In this document: positions 1-64,000 of the stretch, piece by piece | How positions within the stretch are numbered: position 1 is the stretch's first letter | Layout of the letters: every line of letters begins with the position of its first letter | Assembly: GCA_021772515.1 (NCBI GenBank) | Contig: JAJFLU010000022.1 | Location: 160,308 to 224,307 of the forward strand | Length of the DNA: 64,000 nucleotides | Source of the DNA: Opitutales bacterium | GTDB lineage: Bacteria; Verrucomicrobiota; Verrucomicrobiia; Opitutales; UBA2987 | Direction of reading: 5' to 3' | Position numbers and translations under genes: made by a program | The notes under the pieces: model-generated | What the model saw: the letters and a program-made list of their open reading frames with translations, nothing else | Database searches by the model: none | Told to the model about the DNA's origin: nothing

Positions 1-1299
1 GCCCCCGTATTCCATATGAGCCACGGCTGCCGCGATAAGTTCGGAGGCGTTTTTCGCCAAAATTTGCACTCCTAGGACACGATCCGTTTTCGCGTCGGCA
101 AGCACTTTGACAAAACCATCCTGGGCATCCGAGGCAATGGCGCGGCCATTGGCGGAAAACGGAAATTTACCCACTTTGACGGCCAACCCTTCATCTTTCG
201 CCTGAGTTTCAGTTAAACCCACACCAGCGATTTCAGGGTCGGTGTAGATTACATTGGGGATTATCTTGTAATTCACTTCGCCGTGATGCCCAGAGATGAT
301 CTCGGCCACGGCAACGCCTTCCTCTTCCGCTTTGTGGGCCAACATTGGACCCTCGGTTGTGTCGCCAATAGCGAAAATACCGGAGGCCGAAGTCCGAAAA
401 CCTTTCTCTGTTTTGATGAAACCGTGAGAGGTTGTCTCGACTCCCGCTTCTTTTAAGCCGAGACCTTCATTGAAGGGTTTCCGGCCCACACAAACGAGCA
501 CCTTGTCTGCTTCAAAATCCGAGGTGGTTCCTTTTTTCTCGACCTGAACAAAGATCCTCCCGTCTTTTTTGTCGAGCCCGGTGACCTTGGCCGAGGTGTG
601 AATGGACATCCTCTGCTTTTTGAAATAATGCATGGCTCTTTTGGAAACATCCGGATCGAAAGTCGGGGCGATGTTGGGCAGAAACTCCACGATCGATACT
701 TCACTTCCGAGACGACTCCAGACAGAACCCAACTCCAGGCCGATAGCCCCCCCGCCGACTACGACCAATTTTGAGGGCACTTCGTCAAATGCGATTGCCT
801 GATCGCTGGAGACTACCGTTTTTCCGTCGAATTTGAGAAAAGGTAATTCGGCTGCCTTCGATCCTGTTGCCAGGACGATGTTATCGGCCTTGATAATCCG
901 GCTATCGTTGCCGGACTTCACTTCGACGGCGCCGCTTCCGGTCAGCCTTCCGAATCCCTTGAAAATCGCGATTTTTCGACCCTTGACGAGGGCTTCCACC
1001 CCTTTTTGCAGTCGGTTGACCACGCCATCCTTTTTTTCCATCAACCTGCCAAGGTCGATGGTCACCGGACCGGTCTCGATGCCGTGGGATTTGGCAGTCG
1101 CGACGGTTTGGTGATAAATTTCGGTCGAGTGGAGGAGGGCTTTGCTGGGAATACAGCCAACATTCATGCAGGTTCCCCCGAGGTTGGCATCCTTTTCCAC
1201 CAGGGCGGTTTTCAAGCCCAATTGGGCGGCCCGAATTGCGCAGACATATCCTCCCGGCCCCGAGCCGATGACAATGAGATCAAATTCCGTTTCAGCCAT
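1..1299 (-). CDS. lpdA: Dihydrolipoyl dehydrogenase (E3), C-terminus cut by window edge
   Basis: FAD-dependent disulfide oxidoreductase that reoxidises the lipoyl groups of 2-oxoacid dehydrogenase complexes in the cytosol, making NADH. The frame is open from an ATG at 1299 to base 1 (433 codons), so it is absent from the ORF track because its stop lies outside the window. The FAD-binding GSGPGG is at residues 12-17 and the redox disulfide motif [14 protein letters not shown] places the cysteines at 44 and 49. A second Rossmann motif ([13 protein letters not shown]) and the FAIGDT segment follow. The missing part should be the end of the dimerisation domain with the catalytic His-Glu pair. It lies 4 bp downstream of sucB, which suggests co-transcription and a role in 2-oxoglutarate dehydrogenase. 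Identity is very secure. Confidence 0.96.
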
Positions 1300-1303
1300 T
1301 TTG

Positions 1304-2551
1304 TTAAACTTCCAGTAGTAAACGGGCCGGATTTTCGATGCATTCCTTGACCCTTATTAAAAATGTGACGGCTTCGCTCCCATCGACCAGTCTGTGGTCA
1401 TAGGAGAGGGCCAGATACATCATCGGCCTCGCTACCACTTGCCCGTCCACGACGACCGCTCTTTCCTTAATCGTGTGCATTCCGAGAATACCGCTTTGGG
1501 GTTGATTGAGGATGGGAGTGGAAAGAAGTGAGCCGAAAATGCCGCCATTGGTAATGGTAAAGACCCCGCCCTGGAGGTCATCAATCGACATTTTCCCATC
1601 GCGGGCCTTTTTTGCGTAATTGACTATGGTCTGCTCGATTTGCGCAAATGAAAGCGAATCGGCTCCGCGAACGACCGGCACGAGCAATCCTTTTGGTGTG
1701 CTGACAGCTACTCCTATGTCGTAAAAATGGTTTTGGACGATCTCATTGCCGTCAATTTGAGCATTAATGGCGGGCACTTCCTTGAGGGCATAGACGACGG
1801 CTTTGAGAAAAAACGACATGAAGCCGAGCTTGATGCCGTGTTTGGCCACAAAAGCCTCCTGATGCGCCTTGCGAAGGGCCATAACCTCGCTCATATCCAC
1901 CTCGTTAAAAGTAGAGAGAATGGCGGCGGAATGCTGCGCGGCGACAAGGTGCGCGGCGATTCTCCGGCGAAGCGGGGTCATTTTTCTACGGGTGACCCGG
2001 TCCGACGAGGCTGCGGGATCGGGAATCGACGGTGAAGGCGGGGAGGGGGGAATCTGATTTTTTGCTTCCTGGCGTTTGGTTTCTTTCAAAATATCACCCT
2101 TGGTTACCCTGCCTCCCTTGCCGGTTCCAGATACCTGGGCCGGATCGATGCCCATTTCCGCAGCCAGATGTCTGACGGCGGGTGATTCCAAAGGCTTTCC
2201 ATCCACCGGTCTTTCGATCTCTTTCGCAGTCACGGGTGGTTCAGGCTTTGTCGGTTTTTCTTCAATTTTCGGACTGGTTACAACTTCAGCGGATGCCGAA
2301 GAACTTTTTCCCTCGGCGGCATCATCGATAAGGGCGATTACCTGGCCGACTTCGACCTCATCACCTTCTTTTGCCTGCAATGATATTCGACCGCCGGTTT
2401 CGGCCAACCCCTCCGAGGTGATTTTATCGGTTTCAAGCTCGTAAAGAGCCTGATCGGTTTTGACGAAATCGCCGTCCTTGACATGCCAAGCCGAAAGAAG
2501 GCCCGATGTGATGCTTTCTCCCAAGGTGGGAACTTTAACCTCATATACCAT
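1304..2551 (-). CDS. sucB: Dihydrolipoamide succinyltransferase (E2 of 2-oxoglutarate dehydrogenase)
   Basis: Core acyltransferase that moves succinyl from the lipoyl arm to CoA. Domains in order: an N-terminal lipoyl domain with the [10 protein letters not shown] lysine (about residues 1-77), an Ala/Pro/Lys-rich linker, a peripheral subunit-binding domain ([15 protein letters not shown]...GRVTKGDIL, about 120-155), and the catalytic domain ending in [16 protein letters not shown], which carries the catalytic His and Asp. I place the start at the internal ATG at 2551 ([13 protein letters not shown], 415 aa), because lipoyl domains begin there and the 11 upstream residues of the track ORF are not family-like. 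No strong Shine-Dalgarno is seen. E1 (sucA) is not adjacent; the upstream neighbour is an unrelated membrane protein. The linker contents fit sucB better than pyruvate dehydrogenase E2. Confidence 0.93.
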
Positions 2552-2617
2552 AAACAGAATAGCTTTAACAAAAATGGGGCCCAAGGCAAGCCGTTGATTT
2601 CATCGACCCGACAAGAG

Positions 2618-3847
2618 TTATTCTTCAACAGTTTTTTCAATGATCCTGTTTGTCACGGAATTTCTCTGCGACTTCTTGAACCATCCCTTCGGTATATTGC
2701 CAAAGTAGCAAATTAAAAAAATAAACAAACCGGAAACCGGATGCCAAGCCTGTAGGCCAACCGCCTGTGTGGGTGTCGCCAGCCATTTCATGGCAGGAAG
2801 GCTGCCAATATTGGCAGGCGAAATAACAAGAAAAAGAGTAGCTAGAAATATATACCATCGGACGGACGCATACTGCCGAAATACGATGCACGAGACCATG
2901 GGAATAGCCAGGTATTGCTCCACCATCGCGCTCGAAAGCACACACAATCCAACCAGGTAAATTAAACAGGCTTCCAGTGGAGATTTGTCCTTTGTCAGCA
3001 ATCCCAAAAACAACAAGGAAATCAGCCAAACAAGTTTAAATCCCGAAAATGCCGGTAATACGGAAAATAATTTTTCAAAGAAATTCACCGGAAAAAACAA
3101 ATCTATCAGATGGGGATAAAATCCGTTGAGATGGAGAGAACTATAACCGGTGAGAATGAATTTTACCGACTTGTAGGCCTCGGGATTCCCAATAACAAAA
3201 GGAAGAAAGGACATTCCGAAGATTAAGGGCGGTACAATGAAGATGATTAGTCTCTCGCGTAATTTAAGGTTTTTGTTGAATAAGAACCAAACCGGAAGAA
3301 GGAAAAATATATGCTTGATAGTCAGTGACAATCCCAGGAGAGCAACTCCGGTCCAAATCTTGGCGTCACGGTTTTTATCGCCCGAACCGAGCAGACCGCA
3401 GGCGATGATACCCGGAAGTATGGCCAGGTTTTCGATTTGTGAATGATAGCCAGTCAGCAGAAGGGAAACCGGGTTTATCAAAAAGAGGCAGCCTGCGGCG
3501 AAGGAAAAATAACGCCATAAAACGAAGCCGATTGCAACATCCGCGAGAGATAGAAATAGGGCTAGCGCCAGATGAAAAGATTGTATCGAAATTTCATTTA
3601 GAAAAGACAGTTGAAGGAATCGGATTGCGCCCACCAAATAGGCCCAAACCGGACCGTAAACATGCCGCGCCGTTTCTGCGTAGAAATTCTTTCCCTCAAC
3701 CACCAGATCGGATACAATTTCAAAAGATTGTACATCATAATTGTAACCGAGGAGGGATATGCCGGCCTTGGCTGCGGTAGTGGCGACTGCCAGGAAAGAA
3801 AAGATCTGCCACTTGTTGGTGGAAAAAATTGAAGGATTGTGGGTCAT
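2618..3847 (-). CDS. Multi-spanning membrane glycosyltransferase-like protein (GT-C type)
   Basis: A 409-aa integral membrane protein with about nine to eleven hydrophobic segments along its whole length. An early loop (YAETARHVYGPVWAY) is followed by a later GYHSQIENLAILPG stretch, which recalls the polyprenyl-phosphate-sugar-dependent transferases of the GT-C fold (ALG6/8- or GT87-like). The family assignment is inference from architecture, and the donor and acceptor are unknown. It follows a methyltransferase and a GT2 enzyme on the same strand with a gap of about 50 bp, so the three probably form a cassette acting on a lipid-linked glycan or cell-surface glycoconjugate. In such systems the GT2 enzyme loads the sugar on a polyprenyl carrier and the GT-C enzyme transfers it outside. 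Confidence 0.6.
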   Translation of the reverse strand: MTHNPSIFSTNKWQIFSFLAVATTAAKAGISLLGYNYDVQSFEIVSDLVVEGKNFYAETARHVYGPVWAYLVGAIRFLQLSFLNEISIQSFHLALALFLSLADVAIGFVLWRYFSFAAGCLFLINPVSLLLTGYHSQIENLAILPGIIACGLLGSGDKNRDAKIWTGVALLGLSLTIKHIFFLLPVWFLFNKNLKLRERLIIFIVPPLIFGMSFLPFVIGNPEAYKSVKFILTGYSSLHLNGFYPHLIDLFFPVNFFEKLFSVLPAFSGFKLVWLISLLFLGLLTKDKSPLEACLIYLVGLCVLSSAMVEQYLAIPMVSCIVFRQYASVRWYIFLATLFLVISPANIGSLPAMKWLATPTQAVGLQAWHPVSGLFIFLICYFGNIPKGWFKKSQRNSVTNRIIEKTVEE

Positions 3848-3897
3848 GAAAGTTTCCAGTCGCTAAAATTATCAATTCCGATTTTCACGAAACCTCT

Positions 3898-4623
3898 TTA
3901 TACTTTTTGCCAAATGACAACAATCGTTTTCCCGATTCGGTGAAAAAAGAATCGATCAAACAACCTGGATAAGGGTACTAACCATCGGTCCCAAAAGAGA
4001 ATTTGCCTTAGAGTTGGCATTGACTGTTTTAATAAGAATCGATTGGCTAAAGAGGCAAACATGCCGAACATATCCAGATAGACCATTTTATCGCAGACTA
4101 CTCCCTCTGGTTCAAGGTCAACTAACAAATTTCGATTATACCGCCTGAAGTGTCCGATTGCACTGTCAAATTCCGAATAGAATACATTGTGGGCCGGTGA
4201 TAGAATTACTAACTTTCCACCTTGATTGAGGTGAAAAGCTGCTTTAGTCAATTCTTGGGCATCATGCTCGATATGCTCGAGCACATCGATATATAAAATA
4301 GTATCGAATATGTCGTTAGTTGCCAGTTCCTTAATGGTTCCCTCCTTTACCTGCACGCCCTCAAGGACTTTTTCAACGGAAATATTATTCCTTAATTGGT
4401 TTGCCAGTTTGGGATCAGGCTCCAAGGCCACCCATGAAGTGTGTTCTTCTTTTTTTAATACTCGTGTTGTGCCTCCCAATCCTGCTCCAACTTCAAGGAC
4501 TTTTCCTTGTATTGCATAAGAAATAACTGAGCGAATATAGGATTTCCAATTTAATGCATGTTTAAATATATCAAGTTCGTTTCCAGCATAAACATAACTA
4601 TCATCTGAGTTGGGTTCAACCAT
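3898..4623 (-). CDS. Class I SAM-dependent methyltransferase
   Basis: A 241-aa Rossmann-fold methyltransferase. Motif I is VLEVGAGLGGTTRVL, followed by an acidic strand end (ALEPDP) that binds the SAM ribose, and motif IV-like ILYIDVLEHIEHD. The pattern matches methyltransferase families common in polysaccharide and lipid clusters. The track ORF begins upstream at 4674, but the ATG at 4623 overlaps the preceding gene as ATGGTTGA and has a GGAGC sequence a few bases upstream, so translational coupling to the GT2 gene is likely. The substrate is unknown. A role in modifying a glycan or lipid intermediate is inferred from the neighbours. Confidence 0.75.
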   Translation of the reverse strand: MVEPNSDDSYVYAGNELDIFKHALNWKSYIRSVISYAIQGKVLEVGAGLGGTTRVLKKEEHTSWVALEPDPKLANQLRNNISVEKVLEGVQVKEGTIKELATNDIFDTILYIDVLEHIEHDAQELTKAAFHLNQGGKLVILSPAHNVFYSEFDSAIGHFRRYNRNLLVDLEPEGVVCDKMVYLDMFGMFASLANRFLLKQSMPTLRQILFWDRWLVPLSRLFDRFFFHRIGKTIVVIWQKV

Positions 4624-5620
4624 CCTCTTTTGCTCCTTCGAAAACTGTTTTCCGAACAGCAATATAGTCAGCATAATCTCTTGAGGGCATGAATAGTGAT
4701 GATGAGCGATTGTGTAATATAAATAATGTCATTATGCCCGCCAATTGGATTGCCTGTAGGGAGAATACGATTAGTATAGCCGTTAGTATCGATGCCCATC
4801 CGGGGATTGCCAGTAGGGTGAACAGCCTGATTCCTACTATTACTGCGATTGCCAAACATGATAACGTGGTCATTAAAACCGACGCTATGAGCACACGAAC
4901 TCCTACTACGTCTGCATGTACGGCATAGGCGCTTAAACCGTGTATTACCAGTGATTCGAAATTCATTTTTGAACTACCGCTAATGCGAATGGATCGACCT
5001 AAAGGCAACATGGTAAACGGGATGTGATTTTTGGTAATGGTCGCTGTAAAATGATTCCATAAATCGGAAGAAGCTACCACTCGTTGTAGTAAAATTTTAG
5101 GAATTATACAGAAATTACCTATTTTTATAGATTTCCCCAACAGCAGCAAATGGAAGAAACGATACATTTGATAAAATATTTTGAAGCCCACCGATTCCGT
5201 TCTTTTCGATCTTTCCGCGAATACTATTTTTTTGCCATTTTCTTCTCTCAGACGCCCAATTAATTGCAAAATGTGGGAGGGTGAATCTTCTCCGTCGCCA
5301 TCCATTATCAGCACGGCATCAGCGTTACCTTTGGATTCGATATAGGACAAACCGATTGCGATTGCCCTTTGATGGCCAAGGTTTTTTTTAAGGTCTAGTA
5401 TATCAATTGAGTTTATAAATTTTGGTTTGTATTCAAACGTACTTTCATCGGGATCGATGATAGAACAATCATTAACGATGAGAATTTCACATTGAAGCTC
5501 GCAGGCATTCAAATTGTGGTCTATCGATTTCAGCAATTCTCGAACTGAAGCCCAGTCATTATAAACTGGAATCATAATTACAATGTTCTTCAATTTGTCC
5601 CTTGGATTATTGCCCACCAT
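4616..5620 (-). CDS. GT2 family glycosyltransferase with C-terminal membrane anchor
   Basis: A 334-aa enzyme resembling the DPM1/GtrB group, which transfers a sugar from a nucleotide sugar to a polyprenyl phosphate. The N-terminal half has the GT-A features: MIPVYNDWASVRELL, IVNDCS, KNLGHQRAIAIGLSYI and the metal-binding VLIMDGDGEDSP (DXD-like). The C-terminal quarter has two long hydrophobic segments expected to span the inner membrane. It is the first gene of a three-gene minus-strand cassette and its stop overlaps the methyltransferase start. The sugar specificity cannot be read from the sequence. Confidence 0.8.
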   Translation of the reverse strand: MVGNNPRDKLKNIVIMIPVYNDWASVRELLKSIDHNLNACELQCEILIVNDCSIIDPDESTFEYKPKFINSIDILDLKKNLGHQRAIAIGLSYIESKGNADAVLIMDGDGEDSPSHILQLIGRLREENGKKIVFAERSKRTESVGFKIFYQMYRFFHLLLLGKSIKIGNFCIIPKILLQRVVASSDLWNHFTATITKNHIPFTMLPLGRSIRISGSSKMNFESLVIHGLSAYAVHADVVGVRVLIASVLMTTLSCLAIAVIVGIRLFTLLAIPGWASILTAILIVFSLQAIQLAGIMTLFILHNRSSSLFMPSRDYADYIAVRKTVFEGAKEDG

Positions 5621-5663
5621 CTATCTTTTGGAAAAGTAATGAAAGGGAGTTTGGAAGCAAACA

Positions 5664-5694
5664 GAAAAAACCCCGAAGCAAAAGAGCTTCGAGG
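5664..5694 (-). terminator. Intrinsic terminator after the psp operon
   Basis: On the minus strand CCTCGAAGC and GCTTCGGGG form a 9-bp stem (one T.G pair) around a 6-nt loop, followed at once by TTTTTT. It lies 36 bp past the pspC stop and before the GT2 gene, so it separates the psp operon from the glycosyltransferase cassette. Confidence 0.85.
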
Positions 5695-5729
5695 TCTTTA
5701 AAAAATGATGGGAGGGATTGGTTGACTCC

Positions 5730-6128
5730 CTAATGTGTGGGTCGGTTCAGCCGTTGTTCCCAATCGAATTCCCTGGCGGTGACAATATCCTCGATTCTCC
5801 TTGCCCGGCGTTCCAGTTGCTCGAATTTTTTCTTTAACCTGGATACCGCCATAGTGCGTGAACCGGCGTAGGAGGTGTAAAACTCCAACTCTTCTTCCGT
5901 CGCCAGCGGCACCACGGGTTCCGGTTTCATGAGTATCGCAGCGATCAGGTAAATAAAGGCCAACGGGAAAAAACCGGAGAAGATAAAAATTGCGATACAT
6001 ATAAACCTTATCCAGAAGAGGGAGATGTCGGAATAATCGGCTATGCCTCGGCAAACTCCGAATATGGCTCCGTCGCGTGATCGATAAAGTCTTCTTCTTT
6101 GGTATCCCTGTGATTGTGAGTAGTTCAT
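5730..6128 (-). CDS. pspC: PspC domain membrane protein
   Basis: A 132-aa phage-shock-protein C homologue. The PspC signature LYRSRDGAIFGVCRGIADYSDIS is followed by WIRFICIAIFIFSGFFPLAFIYLIAAILM, the hydrophobic membrane part. A charged C-terminal tail (SRLKKKFEQLERRARRIEDIV) is likely helical. The ATG at 6128 is chosen over the longer track ORF because it overlaps the upstream stop as ATGA and the protein then starts directly before the PspC domain. In enterobacteria PspB and PspC sense envelope stress and release PspF from PspA; the same role is inferred here from the full set pspF/pspA/pspB-like/pspC. Confidence 0.92.
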   Translation of the reverse strand: MNYSQSQGYQRRRLYRSRDGAIFGVCRGIADYSDISLFWIRFICIAIFIFSGFFPLAFIYLIAAILMKPEPVVPLATEEELEFYTSYAGSRTMAVSRLKKKFEQLERRARRIEDIVTAREFDWEQRLNRPTH

Positions 6129-6364
6129 TTTTTGTGTCTTTTTATACGCTCCTGGTCGAGGAGTAAAGTTTCGAGTGATTCGATGCGGTTTTCCAGAGTG
6201 GAAAGGTTTTTGTGGAGTTGTTGAATCAGCATTGTCTCCTCTCCACCCATTATCCGGTCCTTTTTGGTCGGTTTTCCCTTGAGTATGGAAATTATCGCAA
6301 TGAATGTTCCACAAATTACTGGAAGACCTATCGCGACGATTGCTATTAACTCTCCTCCATTCAT
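6125..6364 (-). CDS. pspB: PspB-like small membrane protein
   Basis: A 79-aa protein with one N-terminal transmembrane segment (LIAIVAIGLPVICGTFIAIISI), then a basic stretch and a heptad-like helix (LIQQLHKNLSTLENRIESLETLLLDQERI). This is the PspB layout: a membrane anchor plus a cytoplasmic coiled coil that partners PspC. The stop overlaps the pspC start by ATGA, so translation is probably coupled. The name rests on architecture and position rather than on conserved residues, so it could equally be an unrelated small coiled-coil protein adopted by the operon. Confidence 0.72.
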   Translation of the reverse strand: MNGGELIAIVAIGLPVICGTFIAIISILKGKPTKKDRIMGGEETMLIQQLHKNLSTLENRIESLETLLLDQERIKRHKK

Positions 6365-6384
6365 TTAGTTATTTGGATTTGAGG

Positions 6385-6483
6385 TTAGATTTTGAGGTTA
6401 AGAATGGCGACTACCGATATGATGGTGGCACAGATGGCCGATATTCCGACCACGAGTAAAAAAGAGATAATTTGAGGGGTCAT
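6385..6483 (-). CDS. 32-aa hydrophobic microprotein inside the psp operon
   Basis: Too short for the ORF track. Reading the minus strand from the ATG at 6483 gives MTPQIISFLLVVGISA followed by more hydrophobic residues and ending AILNLKI, then TAA at 6385: a single transmembrane helix with almost no soluble part. An AGGAAAG Shine-Dalgarno lies about 7 nt upstream. It sits between pspA (65 bp upstream) and the pspB-like gene (20 bp downstream) on the same strand. The good ribosome site, the uniformly hydrophobic reading and the operon position support a real gene. A regulatory or membrane-sensing role with PspA/PspC is inference only. Confidence 0.68.
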   Translation of the reverse strand: MTPQIISFLLVVGISAICATIISVVAILNLKI

Positions 6484-6548
6484 CTTTCCTGCTGCTTATT
6501 GATAATATTATTAGTTTAGGCTGTGTTGATGAAAAGACGAATCTTATA

Positions 6549-7232
6549 TTACTCTTTTTCCACCGAAGATGTCTGCTCGGAAAGTTCGTTTTTCAGAGCG
6601 GATAGTTCACTTTCGATCTCCTCGTCGCCCACGAGCTTGGCAAATTCGTCATCGAGAACGGGTTTTCTGGCAAAGTTGACCAAATCGGCGTCAGCTTCCA
6701 TGCGTTCGATACGGTTTTCAAAATGTTCGAAGCGAATTACGGTGTCATTGCTTTCGGAATAGCGAATCTGACTGTGGGTCCTTTTTTTCTGCTGCGCTTT
6801 GCGGTGGCGCTGCACGAGGACATTATGCTTTTGTCGCGCAGTGGCCAGTTTTTCTTCCAGTTGGCGGATATCCTCCTGGTATTGGTCAACGATATCGGCG
6901 AATTGCTGACATTCGTTTTCCATGTGTTCGATTTCCTCGGTATAACGCCGTCTTTCCATGAGCGCTTCCCGGGCCAGATCTTCCCGGCCTTTGGAAACCG
7001 CAAGTTTGGCTTTGGCCGACCAATCCGATACCCGTAAACTGGCATCATCAAGGGCGCGGACGACTTTTTTTCTGCCTGCCATCGCTCCGGCGCAGGAGGC
7101 TTTGATTTCCACCAAAGTGTCCTCCATTTCCTGAATCATTAGCTTAATTAATTTTTCTGGATCCTCTGCTTTGTCCAACATCGCATTGATGTTGGAAGTG
7201 ACTATGTCTCTGAAACGTGTAAAAATGCCCAT
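6549..7232 (-). CDS. pspA: Phage shock protein A / IM30 family
   Basis: A 227-aa ESCRT-III-like peripheral membrane protein that maintains the inner membrane and, in characterised systems, inhibits PspF. It is nearly all predicted helix and coiled coil, starting MGIFTRFRDIVTSNINAMLDKAEDPEKLIKLMIQEMEDTL, the PspA/Vipp1 N-terminal signature with its amphipathic helix and the AEDP motif. The start at 7232 has a strong AAGGAG site upstream; the longer track ORF is not needed. It is the first gene of the operon behind a sigma-54 promoter and divergent from pspF. Confidence 0.95.
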   Translation of the reverse strand: MGIFTRFRDIVTSNINAMLDKAEDPEKLIKLMIQEMEDTLVEIKASCAGAMAGRKKVVRALDDASLRVSDWSAKAKLAVSKGREDLAREALMERRRYTEEIEHMENECQQFADIVDQYQEDIRQLEEKLATARQKHNVLVQRHRKAQQKKRTHSQIRYSESNDTVIRFEHFENRIERMEADADLVNFARKPVLDDEFAKLVGDEEIESELSALKNELSEQTSSVEKE

Positions 7233-7270
7233 GATTGTTCTCCTTGTTTTGAATTTAACTGCCTTCCCTA

Positions 7271-7287
7271 ATGCAGTCCTCATGCCA
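7271..7287 (-). promoter_or_regulatory. Sigma-54 (RpoN) promoter of the psp operon
   Basis: The minus strand reads TGGCATGAGGACTGCAT, giving GG and GC dinucleotides exactly ten bases apart, the -24/-12 spacing of RpoN promoters. Transcription would start near 7259, leaving a short leader of about 27 nt to the pspA ATG. PspF, encoded divergently, is the expected activator. Confidence 0.85.
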
Positions 7288-7337
7288 AAAATGAGATACA
7301 TTCACCAACTCTTTGATATTCAGTAGGATAAAAAATA

Positions 7338-7362
7338 TCAATATCTTTTATTTTAATATTGA
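7338..7362. promoter_or_regulatory. Candidate PspF upstream activator site
   Basis: A perfect 7-bp inverted repeat (TCAATAT, 11-nt spacer, ATATTGA) lies about 80-100 bp upstream of the inferred psp transcription start, the usual distance for an enhancer bound by a sigma-54 activator. A second, smaller repeat (TTGGT-7 nt-ACCAA, 7395-7411) lies just before pspF and could serve autoregulation. Binding is inferred from position only. Confidence 0.5.
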
Positions 7363-7424
7363 AAGATCAGAAAATTATCAATAACATACATAATTTGGTG
7401 AAATAAACCAATATTTGGATAATT

Positions 7425-8468
7425 ATGGCTTTTAAAACAAAACTATCAGCTACACCAGGGGAAGCCCTTGGGCAGTCGGATGCTTTTGTGGCCTTTCAGG
7501 AGCAATTATCGCTGGTTGCGACCGTCGATCGACCAGTGCTTTTGGTGGGGGAGCGTGGCAGTGGGAAGGAACTGGCGGCGGCCCGGTTACATTATTTGTC
7601 CAAACGCTGGGAAGCCCCCATCATTGCCTTGAACTGCGCAACATTGGCCTCGACCCTGTTGGAGTCAGAGCTATTCGGGCATGAGGCAGGCGCTTTTACC
7701 GGAGCCAGGGAGAGGCGAAAGGGCCGTTTTGAGGCTGCTGACGGAGGGACTTTGTTTTTGGACGAAATCGGTCTCATACCAATCGAGGTGCAGGAAAAAA
7801 TTCTCCGGGTCGTCGAATACCGGGCATTCGAGAGGGTGGGGAGTTCCTCCCCAATCAGCGTGGACGTGCGCATAATCGGGGCGACCAACGCGGATTTGCC
7901 ACAGTTGGCCAATGTGGGAAAATTCAAGCGTGATCTGCTGGACCGGCTATCCTTCGAGGTGCTTTTTCTGCCACCTTTGCGGGAGCGGCATGGAGATATC
8001 ATGCTCCTCGCGCGGCATTTTGCCGGTCGAATGACGTTGGAGCTCGGTTATGAAAATCTCCCTGAATTTAGTGAAAAGGCAATCCACCTGCTGGAGAGTT
8101 ATCCCTGGCCGGGAAACGTCAGAGAACTGAAAAACGTCGTCGAACGGGCACTTTATAAAAGTCAGGGGAAACCTATCGAATCGATTGAATTTGATCCATT
8201 CCGCGCGCCCTACACCACCACAACCGTGGATACCCCCGAGCAGAACCAGGGGCAGATTCCCGTTACCACAGTTTCAGTCCAGAAGCCAGAGGACGTGGAT
8301 AAATCCCTGCCAGAGATCGTCCGCGAAGTGGAGTTGAAAGCTTTGCAAAAAGCTCTCCTCACGGCACAATATCACCAGGGAAAAGCGGCAAATCTCCTTG
8401 GTCTAAGCTATCACCAGTTCCGCGCTCTTTACCGCAAACACAAGGATGTTCTTGCGGAAACCGGCTGA
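7425..8468 (+). CDS. pspF: PspF-type sigma-54 transcriptional activator
   Basis: A 347-aa activator consisting of an AAA+ domain with no N-terminal receiver, then a C-terminal Fis-type helix-turn-helix, the PspF layout. Visible motifs: Walker A GERGSGKE, the sigma-54-contacting GAFTGA loop, Walker B GTLFLDEIG, and VRIIGATN / WPGNVRELKNVVERA. The C-terminal HTH is KALLTAQYHQGKAANLLGLSYHQFRALY. A linker of about 50 residues separates the two parts. Lack of a sensory domain fits control by PspA binding. It diverges from pspA across a region of about 190 bp that holds the RpoN promoter and inverted repeats. Confidence 0.93.
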   Translation: MAFKTKLSATPGEALGQSDAFVAFQEQLSLVATVDRPVLLVGERGSGKELAAARLHYLSKRWEAPIIALNCATLASTLLESELFGHEAGAFTGARERRKGRFEAADGGTLFLDEIGLIPIEVQEKILRVVEYRAFERVGSSSPISVDVRIIGATNADLPQLANVGKFKRDLLDRLSFEVLFLPPLRERHGDIMLLARHFAGRMTLELGYENLPEFSEKAIHLLESYPWPGNVRELKNVVERALYKSQGKPIESIEFDPFRAPYTTTTVDTPEQNQGQIPVTTVSVQKPEDVDKSLPEIVREVELKALQKALLTAQYHQGKAANLLGLSYHQFRALYRKHKDVLAETG

Positions 8469-8528
8469 ACCCGAAGGGTCAAAGAATCTTGCCTGCGGTG
8501 AACATTTCCACATTATTGCCGGTCTTTT

Positions 8529-9137
8529 ATGGTAGCCAAACCTGAAAACATTTACCCGGAGTTTGACCGCATGCTGGCCAGGGAGGACAAAGAGGCTCTC
8601 CTGATGCAGCGTGGAATCGTGCTTTGGCTTTTTGGCCTGAGCGGATCGGGCAAGAGCGCTTTGGCCAATGCGCTGGAACGCAAATTACATGAGGAGGGCT
8701 TTTGCACGAAAATTCTGGATGGTGATAACATTCGCACCGGATTGAACAGCAATCTTGGTTTCTCCGACGAGGACAGGACAGAAAATATCCGTCGCATTGC
8801 GGAGGTGGCCAAGCTCTTTCTCAATACCGGCGTGGTGACCATCGTCGCCTTTATCTCACCCGGAAAAGCCCATCGGCAAGCGGCGCGGGAGGTTATTGGC
8901 TCGGGCGATTTTGTGGAAGCATTTGTCAACTGCTCCTTCGAGGTTTGCTCCCAGCGGGATCCCAAGGGCCTCTATGCGCAAGCGAAGGGAGGGGAGATTA
9001 AAAATTTTACAGGCCGAGATTCCCTTTTTGAGGAGCCCGATGACCCCGATCTGATTCTCGACACGGAATATGACAGCCTTGAAACTTGTTTAAAAAAGCT
9101 GTACCTGCATATTTTGCCGAAAATAAGAGTAAATTGA
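8529..9137 (+). CDS. cysC: Adenylyl-sulfate kinase
   Basis: Phosphorylates APS to PAPS with ATP in sulfate assimilation. The 202-aa protein has the P-loop GLSGSGKS at residues 36-43, the LDGDNIRTGLNSNLGFS segment that binds APS, DRTENIRRIAEVAKLF, and the FISPGKAHRQ loop typical of the family. The C-terminal segment carries DPKGLYAQAKGGEIKNFTG. It is a free-standing kinase, not fused to CysN. It leads a plus-strand set with cysD 66 bp and cysN about 1 kb downstream, so PAPS is the likely end product of this locus. No reductase gene (cysH) is seen in the window. Confidence 0.94.
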   Translation: MVAKPENIYPEFDRMLAREDKEALLMQRGIVLWLFGLSGSGKSALANALERKLHEEGFCTKILDGDNIRTGLNSNLGFSDEDRTENIRRIAEVAKLFLNTGVVTIVAFISPGKAHRQAAREVIGSGDFVEAFVNCSFEVCSQRDPKGLYAQAKGGEIKNFTGRDSLFEEPDDPDLILDTEYDSLETCLKKLYLHILPKIRVN

Positions 9138-9203
9138 GGCATCAACTTATCCTTTTTTCAAGCTAACCGATAAAACAAGCTTCAAGAATCGCATATTTGA
9201 ATC

Positions 9204-10112
9204 ATGCACCATACCTACACGGTCAAGCACCTGAAGCACCTCGAATCCGAAAGCATATTTTTGCTGAGGGAAACGGTTGCCCAATTCCAAAATCCGGTGC
9301 TCCTCTTTTCCGGGGGCAAAGATTCCATCGTGATTGCCCATTTGGCCCGCAAGGCTTTTTGGCCCGCCCGGATGCCCTTTCCGTTACTCCATATCGATAC
9401 AGGGCATAACTTTCCCGAAACGATCGCCTTTCGCGACCGGATGGTAGAGGAGATTGGAGCCCGGCTGATAGTTAGCTCGGTGCAGGACTCCATCGATAAC
9501 CAACGGGTGGTGGAGGAGAAAGGGCCAAATCCGAGCCGCAACGCCTTGCAGACCGTCACGCTTTTGGATGCCATCAAGGAACAACAGTTCGATGCAGCCA
9601 TCGGCGGAGCCCGGCGTGATGAAGAAAAGTCACGGGCCAAAGAACGATTCTTCTCCCATCGGGACGAATTCGGGCAATGGGATCCCAAGAATCAAAGGCC
9701 CGAATTGTGGAATCTTTTTAACGGGAGGAAGCATTTGGGGGAGCATTTCCGCATCTTTCCTTTGAGCAATTGGACGGAGATGGACGTCTGGCAGTATATC
9801 AAGATCGAGAGCCTTGATCTGCCGACGCTATATTTTACCCATGAGCGCGAAACCGTGCAGCGCAATGGGGCGTTGTTGGCTATGACTGATTTCATCACTC
9901 TGCTCGACGGGGAGAAAATCGAAACCAAACAGGTTCGCTTTCGGACGGTGGGTGATGCCACCTGCACCGGCGCCGTGGAATCTCAGGCGGCAACAGTGGA
10001 CGATATAATCCAGGAAGTCGCCGCCGCCCGAATTGCCGAGAGAGGGACCAGAGTGGATGATAAAAGAACGGAGAACGCCATGGAGGACCGCAAGCGAGAG
10101 GGTTATTTTTAA
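9204..10112 (+). CDS. cysD: Sulfate adenylyltransferase subunit 2
   Basis: The catalytic ATP-pyrophosphatase subunit that adenylates sulfate to APS; it works as a CysDN heterodimer driven by GTP. At 302 aa it matches the family length. Motifs seen: LLFSGGKDSIVIAHLA (PP-loop), LLHIDTGHNFPET, AAIGGARRDEEKSRAKERFFS and RIFPLSNWTEMDVWQYI. It ends with GAVESQAATVDDIIQEVAAARIAERGTR. cysC lies upstream and cysN 38 bp downstream, a standard sulfate-activation operon. Confidence 0.97.
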   Translation: MHHTYTVKHLKHLESESIFLLRETVAQFQNPVLLFSGGKDSIVIAHLARKAFWPARMPFPLLHIDTGHNFPETIAFRDRMVEEIGARLIVSSVQDSIDNQRVVEEKGPNPSRNALQTVTLLDAIKEQQFDAAIGGARRDEEKSRAKERFFSHRDEFGQWDPKNQRPELWNLFNGRKHLGEHFRIFPLSNWTEMDVWQYIKIESLDLPTLYFTHERETVQRNGALLAMTDFITLLDGEKIETKQVRFRTVGDATCTGAVESQAATVDDIIQEVAAARIAERGTRVDDKRTENAMEDRKREGYF

Positions 10113-10150
10113 CCGCCCGGGAGGTTCTTGAGAATAAATACAACAAAACC

Positions 10151-11422
10151 ATGAGCGAAAAAACAAGTTACCAGGATATGGACCTGCTGCGTTTCACGAC
10201 GGCTGGAAGCGTCGATGATGGCAAAAGCACGCTCATTGGGCGACTGTTATGCGATACCAAAACGATTTTTGAGGACCAACTGGAGGCAGCCACACTATCG
10301 AGCCAGCGCCGGGGGGATGAAAATCTTAATTTGGCGTTGCTTACCGATGGCCTCCGGGCGGAGCGGGAGCAGGGGATCACCATCGATGTGGCCTACCGAT
10401 ATTTTGCCACCCCCAAGAGAAAGTTTATCATCGCAGACACCCCCGGGCATATTCAATACACGCGCAATATGGTAACGGGGGCCTCGACCGCGAATCTGGC
10501 GATTATATTGGTCGATGCCCGCAAGGGAGTCATCGAGCAAACTTGCCGCCACGCCTTCATCGCTTCGCTCCTGCGCATCCAGCATATTGTATTTTGTATC
10601 AACAAGATGGACCTGGTTGACTACAGCGAGGAGGTTTACGAACGCATTGTAAAGGAATTCAAGCAGTTCGCCTCACGACTGGAAATTGCCGATATGAGCT
10701 TTATCCCGGTCAGCGCTTTGTACGGTGATAATGTGGTGGAGAAGAAGGAGAATATGCCTTGGTACCAGGGGCCTACCTTGTTGTATCACCTGGAAAATAT
10801 TTATATTGGCCCCGATGCGAACCAAATCGATCCTCGTTTTCCGGTGCAATGGGTGATCCGGCCCCATTCAAACAATCATCATGATTTTCGAGGATATGCC
10901 GGACGTGTGGCTGGAGGCGTTTTCAAGCCGGGGGACGAAATCCAAGTGCTTCAGTCGGGGTTTACTTCGCGGATAAAAGCTATCAATACCTTCGATGGCG
11001 AGCTAGCGGAGGCTTTCTACCCGCTTTCTGTCGCCATCACGATCGAGGACGAAATTGATATCGGTCGAGGTGATATGATTGCAAAGCCCCAAAATTTCCC
11101 CCAATGCGGCCAGGATATTGACGTTATGCTTTGTTGGTTTTCCGAGAAGAATAATCTGCGTCACCGCGGTAAGTATATTTTGCGGCATACCACGAGGGAG
11201 GTCAAAGCGCTGGTCAAGGAAGTGAAATACAAGATCGACGTGAATACTCTGCATAAAATCGAGAATGATCTGGAGATTGGTCTCAATGAGATCGGACGTA
11301 TTTCACTGCGCACCTCACAGCCGCTTTTTTACGACACCTACCGGCGCAACCGCATCACAGGCAGCATTGTCCTGATCGACGAATTCAGCAATGAAACGGT
11401 GGCCGCCGGAATGATTCGCTAG
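10151..11422 (+). CDS. cysN: Sulfate adenylyltransferase subunit 1 (GTPase)
   Basis: EF-Tu-like GTPase that drives APS synthesis by CysD. The 423-aa protein carries G1 AGSVDDGKSTLIG, G3 DTPGHIQYTRNM, G4 NKMD and two C-terminal beta-barrel domains. It stops where stand-alone CysN proteins stop; there is no APS kinase extension, in keeping with the separate cysC upstream. The gene converges with the HDOD gene, with only 36 bp between the two stops. Confidence 0.97.
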   Translation: MSEKTSYQDMDLLRFTTAGSVDDGKSTLIGRLLCDTKTIFEDQLEAATLSSQRRGDENLNLALLTDGLRAEREQGITIDVAYRYFATPKRKFIIADTPGHIQYTRNMVTGASTANLAIILVDARKGVIEQTCRHAFIASLLRIQHIVFCINKMDLVDYSEEVYERIVKEFKQFASRLEIADMSFIPVSALYGDNVVEKKENMPWYQGPTLLYHLENIYIGPDANQIDPRFPVQWVIRPHSNNHHDFRGYAGRVAGGVFKPGDEIQVLQSGFTSRIKAINTFDGELAEAFYPLSVAITIEDEIDIGRGDMIAKPQNFPQCGQDIDVMLCWFSEKNNLRHRGKYILRHTTREVKALVKEVKYKIDVNTLHKIENDLEIGLNEIGRISLRTSQPLFYDTYRRNRITGSIVLIDEFSNETVAAGMIR

Positions 11423-11458
11423 AGCGAGCCACCGAAATAAACTATTTGTATTATACCG

Positions 11459-12298
11459 CTATTTGTAACGGTTGATGACTTCCTGTAGATTTTCTCTGGT
11501 CTTATCGCAAATATCCACAAAATCCTCCTCGGAAAATCCGAGGTAATTCAGGGCCGATTGTTTTTCGTCGAGGTCTGTGGGATCCATACCGTGTCCCGTG
11601 CCGATTGTTTTGGCAACGATATTGGCCATTTGCACAACATAGGGTAGGGGTTCGTCAATTTCCTCCGGCGTGTGGTGATAAATGATTCCCGTGACAATAC
11701 TTTCCGGCAATTTCCAGTGCTGGGCCACCAGTCCGCCAACTTCCCCGTGATGGACGAGAAGCAGTTCCGATTCAGCCTGCCTTTCACTGGCCCCTCCCTT
11801 TTGCCGGGCAGTGTTGAGCAAACCGAGGGTGTCCGCATCCAGATATTGCATGAGGACGAGTTTTCCGACATCGTGGAGCAAGGCGGTGGTGAAACTTTCC
11901 TGGGGAACCTCGACTGAGGTTCGGCCTTTAAAAATATCAACCGCCAGCGCAGAAGCTATCGAATGTTTCCATAATTCCCCCTCCGTGAGGCCATACTCGG
12001 GAATGGATTGATTGAATTCTTTACGAACGCTGGCGGCCATGGCCACTTCGAGTATAATACCCGTGCCCATGCGCATAACGGCATCGTCCACACTTGTGAC
12101 TGGCATGGTGTTGGCGCTGGCGGCTGAGTTAGCCCACCGCAGGAGTCGGGCCGTCAAAGATTGATCGTAGGAGATAACTTCGGCAATTTCGTTAAGATCT
12201 GTATCGTCGCTCACGACCATTGAGGCCAGACGAGTCACGCTCATCGGAAGAGGCTCAAGATCACTTGAACTACTAATCACTTCGTCTAAATTGATCAT
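11459..12298 (-). CDS. HDOD domain signalling protein
   Basis: A 279-aa single-domain HDOD protein. The core motif set is LPMSVTRLASMV, YDQSLTARLLRWANSA, ALLHDVGKLVLMQYL and HHTPEEI. HDOD domains resemble HD phosphohydrolases and usually act in signal transduction or protein interaction. It keeps an HD dipeptide (LLHDVGK) and an HH pair, so metal binding is possible, but enzymatic activity is not proved by this. It is the last gene of the che cluster, 73 bp after cheR, suggesting a link to motility or chemotaxis control. Confidence 0.87.
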   Translation of the reverse strand: MINLDEVISSSSDLEPLPMSVTRLASMVVSDDTDLNEIAEVISYDQSLTARLLRWANSAASANTMPVTSVDDAVMRMGTGIILEVAMAASVRKEFNQSIPEYGLTEGELWKHSIASALAVDIFKGRTSVEVPQESFTTALLHDVGKLVLMQYLDADTLGLLNTARQKGGASERQAESELLLVHHGEVGGLVAQHWKLPESIVTGIIYHHTPEEIDEPLPYVVQMANIVAKTIGTGHGMDPTDLDEKQSALNYLGFSEEDFVDICDKTRENLQEVINRYK

Positions 12299-12371
12299 TA
12301 TTGTTGTTTACCTGGAATTATAGTGCTGACTAATATTAACGTTAAAATGCTTGGTTGCCACGGTCCATACT

Positions 12372-13202
12372 TCAAGTGCGAACTCTATAACAAGTAGTTT
12401 TATTGAGTCTCAGCACCTCAAATGAATCATCGAGATTAATCGTCGTTTCGGCAGCGCCAAGAAATAAATAACCACCGGGTTTCAGCACTGCTCGCGCTTT
12501 GCGAAGTATTTCCTTTTTAACCTGCGGCGTAAAGTAAATCATCACGTTTCTTAAAAATATTACATCCATTTTGGGCAAAAAAGGCCATTGCTCCACCAGG
12601 TTCATTTGCCGGAAAGTAACCATTTTCATGATGTCATCTTTTATCCGGGCATTTCGGCCATCTTGCTGAAAATATTTGACCATCAACATGGCGGGGAGAC
12701 CACGGTTGATTTCGAGTTTTGAATACAAACCGGCTCTGGCTCTGCTGATCATTTCGGCTGAAAGATCGCAACCGAGGATTTTAACATCCCAACCCTCTCT
12801 CATCGGAAAATAATCCTTGATGATCATGGCGATGGTGTAGGGTTCCTGCCCACTTGAGCAGGCTGCGGACCAGATATTCAATTCCTTCTTCGGGTTGGAG
12901 CCATTGCACATTTCCGGGAGGATTCTTTCTTTCAGCACCTGGAAGGGATGGAGGTCGCGAAACCAGGAAGTTTCGTTGGTCGTCATGGCATCGACAACGC
13001 TTTCCAGGAGTGATTTGTCCATGCCGCTGCGCAATTTACTCATCAACTCTTCCAATGAGGTCAGACTCCTTTTTCTAGCGACCTGGAGCAGGCGCGATTC
13101 AACGAGATACTCTTTGCCGTCATCAAGGACGATGGCCGAGCGTCTTTTCACGAAATCGCGAATATAATCAAAATCTGCCGGACTGATTGAAAAAGTGACC
13201 AT
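12372..13202 (-). CDS. cheR: Chemotaxis protein methyltransferase
   Basis: SAM-dependent enzyme that methylates receptor glutamates. The 276-aa protein has the N-terminal helical CheR domain (FDYIRDFVKRRSAIVLDDGKEYLVESRL), TTNETSWFRDLHPFQVL, the SAM-binding WSAACSSGQEPYTIAMII, and C-terminal VIFLRNVMIYFTPQVKKEIL and GGYLFLGAAETT. Only 12 bp separate it from cheB upstream, so the pair is co-transcribed. The receptor in this cluster lacks an obvious C-terminal CheR-tethering pentapeptide. Confidence 0.96.
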   Translation of the reverse strand: MVTFSISPADFDYIRDFVKRRSAIVLDDGKEYLVESRLLQVARKRSLTSLEELMSKLRSGMDKSLLESVVDAMTTNETSWFRDLHPFQVLKERILPEMCNGSNPKKELNIWSAACSSGQEPYTIAMIIKDYFPMREGWDVKILGCDLSAEMISRARAGLYSKLEINRGLPAMLMVKYFQQDGRNARIKDDIMKMVTFRQMNLVEQWPFLPKMDVIFLRNVMIYFTPQVKKEILRKARAVLKPGGYLFLGAAETTINLDDSFEVLRLNKTTCYRVRT

Positions 13203-13214
13203 TTTTTATAAATA

Positions 13215-14327
13215 CTAAACCGTTAATCTTTGCTTGCCGTTGTGCAGCTTCATGCTCTCATTGACAATTCTTGTGATGGCTGATGTTATCTGTTGCAGAG
13301 GGAGGATTTTTTCCGCCAACCCCGCCTCGGCTACATAACCGGGCATTCCCCAAACAACACTGGTCTCCTTATCCTGCACAATTACCCTACCGCCGCCTGA
13401 AATAATATCTTGGCAACCCCGAAGACCGTCTTTCCCCATACCGGTGAGGATGACTCCAAGGGTATTGCCTCCATAAACATTGGCGACCGATCTGAATAGT
13501 ACATCAACAGCCGGTCGGCAGGAGTTTTCCTGGGTGTCCTGATTGAGCTCAAGGGTGCGGACAATGGCATTACCGCCGATTGTCATATGAAAATTTCCGG
13601 GCGCAATCCAGACAGTTCCCGGTTCCAGTAAGGCTCCTTCGAGTCCCTCGCGAACCAGCAGGTTGGAATTTTTTGACAAACTATTGGCCAGTAACCCCGT
13701 GAAAGTTGGCGGCATGTGCTGCACAATGACGACCGGTATGGGAAAATTGGCGGGAAGCTGGGGAATCACTTTTGCGAGGGCATTGGGGCCTCCCGTGGAA
13801 ACTCCAATGGCCAAAATATCAATCCTTTTAGAGGAGGCTGCTGACCTGGTGACGGCCTTTATCGAGCCTTTTCCGGGCATAGAAGACAGCCGCGATTGGT
13901 TCGTTTTAAACTCGGCGACAAATGGGCATAGCGCCTTGACTTTGGGGATCAGTTCTTCTGCCACTTGCCGGAGCGCTCCAGCGAGGTCACGCATTTGCGA
14001 AGGCTTGGTCACGTAGTCACTAGCCCCTCTTTTCAACGCCTCTAGGGTGGCCGATGCGGCCCGTTCAGTAATGGAACTGAACATAATAACCGGTAAATTT
14101 TTGTAGGTTTTACGGATTTCGGTGAGGGTTTGCAGCCCATCCATCTCCGGCATTTCGACATCGAGGGTGATTAAATCGGGATTGATCTGCGGAATTTTAG
14201 AGAGGGCGATTTTACCATTGGCTGCGATACCCGCCACTTCCAGGGCTGGATCGGCTTCAAGGGCCTTCGATATCAACCGCCGTATCACGGCGGAATCGTC
14301 GACTACTAAAATGCGGGCTTTTGGCAT
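13215..14327 (-). CDS. cheB: Chemotaxis response regulator, protein-glutamate methylesterase
   Basis: Removes receptor methyl groups (and deamidates glutamines) when phosphorylated by CheA. The 370-aa protein has a receiver domain (VVDDSAVIRRLI, phospho-Asp in LITLDVEMPEMDG, FSSITERAA, YVTKP), a linker, then the esterase domain with GVSTGGPNAL (catalytic Ser), VIVQHMPPTFTGLL (His) and GVILTGMGKDG (Asp). It is 13 bp downstream of cheY and 12 bp upstream of cheR. Confidence 0.97.
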   Translation of the reverse strand: MPKARILVVDDSAVIRRLISKALEADPALEVAGIAANGKIALSKIPQINPDLITLDVEMPEMDGLQTLTEIRKTYKNLPVIMFSSITERAASATLEALKRGASDYVTKPSQMRDLAGALRQVAEELIPKVKALCPFVAEFKTNQSRLSSMPGKGSIKAVTRSAASSKRIDILAIGVSTGGPNALAKVIPQLPANFPIPVVIVQHMPPTFTGLLANSLSKNSNLLVREGLEGALLEPGTVWIAPGNFHMTIGGNAIVRTLELNQDTQENSCRPAVDVLFRSVANVYGGNTLGVILTGMGKDGLRGCQDIISGGGRVIVQDKETSVVWGMPGYVAEAGLAEKILPLQQITSAITRIVNESMKLHNGKQRLTV

Positions 14328-14340
14328 TACTCTTTTCCGT

Positions 14341-14706
14341 TCACAAGACTCCCAGAAGAGCCAATTTGTTTTCCAAATCTTCTTTGGTAAACGGTTTCAT
14401 CAAGTACTCATTGGCGCCTGCTTCAAGGGCCTGGGCTACTTTGTCCAGTTCGCTCTCGGTGGTCACCATCATGATAAACATATCGTTGTGTTCTGGAAGG
14501 GCGCGCACGGCGCAGACGAAATCATACCCGTTCATCACCGGCATATTCCAGTCCACAAGAGCGACATTCGCGCCTCCTGCCTCAGCGAGCCTTTCGAGGG
14601 CTTCTTTGCCATCGGCCGCTTCTATAGTTTCAAAACCTTGTCCTTTTAACATTTTGCGAACGAACATCCGCAAGGTACTTGAATCATCTACTATCAGTGC
14701 TTTCAT
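14341..14706 (-). CDS. cheY: CheY-like response regulator
   Basis: A single-domain 121-aa receiver that would carry the phosphoryl signal from CheA to the motor. Visible residues are the acidic pair in IVDDSSTLRMF, the phospho-acceptor Asp in VALVDWNMPVMNGYDF, the Thr-type switch in IMMVTTESE and the Lys in YLMKPF. It leads the cheY-cheB-cheR-HDOD run. No flagellar gene is present in the window, so the output device is not shown. Confidence 0.92.
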   Translation of the reverse strand: MKALIVDDSSTLRMFVRKMLKGQGFETIEAADGKEALERLAEAGGANVALVDWNMPVMNGYDFVCAVRALPEHNDMFIMMVTTESELDKVAQALEAGANEYLMKPFTKEDLENKLALLGVL

Positions 14707-14828
14707 CTCATTGAATAGATTGTTGGTTATATCGCAACCGTTTGGGATCGTGGGTCAACACCGGGTTATCGGCGGCTTTTGTCAGTTAAATAGCCAATTC
14801 TCAAAAGAAGTTCGTTTTTATAAAATCA

Positions 14829-15581
14829 TCAGGAAAAAGAGGTTCCCTGGGGGATGAAAACTCGTGGTCCAAAGTAATCGATATACTTTACCGACCAATG
14901 GCTCCACTGGCGTTCTTCGATATCTTTCCATGCCTGATATTTCTCCAAACAAGTCCCGTAAAGAGCCTGTGCGATATCGAATTCTCTTTCTCCGAGGTCT
15001 TTCGATTCATAGAGGAAATGCGCTTTGTCGTTTTTATAGCGATCCCAGGGGCAGATGTAGATACGAATGCGATCGACCTTTCCGTCAACCTTTCCATCTA
15101 CTCGCCGATCCTCAAGAATCATGTCGATTCGGTCGCGCTTGGTTCTGTCATCCGGCAATTTCCTGCCCATTGAAATGGTCAACCCCTCATATTGCTCATT
15201 TTCGCTCCAGTTGTTATGGTAGAATGTAAAGGCCATTCGCAGGGGATCGGCCTGTAGGTCTTTTACGAAATCTCGATAATCCGGTGGTATTTCCTGCCCC
15301 AGATGTTCGAGAATATTCTTAACTCCATCAAAGTAATCCCGATCCTCGTTGAAATCATGAATATGGGCGCGGAACACATTCAGCCCATATTTGTTCCAGG
15401 CGCGCGACCAGCCCAATCCTTTTCGCTGTCTTTTTGCCTCGAGCAAATTCATCAGCTTGGCCAATACGATGGGCGGTTTTTTTTGCAGGTTCAACTCGCG
15501 CTGCAAAGTGCCCATCGAGAGATCCTCGGGGTTGATGGACTCTTTGTCGAGGGTGAGGGTAGTGGTGGTGGTGGGTTTCAT
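14829..15581 (-). CDS. Protein of unknown function within the chemotaxis cluster
   Basis: A 250-aa protein that I do not recognise. It has a Thr-rich N-terminus (MKPTTTTTLTLDKES), a central soluble mixed segment rich in charged and aromatic residues (RAHIHDFNEDRDYF, FTFYHNNWSENEQYEGL) and a DGKVDGKVD tandem. There is no signal peptide or membrane segment. The last third is Trp/Tyr-rich (YQAWKDIEERQWSHWSVKYIDYFGPRVFIP). It is translated on the same strand as its neighbours, 53 bp downstream of the ABC1 kinase gene and 122 bp upstream of cheY. Codon use looks like the neighbours and the opposite strand has only fragmented ORFs, so it is probably a real gene. Confidence 0.75.
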   Translation of the reverse strand: MKPTTTTTLTLDKESINPEDLSMGTLQRELNLQKKPPIVLAKLMNLLEAKRQRKGLGWSRAWNKYGLNVFRAHIHDFNEDRDYFDGVKNILEHLGQEIPPDYRDFVKDLQADPLRMAFTFYHNNWSENEQYEGLTISMGRKLPDDRTKRDRIDMILEDRRVDGKVDGKVDRIRIYICPWDRYKNDKAHFLYESKDLGEREFDIAQALYGTCLEKYQAWKDIEERQWSHWSVKYIDYFGPRVFIPQGTSFS

Positions 15582-15634
15582 GATTTCGTTAGTCAGCCAG
15601 TTCGATTTTTCGTTTTCAAAATGGTTTGGGCCTA

Positions 15635-17173
15635 TTATTGCAGCCAGACCCTCACCCTTTTATTGCCTTCTTCGGTCTTGAATAGATCGCCCGGAGGTAA
15701 ATCGTAAGCCATCGCCTGAGAGGATATTTTTTCCAGGTCGATGGCGCGATTCTCGAGGGATTCCCGAAGCTCATCGGGAATGAGATCGGCCAGACATTCC
15801 ACGGCGGCAGCTCCAAAAGTTAGTTTTATCTTGGTCATTCCGTTTTCACGGACCTGGATATTCAATGTTTCTGATAGCATGAATCTTTTTTTATTTTCGA
15901 TTTGCGGGGGGGCCTCTGGCTGAACGATACCCTTTTGGTCAGCAAGAATTTCGGCCAACGTCTCCCTCCAGTTAAAAGGCGCATCCAGAGCTTTCAGGTA
16001 CTGAACCATTCCCTGAAAGGCACGGATTATGTAAATAATGTCGGGCGGTCCCGCCAATCGAAAATTTTGCCGAAAATCTCCAAGGATTTTCGATATTTTC
16101 TCACTGAGGCGCCAATCGGCGATGGAAAATGAGTGGTCGCCAAACGGCGCCAAGAGGATTTTTGTGGTATCGACCAGGAGGTGTTCCATGGGTCGAAGCA
16201 TTTCGCTGTTGAAGCCCATTTTTAGATAGGCCGATAATACCTTTTCGCGGTCGTAATCTCCGTCCAGTGAGGTTTTCAGGAGACTTGCCATGCCGGTGGC
16301 GATGTCCTCATCAATACATTTGACACATCCGAAATCGATCAGCCCGAGAATGGGGTTGCCGCCATTTCTCTGAAACCGGTAGTTGCCCGGATGGGGGTCG
16401 GCATGGACCTCCTTCCAACGCAGGCAACTGGACAGGAACAATTTCAATAGCAAACGGGAAATTTCAGCTCTTTCCTGTACCGACCATTCTCTGGCCACAC
16501 TGATATTTTCGCCTTTAACCCAGGTCATGGTCAGAATTTTGTCATTGCTGAGAGAATCAACCACGCAGGGCGACTGCACTTGATCCCATTCTTCAAAACG
16601 CTTGGTAAATTTGGTTAAATTTTTGGCCTCCGCCTGGAAATCGATTTCCATTTCCAGCATGGAGCCAATTTCCTTCCGGTAGGCGGCAATGTCAAAGCCC
16701 CGGCGAAGGTCGCCCACTGGAGCGGTTAGCCAGCCCAGCGCCTTCAAATCAAGATGCAGCCCTTCGGCAATTCCGGGATACCTCACCTTGATTGCCACAT
16801 CACTTCCGTCCGGCAGTTGCGCCTGATGCACCTGCGCAATGGATGCGGAAATTCCCTCCTCCTCGATCTGCGAAAAACTGCTGAGACAGGATTCGCCCAA
16901 ACTATCCTGCATCTGCTTTTGGATTGTCTCAAAAGGCAGTGAGGGTGGGGCCTCCGTCAGCACCGCGTAGTTGGGGTCGGTTTGCGTCAACTCTCCCAGA
17001 GATAGTATTTGCCCCAATTTTTGAGGAATTCCGTGCAGGGAACCGAGGCGGTTAACCACTGCGGTTCGCGCTTTCCCGCTTCGAGTTTCGGAGCGCTGCC
17101 AAAACCTCAGCATGGCCATTTCTTTGGCCAGCAATCCTAGCTGAATCGCGCGGTTGAATGATTGTTTTGCCAA
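15635..17173 (-). CDS. ABC1/AarF/UbiB family atypical kinase
   Basis: A 512-aa member of the ABC1 (ADCK/UbiB) family of kinase-like ATPases, linked in other organisms to quinone or lipid metabolism. Motifs: the KxGQ helix (GIPQKLGQILSLGE), VAIKVRYPGI (nucleotide-binding Lys), EIDFQAEAKNL, the catalytic HADPHPGNYRF and the metal-binding GLIDFGCVK. A C-terminal extension of roughly 150 residues after the kinase core ends with LIPDELRESLENRAIDLEKISSQ. No strong C-terminal membrane pair like that of UbiB is evident. It lies 41 bp downstream of hemA and is probably co-transcribed with it. The substrate is unknown. Confidence 0.88.
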   Translation of the reverse strand: MAKQSFNRAIQLGLLAKEMAMLRFWQRSETRSGKARTAVVNRLGSLHGIPQKLGQILSLGELTQTDPNYAVLTEAPPSLPFETIQKQMQDSLGESCLSSFSQIEEEGISASIAQVHQAQLPDGSDVAIKVRYPGIAEGLHLDLKALGWLTAPVGDLRRGFDIAAYRKEIGSMLEMEIDFQAEAKNLTKFTKRFEEWDQVQSPCVVDSLSNDKILTMTWVKGENISVAREWSVQERAEISRLLLKLFLSSCLRWKEVHADPHPGNYRFQRNGGNPILGLIDFGCVKCIDEDIATGMASLLKTSLDGDYDREKVLSAYLKMGFNSEMLRPMEHLLVDTTKILLAPFGDHSFSIADWRLSEKISKILGDFRQNFRLAGPPDIIYIIRAFQGMVQYLKALDAPFNWRETLAEILADQKGIVQPEAPPQIENKKRFMLSETLNIQVRENGMTKIKLTFGAAAVECLADLIPDELRESLENRAIDLEKISSQAMAYDLPPGDLFKTEEGNKRVRVWLQ

Positions 17174-17214
17174 TAAATTATTCCTTAACTGATAATTATT
17201 TGATTTATTGAATT

Positions 17215-18450
17215 CTAGGTCAATGCTCCAGCACCGGACTGCAAAAGCAGACTTTTGCGAAGGTTTCGGGAATGACCGTGCAATAGTTTTCCCAGAGAGC
17301 GGCGCAAAATGATTTGCGCACTTTCGGGGTCCAGGCTTTCCTCTGAGGCGAGCTCACGGGCCGTTTCTTCACTGAGCTTTATGGCGTTTTGGTAAACTTC
17401 TTTCAAAAGGGATTCAACCGGTCGGGAAGTTTGCCATCTATTCCAGTTCTCGATTTCTTCCGCGATAATTTTTTCCACTTTCGGAACTGAGTCTCTACGT
17501 CTCTTGAGAACTTCATTCTGTTGGTCCTTGATCGAGTCGATATTCCAAATCTCATGGGGTGAACCCGTTTCAATATTTCGGGGGACACCGGCATCAATGA
17601 GAAGGACGGGATTCGACTTTCGCTCCGCTGCGATACGATTCAATAAGGGCAGTTTCAAGACCGGTTCCTTTGATGAAACCGCCGAAATTACTGTGTCAGC
17701 CCGGCAAATCTCGCTTTCTAAATCTCTCCAGTCAATGACGTGGCCCCCGCAGTGCTCGGCCAGGATTTCAGCCTTTTCGCGGGTTCTGTTGGCGATTGAT
17801 AATTCGCCGAGTTGTTGTTTCGCGATGTGCCTGGCTGCATTGCCCGCTATTTCCCCGGCTCCGATGATTAAAATCCGGTTTTTTAACTTGGGCCCATTGC
17901 GATTTATACGATTGGCCAACATTCCTGCCAGGGCAGAGCCGACACTGGCCGCGCCCCTGCCAATATCGGTCTCCGTACGCGCGCGTTTCCCCGCACGTAA
18001 GGCCTGCCTGGAGATTTGATGAAGCCAGCCGCCCAAGGCGCCACTTTTTCCTGCCAAGGCGAGGGTTTTTTTGACCTGTCCCAGTATTTGTGTATCCCCC
18101 AAAATCGCCGAGTCCAGACCGGTCGCCACTCGTAAGAGATGATTGGCAGCGGCCTGATCCTGTAAATGGTAGCGGGAGCAATTCCCCTGTAATATTGGCG
18201 CTTTGGGACGGGATTTCTTCAGTAATTGCAACCACGCCTCATCGGGATTCGTGCCCAGAGGCGCGGCCAGATAAAACTCGGTTCGGTTGCAGGTTGACAA
18301 AACAATCGCCTCCACATCAGGCATTTCCTTTTTGGCTGCCCTCAGCAGATCAATAGTTTCGGCGGGGCCAAATGCGAGGGCCTCCCGCACGGCCAATGGC
18401 GCATTGCGGAAACTGACCCCCAACAAATGCAGTTGTTTATACTCTTCCAT
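17215..18450 (-). CDS. hemA: Glutamyl-tRNA reductase
   Basis: First committed enzyme of the C5 haem pathway: reduces glutamyl-tRNA(Glu) to glutamate-1-semialdehyde with NADPH. The 411-aa protein has the catalytic cysteine in VLSTCNRTEFYLA, GLDSAILGDTQILGQVK, the NADPH-binding ILIIGAGEIAGNAARH, ISAVSSKEPVL and the C-terminal dimerisation helix region. It sits between the five-PAS receptor (upstream) and the ABC1 kinase (downstream) on the same strand. No other haem genes are in the window. Confidence 0.96.
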   Translation of the reverse strand: MEEYKQLHLLGVSFRNAPLAVREALAFGPAETIDLLRAAKKEMPDVEAIVLSTCNRTEFYLAAPLGTNPDEAWLQLLKKSRPKAPILQGNCSRYHLQDQAAANHLLRVATGLDSAILGDTQILGQVKKTLALAGKSGALGGWLHQISRQALRAGKRARTETDIGRGAASVGSALAGMLANRINRNGPKLKNRILIIGAGEIAGNAARHIAKQQLGELSIANRTREKAEILAEHCGGHVIDWRDLESEICRADTVISAVSSKEPVLKLPLLNRIAAERKSNPVLLIDAGVPRNIETGSPHEIWNIDSIKDQQNEVLKRRRDSVPKVEKIIAEEIENWNRWQTSRPVESLLKEVYQNAIKLSEETARELASEESLDPESAQIILRRSLGKLLHGHSRNLRKSLLLQSGAGALT

Positions 18451-18507
18451 AAACGAAATTCGTTAAAGAGGAATATCGACAAATGTGCTTAACAATTAAC
18501 CCTTCCT

Positions 18508-21252
18508 TTACTCTTTGAATTTGAATCTTGCCACCAGTTTTTGTAGTTCCGAGGCCGTTTCCGAAAGTTCATTGGCCGATTTCATGGTTTCACTGGCCCC
18601 CTCCGTGGTGCTTTCGGCGGCTGTGGCCACCCCTGTGATGTTCTGGGAAATTTCAGCACTGCCCTTGGCCGCTTCACTGACATTTCTGACGATCTCATTG
18701 GTAGTGGTGCTCTGCTCCTCCACCGCTGTTGCGATTGTGTTCTGGATGTCGTTGATCTGGCTGATGATTTCGCTGATTTCCTGGATCGCCTTGACGGAGC
18801 CTTCAGTATCTTGCTGAATGGCCTCGATTTTCTGGCTGATGTCCTCGGTCGCCTTGGCGGTTTCCTTGGCCAGTTCCTTGACCTCATTGGCGACCACTGC
18901 GAAGCCTTTACCCGCTTCACCGGCGCGGGCCGCTTCGATTGTGGCGTTGAGGGCCAGCAAATTTGTCTGCTGGGCAATCGAGGTGATCACCTTGATGACC
19001 TGCCCGATCTCCGCGCTACTTACGCCGAGTTTACCTACGGTAGTATTGGTAGTTTCAGCAACCTTTACAGCGCGGTCTGCAACTGCCGAAGCCTCCGTGG
19101 TGTTGCGGGCAATCTCCTTGATGCTGGCGCTCATTTCTTCGGCCCCTGAGGCCACGGTTTGCACGTTGTTGGTGACCTCTTCGCTCGCCGCCGATACGAC
19201 ATTGGCCTGCACGGAGGTTTCCTCGGCATTGCCAGCCATATTATTGCTTACATCGGTAAGTTGTTTAGATGAAACGCCAAGTGAATCTGCGATTCCAGCA
19301 ACGCCCTCCATTGTTTGACTTAACAATATCTTACCCTCGACCTGATCGGTTACATCAGTGGCGTATTTTACCACCTTGAACGGGTTGCCGTTAAGGTCCA
19401 TGATCGGATTGTAGGAAGCTTGTATCCATACTTCCTTGCCGCCCTTACCAATGCGTTTGTATTCGCCGGATTGGTATTCGCCGCGGTCGAGCCTGGCCCA
19501 GAATTCCTTGTAATCTGCGCTTCTGCGGTAGGTATCCTCCACAAACATGCCGTGGTGCTGACCCTTGATTTCCTCCAACCGATAGCCGAGAGTGCTGAGG
19601 AAGTTTTCGTTGGCATCAATTATCGTGCCGTCCATTTCAAACTCGATAACCGCCTGTGCCTTGCCAATGGCTTCAATTTGCCCAGAGAAATCGGCATTTT
19701 TTAATTTCTGATCGGTTATATCTGTGGCGTATTTTACCACCTTGAACGGGTTGTCGTTAAGGTCCATGATCGGATTGTAGGAAGCTTGTATCCATACTTC
19801 CTTGCCGCCCTTGCCAATACGTTTGTATTCGCCAGATTGGTATTCGCCGCGATTGAGCTTGGCCCAGAAATCCTTGTAATCTGCGCTTCTGCGGTAGGTA
19901 TCCTCCGCAAACATGCCATGGTGCTGACCCTTGATTTCCTCCAAACGATAGCCGAGTGTGCTGAGGAAGTTGTCGTTGGCATCAATGATCGTGCCGCTCA
20001 TTTCGAATTCGATAACGGCCATGGATTTGCCGATCGCTTCGAACTGCCGTTGAAAAGCTGCGTTGGTTTCCTTTTGCTTGAGCTCTTCGGTTACCACACC
20101 CCAGGTAACCATTGTTCCAAGGTGGGCGCCATTGTTTCCATTGATCGGATTCACAAGCAGATCGAGTGATTCAGGACCAACCTGGATGATGGCTTGGCGG
20201 GGTAGATTTTTCTTTGGATCGCCTAAAATTTGTCGCTGGTGGGATGGGTCCTTGTGAAAGACATCGATCGATTGCCCGATCAATTCTTCCACCGGCACCG
20301 GCAAGTACTGCTCAATGGATTTAAGAGTTTTCTTGGAGGCCGGGTTGAGATATTGGATTTTCAGGTCGGTATCTGCGTACATCACATTAAATGGAGATTT
20401 TTCCATCATCGCGTTGACCCGGGAAATTTCTGTTTCTCTTATTAGTTTTTCAGTCACCACTTCCCATGTGATCATCGCTCCGTGATAATTTCCGGCGTTG
20501 TCGTAAATGGCGCTAACAAGCAAGTCGAGCGTTTCCGCGCCGACCTGGATGTTTGCCCGGCGAGGCAGGTTTTTAGGATCTTTGAGAATCCTTCTCTGGT
20601 AGTCAGGATCCTTGTGAAAGACGTCGATATTCTGCCCAAGCAATTCCTCCACCCGCACCGGCAGGTATTGCTCAATGGATTTGAGTGTCTTCACAGATGC
20701 CGGGTTTAGGTAGCGGATTATCAGGTCGCGATCTGCGTACATCGTGTTGACGGGGGAGTTTTCCATCATCGACTGGACTCGTGACATTTTCCCCTCGATA
20801 CGGATTTTTTCCGATTCGTCCTCCCAATTAACGATATAGCCGCCCGTGTGATTTCTTTCATCCGTGATGGAGTTGAAAGTGGTACGCAGGGTTACTGAAC
20901 CGAAGGTAAACAGAGCCTCGTGTGGGAGAGCCTTCGGATTCCTTAAGATGGCTTCGATTTTACGTGGATCACGATGAAAACGGTGAATCGAGCCGCCGAT
21001 TATTTCATCGACCGATAATCCGAAGCTGCTCTTGATTTCACCTTCCAGAGAAGTAAGAGTTTTGATAGTACTAGGATTAGCATAGACGATATCGAAGTCT
21101 GTATTTGCTATTATTATGTTCGCCTGAACGTTGTCCATTGCAGAGAGAATATTCTCTCTCTCGGACATGAGTTCAGTCGAAAGGGATTCCTCATTCCCGT
21201 TATCATTTTCGATTCTGTTTTTGGTGATAGTTGTTTCCATTTCCGCCTTCAT
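18508..21252 (-). CDS. Soluble methyl-accepting chemotaxis protein with five PAS domains
   Basis: A 914-aa cytoplasmic receptor: no signal peptide or transmembrane segment is visible. It has five PAS-like repeats at about residues 30-150, 155-275, 280-395, 400-515 and 520-640, then a signalling domain with the conserved hairpin tip [21 protein letters not shown]. The first three PAS units share a YLNPAS/DVFHKDP pattern; the last two (EAIGK..AVIEFEM.GTIIDAN) are nearly identical. PAS domains typically bind haem, flavin or small ligands, so an intracellular energy or redox cue is possible (inference). An internal ATG 12 bp downstream follows AAGGCGG and may be the true start. It lies after cheA-cheW, which presumably form its signalling complex. 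Confidence 0.93.
19344..20056. repeat. Intragenic 366-bp tandem duplication of a PAS module
   Basis: Two adjacent stretches starting at 19344 and 19710 are nearly identical over most of their length, offset by exactly 366 bp (122 codons). They encode the fourth and fifth PAS domains of the receptor. The shadow ORFs 19368-19619 and 19734-19985 (both MMPT..SSA) show the same offset. The frame-preserving offset and high identity indicate a recent in-frame domain duplication. Confidence 0.92.
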
Positions 21253-21352
21253 ATTTTATAGTTAGTTGACATAGATCCATATTTGAAAACTGCATTCAGT
21301 ACATGAGCAATACAGTTAGTATTGATGAGGTTAACCCTCGATGGAACTTCGC

Positions 21353-21388
21353 AAAAGCCAACCCTGGTTCCGCCTGGGTGGGGCTTTT
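21353..21388. terminator. Hairpin between cheW and the receptor gene
   Basis: AAAAGCC...GGCTTTT with an inner ACCC/GGGT pair forms an interrupted stem of about 11 bp flanked by A4/T4 tracts. It lies in the 192-bp gap downstream of cheW and could act in either direction. The T run is short, so this is a likely but not certain terminator, and it would make the receptor a separate transcription unit. Confidence 0.55.
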
Positions 21389-21444
21389 CTCCGCTCCAAT
21401 AAATTGATTAGTTAGACGACCTTATTTTTCCCGTAGACTCAGTA

Positions 21445-21888
21445 TTAATTTAGTTTGATTGCTGAAAAATCGAGAAGCTTGTTCATATCGAGTGTGAGAA
21501 GCAGCTTTTCGTTGAGCTTGTAAACACCCGTGGTTAAATCCCTTGCTTTTCCCAATAAATTTTGTGGCGGTGGTTCGTAGTTTTCTTCATCTACCTCGAT
21601 AACGTCACCGATTTCGTCCACCAGAAGGCTAACAGCGCCATCACTGGTTTTAATAATTACATTCATGGGCTCATCTTCCGCCGGGCGAGAGCTTAGACCT
21701 AGTCGCCTGCGTAAATCTATCGCCGTAACGATTTGGCCACGCAAATTAATGAGGCCCTTTATTACTGAATCGGCCATCGGCACTCTCGTCATATTTTGAA
21801 ATCGAATGATTTCCTGAACGTGCATGACATCAACTCCGAAGAAGCTGCTGTCCACATAAAAAGTGCAATACTGTTTAACTTTATCCAT
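21445..21888 (-). CDS. cheW: Chemotaxis coupling protein
   Basis: A 147-aa single-domain adaptor that bridges receptors and CheA. Typical features: YCTFYVDSSFFGVDVMHVQEIIR, TRVPMADSVIKGLINLRGQIVTAIDLRRRL and VSLLVDEIGDVIEVDEENYEPPP. It lies 18 bp downstream of cheA and is clearly co-transcribed. Confidence 0.94.
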   Translation of the reverse strand: MDKVKQYCTFYVDSSFFGVDVMHVQEIIRFQNMTRVPMADSVIKGLINLRGQIVTAIDLRRRLGLSSRPAEDEPMNVIIKTSDGAVSLLVDEIGDVIEVDEENYEPPPQNLLGKARDLTTGVYKLNEKLLLTLDMNKLLDFSAIKLN

Positions 21889-21906
21889 GATTAGTTATGT
21901 TGAAAA

Positions 21907-24216
21907 TTAATTGACGCCGGCAGAGCTATAGAAACTGGGATCGGCAGAGCGGATGATTTCTGGAACATCCAGGAGGTCGGTGACTTTTGTCTGGATGACC
22001 GCAGATCCGATTACTCCGTTTCGCCGCATCCTGTGCTGCACGCTGATTTCCTCTTCCACGACGTCATGGATGTTATCTACCACCAATCCGACACTTTTAC
22101 CGTTTTCAGAATAGACAACGACTTTGAGAGCTTCATCGTTATTATTGTGAGCATGACTCCCGTCGCCGAGAATATCAGAAATATAAATGAGGGGGAGAAT
22201 TTCGCCCCTGTATTGCACCACCTGACGGTTTCCAGCCTTTTCAAGGGTGTTTACCTGGATTTCTTCAAGTCGTGCCACGGTGGAAAGTGGTATGGCCATG
22301 CGTGAGGATTCGCCCACTCCGATGAGGAGCATATTTTGCCGTTCTGTACCTGCGCTTTTAAGGTCCTTTTCAGTTTCCCCGATGCCTTTTTCGTGTCGTT
22401 CATTGATGATATTGGCGCTGTGCGCGATACCCATGACATCGAGTATGAGGGCTACTTTGCCATCACCCATGATGGTTGCTCCGGCGTAGCACGTGATATC
22501 CTTGAGGGTTTTTCCCAGTGGCTTGACGACGATCTCCTCGGTGTCGTTAATTTCGTCAACCACAAGGCCGAACTGGTGGTCATCGGCTTGCAGGACGACA
22601 ATGCTGACGGATTCATCCAGAAACTGATTGTCCTTATTAACACTACTGGCTTCCAATTCGAGGACGTTATCCAGAAATACGATTGGCAGGAGATTTCCTC
22701 TTAATCGATATACCGGGGTGCCTTGTATGGTTTCGATTTCGCTCTTGTTTTCGAGCCGGACCAGTTCAAGAAGGTTAACCTGTGGTATGGCGAAACGCTC
22801 GCCGCCGCCGGAAATTGTCAAAGCGGGTATGATTGCCAAGGTAAGGGGAATCTTGATTTTTATATCGGTTCCCGCTCCCGGGTTACTTTGGATGTCGATC
22901 GATCCGCCAATTTTTTCGATATTGGTTTTTACGACATCCATGCCAACGCCCCGTCCAGAAACATTGGTGACGGCTTCTGCGGTGGAAAGCCCTGGTAAAA
23001 AGAGTAGGTTGGTTTTTTCCCGTTCAGTCAGATTTTCCACCTGTTCCTTGGTCAAAAGTCCGAGTTTGACCGCTTTATCGGCGATTCTCTGATGGTTAAT
23101 ACCGCCTCCATCATCGGTTATTTCTATGTTGACCTTGCCGCCTTCATGGAAGGCCCGGAGGAGTAATGTTCCTTCTTCGGGTTTGTTACTGGCGCTGCGA
23201 ACCTCTGGGAGCTCGATCCCGTGGTCCGCCGAATTGCGAACGATGTGGGTAAGCGGATCCTTGATCGCCTCGATGAGAGTTTTATCCAGTTCGGTTTCTT
23301 TACCCTCCATTACGAGGTTAATTTTTTTACCACATTGTGTGGCCAAATCGCGGACCACCCGGGGAAATTTGTTCCAGACATTGCCGATCGGCTGCATGCG
23401 GGTTTTCATGACACCCTCCTGCAGTTCCGTGGCGATGAGGTTTAGGCGTTGGCTAGTCGCGATCAAAGCGGGATCCTCCTGGCTGGCCGTAAATTGTAAA
23501 ATTTGATTGCGGGTTAAAACCAGCTCCCCAACGAGGGCCATCAGCTTGTCCAGTAAACCGACTCCAACCCGGATATTTCCTTCGGCAACCTGCTTGGCCT
23601 TCGATTCGAGCAGGCTGAGTGGATCCGGTTCCGTGTTTGCGGGTGGTTTTGGCGTTTCTACCTGAGCGACTTGGAGTGCAGGCGGAGGTGTTTGATCGGC
23701 CTCTTCGACTACATCCGGCTGCGCAACTGGCATCGGCAGACCCGTTTCCTCGACAGCCAGTTGCTTTGGTTTTTCTGCCGCCGCCGCCGATTCAACTACT
23801 GCAGCGGGTGCAGACGCCTCTGGTTCATCTTCCTCGGCCAGATAGGTGATCATTTCGATCAGGGAACTGTAATCGCCGTTTCCGTCATTCTTGTGGATCG
23901 CGACATGGTCGAGCATCTCGCGGATGGCATCACCCATCGACAAAAGGGTATTTACAATACCGAGATGGACTTTGAGTTTGCCGTCCCTTATCAAGCTCAA
24001 GAGGTTCTCTCCTGCGTGGGCCACTTTCTCGAGTTTCGAGAAGGATAGGAAGCCGCTCGTCCCCTTAATTGTATGAACGGTTCGGAAAATACTGGCGATC
24101 GTTTCCTGGGATTCAGGATCCTGCTCGAGTTCGACCAAATCTCTGTCCAACTGGTCGAGCCCCTCGGTACTCTCGATCATAAATTCTTGAATGATTTCTT
24201 CAAAATCTTCGTCCAT
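21907..24216 (-). CDS. cheA: Chemotaxis histidine kinase with tandem CheW-like domains
   Basis: A 769-aa sensor kinase. The HPt domain has the phospho-acceptor His48 in FRTVHTIKGTSGFL. An Ala/Pro-rich linker (about 115-205) stands where a CheY-binding P2 domain would be, with no clear P2 sequence. Dimerisation follows (LLDKLMALVGELVLTRNQ), then the ATPase (ADHGIE; ITDDGGGIN; GRGVGMDVVKTN). The C-terminus carries two CheW-like regulatory domains (about 490-620 and 635-765) instead of the usual one. The start at 24216 has a GGAG site upstream. It is first in the che run. Confidence 0.95.
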   Translation of the reverse strand: MDEDFEEIIQEFMIESTEGLDQLDRDLVELEQDPESQETIASIFRTVHTIKGTSGFLSFSKLEKVAHAGENLLSLIRDGKLKVHLGIVNTLLSMGDAIREMLDHVAIHKNDGNGDYSSLIEMITYLAEEDEPEASAPAAVVESAAAAEKPKQLAVEETGLPMPVAQPDVVEEADQTPPPALQVAQVETPKPPANTEPDPLSLLESKAKQVAEGNIRVGVGLLDKLMALVGELVLTRNQILQFTASQEDPALIATSQRLNLIATELQEGVMKTRMQPIGNVWNKFPRVVRDLATQCGKKINLVMEGKETELDKTLIEAIKDPLTHIVRNSADHGIELPEVRSASNKPEEGTLLLRAFHEGGKVNIEITDDGGGINHQRIADKAVKLGLLTKEQVENLTEREKTNLLFLPGLSTAEAVTNVSGRGVGMDVVKTNIEKIGGSIDIQSNPGAGTDIKIKIPLTLAIIPALTISGGGERFAIPQVNLLELVRLENKSEIETIQGTPVYRLRGNLLPIVFLDNVLELEASSVNKDNQFLDESVSIVVLQADDHQFGLVVDEINDTEEIVVKPLGKTLKDITCYAGATIMGDGKVALILDVMGIAHSANIINERHEKGIGETEKDLKSAGTERQNMLLIGVGESSRMAIPLSTVARLEEIQVNTLEKAGNRQVVQYRGEILPLIYISDILGDGSHAHNNNDEALKVVVYSENGKSVGLVVDNIHDVVEEEISVQHRMRRNGVIGSAVIQTKVTDLLDVPEIIRSADPSFYSSAGVN

Positions 24217-24559
24217 TTTTATCTCCGTGGATTTTTTATTAGTGGGCCGGTTGCTTTCTCAATCCGGTCAAATTACAGCGCAACGCCCCTCCGGCACCCT
24301 CTTGAGGAATGGAATTCGAGCATCCGCTTATTAAAGTCATTTCCTGAGTCCATCGTATAAATGGGCGCTACAGTAGCACACAGGATTTCATATCGGGAAA
24401 TGAGGCCTTTACTTAAAATAAACTTTGGCCTGATCGCTCGGAAAAGGATACAATCTCCTTGTTCGGTTTAGACGGAAATCGAATGAAGGCGATTTATTGG
24501 ACATCCACCAGTGCTTCGGCATCGATAAATCGCCAAAACACAATTTTTACTCGGAGGGA
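24217..24559. other. Intergenic region between sucD and cheA
   Basis: This 343-bp gap separates two minus-strand transcription units. It holds the sucD-side inverted repeat listed separately and presumably the cheA promoter in its lower-coordinate half. I see no convincing -35/-10, sigma-28 or RpoN match and no small ORF with a ribosome site. Confidence 0.5.
24488..24544 (-). terminator. Long inverted repeat downstream of sucD
   Basis: GGCGATTTAT and ATAAATCGCC form a perfect 10-bp stem around a 37-nt loop, about 15 bp past the sucD stop. There is no U tract after it on the minus strand, so it may be a weak terminator or an mRNA 3'-end stabiliser rather than a classical intrinsic terminator. 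Confidence 0.4.
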
Positions 24560-25435
24560 CTAACTGCTATAGACGGTCAGGAGGGTATCGGCGATGACAG
24601 AGGGTGTTTCGGCTACTGCGATTCCGGCGTCTTTGAGGGCGGCGATTTTGGCCTCTGCGGTGCCGCTGCCGCCCGAAACAATGGCGCCGGCGTGGCCCAT
24701 CCGCCTTCCCGGTGGGGCGGTCATTCCGGCGATGAAGGCAGCCACAGGTTTATTCACGAAATCCTTGATATAGGCGGCGGCTTCCTCCTCGGCCGAGCCC
24801 CCGATTTCTCCGATCAGAATAATGGCGTCGGTATCGGGATCGGCATTAAATAATTTCACTGCATCCATATGGGTAGTTCCGATAATCGGGTCGCCGCCGA
24901 TACCGATACAGGTGCTTTGACCGTGACCCCGAACGGTTAGCTGCCAAACCGCTTCGTATGTCAATGTGCCTGAGCGGGAAATAACGCCCACTTTACCCGG
25001 TTTGTGGATATAGCCCGGCATGATGCCCATTTTGCACTCTCCGGGGGTAATAATGCCCGGACAGTTTGGCCCGATAAGAACCGTGGAGCTTTTATCCAAA
25101 ACCTGTTTCACCTCGGCCATATCGCGTGTCGGAATACCCTCGGTGATACAGATTACGACACCCACGCCGGCATCGACCGCCTCCAGAATGGAATCCGCTG
25201 CAAAGGGGGGCGGCACAAAGACGAGGGAGGCATTTGCGCCGGTTTCCGCGACCGCCTGATGAACGCTGTCGAAGACGGGTACCTTGTCATCGAAAATTTG
25301 GCCTCCTTTGCCGGGGGTTACCCCCGCCACAATGTTGGTGCCGTATTCGAGGCATTGCCGTGAGTGGAAGGAGCCGTTATTACCGGTAATCCCCTGGACG
25401 ACGACGCGAGTATTTTTATCAACCAGAACGCTCAT
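24560..25435 (-). CDS. sucD: Succinate-CoA ligase, alpha subunit
   Basis: The CoA-binding, phospho-histidine subunit of the TCA-cycle enzyme that interconverts succinyl-CoA and succinate with nucleoside triphosphate synthesis. The 291-aa protein starts [24 protein letters not shown], contains [10 protein letters not shown], and its active-site His is in [18 protein letters not shown]. It is 20 bp downstream of sucC and closes the long minus-strand operon. Confidence 0.97.
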
Positions 25436-25455
25436 GTTATAAATTTGAAATAAAT

Positions 25456-26643
25456 TTAATTTTGCGCGGCCAACTGGACGATCTTTTCGGCGGCCTCACT
25501 CAGGCTGTCAGCCGAATTGATTGCCAGATCGCTTTCCTTGAGCAACTGTTTGCCGCGATCCACATTGGTTCCCTCCAGACGAACGACCAATGGCACCTCG
25601 ATATGGACGGATTTGGCGGCGCCGATTATGCCTGCGGCAATGATGTCGCATTTCATGATTCCACCAAAGATGTTGACCAGAATACCCTTCACATTGGGAT
25701 CGCTGAGGATGATCTTGAAGGCCTGTGTGACCTGCTCCTCATTGGCCCCGCCGCCCACATCGAGAAAATTGGCCGGATTGCCACCGAAATGCTTTATGAT
25801 GTCCATGGTCGCCATGGCGAGACCCGCTCCGTTGACCATGCAGGCGATATTGCCGTCGAGAGCGATATAATTGAGGGAATGCCGAGAGGCCTCGACCTCC
25901 TTGGGATCCTCCTCGTTCAGATCGCGCAGGGCCGAAATATCTTCATGACGGTAGAGGGCGTTGTCATCGAAACCCATTTTGGCGTCCAAAGCCTCGACAT
26001 TGCCCTCCTTTGTCAAAATGAGTGGATTGATCTCGACGAGGCTGGCATCTTTTTCGTGAAAAAGCCGGTAGAGGGCCTGCACAATTTTAACCGCCTGGCG
26101 GAATGCCACACCCTTGAAACCGAGGCCGAGCGCCACCTGCCGGGCTTGGTAGGGCATCAGGCCGTGAATGGGATCGATAAAAACGCGGGTGATTTTCTCG
26201 GGGGCTTCCGAGGCCACCTTTTCAATGTCCACCCCACCTTCGGTGGAGGCCACAATAACCGGTTTGGAAGTGGCGCGGTCCAGAAGGATGGCCAAATAAT
26301 ACTCCTTTTCGATTTGGCTGATTTCGGTGAAATAGACGGTTTGGACCTTCCGACCGACCGGGCCTGTCTGGTGCGTAACGAGGGTATTTCCCAGCATCCG
26401 ACCCGCCGATTCGAGGGCTTCCTCTTTGGTGGCGAGAACCTGAACCCCGCCCTCGTAGCCATCGGTAAAAGTCCCCTTGCCGCGACCCCCGGCATGGATT
26501 TGTGATTTTACGACCACCCCTCCATCGGGCAACGCATTGAGAGCCTTTTCGAAATCCTCCCGACGTTGAGCCGTTTGCCCACCGGGAACGGGAATGCCAT
26601 ACTGCTCGAAGAGAACCTTGGCCTGGAATTCGTGGATATTCAT
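25456..26643 (-). CDS. sucC: Succinate-CoA ligase, beta subunit
   Basis: ATP-grasp subunit that binds the nucleotide. The ATG at 26643 ([22 protein letters not shown]) is the family start; the longer track ORF runs into rph and is rejected. The 395-aa protein shows [31 protein letters not shown] (metal ligands), the FLDVGGGA motif and [10 protein letters not shown]. It lies 46 bp downstream of rph and 20 bp upstream of sucD. Confidence 0.96.
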
Positions 26644-26689
26644 ACGTTTATTTCGGAAGGTTTGGGACTTTTCAAAGGGTTTTGAGGTA

Positions 26690-27457
26690 CTAGCACTCGG
26701 CGCTAGTCCGTATTTTTGCAGATTCCTCTTCAATAACTTGATTTTGTAAAATGGTCAAATCGGCGATTCCTTTTTTGCCCAGATCGAGGAGGGAATCCAG
26801 TTGTTCTCTGGAAAAAGTTGCCTCTTCGCCGGAGCCTTGCACTTCAACGAAATCTCCGGACCCAGTCATGACAATGTTGAAATCGGCACCGGCATCCCTG
26901 TCTTCCACATAATCGAGATCGAGGATTTCGTTTTCCCGGTAAATACCCGCGCTTATTGCCGCCACTGAATCTTTAAAAGGGTTTTCCGCCAGCTTGCCCG
27001 CCGCCAGAAGCTTTTCCACGGCCAGCCTTGCGGCAGCGAAAGCGCCCGTGATCGAGGCCGTGCGGGTGCCGCCATCGGCCTGGAGAACATCGCAATCGAT
27101 CCAGAGGCTGTAGCCCGGAAGCTTCTTGAGATCGGCTACGGCTCGCAAAGAGCGACCGATCAAACGTTGAATTTCCATCGAGCGCCCGTCTATTTTCCCC
27201 CTCGTGCTATCGCGCATTTTCCGGTCCAGCGTGCTGTAGGGAAGCATGGAATACTCCGCCGTTATCCAACCGCCCACGACCCCCTGTTGAATCATCCAGC
27301 GAGGGACTTTTTTATCAACAGTGGCGGCGCAAATTACCTTGGTGTTGCCGAATTCGGCCAGGATAGAACCCGTTGCGTAGGGGGCGATTCCCGGTTTGAG
27401 GGAAATATCTCTCAATTGATCGGGCCGTCGGTTATTGGATCTGCTGATTTCCGGCAT
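26690..27457 (-). CDS. rph: Ribonuclease PH
   Basis: Phosphorolytic 3'-to-5' exoribonuclease that trims tRNA precursors. The ATG at 27457 gives 255 aa starting MPEISRSNNRRPDQLRDISLKPG, where RNase PH proteins begin, so the 27-residue extension of the track ORF is dropped. Motifs: GSILAEFGNTKVICAATV, WITAEYSMLPYST, GRSLRAVADLKKL, DCDVLQADGGTRTASITGA and DFNIVMTGSGDFVEVQGS. It sits between ispG (35 bp upstream) and sucC. Confidence 0.96.
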   Translation of the reverse strand: MPEISRSNNRRPDQLRDISLKPGIAPYATGSILAEFGNTKVICAATVDKKVPRWMIQQGVVGGWITAEYSMLPYSTLDRKMRDSTRGKIDGRSMEIQRLIGRSLRAVADLKKLPGYSLWIDCDVLQADGGTRTASITGAFAAARLAVEKLLAAGKLAENPFKDSVAAISAGIYRENEILDLDYVEDRDAGADFNIVMTGSGDFVEVQGSGEEATFSREQLDSLLDLGKKGIADLTILQNQVIEEESAKIRTSAEC

Positions 27458-27492
27458 AAGGTTGCTCAAAAGGGAACAATTCGAGGTAAAAA

Positions 27493-29547
27493 TCAAGACC
27501 TTTCCGCTAATTCGGGGGTGGTCTCGGGTTCCTTCCATTTGCCGTTTTCCTTGATAAGATCTACGAGTTCATCGACGGCACGGGCTTCCGGTATGTGGAA
27601 TTTGACGCATTGCTTGCCCGAATAAAGGTTCACCTTTCCCGGCGCACCGCCCACATATCCGAAATCGGCATCGGCCATTTCACCCGGCCCGTTGACGATG
27701 CAGCCCATCACCGCTATGGTGACGCCTTTGAGGTGATTGGTGCGGGCGCGGATTTTCTGGGTAGTGCTTTGCAAATCGAAAAGAGTGCGTCCACAACTGG
27801 GGCAGGCGACGTATTCAGTTTTTGAGATACGGGCTCTGGCGCCCTGTAGCAAATTGTAGCCCAAGGAGGTCGCTCTGGCCAAATCGGGTTCGTTTTCCAC
27901 ACTTATCAGGTCTCCGATGCCATCGCATAACAGGCTGCCGGAAAGGACGGATGCCTCGAGGAGGCGATTGCCGAAGTAATCCCGAAAATCGACGCAGTTG
28001 GCGGTGTTGCAACGAATCCAAATGGGCGCGTCCACACTCAAATCTTTCAACACCTGTGCCAAAAGTCGGTAACTGCCAACCGGATGCAGGTTTTCGCCGG
28101 GTTGGGAAAGGGTGAAAACGATGCCCCGATTTCCCATCTGTTGCAAGGCCGGACCCATTTTCAGGCAATCCTCGGGATTGATGTCCACGGCCAGAACCAA
28201 GCCCTTATCTTTAGCAAAGGTTGCGAATTCTTGAAGCAGGTGCACCTCGCCGACTGAGAAACGGCGCAGAAGAACCCATCCCGCTTCTGCTGCCCATTCC
28301 TGATTTTGGAGGAGGTCGGGGCTGACCTCTGGAGCCAGATCGAGAACATAAAAAGGAAGCTCACCACCGAGTTCTCTTTGCAGGGCAGATAGATTTTCCA
28401 GATCCTCCGAAGTTTGGATTGGCAGGATCAGACCTTCCAGTTTGGCGTCCCGCAGTCGCGCTCCGACGGCCTTTACCGCCGAACTGATTTCCCTCCATGT
28501 GGAAAGGGGATGCCGGGCTGCTATGATTACTCTCGGGGGTTCTCTGCCCGCCGCCGGGCAATGCGGCCCCAATTGCAGGAGTGTGGCCGTTCTTCGGGTA
28601 AATTGGTAGGGATCGATATCGTCTCTAAATGATGGTAATTGCGTGTTATCGCCGCTCGATTGCCAGAGGTTCTCCGCTTTCTCGGCCAACTCCCTGGCCA
28701 CCGGGATTTCCGCCACGGGGTCTTCAGTGAGGGAAACACGGATGGTGTCGCCAAGACCGTCGAAGAGCAGGGCGCCTATACCGATGGCGCTTTTGATGCG
28801 GGCGTCCTCGCCGTCGCCGGCTTCGGTCACCCCCAAATGCAGGGGATAAGTCATGCCCTCCTCGTTCATGCGGGCCACCGCGAGGCGATACGCCTCGATC
28901 ATTACCTTGGGGTTGCTCGCTTTCATGGAGAGCACGATGCCTTTGAAATTATGCGACTCGCAGATGCGGATAAATTCGAGGGCGGACTCGATCATGCCCA
29001 GCGGGGTGTCCCCATAGCGGTTGAGAATGCGATCGGACAAAGAGCCGTGATTGGTTCCGATGCGCATGGCCCTGCCAAACTCCTTGCATCGTTTCACAAT
29101 GGGGGAGAAATCCTCGTAAAGACGCTCCAATTCCTCCTCGTATTGGAGGTCGGAATACTCGCGAATTTGAAACTTTTTTTTGTCGGCGTAGTTACCGGGG
29201 TTGATTCGCACTTTTTCCACATGCTTGGCCGCCTCCATTGCTGCCGAGGGCAAAAAATGGATATCGGCGACCAAGGGCACGTCAATTTTAGCCTCCCTCA
29301 ATTGATGCGAAATCGACTCCAACGCCTGGGCGGCTTTTACATTTTGGGCGGTAATGCGGACGATCTCACACCCGGCCTCGACCAGTGCGATGGACTGTTG
29401 AACCGTTGCCTCGACATCCTGAGTGGGGGTCGTCGTCATCGACTGGATACGAATGGGATGCCCGTTCCCCAGCGGAAGATGGCCAATCGTCACCTCAGAG
29501 GCTTTTCGCCGCCTTGAGGTGAATCTGGATTCGCAATATTCAGTCAT
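27493..29547 (-). CDS. ispG: 4-hydroxy-3-methylbut-2-enyl diphosphate synthase, long insert form
   Basis: Iron-sulfur enzyme of the MEP isoprenoid pathway that converts MEcPP to HMBPP. At 684 aa it is far longer than the roughly 370-aa E. coli form because a domain of about 250-300 residues is inserted between the TIM barrel and the [4Fe-4S] domain, as in plant, chlamydial and Bacteroidetes enzymes. The barrel starts with IGHLPLGNGHPIRIQSMTTT; the cluster ligands are in YVACPSCGRTLFDLQ and MGCIVNGPGEMADADFGYVG. The ATG at 29547 is preferred over the TTG two codons upstream. It lies 21 bp after rseP. Confidence 0.95.
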   Translation of the reverse strand: MTEYCESRFTSRRRKASEVTIGHLPLGNGHPIRIQSMTTTPTQDVEATVQQSIALVEAGCEIVRITAQNVKAAQALESISHQLREAKIDVPLVADIHFLPSAAMEAAKHVEKVRINPGNYADKKKFQIREYSDLQYEEELERLYEDFSPIVKRCKEFGRAMRIGTNHGSLSDRILNRYGDTPLGMIESALEFIRICESHNFKGIVLSMKASNPKVMIEAYRLAVARMNEEGMTYPLHLGVTEAGDGEDARIKSAIGIGALLFDGLGDTIRVSLTEDPVAEIPVARELAEKAENLWQSSGDNTQLPSFRDDIDPYQFTRRTATLLQLGPHCPAAGREPPRVIIAARHPLSTWREISSAVKAVGARLRDAKLEGLILPIQTSEDLENLSALQRELGGELPFYVLDLAPEVSPDLLQNQEWAAEAGWVLLRRFSVGEVHLLQEFATFAKDKGLVLAVDINPEDCLKMGPALQQMGNRGIVFTLSQPGENLHPVGSYRLLAQVLKDLSVDAPIWIRCNTANCVDFRDYFGNRLLEASVLSGSLLCDGIGDLISVENEPDLARATSLGYNLLQGARARISKTEYVACPSCGRTLFDLQSTTQKIRARTNHLKGVTIAVMGCIVNGPGEMADADFGYVGGAPGKVNLYSGKQCVKFHIPEARAVDELVDLIKENGKWKEPETTPELAERS

Positions 29548-29568
29548 CCGCAAAATCGATTATGCAAT

Positions 29569-31395
29569 TTATTCGGACTCATCTTTTTGTGATGAGAAAA
29601 CCGGTTGTATGTAGAGAGAACTTTCCAGTTCGTATCGTTTTTCGTCTTCATTATCACCCTGCCAGCGGCGCACGTCAAAAAAGCTGACATAAATCATCAT
29701 GGAAAAGAGCAAAATCATAAATACTCCCTGTGTCCCGGCAATCAAGTAGGGAGGAAGCGCTTTGCCACGTAATTTTGCCAGGGTCGCGAAAACGATATGC
29801 CCCCCGTCAAGCACCGGGATGGGCAGGAGGTTCAGGATGGCGAGATTGATATTGAGCAGGCAGGTAAACCAGATTACCAGACGGATATCGATGTTGGCCA
29901 AAAATAATAGCAGCCGGATGATTCCGGGAGGACCGCTCAAGTTGCTGATGCTGATATCGGATCTAGGATTTACGAGACTCCCCAATACCTGCAAGGTTGA
30001 TTTCACAATGGCTGAAAATTGTTCGATCGGACTCAGGTGGACGGTTATGGAACGACTTTTGAAGCCGAAACCCATCATGGGAGTTTTCTTGGGTGGCCTG
30101 ATTTCCGCCATTGCTTCTCCGAGAATCGCCAGTGATCTTGGCTGCTCCTGAGTTCCCACGGAAAGGCTGAGGGTGTTTTTTTCACCACTGTTAATGCTAT
30201 CGACAAACGCCTGCAACGAGCCAACCGGTTGACCATTGACATTCAGAATGGCCTCGCCCGGCTCAAGATTTCCAAAAACGAAACTCGTGGGATCCTTAAT
30301 CTCATGGGCCAAGAGCGAAGATCGGGTATTGGGATCGGATGGAGAATCGACATTATCGGGGCCATAAATGGGCTGAACGAGAAGGGTCGCCTCCCTGTTG
30401 CTATCTTGAATATGAAGTTCGCCCAGAGGTTTGGTTCTGGCAACCATCTCCGCCTGCACGGAGACATCGAACTTCTCTGCCTCGCGCTCGATGGAGAGCA
30501 GAACGGGGGCATCCTGTTTTTCTTTTAAATGGTGAACAAGAGCGGCAAAGCTGTAGAGTTCACTGCCATCGGCGGCGAGAATTCCATCGTTTATCCGAAG
30601 GCCAGCTACGTCAGCGGGAGAGCCTTCCTGTATATATCTGATAATCAGACTATGGGCAGGTTTGATGCCCACCAATCTCATGCGATCTCCTGAGACCGAA
30701 TTAATTTTGGAAAGCTTTGGGTAAACCTCTATATCCAAAATCTCGCCCCCTCTTTCGATGGAAAATACCACTTTGGGATTGCCGTCGGAATCACGACCCG
30801 AACCGGTAAATATGGAATGCTGCAGCTCCGAAAAATTGGCGATACCACCGCCGTCAATACGCAAAACCCGATCACCCTCCTTTAGACCGGCGACAAAGGC
30901 GGGGCCGGGGGCTTCGGTGTTCAAGTCGAGGTTCACGGTCGGCTCGACGAATCCAATAATTGTGGTTTGCTCATCCTCACTCGTCGGTTTGCCAACCAGC
31001 CAAAGAAGGCAGGCCAGGACCATCGCAAAGAGCACGTTGAAAACCGCTCCCATGACTGCGACGATTACCTTGTCGAGGTAGGTGATTGGCGGCAGTTCCT
31101 CGTCATCATCCCCTTGGCCGCCCTCAATAGCGCCCATATCGGCCAATTGGGGCAGGGCAACATATCCGCCAAATGGCAGGATTGAAATGCGGTATTCGAC
31201 ACCGTTTCGTGTCCATGAGAAAATTTTAGGGCCAAAACCGATTGAGAAACGATCAATTCTCAATCCCCTTTTCCGGGCGGCAAGGAAATGCCCCAATTCA
31301 TGGATGAATATCGATCCCCCAAAAAAGAGGACGATGAGAAAAGTTCCCCAAATAATGGGAAGTGCGAGACTTAATAGACTGGTATCAGGATTCAT
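29569..31395 (-). CDS. rseP: RseP-type site-2 metalloprotease with extended PDZ region
   Basis: Intramembrane zinc protease. The first transmembrane segment carries HELGHFLAARKRG (HExxH) and the C-terminal one carries LNLLPIPVLDGGHIVF, the third metal ligand. Further segments lie near 100-125 and at the C-terminus. The 608-aa length exceeds the usual 420-450; the extra part lies in the periplasmic region, which contains at least two and perhaps three PDZ-like repeats (GDRVLRIDGGGI; GLRINDGILAADG; GEAILNVNGQPV). In other bacteria RseP cleaves anti-sigma factors and signal peptide remnants. The start overlaps the dxr stop by 11 bp. Confidence 0.93.
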   Translation of the reverse strand: MNPDTSLLSLALPIIWGTFLIVLFFGGSIFIHELGHFLAARKRGLRIDRFSIGFGPKIFSWTRNGVEYRISILPFGGYVALPQLADMGAIEGGQGDDDEELPPITYLDKVIVAVMGAVFNVLFAMVLACLLWLVGKPTSEDEQTTIIGFVEPTVNLDLNTEAPGPAFVAGLKEGDRVLRIDGGGIANFSELQHSIFTGSGRDSDGNPKVVFSIERGGEILDIEVYPKLSKINSVSGDRMRLVGIKPAHSLIIRYIQEGSPADVAGLRINDGILAADGSELYSFAALVHHLKEKQDAPVLLSIEREAEKFDVSVQAEMVARTKPLGELHIQDSNREATLLVQPIYGPDNVDSPSDPNTRSSLLAHEIKDPTSFVFGNLEPGEAILNVNGQPVGSLQAFVDSINSGEKNTLSLSVGTQEQPRSLAILGEAMAEIRPPKKTPMMGFGFKSRSITVHLSPIEQFSAIVKSTLQVLGSLVNPRSDISISNLSGPPGIIRLLLFLANIDIRLVIWFTCLLNINLAILNLLPIPVLDGGHIVFATLAKLRGKALPPYLIAGTQGVFMILLFSMMIYVSFFDVRRWQGDNEDEKRYELESSLYIQPVFSSQKDESE

Positions 31396-32554
31396 GTTCG
31401 GTGATTAAATCGTTTGAGATGCGTCGGGCGGACCGGTCGATGTCGAGCACCTCTTCAAGGTTGGTCGGTTCGAAATTGTCAGATTTTTGAAGTGTATGGT
31501 CGATCAGGTCGCCGATGCCCAGATAACTTATCCGTTTTTTCAAAAAAGCGTCCACGGCAACTTCGTTGGCGGCATTGAAGACAGCCGGAGCCACCCCCGC
31601 CGCCTGCATGGCTTCACGGGCCAGCCGCAGACAGGGGAACCGCAATAGATCCGGTGGATTGAATTCGAGGTTCATGGAATCTTCAAAATTGAGGGTCTGA
31701 TCGACCCCGGCTCTTCTTTCAGGGTATAACAGGACGTGTTGAATGGCAAATGTCATGGATGGGGGCGAAAGTTGGGCCAGGATGGAACCGTCCACATATT
31801 CCACCATGGAATGTATAATACTCTGTGGGTGGACGACCACCCTGATCCGATTCGGTTCCATTCCGAAGAGCCAGCGCGCCTCAATTAGTTCGAGACCCTT
31901 GTTTGCCATCGTCGATGAATCGACCGTGATTTTTGTGCCCATCGACCAATTGGGGTGCTTGACCGCCTCCTCCGGGGTGATGCCCGCCATTTGCTCCAGA
32001 GTATGATTCCGGAAAGGGCCTCCCGAAGCGGTCAAGATGATACGGGCCACCTCATGGTTAGGAGCGCCGTTGAGGCATTGAAAAATGGCATTGTGCTCGC
32101 TGTCAACGGGCAGCACCTGCACACCTTTGGCCTTGGCTGCGGCCATGACGAATTTTCCGGCCAAGACGAGGACTTCCTTGCTGGCGAGGGCGATTTCTTT
32201 GTCTGCTTCGATGGCAGCGAGGGTGGGGTGGAGCCCCATTGTTCCGACGACGGCCACGACCACGACATCAGCTTCGGGGAGGGTTGCCAGGTGGTTAAGG
32301 CCCTCGATGCCGGTTCCAAGGGCCACATCCGGGTCAAAAAGGCCTGATTTTTTGGCGTCGTGACAGGCATTTTGATCAAAAAGGGTGACATGCTTGACCC
32401 CGAATTCACGGGCGATGGCGGCGAGGGGTTCCACCCGACTCCCACCTGCGATGCCGACGAGTTTCAAGCGGTCGGAATTAGCCCGTATCACACGTAGCGA
32501 ATTATGTCCGATCGAACCGGTTGCCCCCAGCAATACGACGCCTCTTCTACCCAT
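31385..32554 (-). CDS. dxr: 1-deoxy-D-xylulose 5-phosphate reductoisomerase
   Basis: Second enzyme of the MEP pathway; converts DXP to MEP using NADPH. The ATG at 32554 (MGRRGVVLLGATGSIGHNSL) gives 389 aa and leaves one base after the cdsA stop (TAA A ATG). NADPH-binding GATGSIG, PVDSEHNAIFQCL, KHPNWSMGTKITVDSSTM and KGLELIEARWLF are diagnostic. The stop overlaps the rseP start by 11 bp, so translation of cdsA, dxr and rseP is tightly linked. Confidence 0.97.
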   Translation of the reverse strand: MGRRGVVLLGATGSIGHNSLRVIRANSDRLKLVGIAGGSRVEPLAAIAREFGVKHVTLFDQNACHDAKKSGLFDPDVALGTGIEGLNHLATLPEADVVVVAVVGTMGLHPTLAAIEADKEIALASKEVLVLAGKFVMAAAKAKGVQVLPVDSEHNAIFQCLNGAPNHEVARIILTASGGPFRNHTLEQMAGITPEEAVKHPNWSMGTKITVDSSTMANKGLELIEARWLFGMEPNRIRVVVHPQSIIHSMVEYVDGSILAQLSPPSMTFAIQHVLLYPERRAGVDQTLNFEDSMNLEFNPPDLLRFPCLRLAREAMQAAGVAPAVFNAANEVAVDAFLKKRISYLGIGDLIDHTLQKSDNFEPTNLEEVLDIDRSARRISNDLITEHES

Positions 32555-32555
32555 T

Positions 32556-33371
32556 TTATTGATTAAAAAGAATGAGGTGGACCAGCATGTAACCGACCGG
32601 AGCGCCCAGCAAAATACTGTCAACCAAGTCGAATGCCCCACCGATTCCGGGGATGAAATCACCCGAGTCCTTCACTTTGGCCTGACGCTTGATAACCGAC
32701 TCGATCAAGTCTGAGACAATCCCCATAATCCCAAGAGGAATCGCTGCCAGACCGGCCTTCCACCAGATAAAACCCTCCGGCAGGCCGAAATCGAAAATCA
32801 CGGTGTAAAGGGTGCTCACGATGACTGCGGTGGTGACGCCTCCGACCGCACCCTCCCATGTTTTGGCGGGACTGGCCTTGGGCGCGAGTTTGTGTTTGCC
32901 GAATTTCATCCCCACCAGCAAGGCGCCTACATCGGTAAATTTAACGGCTACGACGACCCAAATCGCGAGAAAAATTCCGCTTATTTCATTGTTTCCCAAA
33001 TGGATGATCTGCACCAGAAATTGCAACAGGTAGGGGACAAAAAGAACCCCGAACAATGTTGCCATGAGAGAGTGGAGTGCGCGGCCTCCCTTTAATCTTG
33101 TCAACGCCCCACAGGAGCAGATCGCCACCGAAAGGGGGAGAAAGTGAAAATCGGGAAAATAGTAGGAACCGGCCACTATCAACAGACCGCATAAAAGGCC
33201 GAGCTTATGGAGGGAATGAAAGCCGATTTTTCCCAGTAGCCGGTAGAGTTCTTCCTGCGATGCCAAGGCCAACAATGCGAGAATCCAGAGGCCGGCCTGT
33301 TCACCCAGAGTGAATAGAGCCAGAATGACAAACGACCATAACCCGACGGTGCTGAGAATACGCTTTATCAC
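32556..33371 (-). CDS. cdsA: Phosphatidate cytidylyltransferase
   Basis: Makes CDP-diacylglycerol, the branch point of phospholipid synthesis, in the inner membrane. The protein has about seven hydrophobic segments and ends with the CdsA signature region (KASPAKTWEGAVGG, VSDLIESVIKRQAKVKDSGDFIPGIGGAFDLVDSIL). I choose the GTG at 33371, which overlaps the uppS stop as GTGA and gives 271 aa, over the TTG at 33452, which would overlap uppS by more than 80 bp and add a charged non-family extension. Confidence 0.93.
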   Translation of the reverse strand: MIKRILSTVGLWSFVILALFTLGEQAGLWILALLALASQEELYRLLGKIGFHSLHKLGLLCGLLIVAGSYYFPDFHFLPLSVAICSCGALTRLKGGRALHSLMATLFGVLFVPYLLQFLVQIIHLGNNEISGIFLAIWVVVAVKFTDVGALLVGMKFGKHKLAPKASPAKTWEGAVGGVTTAVIVSTLYTVIFDFGLPEGFIWWKAGLAAIPLGIMGIVSDLIESVIKRQAKVKDSGDFIPGIGGAFDLVDSILLGAPVGYMLVHLILFNQ

Positions 33372-34144
33372 TGGTTCAGGACTGGTTCCGAGGTTGGAGT
33401 TTTTCGCTGCACCTGGTCTCCGGTTTTTCCAAAACGACGCTCGCGTTTCCAATAGAAATCGACGGCTTCCCTAAATTCGCCCGGCCCAAAATCGGGCCAT
33501 AAAATCGGGGTAAAAAACATTTCCGCATAGGCGCTTTGTAATAAGAGGAAATTGCTCAAACGGGTTTCCCCGGAGGTTCTAATAATGAGGTCGGGGTCGG
33601 GTAAATCCGCAGTATATAAATGCCCGGCAAAGGTCGACCAATCCAACTCATCGAGGTTGGCTTGGCCCGATTGGACCGCCTCGGTGTAATTCTTCACGGC
33701 GTCAATCGCCTCGTCACGGGCTCCGTAATTGAGGGCAAGGACGAGGGTTTGGCCGGAAAAATGTGAGGTTTGGTCGATCACTTCGTGGAGGGCATGACGG
33801 ACTTTTTCTGGGAGTCGATCCGTTCTCCCAATTGTTTTGAGGCAAACCTGATTTTTTAACAGAGTGGAAATTTCACTCTTCAAAAAACGATTCAGCAGGT
33901 TCATCAATGCATTGATTTCGGTGTCGGGCCGCTGCCAGTTCTCGACCGAGAATGCATATAGGGTGAGATATTGGATTCCCAAATCACCGGCGCATTCGAC
34001 GATCCCCCTGACATTTTGCACTCCTCTGCGGTGCCCCTCGATCCGGGGAAGGCCGCGATTGACCGCCCACCGACCATTGCCGTCCATAATAATGGCGACA
34101 TGCCGTGGTGGCTTGTTGCGGTTTGTTGAGTGTTGTTCCTGCAC
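33368..34144 (-). CDS. uppS: Isoprenyl transferase (undecaprenyl diphosphate synthase type)
   Basis: Cis-prenyltransferase that builds the polyprenyl carrier for cell-wall glycans. The 258-aa protein has the catalytic HVAIIMDGNGRWAVNRGLPRIEGHRRG, TLYAFSVENWQRP, LNYGARDE and DLIIRTSGETRLSNFLL with WPDF following. The start is a GTG at 34144; no in-frame ATG precedes the catalytic motif. It leads the minus-strand run and is divergent from the pterin dehydratase gene. Confidence 0.96.
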   Translation of the reverse strand: MQEQHSTNRNKPPRHVAIIMDGNGRWAVNRGLPRIEGHRRGVQNVRGIVECAGDLGIQYLTLYAFSVENWQRPDTEINALMNLLNRFLKSEISTLLKNQVCLKTIGRTDRLPEKVRHALHEVIDQTSHFSGQTLVLALNYGARDEAIDAVKNYTEAVQSGQANLDELDWSTFAGHLYTADLPDPDLIIRTSGETRLSNFLLLQSAYAEMFFTPILWPDFGPGEFREAVDFYWKRERRFGKTGDQVQRKTPTSEPVLNQ

Positions 34145-34282
34145 GGCGCTAGCGGTGGTACAATATAAACGTCAATTTAATAGCCCCCAAGTGGAAAAAG
34201 GCAAAGCAAAACAAGACCCGAATTTAAGATAGGTTCTAATCAAAAATTGACATCGGTGGTGAGATAACCTTTTCTGCGTGGA

Positions 34283-34567
34283 ATGACGGCTCCTCTATCA
34301 GGGGAAGAAATCGATGTGGCTTTGGCTGGTTTGCCAGGTTGGAGCTTGGCGGGGGACAAAATTGTCAAATCCTACCAGTTCAAGGATTTTCGTGAAGCGA
34401 TGTCTTTTCTCCTGCGGTTGGCCTTTGAGGCCGAGGCTCTAAACCACCATCCAGAATTGTATAATGTCTATAATCATGTGGAGGTGCGGCTCAATACCCA
34501 TGATGCCGGTGGCAAGGTGACTGCCAAGGATATTGTTTTAGCCGGTAAAATCGAGGAATTGACTTGA
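34283..34567 (+). CDS. 4a-hydroxytetrahydrobiopterin dehydratase
   Basis: A 94-aa pterin-4a-carbinolamine dehydratase, which dehydrates the 4a-hydroxy pterin formed by aromatic amino acid hydroxylases. The family motif is clear: FEAEALNHHPELYNVYNHVEVRLNTHDAGG, with the paired histidines and the THDAGG loop. No aromatic amino acid hydroxylase is seen in the window. Homologues occur alone in many bacteria, sometimes tied to molybdopterin or moonlighting roles, so the partner here is open. Confidence 0.93.
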   Translation: MTAPLSGEEIDVALAGLPGWSLAGDKIVKSYQFKDFREAMSFLLRLAFEAEALNHHPELYNVYNHVEVRLNTHDAGGKVTAKDIVLAGKIEELT

Positions 34568-34662
34568 TTCCCGTTACCGATATTGGGAATTGTCATAATT
34601 ACGGTAATGCTGAACCCGATCGTCAGACACGACCCCTTTAATTTTTATCCAACGCCAACTAA

Positions 34663-36024
<1,362 letters not shown>

Positions 36025-36102
36025 CGGTTTTCCTTTCAAGTGTCGAGGAAGCGGTTGCGATTTAGGGTGACGGCCTTTTTTTACTGTGCTACATTCCCCG
36101 AA

Positions 36103-37368
36103 ATGACCCAAAGCAGCCAAACGACCGCCTTTGACAGCCAGGAGACAAGCTTGGATGTGGTGACATTGCGTGCCCGCTTTCCTATTCTTGCCAAGCGCAT
36201 CAGGGGCAACCCCTTTGTCTATTTTGACAATGCCGCCACCACTCAGAAGCCCCAATCGGTAATCGACGCCCTCAACCGGTATTATACCGATCAAAACGCG
36301 AACATCCATCGCGGGATACATTACCTGAGCGAGCAAGCCACGGAGATTTACGAGGAAGCTCGCCGCCGGGCTGCCCGTTTCATCAATGCCCCGAGTGAAC
36401 GACAGGTCATTTTCGTCCGTGGGACAACGGAGGGCATCAACCTCATCGCGCAGACCTTCGGGCGGCAAAAGGTAAATTCCGGGGATGAGATATTGATCTC
36501 CACTCTTGAACACCACTCGAACATCGTTCCCTGGCAATTACTGGCCGAGGAGCGCGGGGCCTCCATTAAGGTGATTCCGATTGACGACCGGGGAGTGCTC
36601 GACTTCGACGCCTATGTTAAAATGCTTAATGACCGCACCCGAATCGTGGCCCTTTCCCATGTTTCCAATGCCATCGGGACGGTGGTACCGATCGCTGAAA
36701 TGTGCAAAGAAGCGCACCGCAAAGGCATCCCGGTGGTTGTGGATGGCGCTCAATCCGCGCCTCACATGAAAGTCGATATGCAGGCGCTGGATTGCGATTT
36801 CTTCGTTTTTTCGGGGCATAAGATGTTTGGGCCAACCGGCATTGGCATCGTTTACGGAAAGGATAAATGGCTATGCGATATGCCGCCTTACGAGGGTGGG
36901 GGCGGGATGATTCAATCGGTCACTTTTGAAAAAACCACGTTTCTCGACTACCCCGGTCGGTTCGAAGCCGGAACCCCCAACATCGCCGGAGCCATCGTTC
37001 TCGCCACGGCCATGGATTTTATCGAGAGCGTAGGCCTGGATAATATTGCCGCCTATGAAAACGGTCTTCTGGATTATGCGACCGAGATTTTTAGCCAGAT
37101 CGACGGGTTGCGCATTATCGGAACCGCTCCCGACAAGGCAGCCGTCCTTTCCTTTATTTTAAACGATGTCCACCCCCACGATATCAGCACTTTTTTGGAT
37201 CAGGACGGCATTGCGATCCGGGCCGGACACCACTGCGCCCAACCACTAATGAAGCGTTTCGGCGTGACCGGCACGGCTCGCGCATCCTTCAGCATTTACA
37301 ACACTAAGGAGGAGATTGACCTCGTCGCCGAATCGCTCCAAAAAATCGTCAATTTTTTTAAGCGATGA
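36103..37368 (+). CDS. sufS: Cysteine desulfurase SufS
   Basis: PLP enzyme that takes sulfur from cysteine as a persulfide for Fe-S cluster assembly. The ATG at 36103 gives 421 aa; the GTG start in the track adds a non-family leader. Motifs: YFDNAATTQKPQ, STLEHHSNIVPWQLL, the PLP lysine in FSGHKMFGPTGIGIVYG, PGRFEAGTPN, and the catalytic Cys in IAIRAGHHCAQPLM (group II/SufS type). The stop overlaps the sufU start by ATGA. Confidence 0.96.
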   Translation: MTQSSQTTAFDSQETSLDVVTLRARFPILAKRIRGNPFVYFDNAATTQKPQSVIDALNRYYTDQNANIHRGIHYLSEQATEIYEEARRRAARFINAPSERQVIFVRGTTEGINLIAQTFGRQKVNSGDEILISTLEHHSNIVPWQLLAEERGASIKVIPIDDRGVLDFDAYVKMLNDRTRIVALSHVSNAIGTVVPIAEMCKEAHRKGIPVVVDGAQSAPHMKVDMQALDCDFFVFSGHKMFGPTGIGIVYGKDKWLCDMPPYEGGGGMIQSVTFEKTTFLDYPGRFEAGTPNIAGAIVLATAMDFIESVGLDNIAAYENGLLDYATEIFSQIDGLRIIGTAPDKAAVLSFILNDVHPHDISTFLDQDGIAIRAGHHCAQPLMKRFGVTGTARASFSIYNTKEEIDLVAESLQKIVNFFKR

Positions 37369-37814
37369 ACGAGCTTTTCGACCTTTACCAGGAAATCATT
37401 CTGGATCACAACCGGCGCCCTCGTAATTTTCGCCCCCTCGAGGACCACACCTGTTCCGCCGACGGCTATAACCCCATCTGTGGCGATTCGATCAAGGTCT
37501 TTGTGAAACTCGAAGGGGAGAACATCGAGGACATCAGTTTTCAGGGCGAGGGATGTGCAATTTCCAAAGCCTCTGCATCGCTGATGACGGTGGATCTCAA
37601 GGGCAAAACCCTGGCCGAAGCCCAAGAGGAATTTAAGAGCTTTCTGGCAATGCTGTCCGAGGACGAAGATTTCGAGGTCGATTTCCTAGAGTTTGGCGAT
37701 CTGGCCTCACTATCCGGGGTGCGTCGTTTTCCCGCCCGCATCAAATGCGCCACCCTGGCCTGGCATGCCTTGGAAGCCGCCTTGCAAGGAAATGAGCAGA
37801 CAACTACCGAATAG
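37365..37814 (+). CDS. sufU: SufU-type sulfur transfer protein
   Basis: A 149-aa zinc-binding partner that accepts persulfide sulfur from SufS. Metal-ligand positions are visible: YNPICGDSIKV (Cys and Asp), FQGEGCAISKASASLM (Cys) and RIKCATLAWHAL (Cys). The insert between the two halves, DLKGKTLAEAQEEFKSFLAML, is typical of SufU and absent from IscU. It is translationally coupled to sufS. The other suf genes (sufBCD) are not in this window. Confidence 0.94.
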   Translation: MNELFDLYQEIILDHNRRPRNFRPLEDHTCSADGYNPICGDSIKVFVKLEGENIEDISFQGEGCAISKASASLMTVDLKGKTLAEAQEEFKSFLAMLSEDEDFEVDFLEFGDLASLSGVRRFPARIKCATLAWHALEAALQGNEQTTTE

Positions 37815-37990
37815 CCGAAAAGTTAATTCCGCATTCGATGGCGCAGTAGCAAAGTGTTGCGCAACGTCCATGAGCTAACGATAAATTCAGTAGGTTGTTT
37901 ACTTCTAGTTAATTAGAACCTATCTCGCCTGAAAAGGCAATATATGTTAAGCGTTACTAATTAAACTCATTAAAGAAATTAATAGTTATT

Positions 37991-38002
37991 CCGATATATC
38001 GG
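37991..38002. promoter_or_regulatory. Palindrome just before the lipoprotein start
   Basis: CCGATATATCGG is a perfect 12-bp palindrome ending 3 bp before the ATG at 38006 and covering the ribosome-binding position. It could be a protein operator or a small hairpin affecting initiation. Function is inferred from position. Confidence 0.35.
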
Positions 38003-38005
38003 GGT

Positions 38006-38701
38006 ATGAAAACCCGTCGGAAGAGCAAGTATGACAAAGAGTTCAATGGACTCCGTTTATGTCATTTCGGCGCCTGTATGATACTCCTTTCGGTTCCTTT
38101 TTACTTCGGTTGCGGAACCACCCATACGGTTAAAGTTGATGCCATCAGCAGTCCTGCCACAGGTAATGCCTTTGAATCTTACACGATTGTGGCAAGCCCT
38201 TCCTCGGAGTCCTCCTCCAGCGACTCTTATTTGCAGATTACTCAACAGGTTAAAACCGCCTTGTCGGGAAAGGGTTGGTACGAGGCGGGTTCGATTAACC
38301 AGGCCGATCTTCTAATTGAACTCTCCTATGGCGTTAGCCGGCCGCAAATTGATTTTAAGATTATTTCTCCCATGGAATTAAGCATGACCGGCAAAGTTAG
38401 CAAATCTTCTTCCCATCGCCTGGTCAGCCGCGACGGTTTTCCTGTCGTGCCGGTTACCAAATATGAAAAGTTCATTACCTTGACCGCTTGGCAAAATAAC
38501 GGCGAATACCTTTATGACGAGAATCCACAGATTTGGAACGTGCGGGTGAAAATCCACGATGAAAGCAATGACTTGGAGGAAAACACGGCAATACTTCTGG
38601 CTGCGGCAATCCCCTATATGGGAGAAGACAGCGGCCATATTCAAGAGGTCAAAGTGTCGGCGAATAATCCCTCGGTAAAGTTTATTTCAACGGGACTGTA
38701 A
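38006..38701 (+). CDS. Lipoprotein, DUF4136-like
   Basis: A 231-aa exported protein. A basic start is followed by a hydrophobic stretch (GACMILLSVPFYFGCGTT), with a lipobox-like FYFGC, so cysteine lipidation and membrane anchoring are likely. The mature part (SYTIVASPSSESS, LQITQQVKTALSGKGWYEA, NQADLLIELSYGV) looks like DUF4136-type lipoproteins, in which a conserved alpha/beta domain recurs; this assignment is moderate. The N-terminal 20 residues before the hydrophobic stretch are longer than usual, so the true start may be the internal Met at MILLSVP. No operon partner is apparent. Confidence 0.68.
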   Translation: MKTRRKSKYDKEFNGLRLCHFGACMILLSVPFYFGCGTTHTVKVDAISSPATGNAFESYTIVASPSSESSSSDSYLQITQQVKTALSGKGWYEAGSINQADLLIELSYGVSRPQIDFKIISPMELSMTGKVSKSSSHRLVSRDGFPVVPVTKYEKFITLTAWQNNGEYLYDENPQIWNVRVKIHDESNDLEENTAILLAAAIPYMGEDSGHIQEVKVSANNPSVKFISTGL

Positions 38702-38796
38702 TTCTCAACGGAGCCCTGCAGTCGGCCCGGATTCAGGTTTCAGGATATGAAGGCTAAGAAGTCGTGAAACCGGATACAAGTATTCCAACCCGAACA

Positions 38797-40770
38797 TCAA
38801 CGGCCATATTTTGTGAGATACTTGACGACGGCAGTGCCGATAGTTGAATCTTTGCGATAGGGTTCGAGAAGATCGAGCGCGTCGGGGTTGCTTTCCCATA
38901 GTCGCAGGGTGTTTAAAGCGGTCCACTTATCCTCGCTGTCGGAGCTTCGCAAGAGCGTCCTTAACACCGCCAAAACATCGTAGCTTTTCAACTCACTCAA
39001 CGCCCTCAACGCCCGTCTGCGCACTTTTTTTTCGGAATCCCGTTGGGCCATGTTGAGAAGTGTCGAAGTTCCCTGTGAAATTTTCTGGCTCCCAACCGCT
39101 CCGGCGGCCCATTCCCGCACCTGTGGGTGACGGTTTCTACAACCCAACAGGATTACCTCCTCAAAACCGGGAAATTTTTGCCGAGCAGCAAGATTTATTA
39201 CCGATTGCCCGACACGGTAATCGGAATCCCTTTTCAGGCGCCCCTCGCAAAACTCACGCAGATCAAAGGTGCCGAAACGGGACAGTATACCCGTCGCGGA
39301 AAAGCGAATATTATCCTCCCGGTGGCCCGACCCGAGCTTCACCAGCGCGTCAAAAGCAGTCCGGTTTTCCGGATATTTTTTCAATTGATTGAGGGCCGCG
39401 TTCACCGTTTTGTATTCAGCACTGGAAACATTTTGTAATGCCTCGGCCAGTAGTGGATCGGGTATTTCCAGCAGAGTTTCAACCACCTGCCGAACGGCCT
39501 CCCCATGCTCATTTAAACTACCCCAACCGACCGTGCGGGTCCAGAAGCTCAGGAGATTTTCGCCGGATTGCTGGTTTTTACCGGAAATTTTGCGGATACG
39601 CCGGGCCAGATTGTTTTGAAAAAGCGATCGCAAATCCGGGTCTTTCTCAAAAGCCGCCAGCAAAGGCAGGGAGCGGTCATCCTCGAGTCGGAAAAGCCGA
39701 TTGGCGGCAAGGAATGCCCGACGCCAATTCCTCTCCCGGCCCAGCGCCGAGAACAGGCTGTCAGCCGACTGGCGAATGTCGATTGCAACCAGGTTTTTCA
39801 GCGCAGCCAGTCGAATATACGCCTGTGGATGCTCGACCATGTAGCGAAGGAGAACCCCTTCCACCTCCGGCTCGATCTGATATTCGAGCAGCGATTTGTT
39901 GGTCAGTATCGAACTATTGTTTTTTCCCGGTTTGTCGAAATCCACCTCCTTCAAAACCGCCCGGAACTTCGCTTCATGGTGGACCAGCAATTGAAACTGC
40001 TCGAGGCTCCATCCAAGCTTTCGGAACGTGTTACTGGTCTTTTTCAAGCCCTCGTAATTGGCCACGATGGTTTGCTGGCGATTGCTGGAATACCCCGGAG
40101 TGGTGAGCGTGACCCGTATTGCGCCGAAGTTTTCCGGGCTGATATTCTCCGTCAGCATCCAGACCCCGCTTTGCACCGAACCCCATTCCAGCCCATCTTT
40201 TTCAGCCTGTATGATGAACCTGCGAACGGGATCCTCTCGGTCGGTTGCCACGAATTGAAGCCGGTCGGTCTTTTGCGGTTGCTTGAGCTTCCCGTGATCG
40301 GTCATGACGGTGTTTAATCTGCCCGATTGGAAATCCTGTGGGCCGATTTCAAAGCGAACCGATCTCAAGGTATAAAAATCGGGAAGCTCCGTGGCTCCCA
40401 CTGCCACCACCTTTACCCCCGCCGGAACCTCGATTACCAGCTCGCCCCGTGGCTGCGTAAAAACCAGACTCAGGCTATCGAATCCATTGCCTGCCAGGTA
40501 GAAATCCGTCTCCCCGGCCAATTTCCCAGCGTCCTCGGGAAGCGCGAAACTCTTGGCCGCCGCCGTTACCTGCGATTGCTGTGAAACCGCAGCCGAGTTC
40601 TCGCCGGTTTCATCGGATGCCGCTGTCCCCTCAATTTCCTCCGGCGCCTCCTGCCAGGATTGTATTAAATAAACCACCAACCAGACGCCGATTCCGGCTA
40701 AAGCCAGGAAAACTCCCCCGATAATCAGGACATCTTTTCCAAACGAGGACGGAGGTTTTTTGGTCGGCAT
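38797..40770 (-). CDS. Membrane-anchored HEAT-repeat protein
   Basis: A 657-aa protein with a single N-terminal transmembrane segment (VLIIGGVFLALAGIGVWLVVYLIQSW) and a large soluble part. The C-terminal half has helical repeats of HEAT type (LEYQIEPEVEGVLLRYM; VREWAAGAVGSQKI; KVRRRALRALSELKSYDVLAVLRTLL), suggesting a protein-binding scaffold. The middle is beta-rich and could be a separate domain. It converges with the lipoprotein gene and lies 21 bp downstream of a second, similar gene, forming a pair. Specific function unknown. Confidence 0.75.
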   Translation of the reverse strand: MPTKKPPSSFGKDVLIIGGVFLALAGIGVWLVVYLIQSWQEAPEEIEGTAASDETGENSAAVSQQSQVTAAAKSFALPEDAGKLAGETDFYLAGNGFDSLSLVFTQPRGELVIEVPAGVKVVAVGATELPDFYTLRSVRFEIGPQDFQSGRLNTVMTDHGKLKQPQKTDRLQFVATDREDPVRRFIIQAEKDGLEWGSVQSGVWMLTENISPENFGAIRVTLTTPGYSSNRQQTIVANYEGLKKTSNTFRKLGWSLEQFQLLVHHEAKFRAVLKEVDFDKPGKNNSSILTNKSLLEYQIEPEVEGVLLRYMVEHPQAYIRLAALKNLVAIDIRQSADSLFSALGRERNWRRAFLAANRLFRLEDDRSLPLLAAFEKDPDLRSLFQNNLARRIRKISGKNQQSGENLLSFWTRTVGWGSLNEHGEAVRQVVETLLEIPDPLLAEALQNVSSAEYKTVNAALNQLKKYPENRTAFDALVKLGSGHREDNIRFSATGILSRFGTFDLREFCEGRLKRDSDYRVGQSVINLAARQKFPGFEEVILLGCRNRHPQVREWAAGAVGSQKISQGTSTLLNMAQRDSEKKVRRRALRALSELKSYDVLAVLRTLLRSSDSEDKWTALNTLRLWESNPDALDLLEPYRKDSTIGTAVVKYLTKYGR

Positions 40771-40791
40771 TTGACTTGATTTCCCGGCAGG

Positions 40792-43095
40792 TTATCGCAG
40801 ATAGCCCTGAATCTGCGTTTTTAACTTCGAATCGGTTTCTCTGTCAGCCGCTACGACCAGCAAATTTCGATAGTTTTCATACCCTTCCTTCAAAGCGAAT
40901 CCCGCCACTTTGTAGGAGTATTTGCGCGCTTCCTTGTTCGGATGCGCCATGCCCTTTGTGAGAATCGCCACAAGCTCCGCCTGCCCCCAATCCCAACCTT
41001 TGCGGATGCGGTGGAATTGCTGGATTGCCCGAATCACCATCAACGAAAGCTCTTCATCACCTGGGTTCGCCCCCATGAGTTCAGACAGAGATTTCACCGA
41101 AGCGTCCTTCGATCCTTTCATCCCCAAAAGATTGGTAATGGCTGTGCCCTGCCGCGATCGCGCAAACCGATCAAGGCTCGCCGCGGACGCCTCCAACCGC
41201 GCAACCTCTGCAAGATTATACTCTTTGGCGAAGTCCGGCCTTGCCCGATTCACATTGTTGAGCAATGCCTCTTCAACCCGATTCTTTTCCCGTTCGGATA
41301 GCCCCACATCGTTTTTCAACTCCAGGAGGCACGCCCACACTTCCGGATAGTAAGCGGCCTTTAAAAGAGCGTTCAGGGCGTTTGTGTGCAGCTTTGGACT
41401 CGCCCTTTGTTGGACGGCCGATTTCAGCATATCGATCTCGGCGGGCGCAATGGATTCGTAGTTGAACTTGTAGCCATTGAGCATGGCTTCCCGGAGCTTG
41501 GCATTGGCCGTGGCGTATTTTGCCAATATGATCTGACGCCCCAATTCCTGATCCTTTCGCCTCAGGAGGGTGAAGATTTGCTCCGAAAAACGGGTATCCC
41601 GATCATCCACCCAGACGGCGTAGGGCGCCAATTCCTCCTCGGGGAGATGCTGGATGAGGTATCTTGCGAAATCCAGACGCCGGGGATCTTTTGGGTCATT
41701 GCCAATCTCGATCAACGCCCCTTTGACCTTCGGATTCGAGACATGATCGCCCATTTTCCGCATGAGATTTGTCCGGATATTATCGTGCCCCTTCCGCAAA
41801 AGCATCACGGCGGGTTCCCAGTCTCCGAACCACGGCTTGTTTTGAATCGCCTCGAAAACCTGCTGCTGACTGTAGAGGTCGGAGTTGGTCAGCGATTGAA
41901 TCAGCCACCCCGAATGCTCTTCCAGTCCCAGTTCGATAATCAAACCCATCAGCTCCCCTCGTCCACTTTTGGAAACGGTTTGGAGTGCGCCCTGCAACTG
42001 GTTTGAGAACTTTTCGGGCTTCAGGTAGGCCAGCGCTGTGGCCGCTTGGCGGTCAACCTTTCCTCCGGCTCCCAAAATGGATAGTTGATCGGCGTCGAGT
42101 TCGGGAAACGGCCGAAAAGAGGGCAGCGCCCCCATCGCAGCCTGCATTTTTTCCAACAAAACCTTCCGGTTCTCCGCCTCCAATCGATCGCCTTCGGCAT
42201 AAGATTTATCCTCCAGCAGCAAGGTATCGGGAACGGGTGCTTCGACGATGATTTCGGGCAGGTCATCCCATGAGGTGGGTATCTTTTCGCTGCCCTCGAT
42301 GGAGAATTTCAATGTCAGCTTATACGGGATTACCGGCGGGCTTTGGGAGTCAAAATTGTTGCTTCGATTTTGATATTCATAATAGGCCGATTCCTCTGTG
42401 GCCCAGATTGTGAGGGTTTTCCAGGTGGCCTTTTTTTCAACATTTCCGAGGCTTTTTCCAAAAACCGCTTTAAAACCATAGTCCGGCGTCCATTTTTTCA
42501 CAATTTCCGACTCGATTGGTTTTTCATGTCGCTGCCCGCCGGATGAATCCTGCACATAGATTCGCAGCCACTTGGGAGCCTGTTGGGCTCTCAGGCTCTC
42601 CAACTCCGATTTGCTTTGCTCGAATGCCTGTCTCAATGGACTGAACTCCGGATCGCCATATCCCCGGACGAACCACTCGACTTCCTCCACCTTGACATCT
42701 CCCCGGGCCAATTCCCCCTCCAGGAAATCAAATTCCTCATTCAGGGAGCCAAGATAAATCCCATCGCGCAGTTTTTTCCAATCGCTCACAGTCAGGTCCG
42801 GCTCGAGGTTTTTATCGCGATGGTTTTGCAGGTAGAGCGCCACATTCGACATCGCCTCCCGGTAGAGAAGCCTGGCCTTTTCGCGCTCATGGGCTTGCAG
42901 CTCCTGCATGGCCGAGCCTAAAAGTTCGTCGCTCCGATTGAATAAATCCCTGGCTTCCTCCTCATCCCATTCCACATAACCCTCGGCCTCATACATCATA
43001 TCCCGCTGCTGATCCTGGAGGGTTTGGGTGAAATAAAAGTAGACGCCAAAACAAAGCGCCAAAGCGATTATAGTGCCAATATGTTTGGTTTCCAT
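40792..43095 (-). CDS. Large membrane-anchored protein with helical repeats
   Basis: A 767-aa protein from the ATG at 43095 (METKHIGTIIALALCFGVYFYF); the TTG 39 bp upstream in the track is less likely. One N-terminal transmembrane segment is followed by a charged helical stretch (EEARDLFNRSDELLGSAMQELQAHEREKARLLYREA) and a beta-rich middle (YKLTLKFSIEGSEKIPTSWDDLP). The rest is a long array of helical HEAT-like repeats, including HIRKGWDWGQAELVAILTKGM near the end. The layout mirrors the next gene, so the two may form a complex at the membrane. Function unknown. Confidence 0.72.
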   Translation of the reverse strand: METKHIGTIIALALCFGVYFYFTQTLQDQQRDMMYEAEGYVEWDEEEARDLFNRSDELLGSAMQELQAHEREKARLLYREAMSNVALYLQNHRDKNLEPDLTVSDWKKLRDGIYLGSLNEEFDFLEGELARGDVKVEEVEWFVRGYGDPEFSPLRQAFEQSKSELESLRAQQAPKWLRIYVQDSSGGQRHEKPIESEIVKKWTPDYGFKAVFGKSLGNVEKKATWKTLTIWATEESAYYEYQNRSNNFDSQSPPVIPYKLTLKFSIEGSEKIPTSWDDLPEIIVEAPVPDTLLLEDKSYAEGDRLEAENRKVLLEKMQAAMGALPSFRPFPELDADQLSILGAGGKVDRQAATALAYLKPEKFSNQLQGALQTVSKSGRGELMGLIIELGLEEHSGWLIQSLTNSDLYSQQQVFEAIQNKPWFGDWEPAVMLLRKGHDNIRTNLMRKMGDHVSNPKVKGALIEIGNDPKDPRRLDFARYLIQHLPEEELAPYAVWVDDRDTRFSEQIFTLLRRKDQELGRQIILAKYATANAKLREAMLNGYKFNYESIAPAEIDMLKSAVQQRASPKLHTNALNALLKAAYYPEVWACLLELKNDVGLSEREKNRVEEALLNNVNRARPDFAKEYNLAEVARLEASAASLDRFARSRQGTAITNLLGMKGSKDASVKSLSELMGANPGDEELSLMVIRAIQQFHRIRKGWDWGQAELVAILTKGMAHPNKEARKYSYKVAGFALKEGYENYRNLLVVAADRETDSKLKTQIQGYLR

Positions 43096-43366
43096 CGTTT
43101 TAAATATCGTCAGTTTTTGAGAGTTTTCGGACAAAGATTCGGTTTTTCACCACCGGACGGGTATTACCTCCAAATTCATAGGCACTATTTTATACCAATT
43201 CCCCCAAAAAACAAGCGCTACGTTGGCTGCGTTGATCAAAAAATCAAAAAAATCCCTTAAAACCAAAAAAGTCCGAAATTTCACCAAAATCACGCCCAAC
43301 CACCAATTACACCATCAAGGCAGAACGGGCTGGCTTAGTCAGTCACGGGAACCCAATTCTCCTTGT
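43096..43366. other. Intergenic gap between two membrane-protein genes
   Basis: About 270 bp between two minus-strand genes, A/C-rich on the plus strand. It presumably contains the promoter of the large HEAT-like protein. I see no RNA gene, inverted repeat of note or small ORF with a ribosome site. Confidence 0.4.
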
Positions 43367-44302
43367 TTATTTTGGCGGCTCTCCTCCCATCGATTCATAA
43401 GCTAAAATGATCTTTTTGAGTGCTCTTTTCTCAGCACTTGATACTTCCCTGTCTGAATAGTATTGGCGACCATTGTATCGCATCATCGTCTCTTTTGAAT
43501 CGGCAATCTTACGCACCAATTCCCAAGACTGAGCATCCATGCTAACATCCTTCCATTCCCAGATACCACCACCTGCATTATCCCTCTCCCAATCATCGAA
43601 CCGGCCATAATTCAATGAAAAATCTTCTCCATCAACTTTGAAAGAAACCGATTCAACAAATAGCCAATCATCCGCGTTGTAGGACATCTTGAAACGCAGC
43701 CAGACCTTGCTACCTTTTTTGCCAATGTAAGCATGAATATTTCGGGTGTTGTTAGACCGGGGTGTAAACATGTCGTAAAACCAATCAATCTCCCTCATCT
43801 CATCGGTCGATTTTGAAAGGTTCCGTGTCGCCTCAGCCATTGCTCTTTCACGCTCGTGATCCGTCCTTTCCTCCTCGTGGCGTTTTTCTGCAGCAAGGCG
43901 TTCCTGCTCTATTCGCCGCTTTTCTTTTTCTTCCTTTTCCAGTCGAATTCGCTCTGCTTCCGCTTCTTTGAAAACTATATCTGCGGCTTCGAATTCGGAT
44001 ATCGCCTCGATTACTTGCTCTGCTTTGAAGTCGGGGTATTTTTCCCGTAATTCATTAAGCGTGGATATGGCATTTGCAAACTGGTTCCTTTTTTTCTGAT
44101 CGAAAGCTCTCGAAAACAAGATCTCTGGTTCATTCTTCAATAGAATTATTTCGGCTTTCAAAGAAGTGATTTCCTTCTTTATTGCCACATTTTCCTCAGC
44201 GAGTTCTGAATTACTTAAAAGCGAACCTGTCACTACAGCGATTATAATTCCAATTGTCGGAATTAGTACGAGGATCAAGAGGATTCTTACGAATGTTTTC
44301 AT
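43367..44302 (-). CDS. Membrane-anchored coiled-coil protein, unknown
   Basis: A 311-aa protein: N-terminal transmembrane helix (ILLILVLIPTIGIIIAVVTGSLL), then coiled coil (ENVAIKKEITSLKAEIILLKNE), a TPR-like stretch (FANAISTLNELREKYPDF) and a long Glu/Lys/Arg-rich helix (EAERIRLEKEEKEKRRIEQERLAAEKRHEEE). The last 120 residues form a beta-rich domain (VWLRFKMSYNADDWLFVESVSFKVDGEDF) of a kind seen in stand-alone proteins of unknown function. No enzyme motif is visible. It may be co-oriented by chance with the HEAT-repeat pair, as the gap is about 270 bp. Confidence 0.75.
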   Translation of the reverse strand: MKTFVRILLILVLIPTIGIIIAVVTGSLLSNSELAEENVAIKKEITSLKAEIILLKNEPEILFSRAFDQKKRNQFANAISTLNELREKYPDFKAEQVIEAISEFEAADIVFKEAEAERIRLEKEEKEKRRIEQERLAAEKRHEEERTDHERERAMAEATRNLSKSTDEMREIDWFYDMFTPRSNNTRNIHAYIGKKGSKVWLRFKMSYNADDWLFVESVSFKVDGEDFSLNYGRFDDWERDNAGGGIWEWKDVSMDAQSWELVRKIADSKETMMRYNGRQYYSDREVSSAEKRALKKIILAYESMGGEPPK

Positions 44303-44798
44303 TTTGGAGAACTTAAATGTAGGCGCAACTACGCCTCGACAATTAGGTACACTATTCTTACGGCCGATTTTTTCAAGAATATTTGTAAAACTTTAAGAAA
44401 ACAGTGAAAGGGTTAGCATCAGGGATTTCAAAAAAAGGTCACGTCTATCTTATTGAAATTCATCCGTGAAAATCCGTGCTCAAAATATATTTCCCCCTTT
44501 CCCTCAATATAATCTGCGTTTATCTGCGTAATTTGCGGTTAAATCATATATTTTTTGCGAATTTTGCGAATTTTTGTGACCTCTCCATTCCCCCTTGTGT
44601 TCTTTGTGCCTCAGGGAGATTAAATCCATTCGACAACAGCACGGAGGAGGAGAGGATTACCCTGTTTGTGTTTGCGTATCTGCATGAAAATAGTAGCGGG
44701 AAAGTGCGCAACCACACAACCACCCCGAGAAGCTGGCTTCAAGACCAAAAATTCAAAACAGGTTGCCACGAATCATGCTAACAATATGCCCGCTATTC
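44303..44798. other. Repeat-rich intergenic region
   Basis: This 496-bp gap holds a degenerate short-period repeat tract (AATCTGCGTT TATCTGCGTA ATTTGCGGTT, then TTTGCGAATTTTGCGAATTTTTGTGACC and TTGTGTTCTTTGTGCC). ORFs such as 44476-44781 read straight through this tract and are not credible. The upper part (about 44640-44798) has no recognisable feature. Confidence 0.7.
44421..44478. repeat. Dispersed repeat, copy 1
   Basis: Shares TCTATCTTATTGA.ATTCATCCGTGAAAAT and most flanking bases with 45110-45163, about 690 bp away in the same orientation. The copy leads into the TCTGCGT-type degenerate tract. Together the copies bracket an AT-rich block with one small ORF. Confidence 0.8.
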
Positions 44799-45041
44799 TC
44801 AGCCATAGGATCCTAGAACAATCAAAAATAACCAAAATCCAAAAAAAAGAATTGTAAAAATAATAGCTAATAAAATTTTTTTAATTCCAGCTAAATTAGC
44901 TCCATTACTTTTTATAAAATATTTTTCTCTAATTTTAAAGCATATTGATTTTGGGTTATCGCTCGTTAAATTCATATAAATATATATTACTTGAATCAAA
45001 AAAGCCACCACTAATATACAAGAAAATAAATCGATAATCAT
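44799..45041 (-). CDS. Small two-helix membrane protein in an AT-rich block
   Basis: An 80-aa ORF with two hydrophobic segments (IDLFSCILVVAFLIQVIYIYM and KILLAIIFTILFFGFWLFLIVLG) joined by a basic loop. It lies between the two dispersed-repeat copies and is much richer in A/T than the flanking chromosome. No Shine-Dalgarno is visible. It may be a foreign small gene or a chance reading of AT-rich DNA. Confidence 0.4.
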   Translation of the reverse strand: MIIDLFSCILVVAFLIQVIYIYMNLTSDNPKSICFKIREKYFIKSNGANLAGIKKILLAIIFTILFFGFWLFLIVLGSYG

Positions 45042-45109
45042 TATTAATGACGTTTTAAAATTAAGTGAAGAAAAAGGGTCATTACCTGATTCTTGACTGA
45101 TGGTGATAT

Positions 45110-45163
45110 AGGGAATCCCAAAAGGCCAAGTCTATCTTATTGATATTCATCCGTGAAAATCTG
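45110..45163. repeat. Dispersed repeat, copy 2
   Basis: Matches 44421-44478 over TCTATCTTATTGA.ATTCATCCGTGAAAAT with a few substitutions, and continues into GGTATCTGTGGTTAAAATATTTTT. It ends about 45 bp before the permease stop. Confidence 0.8.
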
Positions 45164-45208
45164 TGGTATCTGTGGTTAAAATATTTTTCTCTTTTTTCCT
45201 AACGAAAC

Positions 45209-46822
45209 TCAGATTGGTGGATCGGCGTCGGCATTGGCGTTGGGCTCGTCTTTTGCTACTGTGGTGATCCAGGGGGCGATGTACATGAGGGCGGCCAGGA
45301 CGAGGTAGCCCCAGGCCCATTTTGGGAGGGAGAGGCTCAGTTTTCCGACGACATCGGAGGGCACGAATTCGTAGGTGTGCATGAACCCGATCGACGACAA
45401 TAGCGCCCCCACCAGAAACCATAACGCGGCGTGGCGAAATTTTCTCTCGATGATGCAAATGGTGGCGGCTGAGAGGACGAGTGAGGTATAAACCCAGCCC
45501 TGCTCCAGCGCGAAAACCCCGTCCGTGTAAAACTGCCGGTAGGTCACGAATGCATCGTTGATCTCGGGGGTAAAGAGGTTTGCGCCGGTGGTCGCGCCGG
45601 CCACGAACAGGGCGTGTTTGATACCGAGAGCCATATAGGCGCCCAGCACGGGTATTATTCCGACGACCACCGCAGGAATATGATGCCGGGGAATGGTCTG
45701 AAACGCCTGCGTCCCCATCATTAATCCAATCCAGATCAGGATGGCCATGCCCGCCTCGATCGGGATGAAATACACAATAAAACTGAGCGTTCCGGTTAAG
45801 CAGACCAATGACCAGACGATGGCATTGAGGCTCGAATACCCGGCCCTCGCCCCGATCGCTTTCCAACCCGGATGCCCGATATAAATCGTGGTGGGGAAGG
45901 GCGCTCCGCAAAGGGCTGCCCCGATCGTTCCGAGGCCGTTGAAAGCGAGGGCAGGTTTGCTGTCGTAGGAATCTCCCGCCGCCGCCGCCGACTCGATATT
46001 TTGCAGCGAGAGCACCAAATTTATAAATCCCATCGGGATGATGATGGGCAGGTATTCGACCAGATAGTTAAACGAGTCGAGCACATCTCGAACCGGTGGA
46101 ATCGGCAGCCGGAAACCCGCCTGCCCGTAATCAATCGCCCCCACGGGCACAATGTTCGCTCCCCCCGTAAGATGCAGATACCAGGCCAGAAGCGTTCCTG
46201 TCGCCAAAACAACAAAACCGCCCGGCAGCCCGAATTTGAACTTCACCTTTCCAAAATAAACCAGGAGGGTCAGCCCGAGGGTGGTGAACCCGATCAGCGG
46301 GTAGGCGTAGGCGCGAAAGACATAGTCCATCCCGATAAAAGCGATTCCGATTCCCGCCAGGGCCGCCAGCAGCGCCGCCCGCGGTGTTACTTTGCGAATC
46401 CATTCAGCCGCGAAGGCCCCAAAAAACTCGATCAAACCCGAACCGAGACAGGCGATGAGCCCCGCGTGCCAGGATACAATATCGGCCTCCTCCTTGCTCA
46501 GACCCCCCGCGAGCGCTTTCTGCTGCGCCGGATACATGACCAGAAATGTGTAAACGATGACCGTTATCAGATTAGTCCCATAAGGTATCGCACAGACATC
46601 GTCACGGTTCTCCTTTTTGGCCAATTGAAGCGCTTGGCGGGCGTAAAAGAGGTTTCCGATCACCAAGCCCACCGCCATTGCGGGCAGAATCCGCCCATAG
46701 AATAGGTCGGTGGAAAATCCGAGAAACCCCAGGCAGAGGTTGCTCATGAGCAGGAACATAATCATATTATCCAGCCCCAGGGCAAAAAACCCATCGAGGT
46801 CGCCTTTTACAAATCGTTTCAT
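45209..46822 (-). CDS. NCS2-like purine/xanthine/uracil-type permease
   Basis: A 537-aa inner-membrane transporter with about 12-14 hydrophobic segments. The start MKRFVKGDLDGFFALGLDNMIMFLL and segments such as AIPYGTNLITVIVYTF, AALLAALAGIGIAFIGMDY and GAALCGAPFPTTIYIGHPGWKAIGARAGYSSLNAIVW resemble the NCS2/AzgA nucleobase transporters. Specificity cannot be read, but an adenine deaminase gene follows within about 5 kb, so adenine or hypoxanthine is plausible. The ATG at 46822 is chosen over the TTG six bases upstream. Confidence 0.75.
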   Translation of the reverse strand: MKRFVKGDLDGFFALGLDNMIMFLLMSNLCLGFLGFSTDLFYGRILPAMAVGLVIGNLFYARQALQLAKKENRDDVCAIPYGTNLITVIVYTFLVMYPAQQKALAGGLSKEEADIVSWHAGLIACLGSGLIEFFGAFAAEWIRKVTPRAALLAALAGIGIAFIGMDYVFRAYAYPLIGFTTLGLTLLVYFGKVKFKFGLPGGFVVLATGTLLAWYLHLTGGANIVPVGAIDYGQAGFRLPIPPVRDVLDSFNYLVEYLPIIIPMGFINLVLSLQNIESAAAAGDSYDSKPALAFNGLGTIGAALCGAPFPTTIYIGHPGWKAIGARAGYSSLNAIVWSLVCLTGTLSFIVYFIPIEAGMAILIWIGLMMGTQAFQTIPRHHIPAVVVGIIPVLGAYMALGIKHALFVAGATTGANLFTPEINDAFVTYRQFYTDGVFALEQGWVYTSLVLSAATICIIERKFRHAALWFLVGALLSSIGFMHTYEFVPSDVVGKLSLSLPKWAWGYLVLAALMYIAPWITTVAKDEPNANADADPPI

Positions 46823-46846
46823 GCTCAATTTACAGGTTTTTCTGCA

Positions 46847-47173
46847 TCAATCAGATAAATACGCCCTGACGGCCCGGTCGAGTTCGGACATACTTTTTTC
46901 GTCCAATAGGCCAATTTCTTTTTGCAGACGGCCTTTGCTCGATTGCCGGACACCGGGAACAATGGCAAAACTGCTCGTTCGGCTCTGAGGCACGTTCAAC
47001 TTGATTCGCAGGGGCCAGATTTCCGGCTTTTGGCTCGAAAGAGGCACCACCACGACAGTGTTTAGCATGAGATTTTGAATGGAATTGGATATGATTACGG
47101 CCGGACGCAGCTTGTTCATCTCGGGAGGGTTGGCGTCACTCAGGTTTACCCAGACAACCGTTCCCCTTTTCAT
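46847..47173 (-). CDS. MazF/PemK-family toxin
   Basis: A 108-aa protein matching the MazF/PemK endoribonuclease fold: MKRGTVVWVNLSDANPPEMNKLRPAVIISNS (the RG.V..V.L and RP.vIiSn motifs), VVVVPLSSQ and GRLQKEIGLLDE. Such toxins cut mRNA at short sites. The start overlaps the upstream gene stop as ATGA, the usual TA arrangement. It is next to the permease gene, 24 bp upstream of that gene's start. Confidence 0.88.
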   Translation of the reverse strand: MKRGTVVWVNLSDANPPEMNKLRPAVIISNSIQNLMLNTVVVVPLSSQKPEIWPLRIKLNVPQSRTSSFAIVPGVRQSSKGRLQKEIGLLDEKSMSELDRAVRAYLSD

Positions 47174-47421
47174 GATTCCTCACCTTTACTGACTAAATCA
47201 TTGCTGAGAGGCGCGTTTTCCCATTCATCCAAAAGTTTCGATTCCTCCGGGTGCTCTTTGAGGAATTCGCCGTAAGTTTCGGCTGCACGGCGCATTTTGT
47301 GACGCCTCACTTCCGATTCCAGTGTTTCTTTTACAAATGAGGTGACGCTCTTGCTCGATCCTTTTAGTTTTCTTAGCTCAATTAGTAGATCACCTTCTAG
47401 CTTTATAGTAGTTGCTTTCAT
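47170..47421 (-). CDS. Antitoxin partner of MazF (ribbon-helix-helix-like)
   Basis: An 83-aa protein with an N-terminal beta-strand-like segment (MKATTIKLEGDLLIELRKL) and a helical continuation (TSFVKETLESEVRRHKMRRAAETYG), as in RHH antitoxins that repress their operon. The acidic C-terminus (EFLKEHPEESKLLDEWENAP) would bind and block the toxin. The stop overlaps the toxin start. The RHH assignment is moderate; the TA pairing is strong from layout. Confidence 0.82.
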   Translation of the reverse strand: MKATTIKLEGDLLIELRKLKGSSKSVTSFVKETLESEVRRHKMRRAAETYGEFLKEHPEESKLLDEWENAPLSNDLVSKGEES

Positions 47422-47491
47422 ACTAAAACAGAATTGATAATTTGGGATTCATGGCAACTAAAATATTTCCCGTATGAAACATAAACATAGG

Positions 47492-50400
47492 TTACTTCTC
47501 AGGATACTGTATTTTGAAGAATTTGGAAGATGAGGGATCAATCTCAGTAGTGTGCACACGGCCATCGGGCCAGATTACTTCGACTTTTTCCACTTCCGCA
47601 GTGGTCCCTTTGCCGAAAGTGAGTGCGGGGGTTGATTGCGAAAGATACCCGCCACCGGCGTAAACTTCGGCCGTTTGGGTGGTGCCGTTGGATAAATGCA
47701 CCGTTACCCTCGCTCCGATTCCGGTGGGATTTCCGGGTTTTCCTTCGAGACGAACGGTGAAAATGCGATTGGACCCCGAACCTCGGTTTTCAAAGGCCAT
47801 CATTTCACCATTATTGACCCCGATCGCGAAATCGGGCCACCCGTCGTCGTTAAAATCCGTCACGGCCAGACTTTTGGCATCTCCCGGCACCATCAGACCA
47901 CTTTTATTGGGCCAAACGGGTGTAAATGTTCCATCACCGTTGCCGGTCAGGAGCAAACTCAATCCCCCGTCAAAACGGCCCGTTTCAGCCTGCGGAGAAA
48001 AGAAGTTTTGCACCAGGTAGAGGTCGGCCATGCCATCCCCGTTAATCTCGGTCAGAACCACTCCATAACCGGCGGAGATTTGTACCAAACGTGGCAATGG
48101 CTCGACCTTGAATTTACCGTTACCATCGTTAATTAAAACACTGGAGGCGAGATCATTTAGTTCTAACCTTAACGCTTCGTCGGTCGATTGAGGGCTGTAA
48201 ATATCGCCCAGTGTGGCCGAGGCAAATGCCTTGTAGGAAGTAAACTTTTTTGCCAGCGAGGGCATCGCGTTCGTCGAGCAGCTTTTACCCCGAATTGGGT
48301 ATAGGGTATCATCCTCGTAGGCGGCCTCGATCAAACGCATATTGCCCGAATCATCGAATTCACCATAATAGAGCAAAGCCGGCTTTTCCTTAGTTCCAAC
48401 ATACTTCGTATTAAAACCGATGTTGGTGACAACATAATCGATGTCGCCATCATTGTCGATGTCCCGACCGGTGACACCATTCCATAGGCCGAGGTGATCG
48501 GCTAGCCCGGCCTCATTAGTGCTATCACTAAAAAGTCCCTCGTTATTACTAAAAATCTTTACCGGACCCCATTCGGCGGTCACAACTAAATCTATCCAAC
48601 CATCGTTATTCGTATCGGTCCAAAGTGCGCTGGTCACTAAACCAGCATTCCGCAGACCGGGCGGGATTTTGTCGGTAACATCCGTAAATTTTCCACCATC
48701 ATTTCGCAGCAGGCGGCTATTGGGGGATCGTGGGTATTGTCCGGGAATCGAGCGCCCTCCGATAAAGAGGTCGAGGTCGCCATCCCGGTCGAAATCTGCC
48801 GCCGTAACCACACTTCCGCTATCACGAAGGTCGGGCAAATGACCTTCGGGAGCCTTGGAAAAAATCCCTAAACCTTCGTTGATATAAAGCCGGTCTCGCA
48901 GCGCTTCTGCACCGGGTTCACATTCCACACCGCCGCTGACAACGTAGAGATCCATGTCCCCATCGCCATCCGAATCAAAAAAGAGCGATCCCATATCTTC
49001 ACTCGCCCGATCATCGTAAAATGGATCCCATGTGTTGAACTGATAGATGCCATTTTTATTTTTGGAAAAGAGCACACCCGCTTCCCTCGCGGATCCACTA
49101 ACATATATATCCTCTGAACCATTCCCACCGACATCGCCAACTGTCAAACCCGGCCCTAACTGTGAAAGTTTATAGGGCAATAACGGCTGACGCTTATAAT
49201 CATCATAGTCCTTCTCTTTATGTAAAATACCATTCAATGCGTTCGATTTAACGAACATCGGTAATTCCTTTTCAGGGGATTTTTTAACTATAGAATTTTC
49301 TTCAGGTTCAACTATTGTATAGTGAAAATTTGCGGACAGATTTTCGTATTCCTGACTGCGCCCGCTCGGCCAATGGACGGTCAGGTGTTGCACTATGTCA
49401 CTACCGCCAAGTCCAAAATGTATCGTGGGTTCATTGCTTGAAAGAAAACCCGTGGTGGGGTTAAGTTGTCGAACCTGCGATCCTGCTTCGGTTTTTAGTT
49501 CTACCTTTGCGCCGACACCATAACGGTTACTGCCGACACCATGAAGTGAAATCAATAGTCGATTGCCCTCCCTCGAATTGTTGCGGTAGAGCGAGACTTG
49601 CTCATCGAGGTTAGCCGTTACAAGATCGAGGTCGCCATCGCGATCAATATCCGCATAGGCAGAGCCATAACTCATGCCAAGGTGGTCGAGCCCCCAACTT
49701 TCACTTACATCCTCAAATTGCAGATCACCGTTGTTGCGAAAGGCCAGATTTTGTTCACGCCGTGGTGGCGTATCCCTGTAAAATTCCCACATGTGGCGAC
49801 CCTCGACCTCATTTCTGTTCGGACTAGTGAAATCCGAGTCGGTGGTATTTCTGGCCGCGCCATTGGTGATAAAGGCGTCCGTCCAACCGTCATTATCATA
49901 GTCAGCAAGTTTGATCGACCACGTCCAATCCGTTTTCGCCAAACCGGTTAGGTAGGCAGCCTCCATGAAACGGCTGGCCCCAGTGTTCAAATACAGTGCG
50001 TTGCGCATGTATTGGGGCGGTTTCGAGTTTTCGACCAAAAACAGCTTGGATGACATCGCCCCCATAGAGGTTTTTTCCATGAAATGAGTGGTCGAGGACA
50101 TGTCGCCGATGAGAAAATCAAAAAGTCCGTCGTTGTTGATATCGGCAACATCGGCCCCCATCGAAAACCAGCTCGAATGCGGAACCAATTGATCGAGCAC
50201 ATTGGTGAAAGTGCCATCGCCGTTATTGCGGTAAAGTTTATCCGGAATGGAAAAATCGTTGCCCACGTAGATATCGGGATAACCGTCGTCATTATAGTCC
50301 CACCAAGTCGCCGAGAGGCCATCCCCCCGGCCACTGATACGGGCTTCGGAGGTGACATCCGTAAAAGTTCCGTCGCCATTGTTGCGGAGCAGCCGATCCG

Positions 50401-51151
50401 GGCGGCCAACCGGCTCATACCCGTATTGCGTAATTTGATAATGCTTTTCCAGACCGGGCAAGATGCTTGGCCGACCGTTTTTAACCTGTGCGGGCGATTT
50501 TTTGGGGAAACCCTCGGGATCATGCCAGCGGTTGGTGACGAGGTAAAAATCCAGATCGCCATCCAGATCATAATCGGCGAAGGACGGCATCAAACTGGCA
50601 TCGACGAAATCAACTTTGTAAGCTGCCGCCTGATCGGTGAATTTTCCCTTCCCGTCGTTGATGAACAACTGATTGGGAGAAACGTAATTGCATACGTAAA
50701 TATCCAGATCGCCGTCGTTATCGATATCGACAATGGCCACCCCGGTGCTCCATCCACCATCACCGCCCGCACCCGAAATTTTGGTGGCATCCTCGAACAC
50801 AAAATCATCAGCGCTTTGTGTATAGAGTTTATTTTTGCTGAAACCGTTGGCGAGGTAGATATCCGGACGCTCGTCTCCATTTACATCGCCGATGGCCACC
50901 CCCCCACAACTCATACCCGAGTGGTAGAGAAAACTCAAAGGACTTTCCGGATCGAGCCGGTTAACGAAATCAACCCCCGTTTGCGAGGATGGCAGCGATT
51001 CGAACAAGGTTTCCGAGTCACCGGTTTGCGGACGCAATGAAACGGCGGAGATCGAGTCGGAAGCAATGGCCGAAACCTGCCCGCAGAAGGCTATGACCGA
51101 TAACAGGCAATACCCTAAGAGATATCGAAGGCCGCTCGAACCAATTTTCAT
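47492..51151 (-). CDS. Exported protein with FG-GAP/VCBS repeats and two UnbV domains
   Basis: A 1219-aa protein starting at the ATG at 51151 with a signal-peptide-like segment (GLRYLLGYCLLSVIAFCGQVSA). Many calcium-binding DxDxDG-type FG-GAP repeats (DVDNDGDLDIY, DYDLDGDLDFYLV, ADIDRDGDLDLV) form one or two beta-propellers. ASPIC/UnbV domains lie at about 540-604 and 1135-1200 (NRYGVGAKVELKTEAGSQVRQLNPTTGF; PTGIGARVTVHLSNGTTQTAEVYAGGGYLS), so the protein is a tandem propeller-UnbV duplication. Function is unknown; surface binding or carbohydrate contacts are common guesses. It lies 20 bp after adenine deaminase. Confidence 0.88.
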   Translation of the reverse strand: MKIGSSGLRYLLGYCLLSVIAFCGQVSAIASDSISAVSLRPQTGDSETLFESLPSSQTGVDFVNRLDPESPLSFLYHSGMSCGGVAIGDVNGDERPDIYLANGFSKNKLYTQSADDFVFEDATKISGAGGDGGWSTGVAIVDIDNDGDLDIYVCNYVSPNQLFINDGKGKFTDQAAAYKVDFVDASLMPSFADYDLDGDLDFYLVTNRWHDPEGFPKKSPAQVKNGRPSILPGLEKHYQITQYGYEPVGRPDRLLRNNGDGTFTDVTSEARISGRGDGLSATWWDYNDDGYPDIYVGNDFSIPDKLYRNNGDGTFTNVLDQLVPHSSWFSMGADVADINNDGLFDFLIGDMSSTTHFMEKTSMGAMSSKLFLVENSKPPQYMRNALYLNTGASRFMEAAYLTGLAKTDWTWSIKLADYDNDGWTDAFITNGAARNTTDSDFTSPNRNEVEGRHMWEFYRDTPPRREQNLAFRNNGDLQFEDVSESWGLDHLGMSYGSAYADIDRDGDLDLVTANLDEQVSLYRNNSREGNRLLISLHGVGSNRYGVGAKVELKTEAGSQVRQLNPTTGFLSSNEPTIHFGLGGSDIVQHLTVHWPSGRSQEYENLSANFHYTIVEPEENSIVKKSPEKELPMFVKSNALNGILHKEKDYDDYKRQPLLPYKLSQLGPGLTVGDVGGNGSEDIYVSGSAREAGVLFSKNKNGIYQFNTWDPFYDDRASEDMGSLFFDSDGDGDMDLYVVSGGVECEPGAEALRDRLYINEGLGIFSKAPEGHLPDLRDSGSVVTAADFDRDGDLDLFIGGRSIPGQYPRSPNSRLLRNDGGKFTDVTDKIPPGLRNAGLVTSALWTDTNNDGWIDLVVTAEWGPVKIFSNNEGLFSDSTNEAGLADHLGLWNGVTGRDIDNDGDIDYVVTNIGFNTKYVGTKEKPALLYYGEFDDSGNMRLIEAAYEDDTLYPIRGKSCSTNAMPSLAKKFTSYKAFASATLGDIYSPQSTDEALRLELNDLASSVLINDGNGKFKVEPLPRLVQISAGYGVVLTEINGDGMADLYLVQNFFSPQAETGRFDGGLSLLLTGNGDGTFTPVWPNKSGLMVPGDAKSLAVTDFNDDGWPDFAIGVNNGEMMAFENRGSGSNRIFTVRLEGKPGNPTGIGARVTVHLSNGTTQTAEVYAGGGYLSQSTPALTFGKGTTAEVEKVEVIWPDGRVHTTEIDPSSSKFFKIQYPEK

Positions 51152-51171
51152 TTGCGAATTCGAGGCCGTGC

Positions 51172-52968
51172 TCACTCGGCCATTAGAGGAACGATCTCCA
51201 TCGCTGGTACTGTGACGAGACCTTTGTTGGTGAGGCGAATTTCTGGAATTACCGAGAGGGGCAGAAGGTTGAAACCCATGTAGGGAAGTGTGCAGCCCGC
51301 TTCCTTCCACGCCTTTTTAAGAGCGCTGGTTTCCGCCGCCACTTCGGTCGCCCGTTTATCCGATAAAAGACCCGCAATGGGCAGCGGAACGAGGGCTTTT
51401 ACCTCTCCATTGGCAACCACGGATACTCCGCCATTGTTCTCCTTGATGACCTTGATGGCGAGCCTCATGTCCTCGACATTTTTACCCGCCACCACGATAT
51501 TATGGGCGTCGTGCCCGACACTGCTGGCCACCGCGCCGGATTGCAGACCCGTATTTTGAACCAGGCCATAGGCGACCTCGCCGTTTTTTCCATGACGTTC
51601 CACCACGGTTAAAAAGCATAACTGGTGTCGGTCCAACAAAGCCTCCCAGTTTTCCGGCGCAGATTCCAGAACCAGTTGCCGGTGGATGGTGATAATTCCC
51701 GGCGGCTCGATGCCGATATAGTTCAGCCTGCACGGATTTTTGGGGAGTGGGGGAAGGAGTTCGATTTCATCCTCGAAATGAACCGTGCGGTAGGCCTCGT
51801 CCGGGTAACAGTATCGGCTGTTCGACAATTGCTCTTCCAAAATGGGCGTGATCTTTTGGTTTTCCACCACCAATTCACCGCCATACCAGGTATTTTGTAC
51901 CTCAAGGCTGTCGTTCAGCAGCACAATATCCGCCCTTCGGCTATGGCCGAGCGCCCCGAATTCGCCATCCATCGCAAAGCGGGTGGCCGGATGGAGGGAA
52001 CCCATGCTCCAGGCTTGCACGGGGCTCATGCCCGCCACAACCGCCTGACGCGTGACCCAATCCATCCCGAACAGAAAGAGGTCGTCGGCATCGCGGTCAT
52101 CCGTGCAGACGCAGACCCTTTTGTGGCTCGCTCCGAGTTCGATGATGGTCTTGATGGCCTCGGGCAGACTATGCCAAGGGGTGGTGGGGGGGCCGCCTCG
52201 GAGAAAAACCCAGATTCCCGCCTCGAGAAAATCATCGGCGATATCGCGGTCGATGGCCTCGTGGGTATCCGTCACTCCGCTGGCGGCATAGGCGGCCACA
52301 AATTCACGCCCATAAATATGCCCGCTGACCGGTTTGCCCCGTTTCAACGCCTCCGCAATGATGGCGTGGCTGCGCTCGTCGCTCATGCAAACCGGCACAA
52401 AGTCCATTTTCTCGCCAAGTGCTGCCGCTTCCGGCCATGCGTCAAAAATTGCCCCAACCTTATCCGGGGTAAGGTCGCCACCGGCCGTTTCCATTGCATC
52501 GTTGGTGGCCGGAATGGTACTCGGGATAGTCAGAAAAATATTGAGCGGCGCCTGCCGGGCGTCCTCGAGCATCCATTCGACGCCCTCCTTGTCACAGACA
52601 TTGCCGATTTCGTGGCTGTCGCAAAAAATCGTCGTCGTTCCGTTGAGCAAAGCCCCCTCGGCATAGGCACAGGCGGTCATCATACTGCTTTCGATATGGA
52701 TATGCGGATCCACCAGGCCGGGTGCGATAATCCCACCTCCGGCATCGTAAAACCTAACCCCCTCGGCTGGTTGGCAACTACCCGCCAGCTTGACCGCTGC
52801 AATACGGCCCCGGTGGACCCAAACCTCCCTTTCGGGCAGCATCCGTTCCGTATAGGTGGACAATAAGCGACCGCCCCGGATGACCAACTCCGGGGATCGC
52901 CGACCGGAGGCGACATCGGCCAGCTCCCGCGTCATGGTGTGTAGTGGAGGAACGGAAAAGCGATTCAT
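51172..52968 (-). CDS. ade: Adenine deaminase
   Basis: Amidohydrolase that converts adenine to hypoxanthine and ammonia, for purine salvage. The 598-aa protein is close to family length. The metal centre is visible in [14 protein letters not shown] (HxH), [26 protein letters not shown] and [10 protein letters not shown]. Alternative amidohydrolases (dihydroorotase, hydantoinase) do not share this HIESS-HEIGNV pattern. It is on the same strand as the UnbV protein 20 bp downstream, and about 4 kb upstream of a purine-type permease. Confidence 0.93.
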
Positions 52969-53012
52969 AACTGCAGGGATTGTCTGTTATTTGTGATGAA
53001 GATGGTTCTGCT

Positions 53013-53771
53013 TCAACCCGCCGTCAGACCGCCATCTACGGAGTAGAGGCTTCCGGTAACAAAACTCGATTGATCGGAGGCCAGGAAATAAACGACCTCG
53101 GCCACCTCCTCCGGTTCTCCAACTCTTTTTATCGGGTATTGGGCAGCTTCTTTGGCCCAGAGATCTTCCACGGGCACATTCAATTTCGCCGCATAGCGAT
53201 TGAAAACATTTATTGAAAGCGGTGTGCGGATACTCCCTGGGCAAACGGCGTTGACCCGAATGTTTTTTGGCCCCAAATCCAGCGCGATGCTTTTGGCCAT
53301 TTGCCCGATCGCCCCTTTGGTGGCTCCGTAAACGAGGCTGTTGTTTTTGCCAATGAGGCTCTGATCCGAGGCCATCAGGACGATGGTGCCACCCCCGTTT
53401 TTGACCAGATAGGGCGCGCCCTCCATAAGTGCATAAAGCGTTCCCTTGACATTGATATTCATGACCAAATCCCAGGTTTCCTCGTCGATATCGAGCACGG
53501 TATTGGACCGGTGAATGCCCGCGCAGGTAAAAAGAGTATCCAGCTTTCCGAAATGCCCGACGGTTTTCTCGATGGCCTCCCTGACATCACTGCGCCGGGT
53601 TACATCGCCCTTTACAAAAAGCAGGTTTTCGACCCCATGCTCGGCCTGCGCCTTCTCGCCCTCGACCTCATTGATGTCGAATAAACCGACCTTTATGCCC
53701 TCGCGGACGAATTTATCTGCTGTGGCCCGACCGATGCCGGTGGCTCCTCCCGTGATGAACGCAACTTTCAT
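53013..53771 (-). CDS. Short-chain dehydrogenase/reductase
   Basis: A 252-aa classical SDR. The NAD(P)-binding TGGATGIG, FTCAGIHRSNTVLD and the catalytic YGATKGAIGQMAKSIALDL (YxxxK) are present, as is CPGSIRTP. An Asp at the second beta strand (LFDINEVEG) suggests NAD rather than NADP use. The substrate is unknown; the closest families are 3-oxoacyl-ACP reductase and sugar or polyol dehydrogenases. It is divergent from the aldehyde dehydrogenase gene across about 290 bp. Confidence 0.88.
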   Translation of the reverse strand: MKVAFITGGATGIGRATADKFVREGIKVGLFDINEVEGEKAQAEHGVENLLFVKGDVTRRSDVREAIEKTVGHFGKLDTLFTCAGIHRSNTVLDIDEETWDLVMNINVKGTLYALMEGAPYLVKNGGGTIVLMASDQSLIGKNNSLVYGATKGAIGQMAKSIALDLGPKNIRVNAVCPGSIRTPLSINVFNRYAAKLNVPVEDLWAKEAAQYPIKRVGEPEEVAEVVYFLASDQSSFVTGSLYSVDGGLTAG

Positions 53772-54057
53772 TATTTTTATTCTAATAGGCTATGATGTGA
53801 TACTGGTTTTTTACTTTCGGTAGTCTATATGGGATTGAAAAATCATTGAAAGGGAAGGGAGGCGGGCTGTCAAGGTGGGCTCGCTCGGCGCAACGAAAGG
53901 TATTCGGAATTTGGGCAAATTTTTGGTGATTCGCAGAGGTTGGAGGAAAACTTTGTATTTGACCGGTAATTTTTTTCCCGGTTGAATGTTTCAAAAGGAA
54001 TACGCATTCTTTTATTCACCCCGCTCAAAGAAAACCACAAAAATTGAGGACATAATC
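53772..54057. other. Divergent intergenic region
   Basis: Roughly 290 bp between the SDR (minus) and aldehyde dehydrogenase (plus), so it must hold two promoters. A GAGG site precedes the chosen ATG at 54058. I see no clear operator repeats. Confidence 0.45.
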
Positions 54058-55578
54058 ATGGTCGCAACCGCACCCGCCGAATTTGAAACTGTTGAACTCA
54101 GCCAAAAGGCAAAGGATTTTCTTGCTTCCCCCAAAAAAATGCTCCTCAACGGGCAATGGGTGGATTCCGCCTCCGGCAAAACTTTTCCCGTTTACAACCC
54201 CGCCACCGGCGAGATTATCGCCCAAGTTGCCGAGGGAGACAAGGAGGACATCGACCGGGCCGTAAAAATCGCCCGTGACACCTTTGATAACAGCGGTTGG
54301 CGATGGATGAAACCCTCCGAGCGGGGGCGCATTATCTGGCGCATCGGGGACCTCATTCTCGAAAACCTCGAAGAACTGGCTGAACTGGAATCCCTCGACA
54401 ATGGCAAACCCATAGCGGTCGCCCGAGCCGCCGATGTGCCCCTGGCGGCAGACCTTTTTCAATACATGGCCGGTTGGGCCACCAAGATCGAAGGCACGAC
54501 CATACCGATTTCCGTCATCTACGCCCCCGGCGCTCGTTTTCACGCCTACACCAAACGCGAGCCCATCGGTGTCGTCGGCCAGATAATCCCCTGGAATTTT
54601 CCTCTGCTGATGGCTGCCTGGAAACTCGGCCCCGCCCTCGCCACGGGCAATTGCGTGATCCTCAAACCTGCCGAGCAGACGCCCCTTTCCGCGCTCAGGC
54701 TGGGCGAGCTAATGGCGGAAGCCGGGCTGCCCGACGGCGTGGTGAGCATTGTTCCCGGTTACGGAGAGACGGCTGGCGCGGCCCTCACCGCTCACAATGA
54801 TGTGGACAAAGTGGCTTTCACCGGCTCCACCGAGGTCGGGAAATTAATTGTTCAAGCCGCTGCTGGAAATCTCAAAAAACTCACCCTCGAACTCGGCGGA
54901 AAATCGCCAAATGTGATGTACAAGGACGTCTCCGACCTCGAAACCGCCATCGATGGAGCCGCCAATGCCATTTTCTTCAACCAGGGGCAATGCTGCTGCG
55001 CCGGTTCCCGTTTATTTGTCGAAGAAGATATTTACGATGAAGTCATTGCCGGTATTAGCGCGCGGGCAAACAAGATCAAAATGGGCCCCGGACTCAGCCC
55101 CGAGACCGAGATGGGGCCATTGGTATCCGAGGAACAGTTGGAGCGGGTGACAGGATTTCTCGATTCCGGCTACAAAGATGGCGCCTGTATGGCCTCGGGT
55201 GGAAAACGGCTGGGCGATAAAGGCTATTTTGTGGCCCCGACCGTTATTACCCAATCGCGGCCAGACATGAAAGTGGTGCGCGAGGAAATCTTTGGCCCGG
55301 TTGTCGTGGCGGAGCCATTTAAGTCCGCCGATGATATTCTTCCGCTTGCCAATGACTCCGAATACGGGCTTGCCGCCGCCGTATGGACGAAAGATATTGC
55401 CAAAGCCCACCGCACGGCGGAACTTTTAAAAGCCGGCACGGTCTGGATTAACTGCTACAACATTTTCGACTCGGCGCTGCCCTTTGGAGGTTACAAACAA
55501 TCCGGGTGGGGTCGGGAAATGGGCAAAGAAGTACTCGACAATTACACTGAAACCAAGGCTGTTTGCGTAGCCCTCTAG
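54058..55578 (+). CDS. Aldehyde dehydrogenase (class 1/2-like)
   Basis: A 506-aa NAD(P)-dependent aldehyde dehydrogenase. The ATG at 54058 has GAGG about 10 nt upstream and removes a 24-residue leader that is not family-like. Catalytic features: VGQIIPWNFPLLMAAWKLGPALATGN, AFTGSTEVGKL, TLELGGKSPNVM (Glu) and the nucleophile in FFNQGQCCCAGSRLF, where the motif has three adjacent cysteines. EEIFGPVV follows. It resembles betaine/retinal-type enzymes; the true substrate is not shown. Confidence 0.93.
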   Translation: MVATAPAEFETVELSQKAKDFLASPKKMLLNGQWVDSASGKTFPVYNPATGEIIAQVAEGDKEDIDRAVKIARDTFDNSGWRWMKPSERGRIIWRIGDLILENLEELAELESLDNGKPIAVARAADVPLAADLFQYMAGWATKIEGTTIPISVIYAPGARFHAYTKREPIGVVGQIIPWNFPLLMAAWKLGPALATGNCVILKPAEQTPLSALRLGELMAEAGLPDGVVSIVPGYGETAGAALTAHNDVDKVAFTGSTEVGKLIVQAAAGNLKKLTLELGGKSPNVMYKDVSDLETAIDGAANAIFFNQGQCCCAGSRLFVEEDIYDEVIAGISARANKIKMGPGLSPETEMGPLVSEEQLERVTGFLDSGYKDGACMASGGKRLGDKGYFVAPTVITQSRPDMKVVREEIFGPVVVAEPFKSADDILPLANDSEYGLAAAVWTKDIAKAHRTAELLKAGTVWINCYNIFDSALPFGGYKQSGWGREMGKEVLDNYTETKAVCVAL

Positions 55579-55721
55579 TCAGGGCAAAGCACCAATAATT
55601 TCATACACAAAGCAGTATTCGACGAATTTAACCGCCTGTCGCGGTTGAAAATTTGACGATATCGAGTTTACTGTAGGAAACAGCCGAAAACTCCAGAAAA
55701 TATCTACCGAGCTTAATTTTA
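55579..55721. other. Region after aldehyde dehydrogenase
   Basis: Between the aldehyde dehydrogenase stop and the first duplicated RRM unit. AACCGC-5 nt-GCGGTT (55630-55646) is a small perfect hairpin followed by GAAAATTT and may be a weak terminator. Nothing else is evident. Confidence 0.4.
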
Positions 55722-55902
55722 GGATTGCCAGCCGTCCACTAAACAAGGATAGCACTCACTCGCATCGACTTTTTCTGAGAAAAACACCACACTCGACAAA
55801 CAATTTTGAACACCAAATGAAGGTTCAACCGCAGATCCAGGTTTATTCGCCATTGTACTGGACTGTATTTTTCACAATGGCGTGCAACAAATAGTTATAA
55901 AA
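55722..55902 (+). promoter_or_regulatory. Structured leader of the first RRM gene
   Basis: Two inverted repeats are conserved with the second copy: TTGAAC-11 nt-GTTCAA (about 55806-55828) and the perfect CGCCATTGT-17 nt-ACAATGGCG (55848-55882). The second ends 20 bp before the ATG. Their conservation between the two units points to function in the mRNA leader, such as autoregulation by the RNA-binding protein or a temperature switch. It also contains a 33-nt stretch missing from the second copy. Confidence 0.7.
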
Positions 55903-56190
55903 ATGGATATATATGTAGGAAATCTGCCATACGATGTAGATGAGCAAACGTTGAATTCAATGTTCTCTGAGCATGGCAAAGTAGATAATGTTAAGATAGT
56001 AATGGACCGCTATACGGGACAATCCAAAGGTTTTGGATTTGTTTCAATGGATGACTGGAAAGAAGCCCAGAATGCGATCAAAGCCATTGATGGTGAATCA
56101 CTTGAGGGACGTCCTTTAAAGGTCAATCAGGCAAAACCAAGAGAAGACCGACCCCCTCGCAGGGACGATTTTAAAAAGAAAAGGTATTAA
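55903..56190 (+). CDS. RRM RNA-binding protein, copy 1
   Basis: A 95-aa glycine-poor protein made of a single RNA recognition motif: [17 protein letters not shown] (RNP2-like), then KGFGFVSM (RNP1). A short basic tail ([17 protein letters not shown]) would add RNA affinity. The ATG at 55903 is preferred to the GTG 21 bp upstream because the RRM starts there. Bacterial single-RRM proteins of this kind are often cold-induced. It is one of two near-identical neighbours. No operon partner. Confidence 0.93.
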   Translation: MDIYVGNLPYDVDEQTLNSMFSEHGKVDNVKIVMDRYTGQSKGFGFVSMDDWKEAQNAIKAIDGESLEGRPLKVNQAKPREDRPPRRDDFKKKRY

Positions 56191-56214
56191 TCTTAAAACC
56201 TGATAAAACAAAGA

Positions 56215-56250
56215 AGCCAGTCTGCGTTTTATTCGCATACGGGCTTTTTT
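56215..56250 (+). terminator. Terminator of the first RRM unit
   Basis: AGCCAGTCTGCG and CGCATACGGGCT form a stem with two mismatches around a 7-nt loop, followed by T6. It lies just after the RRM stop. Confidence 0.78.
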
Positions 56251-56269
56251 GTGTATTGGTCTTATTAAG

Positions 56270-56416
56270 ATTGCCAGTTGTCCGAAAAACAAGGATAGCA
56301 CTCACTCGCACAAACAATTTTGAACACGAAATGAACGTTCAATCGCAGATCCGGGTTTATTCGCCATTGTACTGGACTGTATTTTTCACAATGGCGTGCA
56401 ACAAATAGTTATAAAA
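56270..56416 (+). promoter_or_regulatory. Structured leader of the second RRM gene
   Basis: Nearly identical to the first leader except that a 33-nt block is absent. It retains TTGAAC-11 nt-GTTCAA and CGCCATTGT-17 nt-ACAATGGCG (56362-56396). Both stems are preserved, and within the 9-bp stem neither arm has changed. Confidence 0.7.
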
Positions 56417-56704
56417 ATGGATATATATGTAGGAAATCTGCCATACGATGTAGATGAGCAAACGTTGGATTCAATGTTCTCAGAGCATGGCAAAGTAGAT
56501 AATGTTAAGATAATAATGGACCGCGACACGGGACGATCCAAAGGATTTGGATTTGTTTCTATGAATGACGGGGATGAAGCTAACAGTGCGATCAAAGCCA
56601 TTGATGGTGAATCACTTGAAGGACGGCCATTAAAAGTTAATCAAGCAAAACCAAGAGAAGACCGACCCCCTCGCAGGGATAATTTTAGAAAAAATAGGTA
56701 CTAA
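56417..56704 (+). CDS. RRM RNA-binding protein, copy 2
   Basis: A 95-aa paralogue of the preceding gene. It differs from copy 1 at about a dozen residues, mainly in the loop after RNP1 and in the tail. It has the same RNP2 (IYVGNL) and RNP1 (KGFGFVSM) motifs and the basic tail [17 protein letters not shown]. The ATG at 56417 is chosen by analogy to copy 1. The pair is a recent tandem duplication of a whole transcription unit. Confidence 0.93.
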
Positions 56705-56730
56705 TCTTAAAACCTTAAAAAACGAAGAAA

Positions 56731-56764
56731 CCTGTCTGTACATAAGGTGCAGACAGGCTTTTTT
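56731..56764 (+). terminator. Terminator of the second RRM unit
   Basis: A perfect 8-bp stem, CCTGTCTG and CAGACAGG, around an 11-nt loop, followed by a run of Ts. It ends the duplicated block. Confidence 0.85.
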
Positions 56765-56865
56765 GTGTACGGATTTCCAAACAGCTTTCAGAGCATCTTG
56801 ATGGGCATTGACCCGAATGGGGTCGAGAGCCTACGATTTGCTCTTGATTATGCTGAAATTGCAGA

Positions 56866-57630
56866 ATGAAACAGATAATAAAAATTTTGCTGAAAAAGCT
56901 GAATTATGAGATTCGAAGGATTCCAGAGGGTCAAATTTGCATTCCGGGATCCGCCTCGCGTCCTATTTCAAACATAGAAAGCTTTCTGGAAGATTTGAGG
57001 GCTCGGGGGTTTTCACCCGAAGGCATTATCGATATCGGCGCCAATCAAGGGCATTGGACCCGCCTCGCCCTTTCGGTGTACCCGGAAACGCCTGTAATCA
57101 TGGTTGAGCCACAGGATGAAATGGAAGAATTGTTAAGGGAACTCGTTGCCGAGCATCCCAATTGCCAATATATAAAGGCTGGAGCGGGCAAAGAAAATGG
57201 TGAATTGGTCCAAACGATATGGGAAGATTTGGCCGGATCCTCCTTTCTTCCCCAAGTCGAGTCAAAAAAAATTGATTCAGGGGAGCAGCGAAGAACCAGG
57301 ATAGTCGCCGTTGACGATATTTTGAGTCGTTTGGACGAGTTTAAGCCAGATATCGTTAAGCTGGATATTCAAGGGTTTGAGTTGGAAGCGCTTTCGGGGG
57401 CAGAGACGCTATTTGGCAAAACGGAGGTGTTTATTCTGGAAACCTCACTGTTTTCTTTCATGCCAAATCAACCCCTGACCAGAGAGGTGATATCCTTCTT
57501 GGCAGAGAAACAATATGAAATCTATGACATCACGGAATTCCTGAGACGCCCATCGGATGGCGCGTTGGGCTCGATTGACTTTGCTTTTGTAAAAAGAGAA
57601 GGAATTTTTCGGCAAAATTCATTATGGTAG
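56866..57630 (+). CDS. FkbM-family methyltransferase
   Basis: A 254-aa SAM-dependent O-methyltransferase-like protein. IIDIGANQGHWTRLALSVYP is motif I, VIMVEPQDEMEEL follows, and LDIQGFELEALSGAETL is the FkbM signature. Such enzymes methylate sugars, glycans and small molecules. It stands alone here, so the substrate cannot be inferred. The start at 56866 has no obvious ribosome site. Confidence 0.88.
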   Translation: MKQIIKILLKKLNYEIRRIPEGQICIPGSASRPISNIESFLEDLRARGFSPEGIIDIGANQGHWTRLALSVYPETPVIMVEPQDEMEELLRELVAEHPNCQYIKAGAGKENGELVQTIWEDLAGSSFLPQVESKKIDSGEQRRTRIVAVDDILSRLDEFKPDIVKLDIQGFELEALSGAETLFGKTEVFILETSLFSFMPNQPLTREVISFLAEKQYEIYDITEFLRRPSDGALGSIDFAFVKREGIFRQNSLW

Positions 57631-57707
57631 GCGGTTTGGATTTGTCCCGTATATAAGTAGGTTCTATTTCACTTGCCTTTCGGGCCGGTGTTTGCCGCCT
57701 TTATTTC

Positions 57708-58490
57708 ATGGAGATTATTTTTATGGGAACCGGCACCTCGCAGGGCGTTCCCATGATCGCCCATGATGCGCCCGATCTCGATCTCGATAACCCGAAAAAC
57801 TGGCGTACCCGGCCCAGTATTCATGTGGTCATGGATGGCTGCCATATACAGGTCGATGCCGGCCAGGAGTTTCGTATTCAATGCCTTCGCGAAAATATCC
57901 GGCAGGTAGACCTTTTCATTTTAACCCATCGCCACGCCGACCATATTATGGGGATGGATGATCTGCGCCGTTTTTGCACCTTACGCGAATCCCCGGCGCT
58001 CCCCGTTTACAGTACTCCCGATGGGCTCGAGTGCATCCAGAGTATTTTCCCCTATGCCGCCAATCGCGAGAAACCGGTTTCCCGTTATTATCCCGCATTT
58101 CAACTGAACGAGATGCCGCCGATCCTTGATCTGGAGGCGGGGCAAATTTACTCGACCCTTCTGCCCCACGGACCGGTGGAGACATTGGGGTTGGTTTTCG
58201 TCGAGCGAAGCACGGGAAAAAAGGCGGTTTATTTCACCGATTGCAAAGAGGTAAGCCCGGAACAGCGTGAGATGGCGAGGGGGGCCGAGGTAGTCATCCT
58301 CGATGCCCTTCAGCAGAGAAAACACCCCACTCACATGTCAATCGACGAAGCCATAGAGACCGCTCAGGATATCGGCGCCGGGCAATCTTTTTTCACCCAC
58401 ATGGCCTTTTTGGTGGACCATGAAACCGTTGATCGCGAACTGCCCGAGGGCATTTCCCTCGCCTACGACGGGCTACGCCTACAACTGTAA
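57708..58490 (+). CDS. Metallo-beta-lactamase-fold hydrolase (PhnP-like)
   Basis: A 260-aa MBL-fold protein. MGTGTSQGVPMIAHDAP is an early loop of the PhnP/RNase Z-like group, THRHADHIMGMDDLRRF carries the HxHxDH metal motif, and further ligands appear in YFTDCKEVSP and LDALQQRKHPTHMSIDEA. PhnP is a phosphodiesterase on cyclic ribose phosphates; no phn genes are nearby, so the true substrate is open. It converges with accA. Confidence 0.85.
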   Translation: MEIIFMGTGTSQGVPMIAHDAPDLDLDNPKNWRTRPSIHVVMDGCHIQVDAGQEFRIQCLRENIRQVDLFILTHRHADHIMGMDDLRRFCTLRESPALPVYSTPDGLECIQSIFPYAANREKPVSRYYPAFQLNEMPPILDLEAGQIYSTLLPHGPVETLGLVFVERSTGKKAVYFTDCKEVSPEQREMARGAEVVILDALQQRKHPTHMSIDEAIETAQDIGAGQSFFTHMAFLVDHETVDRELPEGISLAYDGLRLQL

Positions 58491-58520
58491 TGTAATTTAC
58501 AAGCAGCGATGTTTTTTTTG

Positions 58521-59549
58521 CTATTGGTTGGCGGCTTTGGCCGAAGGGGTTCGCGGGGCATCCTGCTCCTCCCCACTGGAAGGTTCCTCGAAAACTCCGA
58601 AAGCGCGGTACTTGTTGTAGCGATTGGATTTGAGGGCCTTGGGGGAAAATGCTTTTAGCTCCTTCAGATGTCGAGAAATCGCCTCGCGGACACTTTCGCT
58701 TGTCTGGTCGGGGCTGCAATGGGCGCCGCCGAAAGGTTCCGCTATAATCTCGTCTGCCACCCCCAATCTAAAAAGGTCCTGCGCGCTGATTTTCATCGCC
58801 TCCGCCGCTTTTGAGGCATGTGCCCTGTCTTTCCAGAGAATTGCCGCCGAGGCCTCCGGGGAGGCCACCGAGTAATAGGCGAACTGGAGTATGAGAATGC
58901 GATCGGCTACCCCGATGCCGATGGCCCCGCCCGAGCCGCCTTCCCCGATCACCAACGAGATTACAGGGATGGGTAATTGGCTCATTTCAAACAAATTTGC
59001 GGCAATTGCCTCCGCTACGTGGCATTCCTCGGCCTTGATTCCCGGATAGGCCCCCGGAGTATCGATAAAGGTGATCAATGGCATTTTATACCTTCCGGCC
59101 ATCTGCATGAGGCGGTTTGCCTTACGGTAGCCCTCAGGTTGAGGCATTCCGAAGTTTCTCAGCAAATTTTCCTTCGTTCCGCGACCCTTCTGCTGGGCCA
59201 GGAGCATGACCGCTTTTCCCTCAAAAAAGGCTGTGCCGCCGATTAAGGCCTGGTCATCGCCCATTCGCCGATCTCCATGCAGCTCCTGAAAATCATCGAA
59301 AATGGCATGGATATAATCGAGAGAGTAGGGCCGCAGGGGATGCCTCGCCAACTGGACTTTTTGCCAGGTTGTGAGATTGGCGTAAATTTCCCGGCGGGTG
59401 GCCTCAAACTTTTTTTCGATGGCCTTAATCTCCGCTTTTACATCCAGTTTATGTTTTTGGGATGTACTTTGGAGAATCCTGAGCTGCTCCTCGAGATCAC
59501 GCAGAGGCTTCTCAAACTCAAGTGTGTATTGCGGTTTATCCATTTTCAT
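58521..59549 (-). CDS. accA: Acetyl-CoA carboxylase carboxyltransferase subunit alpha
   Basis: Transfers the carboxyl group from biotin to acetyl-CoA in fatty-acid synthesis, together with AccD. The ATG at 59549 gives 342 aa; a TTG 12 bp further upstream is possible. Visible: LEFEKPLRDLEEQLRIL, HPLRPYSLDYIHAIFDDFQELHGDRRMGDDQALIGG, AQQKGRGTKENLLRNFGM, LITFIDTPGAYPGIKAEE and GEGGSGGAIGIGVADRI. A short acidic tail follows. accD is not in the window. Confidence 0.95.
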   Translation of the reverse strand: MKMDKPQYTLEFEKPLRDLEEQLRILQSTSQKHKLDVKAEIKAIEKKFEATRREIYANLTTWQKVQLARHPLRPYSLDYIHAIFDDFQELHGDRRMGDDQALIGGTAFFEGKAVMLLAQQKGRGTKENLLRNFGMPQPEGYRKANRLMQMAGRYKMPLITFIDTPGAYPGIKAEECHVAEAIAANLFEMSQLPIPVISLVIGEGGSGGAIGIGVADRILILQFAYYSVASPEASAAILWKDRAHASKAAEAMKISAQDLFRLGVADEIIAEPFGGAHCSPDQTSESVREAISRHLKELKAFSPKALKSNRYNKYRAFGVFEEPSSGEEQDAPRTPSAKAANQ

Positions 59550-59607
59550 TATTGAGGTCAATATGCAGCCGGAAAGCTTGCCTGTCGTTGACTCGGGTGA
59601 ATGGCGC

Positions 59608-59973
59608 CTATGAAGGTTGTTCGTTTGCTTGAGAAGGAGGGCTTTTAATTTCCTCTTTCCAACTCAATGTGCGGGCATTGGCCCCATATTTTTCAGCGTT
59701 TTCCTTATTTCCTCGTTCCATCCAGATTCTGGATAAGCTTGTATGGATATGTATATCCTGAGGGCATATGGCAAGAGCTTTTTCAGCCGCGTCCAAGGCA
59801 TCATCGAGCAACCGCACGGAGAAACACACCTCGGCCAAGGCATGCCAGGCGGCAAATGATTGCGGGTCCAGGCGGACGGCCTTCCTGAGCTTTTCCAAGG
59901 CGGTATCGTTATCGCCCAAGGTAAACTCCAGAGTCGCTTCCTCGACCATTATTTGAACAGGATTTCGGCTCAT
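59608..59973 (-). CDS. TPR-repeat protein
   Basis: A 121-aa protein starting MSRNPVQIMVEEATLEFTLGDNDTALEKLRKAVRLDPQSFAAWHALAEVCFSVRLLDDALDAAEKALAICPQDI, with three TPR repeats. The start at 59973 drops 15 non-family residues of the track ORF. TPRs mediate protein-protein contacts; the partner is unknown. It is upstream of accA on the same strand, 58 bp away, and could be in the same transcript. Confidence 0.75.
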   Translation of the reverse strand: MSRNPVQIMVEEATLEFTLGDNDTALEKLRKAVRLDPQSFAAWHALAEVCFSVRLLDDALDAAEKALAICPQDIHIHTSLSRIWMERGNKENAEKYGANARTLSWKEEIKSPPSQANEQPS

Positions 59974-60125
59974 TTTAGCAAATTGGCCAAACAATACCCC
60001 AAGACGATGGCGGGGCAACTTTTATTCTCCCCAAATTCTCCAGGGAAACGACTCCCTGCGGGTGGGTTGAAGGTTTTATCTATTTAAACCAACTAGCCAA
60101 CCGACTAACTGCCTTGTCGCAGCGA

Positions 60126-60323
60126 TCAGGCGCACTTTCCGGTCTCATGCAAATGGCCGGAAAAATATTCGGCATAGGCGCTTTTGAACCAGTAATCGGC
60201 CACCTCTTCATTGGTCAAGCGAACACGCATCTTGCGTTGGAGTTTGCGACGCAGGGACCGGATCGCCTCAATCTGTCTGCTTTTTGACATGCTTTGATTG
60301 TCTTCGAGGGGTCGATAGTCCAT
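60126..60323 (-). CDS. Small basic helical protein of unknown function
   Basis: A 65-aa protein, MDYRPLEDNQSMSKSRQIEAIRSLRRKLQRKMRVRLTNEEVADYWFKSAYAEYFSGHLHETGKCA. The centre is strongly basic and probably helical. There is no signal peptide and no known motif. A GGATC sequence about 10 bases before the ATG is a weak ribosome site. The coding-like composition and complete start-stop support it, but it could be a chance ORF. Confidence 0.5.
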   Translation of the reverse strand: MDYRPLEDNQSMSKSRQIEAIRSLRRKLQRKMRVRLTNEEVADYWFKSAYAEYFSGHLHETGKCA

Positions 60324-60425
60324 AATTGATCCGGGTTTACTGATTAAAGGTGTGCTTCGGTATTATATATGTCGCATGAAGGCCGAAATGCTTAAAACTT
60401 TGTTCGTATTTTACAAAATTTTTAC

Positions 60426-60452
60426 AATTGGGTTTCGGGTATGAGCCCAATT
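60426..60452. terminator. Hairpin after the CARF-type activator
   Basis: AATTGGG-13 nt-CCCAATT is a perfect 7-bp stem about 58 bp past the activator's stop (lower coordinates). T tracts are weak on either side, so it is a tentative terminator. Confidence 0.4.
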
Positions 60453-60509
60453 TTCCAATTGGTAACCTTGGCTCAAGCCCATGGGGCGTCGGGCGGTAAT
60501 CCTCGCTCG

Positions 60510-62009
60510 CTATTTCTTCTGCGACTTGATGAATTGGTGGACCGCCTGTGGGCTGATTCCGAGCAGCCGAGCGGCTTCGCTTTGATTTCCATCGGATTTT
60601 TCCAGCGCCTCTCGTATAAGCCGTTTTCGGAGGGAACCGAGATAGCTTTCCATGGAAAACCCCTCGCTGACAACCGGAGATTCCCCGTCCTGCTGCCGAT
60701 ATTTTTGCGTTTCGTTGCCACCGTATTCAAGGTCCTCAGGTTCCAGCACGGGTTTGCGGGTAAGCATGGCAGCCCTTTCGATGACATTCTGCAAATCTCG
60801 AATATTTCCCGGCCAGGGTCGTTGTTGCAGGTATTCGAGACTCTCTGGTGAAAGTCGTTTGGGAGATTTCAGGGAAACATTGATACGTTCGAGAATGTGC
60901 ACGGCGATTTTTGAAATATCACTGCGGCGTTCACTCAGGGCAGGGAGCCAGATTTCACCCACCAGAAGGCGGTAGTAAAGATCCTCACGGAAATTGCCCT
61001 GAGCCACCTGCTGCTCCAAATCCCGGTTAGTGGAGGCAACTATGCGAACATTCACTTTTATCGACCGAGGAGAACCGAGGGGATCAATTACCCCATCCTC
61101 GATTACGCGTAGTAATTTTGCCTGGATTTTCAAAGAAAGTTCACCCATCTCGTCAAGTAGCAGGGTGCCCCCATCGGCCAGTTCAAATTTACCTTTCTGC
61201 CGCATGATCGCCCCGGTGAAGGCCCCCTTTTGGTGCCCAAATAAAATGCTCTCGGCGAGGGTTTCCGGTATCGCTGCGCAATTGACTGTGACCAGGTGCT
61301 TATCGGACCGCTCGCTCATGCGGTGTATGAATCGCGCGAGGACATCCTTGCCCGTGCCGGTGGCGCCCTGAATGAGAACCGGTGATGAATGCCCGGCCAG
61401 AGTCGCCGCAATTTCCAGCGCTTTGCGAAATCGTGGATGTACGCCAACGCAGCCAATCTCACGGGCCGCATCCTCCAGAAAAGGCTCATCGGGTTCCGCC
61501 AAAATTGAAGAGTTGAGACTTTTGCGGGGTGAGTTAAATAATTTTTTGGAAGAGTTGATGTTAAAAACAGATGGGGTGTCGTGTGTTAGGTGATGCCAAG
61601 AGTGGGTGTAGAGCAATTCAGCCGAAAAATGGCCTTTTCTGACCAAAGCCAGCCAGGCGACCTGCATTTGGGCCGTCCCTGAGGCTACTCCAATAAAATA
61701 TTCATCGTTGGATTTTCTTTTTTCGATTTCACGGGCAAGAACCTTAAGATAACGCAATATTTGTGCCAAATTTGTAAAATCGGAGATCGGCAAATATTCA
61801 ATCTCCACTTGTATGTCGGGGTAAATCCTTTCGATTGCCAGTCGAGTTTTCGTGGCGGAAATCGCCACTTCGGGTATTTCAACGAGGATGACGCGATCCA
61901 TTTTTTTTGCCAAAAGCAAAGTGAGAATGGGCCCGGGGTGTTCAGTTCCGTCAATAACACCCACTGAATAGGGATCATAATAGCAGGCAAATGTAATTAG
62001 CGTATTCAT
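60510..62009 (-). CDS. Sigma-54 activator with a CARF-like N-terminal sensor domain
   Basis: A 499-aa enhancer-binding protein. The N-terminal ~150 residues (FACYYDPYSVGVIDGTEHPGPILTLLLAKKMDRVILVE and YFIGVASGTAQMQVAWLALV) form a Rossmann-like domain with the SGT-x-QM segment typical of CARF ligand-binding folds, as in RtcR. Then come the AAA+ module with Walker A GATGTGKD, the GAFTGA loop, Walker B DGGTLLLDEMGEL, VRIVASTNRDL and WPGNIRDLQNVIERA, and a C-terminal Fis HTH (NQSEAARLLGISPQAVHQFI). RtcR senses RNA-derived ligands, but whether this relative binds cyclic oligonucleotides or cyclic-phosphate RNA is inference. It diverges from a sigma-54 promoter and a membrane protein. Confidence 0.86.
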   Translation of the reverse strand: MNTLITFACYYDPYSVGVIDGTEHPGPILTLLLAKKMDRVILVEIPEVAISATKTRLAIERIYPDIQVEIEYLPISDFTNLAQILRYLKVLAREIEKRKSNDEYFIGVASGTAQMQVAWLALVRKGHFSAELLYTHSWHHLTHDTPSVFNINSSKKLFNSPRKSLNSSILAEPDEPFLEDAAREIGCVGVHPRFRKALEIAATLAGHSSPVLIQGATGTGKDVLARFIHRMSERSDKHLVTVNCAAIPETLAESILFGHQKGAFTGAIMRQKGKFELADGGTLLLDEMGELSLKIQAKLLRVIEDGVIDPLGSPRSIKVNVRIVASTNRDLEQQVAQGNFREDLYYRLLVGEIWLPALSERRSDISKIAVHILERINVSLKSPKRLSPESLEYLQQRPWPGNIRDLQNVIERAAMLTRKPVLEPEDLEYGGNETQKYRQQDGESPVVSEGFSMESYLGSLRKRLIREALEKSDGNQSEAARLLGISPQAVHQFIKSQKK

Positions 62010-62024
62010 TTTCCGCAGTGACTT

Positions 62025-62042
62025 TTTAAATGAAAATTTAAA
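62025..62042. promoter_or_regulatory. Perfect inverted repeat near the activator start
   Basis: TTTAAAT-GAAA-ATTTAAA is a perfect 7-bp inverted repeat, 16 bp upstream of the activator's start codon. It could be an operator for autoregulation, but AT-rich repeats of this kind can also arise by chance. Confidence 0.35.
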
Positions 62043-62211
62043 ATTATGTCAATGTAGATTTAAACATTCCTAATTTTCATCCTCATATTCGGTAACGATT
62101 TTGAAATCATCTTGCACGGAAAGAATGTAAAATGTCTCAAATGGAAGAGCAAGTGGGGATTTTTTCAAAACAACCTCTGTTTCTGGCATGAACCTCAATT
62201 AACTACAGTTA

Positions 62212-62228
62212 TTGGCACGGCAATTGCA
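62212..62228 (+). promoter_or_regulatory. Sigma-54 (RpoN) promoter facing the membrane PAS gene
   Basis: TTGGCACGGCAATTGCA matches the RpoN consensus TGGCAC-N5-TTGC almost exactly; GG (62214-62215) and GC (62226-62227) are separated by ten bases. It lies about 200 bp upstream of the activator's own start on the divergent strand, so transcription would begin near 62239. Confidence 0.9.
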
Positions 62229-62300
62229 ATAGGTTATCCAACGCTTGACTAATTTTGGCCGTCGATGTGAACCCACTGACCATAGATACTAACTTTTATT

Positions 62301-62384
62301 GTGAACCGCAGGTTATGGAGAGGGGCGCAGATTTCACACCCCCCCCATTTTTCTGCGCTTGTCTGTGTAGCCTGCGGGTTCATG
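62301..62384 (+). ncRNA. Candidate structured RNA in the sigma-54 leader (Y-RNA-like shape)
   Basis: Starting about 60 nt after the inferred start, the RNA can fold into an outer stem (TGAACC / GGTTCA, then GCAGGTTA / TAGCCTGC with a G.T pair, with a single G bulge between the two parts), an internal loop of about 7 nt on each side, an inner stem (GGGCGCAGA / TCTGCGCTT, seven Watson-Crick and two G.U pairs) and a 20-nt loop with a run of eight C's. Bulged stem, internal loop, second stem and pyrimidine-rich loop recall Y RNAs, which some RtcR regulons encode. This could equally be only a regulatory leader. It ends about 38 nt before the next ATG. Confidence 0.55.
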
Positions 62385-62421
62385 AATTTTTGGAGAAAAA
62401 AGGTAAAGTGGTGAATTTGAT

Positions 62422-63738
62422 ATGATTGTCTGGTATCATTTTGTCATCGGGTTTTTTGGGTTCACTCTATCGTGGATACTGCTTGGTTCTCACTGCCGCA
62501 CAACCATTGGAGAAAATGATTATTCGGCCTTTCGGTGGATGGGTTATTTTGGTGGATTTCAGGGCGTAAGCCACTGGCTAACTCTGGTCTGCTACTATTA
62601 TCACTACGGGGCGGGAGACTGGAATCACAATTTGCAATATATGGCGGAAATTGTATCGATCGTATGCCTCATCGAGGCGGCGAGAAAAAAATACAATTGC
62701 GGGGCGAATCGACAAGTGTCCTGGTGGATATCAGCAACTGTGGGCGCCTTGCTGCCATTGAGTTTTTTGCTGAGTTCCTCATTGCAGGTAACTCTTATGC
62801 AAATATTGGGCGGTGTCGGTGGCTTCGCTATGCTTTGTGCGATACTGATCAGCGAGAAAATCAATATTGATAAAGATAATTTCTCCACCGGCAGGGTTAA
62901 AATCCATAACGCTCTGATAGCTATTTCCGTTTTGGTTATGGTTTCCTATCTACTTTCCGCATACTGGGAGCAATTCCATGCGAATACGTTAGGTCTCCTC
63001 TGGGAGGGAGCCCCGTTTACCGCTTCGGCCCTTATCGCAATTTTAGCAATTAGCGTTCTGTGGAGCATCCCCCAAAAAGAAATGTGCAGGTCTTATGCTG
63101 ATTTGCATGGTTTACGCTCTCTGGCGCCGGGGACTTGGTATATGCCGGCCATACTCGTGGTTTTTGCGGTAATCGCCCTCATAGTTGTGGGAAATGAGAG
63201 CCCTGATATCAGCAAATATCAGCAGTATCATAATTCCGCTAGCAGGTTTGAAAATTATGCAACAAGTAACGGGGTGTTTTCCATAACCCAATTCGCAGCC
63301 ATTGGAATATTTGGATTTACGCTACTGCAATGCCTGAAAATCGATGCCAACCGGAGACTTGCTCTATGGAGTCGCGCCGCCATAAGACAATATGGTCGCA
63401 GGTTTTTAAAACGCTCAAACTCCCTGTATGTGATTCTGGATAGTCGAGGAAAAATTCTACTGATTAACGAAAAGGGACTCAAGGAATTTCAGCTTCCAAA
63501 GGCGGAAATACTCGGTATGCCCTTCCCTGGTTTATGGCAAGGGGAAGGGCATGCCAAAATAGCCGGCTTGGTAAATCTCTCCCTGCGCGGAAAATGGGCG
63601 AAGCAATTATTAAATCTGCCCCGCAATCAAAACTCCTCATCGAGATTTGCCTTCTCATTTCTACCCATAAAAAATACCACCGGTGATATCTGGCACGTAG
63701 TAATTCGAGGCCAACCGACGCGTATGGCACTAACGTAA
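62422..63738 (+). CDS. Membrane protein with C-terminal PAS-like domain, unknown
   Basis: A 438-aa protein with six to eight N-terminal hydrophobic segments (IVWYHFVIGFFGFTLSWILLG; ISATVGALLPLSFLLSSS; ALIAISVLVMVSYLLSAYW; MPAILVVFAVIALIVVG) and then a cytoplasmic region after about residue 320. That region reads like a PAS domain (SNSLYVILDSRGKILLINEKGLKEFQLPKAEILGMPFPGLW). No kinase, GGDEF or effector domain follows, so it is a sensor module without a visible output, or a partner of another protein. It is the only gene after the RpoN promoter and leader. Confidence 0.75.
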   Translation: MIVWYHFVIGFFGFTLSWILLGSHCRTTIGENDYSAFRWMGYFGGFQGVSHWLTLVCYYYHYGAGDWNHNLQYMAEIVSIVCLIEAARKKYNCGANRQVSWWISATVGALLPLSFLLSSSLQVTLMQILGGVGGFAMLCAILISEKINIDKDNFSTGRVKIHNALIAISVLVMVSYLLSAYWEQFHANTLGLLWEGAPFTASALIAILAISVLWSIPQKEMCRSYADLHGLRSLAPGTWYMPAILVVFAVIALIVVGNESPDISKYQQYHNSASRFENYATSNGVFSITQFAAIGIFGFTLLQCLKIDANRRLALWSRAAIRQYGRRFLKRSNSLYVILDSRGKILLINEKGLKEFQLPKAEILGMPFPGLWQGEGHAKIAGLVNLSLRGKWAKQLLNLPRNQNSSSRFAFSFLPIKNTTGDIWHVVIRGQPTRMALT

Positions 63739-63881
63739 CGTAAGGCAATTCACTATAAGCGTGCTCTTCCTCTTTGTCTTTGTCTTGTAGGTCTTTGTCT
63801 ATCTCTCCGTCCCGTATTCTTGTTAAAAATAGCGCCGTGCAAGTAATTGAGGAAGACAAAGAGGGAGAGGAAGCAATTGTG
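63739..63881. repeat. CTTTGTC-rich inverted repeat block
   Basis: CTTCCTCTTTGTCTTTGTCTTG (from about 63764) and GACAAAGAGGGAGAGGAAG (about 63854-63873) form an imperfect inverted repeat around the gap between the PAS gene and the transposase. The CTTTGTC tract belongs to the family of short-period degenerate repeats seen elsewhere in such genomes. It may also mark the right end of the insertion sequence. Confidence 0.55.
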
Positions 63882-64000
63882 TCATGATGCAAGTGCTAAT
63901 TGGTGTTTTTTTAGCAGTGATTGCAGGTGTATGAGAATTTTTCTCATGGCCGCTACCAGGGCGCATTTGTATGGCTTGCCGCGTTCCATCAGCCCTTCGA
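63882..64000 (-). CDS. IS110-family transposase, C-terminal fragment (window edge)
   Basis: Not in the ORF track. Reading the minus strand from the right edge gives a frame ending at TGA (63882): [20 protein letters not shown] then [18 protein letters not shown]. The [16 protein letters not shown] segment matches the conserved C-terminus of IS110/IS1111 DEDD-type transposases. Only 38 residues are inside the window; the rest of the gene lies to the right. Family assignment rests on this short segment. Confidence 0.72.

Follow-up and report, generated by a model that had tools for sequence, protein, structure and literature searches.

A 32-residue single-helix protein in the psp operon of one Opitutales genus, probably a paralogue of the PspB transmembrane segment

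In this work, we describe a psp locus of an Opitutales (Verrucomicrobiota) genome that is laid out as pspF<>pspA-x-pspB-pspC, where x is a microORF that is very probably a real, translated gene. Judging from the comparisons below, its likeliest origin is a tandem duplication of pspB with loss of the cytoplasmic part, which would make it a divergent paralogue of the PspB transmembrane (TM) segment. The original prediction, made on the window (the whole stretch of 64,000 nucleotides that was analyzed), had placed an ORF of 32 aa at 6385-6483 between pspA and a pspB-like gene; the ORF is confirmed exactly, and its neighbors match TIGR02977 and, below the cut-off, TIGR02976. The explanation that we favor as a whole is that of a real, helix-only PspB paralogue that joins PspB and PspC and tunes Psp signaling, and we give it about an even chance of being right. 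We infer the translation of the microprotein, its topology, its binding to PspB/PspC and its effect on signaling from the evidence laid out here, starting with the features of the locus:

5666..5699, minus strand: terminator-like hairpin with a T-tract after pspC, the probable operon end, read from the sequence
5730..6128, minus strand: pspC (132 aa), in ATGA overlap with the end of pspB; PF04024/TIGR02978, with TIGR02978 at E 5e-30
6125..6364, minus strand: pspB (79 aa; TM helix plus cytoplasmic coiled coil); TIGR02976 E 1e-6 and PF06667 E 9e-4, both below the curated cut-off
6385..6483, minus strand: microprotein ORF (ATG..TAA, 32 aa), a probable TM-only PspB paralogue by conservation, PspB-profile match and AlphaFold
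6484..6490, minus strand: AGGAAAG, putative ribosome-binding site of the microprotein, not conserved in the sister species
6549..7232, minus strand: pspA (227 aa from the conserved start); TIGR02977, 255.6 bits, over the cut-off
7272..7287, minus strand: sigma-54 (-24/-12) promoter-like site TGGCATGAGGACTGCA, 55 nt before the pspA ATG
7425..8468, plus strand: pspF, the divergently oriented sigma-54 activator; TIGR02974, over the cut-off

The 79-aa gene at 6125..6364 is, by its sequence, a divergent PspB, and the microORF is found 20 nt ahead of it and 65 nt past pspA. The sigma-54-like site before pspA is also present, at 51-58 nt, in both sister species and in 3 of the 8 other relatives checked. 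Because a site of this type precedes pspA and a hairpin follows pspC, the microORF very probably lies within one PspF-driven transcription unit together with pspA, pspB and pspC.

The product of the 32 codons is MTPQIISFLLVVGISAICATIISVVAILNLKI, and those of the two sister species (G001 and G002) are MTPQIIALLALTSISAICATLISIVAILQIRT and MTPQIIAYLAMAGLSAVCATIISVVAIINLRT. The microORF is found in 3/3 genomes of the genus, which are the whole conservation sample and are all or mostly MAGs, at the same place; start, stop and the length of 32 codons agree, and there are zero indels. In the three pairwise comparisons, the differences at codon positions 1/2/3 amount to 10/4/19, 7/5/11 and 12/1/17, with pN/pS of 0.38, 0.32 and 0.36, and column-shuffled alignments seldom show as few amino-acid changes (p 0.0004, 0.03 and 0.0006). 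The peptide is thus under purifying selection across the three species. Of the other five frames over the microORF, none is free of stops in both species compared. It is because the frame is kept in the genus with synonymous-biased change that we consider the microORF very probably translated. The original prediction had named lack of conservation and frame-breaking substitutions in relatives as what would speak against it, and the ORF is conserved and unbroken in both of them. That it might be a chance ORF and no gene at all is suggested by the fact that short ORFs are common and that the Shine-Dalgarno (SD) sequence is not conserved, but its retention throughout the genus with codon-like substitution largely refutes this, and we consider it very improbable.

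The same data bear on a second possibility, namely that the microORF is the decaying relic of a pspB duplicate, without present function. It is truncated and limited to one genus, and the constraint on it is weaker than that on PspA (pN/pS 0.13) and PspB (0.17), as would be expected of a relic. On the other hand, its start, stop and length have been kept in three species at a pS of about 0.5-0.6, its pN/pS is well under 1, and simulations of neutral substitution between the window and each sister species leave the ORF intact in just 7% and 16% of runs, even with indels ignored. A relic is therefore quite unlikely, and a gene retained for its product is what we carry forward.

How translation of this gene would start is less uniform. 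The AGGAAAG described as a good site does directly abut the ATG in the window, with an AGG-to-ATG spacing of 4 nt that makes it a decent but close site; in the sister species it is not conserved and reads AGAAAAG in G002 and AAAAAAG in G001. Further upstream, the block 6533-6540 (minus strand; UCGUCUUU / TCGTCTTT) is invariant in the genus and complementary to the start region of the microORF (AAAGAUGA / AAAGATGA). This pairing would mask the start site, but we take it as only a hint, because no covariation in it is seen among the three genus species and because shuffled sequences fold as well as the RNA of these species (z +1.7, -0.6 and +0.2). An RNA element was also considered and rejected, Rfam giving nothing near threshold and the folding no excess over shuffles.

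These observations are also those on which one could build a cis-acting translated leader, in which the act of translating the microORF adjusts how strongly pspB-pspC is expressed compared with pspA, and the peptide is secondary. Indeed, the microORF ends 15-30 nt before a pspB that has no clear SD in the genus, and the invariant block can pair over its start. Yet the amino acids are conserved beyond what a mere open frame would need, the microORF stop and the pspB start do not overlap, and the pspB genes of Opitutales that have no microORF mostly have no SD either; with the folding and covariation results just given, this makes a leader distinctly unlikely as the explanation, and the peptide itself remains our preferred object of selection.

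What this peptide is derived from can be approached through its helix, GISAICATIISVVAIL, which resembles GLPVICGTFIAIISIL of the adjoining pspB product. On a PspB profile built from 26 sequences of relatives, none of them from the genus, and with window reading frames and six-frame searches as background, the window microprotein scores 16.4 bits, and only PspB scores higher among the 1843 reading-frame segments of the window; the microproteins of the other two species reach just 10-11 bits. Composition-keeping shuffles attain the scores of the three species in 0, 1 and 1 of 3000 cases. By hhalign, the microprotein aligns with the TM helix of PspB over 24 columns at 54% identity (P 6.6e-6, probability 85%), and in six-frame searches of the family's four genomes with the three microproteins as queries, the next best match in G001 after the microprotein itself is the adjacent pspB (E 0.0165). 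A G-x(3)-[IV]-C-[AG]-T core is common to the microprotein and the PspBs of Opitutales. Homology to the N-terminal TM helix of PspB is thus strongly indicated, though not conclusively, because the matching stretch is short and hydrophobic. No match at E<=1 is obtained for the microprotein in Pfam and NCBIfam, the PspD and PspG family models included. It has the pspF/pspABC gene context by which PspB-family members are recognized, and since it has neither the cytoplasmic domain nor a match to the curated models (PF06667, TIGR02976), we do not class it as a PspB. Indeed, it ends about two residues past the helix and has no cytoplasmic helical domain with the R[IVLM]xxLE coiled-coil motif.

A real TM microprotein could also have acquired its helix de novo or from another source, in which case the likeness to PspB would be convergence and the protein would act elsewhere, for instance as an effector of the membrane-stress response in the manner of PspG or PspD. 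Convergence is easier in a hydrophobic helix, and the aligned part is just 24 residues of one; the missing family match fits this too, and, as PspD and PspG illustrate, a psp regulon can take up its own small proteins (PMC9239133). Against it stand the rarity of shuffles that match the score, PspB being the only higher-scoring segment in the window, the adjacent pspB as best other genome-wide match in G001, and the shared core. We regard convergence as unlikely, and since the profile, hhalign and six-frame matches all lead to PspB, the truncated tandem pspB duplicate is the economical reading.

AlphaFold models the microprotein as a single helix over residues 2-31 (pLDDT 89), and the one charged residue, a K/R, stands at the C-terminal end. 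Following the positive-inside rule, this lone residue implies that the protein should sit N-out/C-in, in the orientation of PspB. The single-helix membrane microprotein of the psp operon that had been predicted is therefore upheld by the conservation in three species, the one-helix model and the absence of a Pfam or NCBIfam match. In E. coli, membrane regions mediate both the self-association of PspB and its binding to PspC, with no need for the PspB leucine zipper (PMC3068692). PspB and PspC switch as a complex; PspA is then bound by PspC, and PspF is set free (PMC5596341). We propose that a tandem copy of pspB was reduced to its N-terminal TM helix, giving a membrane protein of 32 residues whose gene would be read from the PspF/sigma-54 promoter along with pspA, pspB and pspC. 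The cytoplasmic part of PspB, which carries other signaling contacts, is the part that the microprotein does not have, and its helix would compete for, or stabilize, the membrane contacts of PspB and PspC. By occupying the helix-helix sites of these two proteins, it could alter the number or the stability of active PspB-PspC complexes and would then act as a tuner, produced in step with the response; partial antagonism or stabilization of PspC would be its likeliest mode. Action through PspB-like membrane contacts is our leading hypothesis, and a tuning role in Psp signaling is plausible. The most specific version, a dedicated dominant-negative or stabilizing micro-subunit of the PspBC sensor that arose from a duplicated gene pared to its TM helix and acts on its parent by helix-helix contacts within the same operon, we put forward as tentative and somewhat doubtful.

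The distribution of the microORF is narrow. We read 69 distinct pspA-pspB junctions from Opitutales, other Verrucomicrobiota, Hydrogenedentota, Desulfobacterota, Binatota, Spirochaetes and others, and the gap is shorter than 100 nt in 60/69. Three of the nine longer gaps belong to the genus and hold the microORF, which was not found in the other six, nor in other readable psp loci; the fourth of the four family genomes examined has no such locus. Since none of the other junctions read has it, the microORF seems to be a genus-level addition, as far as the collections surveyed show. The search for an ORF at the same place in related psp operons, proposed with the original prediction, thus succeeded in the three genus genomes and at no other junction of the 69. 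The "dedicated psp microprotein" foreseen there does sit inside the psp operon, but it is probably a PspB TM paralogue and is confined to one genus. Two other candidates were rejected. At L081:3724-3855 (plus strand; uncultured bacterium CALLLL010000237.1, of an unrelated lineage), a 43-aa ORF lies between pspA and pspB and encodes MHLGIFEIVIIAMAILFFILPTGLLYHAMYKKSKQHKQKEERR, with one TM helix and a basic tail; its PspB likeness is not significant (just 6.1 bits on the profile), and identity with the microprotein is not demonstrable. A 26-aa ORF in L073 (about 3675-3930) and L103 is the front of a frameshifted pspB, split inside the TM helix and continued in another frame, either through MAG error or as a pseudogene.

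Among known systems, PspB (PF06667 / TIGR02976) is the closest, with the same operon, an adjacent gene, a predicted single-helix N-out/C-in layout and a similar helix sequence. It differs in having about 70-88 aa with a cytoplasmic coiled coil that bears an R[IV]xxLE motif, whereas the microprotein has 32 aa and none, and in the proline after the helix glycine, which the microprotein is missing. PspD and PspG of E. coli are likewise small Psp proteins under PspF control, but they have no sequence match to the microprotein and their genes are positioned elsewhere; such small partners can be narrow in range, PspD being restricted and PspG nearly restricted to Proteobacteria (PMC9239133). Among the papers searched, we found no description of a psp-operon microprotein or of a helix-only PspB duplicate. 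PspB duplication is known, and the helix-only form is apparently new. Although its scope is narrow, being one genus, the microprotein suggests a route from sensor subunit to regulatory microprotein within a well-studied stress operon, by which a duplicated gene loses the cytoplasmic domain and retains the helix, and it would be a natural probe of what the PspB membrane helix does alone.

Duplicate pspB genes in psp operons have been reported (PMC11237479), and they too amount to an extra PspB-related membrane gene in the operon; those of Hydrogenedentota and of the Opitutales family f4 keep the coiled coil, while the microprotein keeps only the helix. In three f4 loci (L008, L009, L011), a second PspB-like gene of 68-71 aa follows pspC, with a TM helix and a coiled coil ending in SLET, and five loci of Hydrogenedentota (L040, L044, L055, L061, L068) carry two or three full-length PspB-like genes each.
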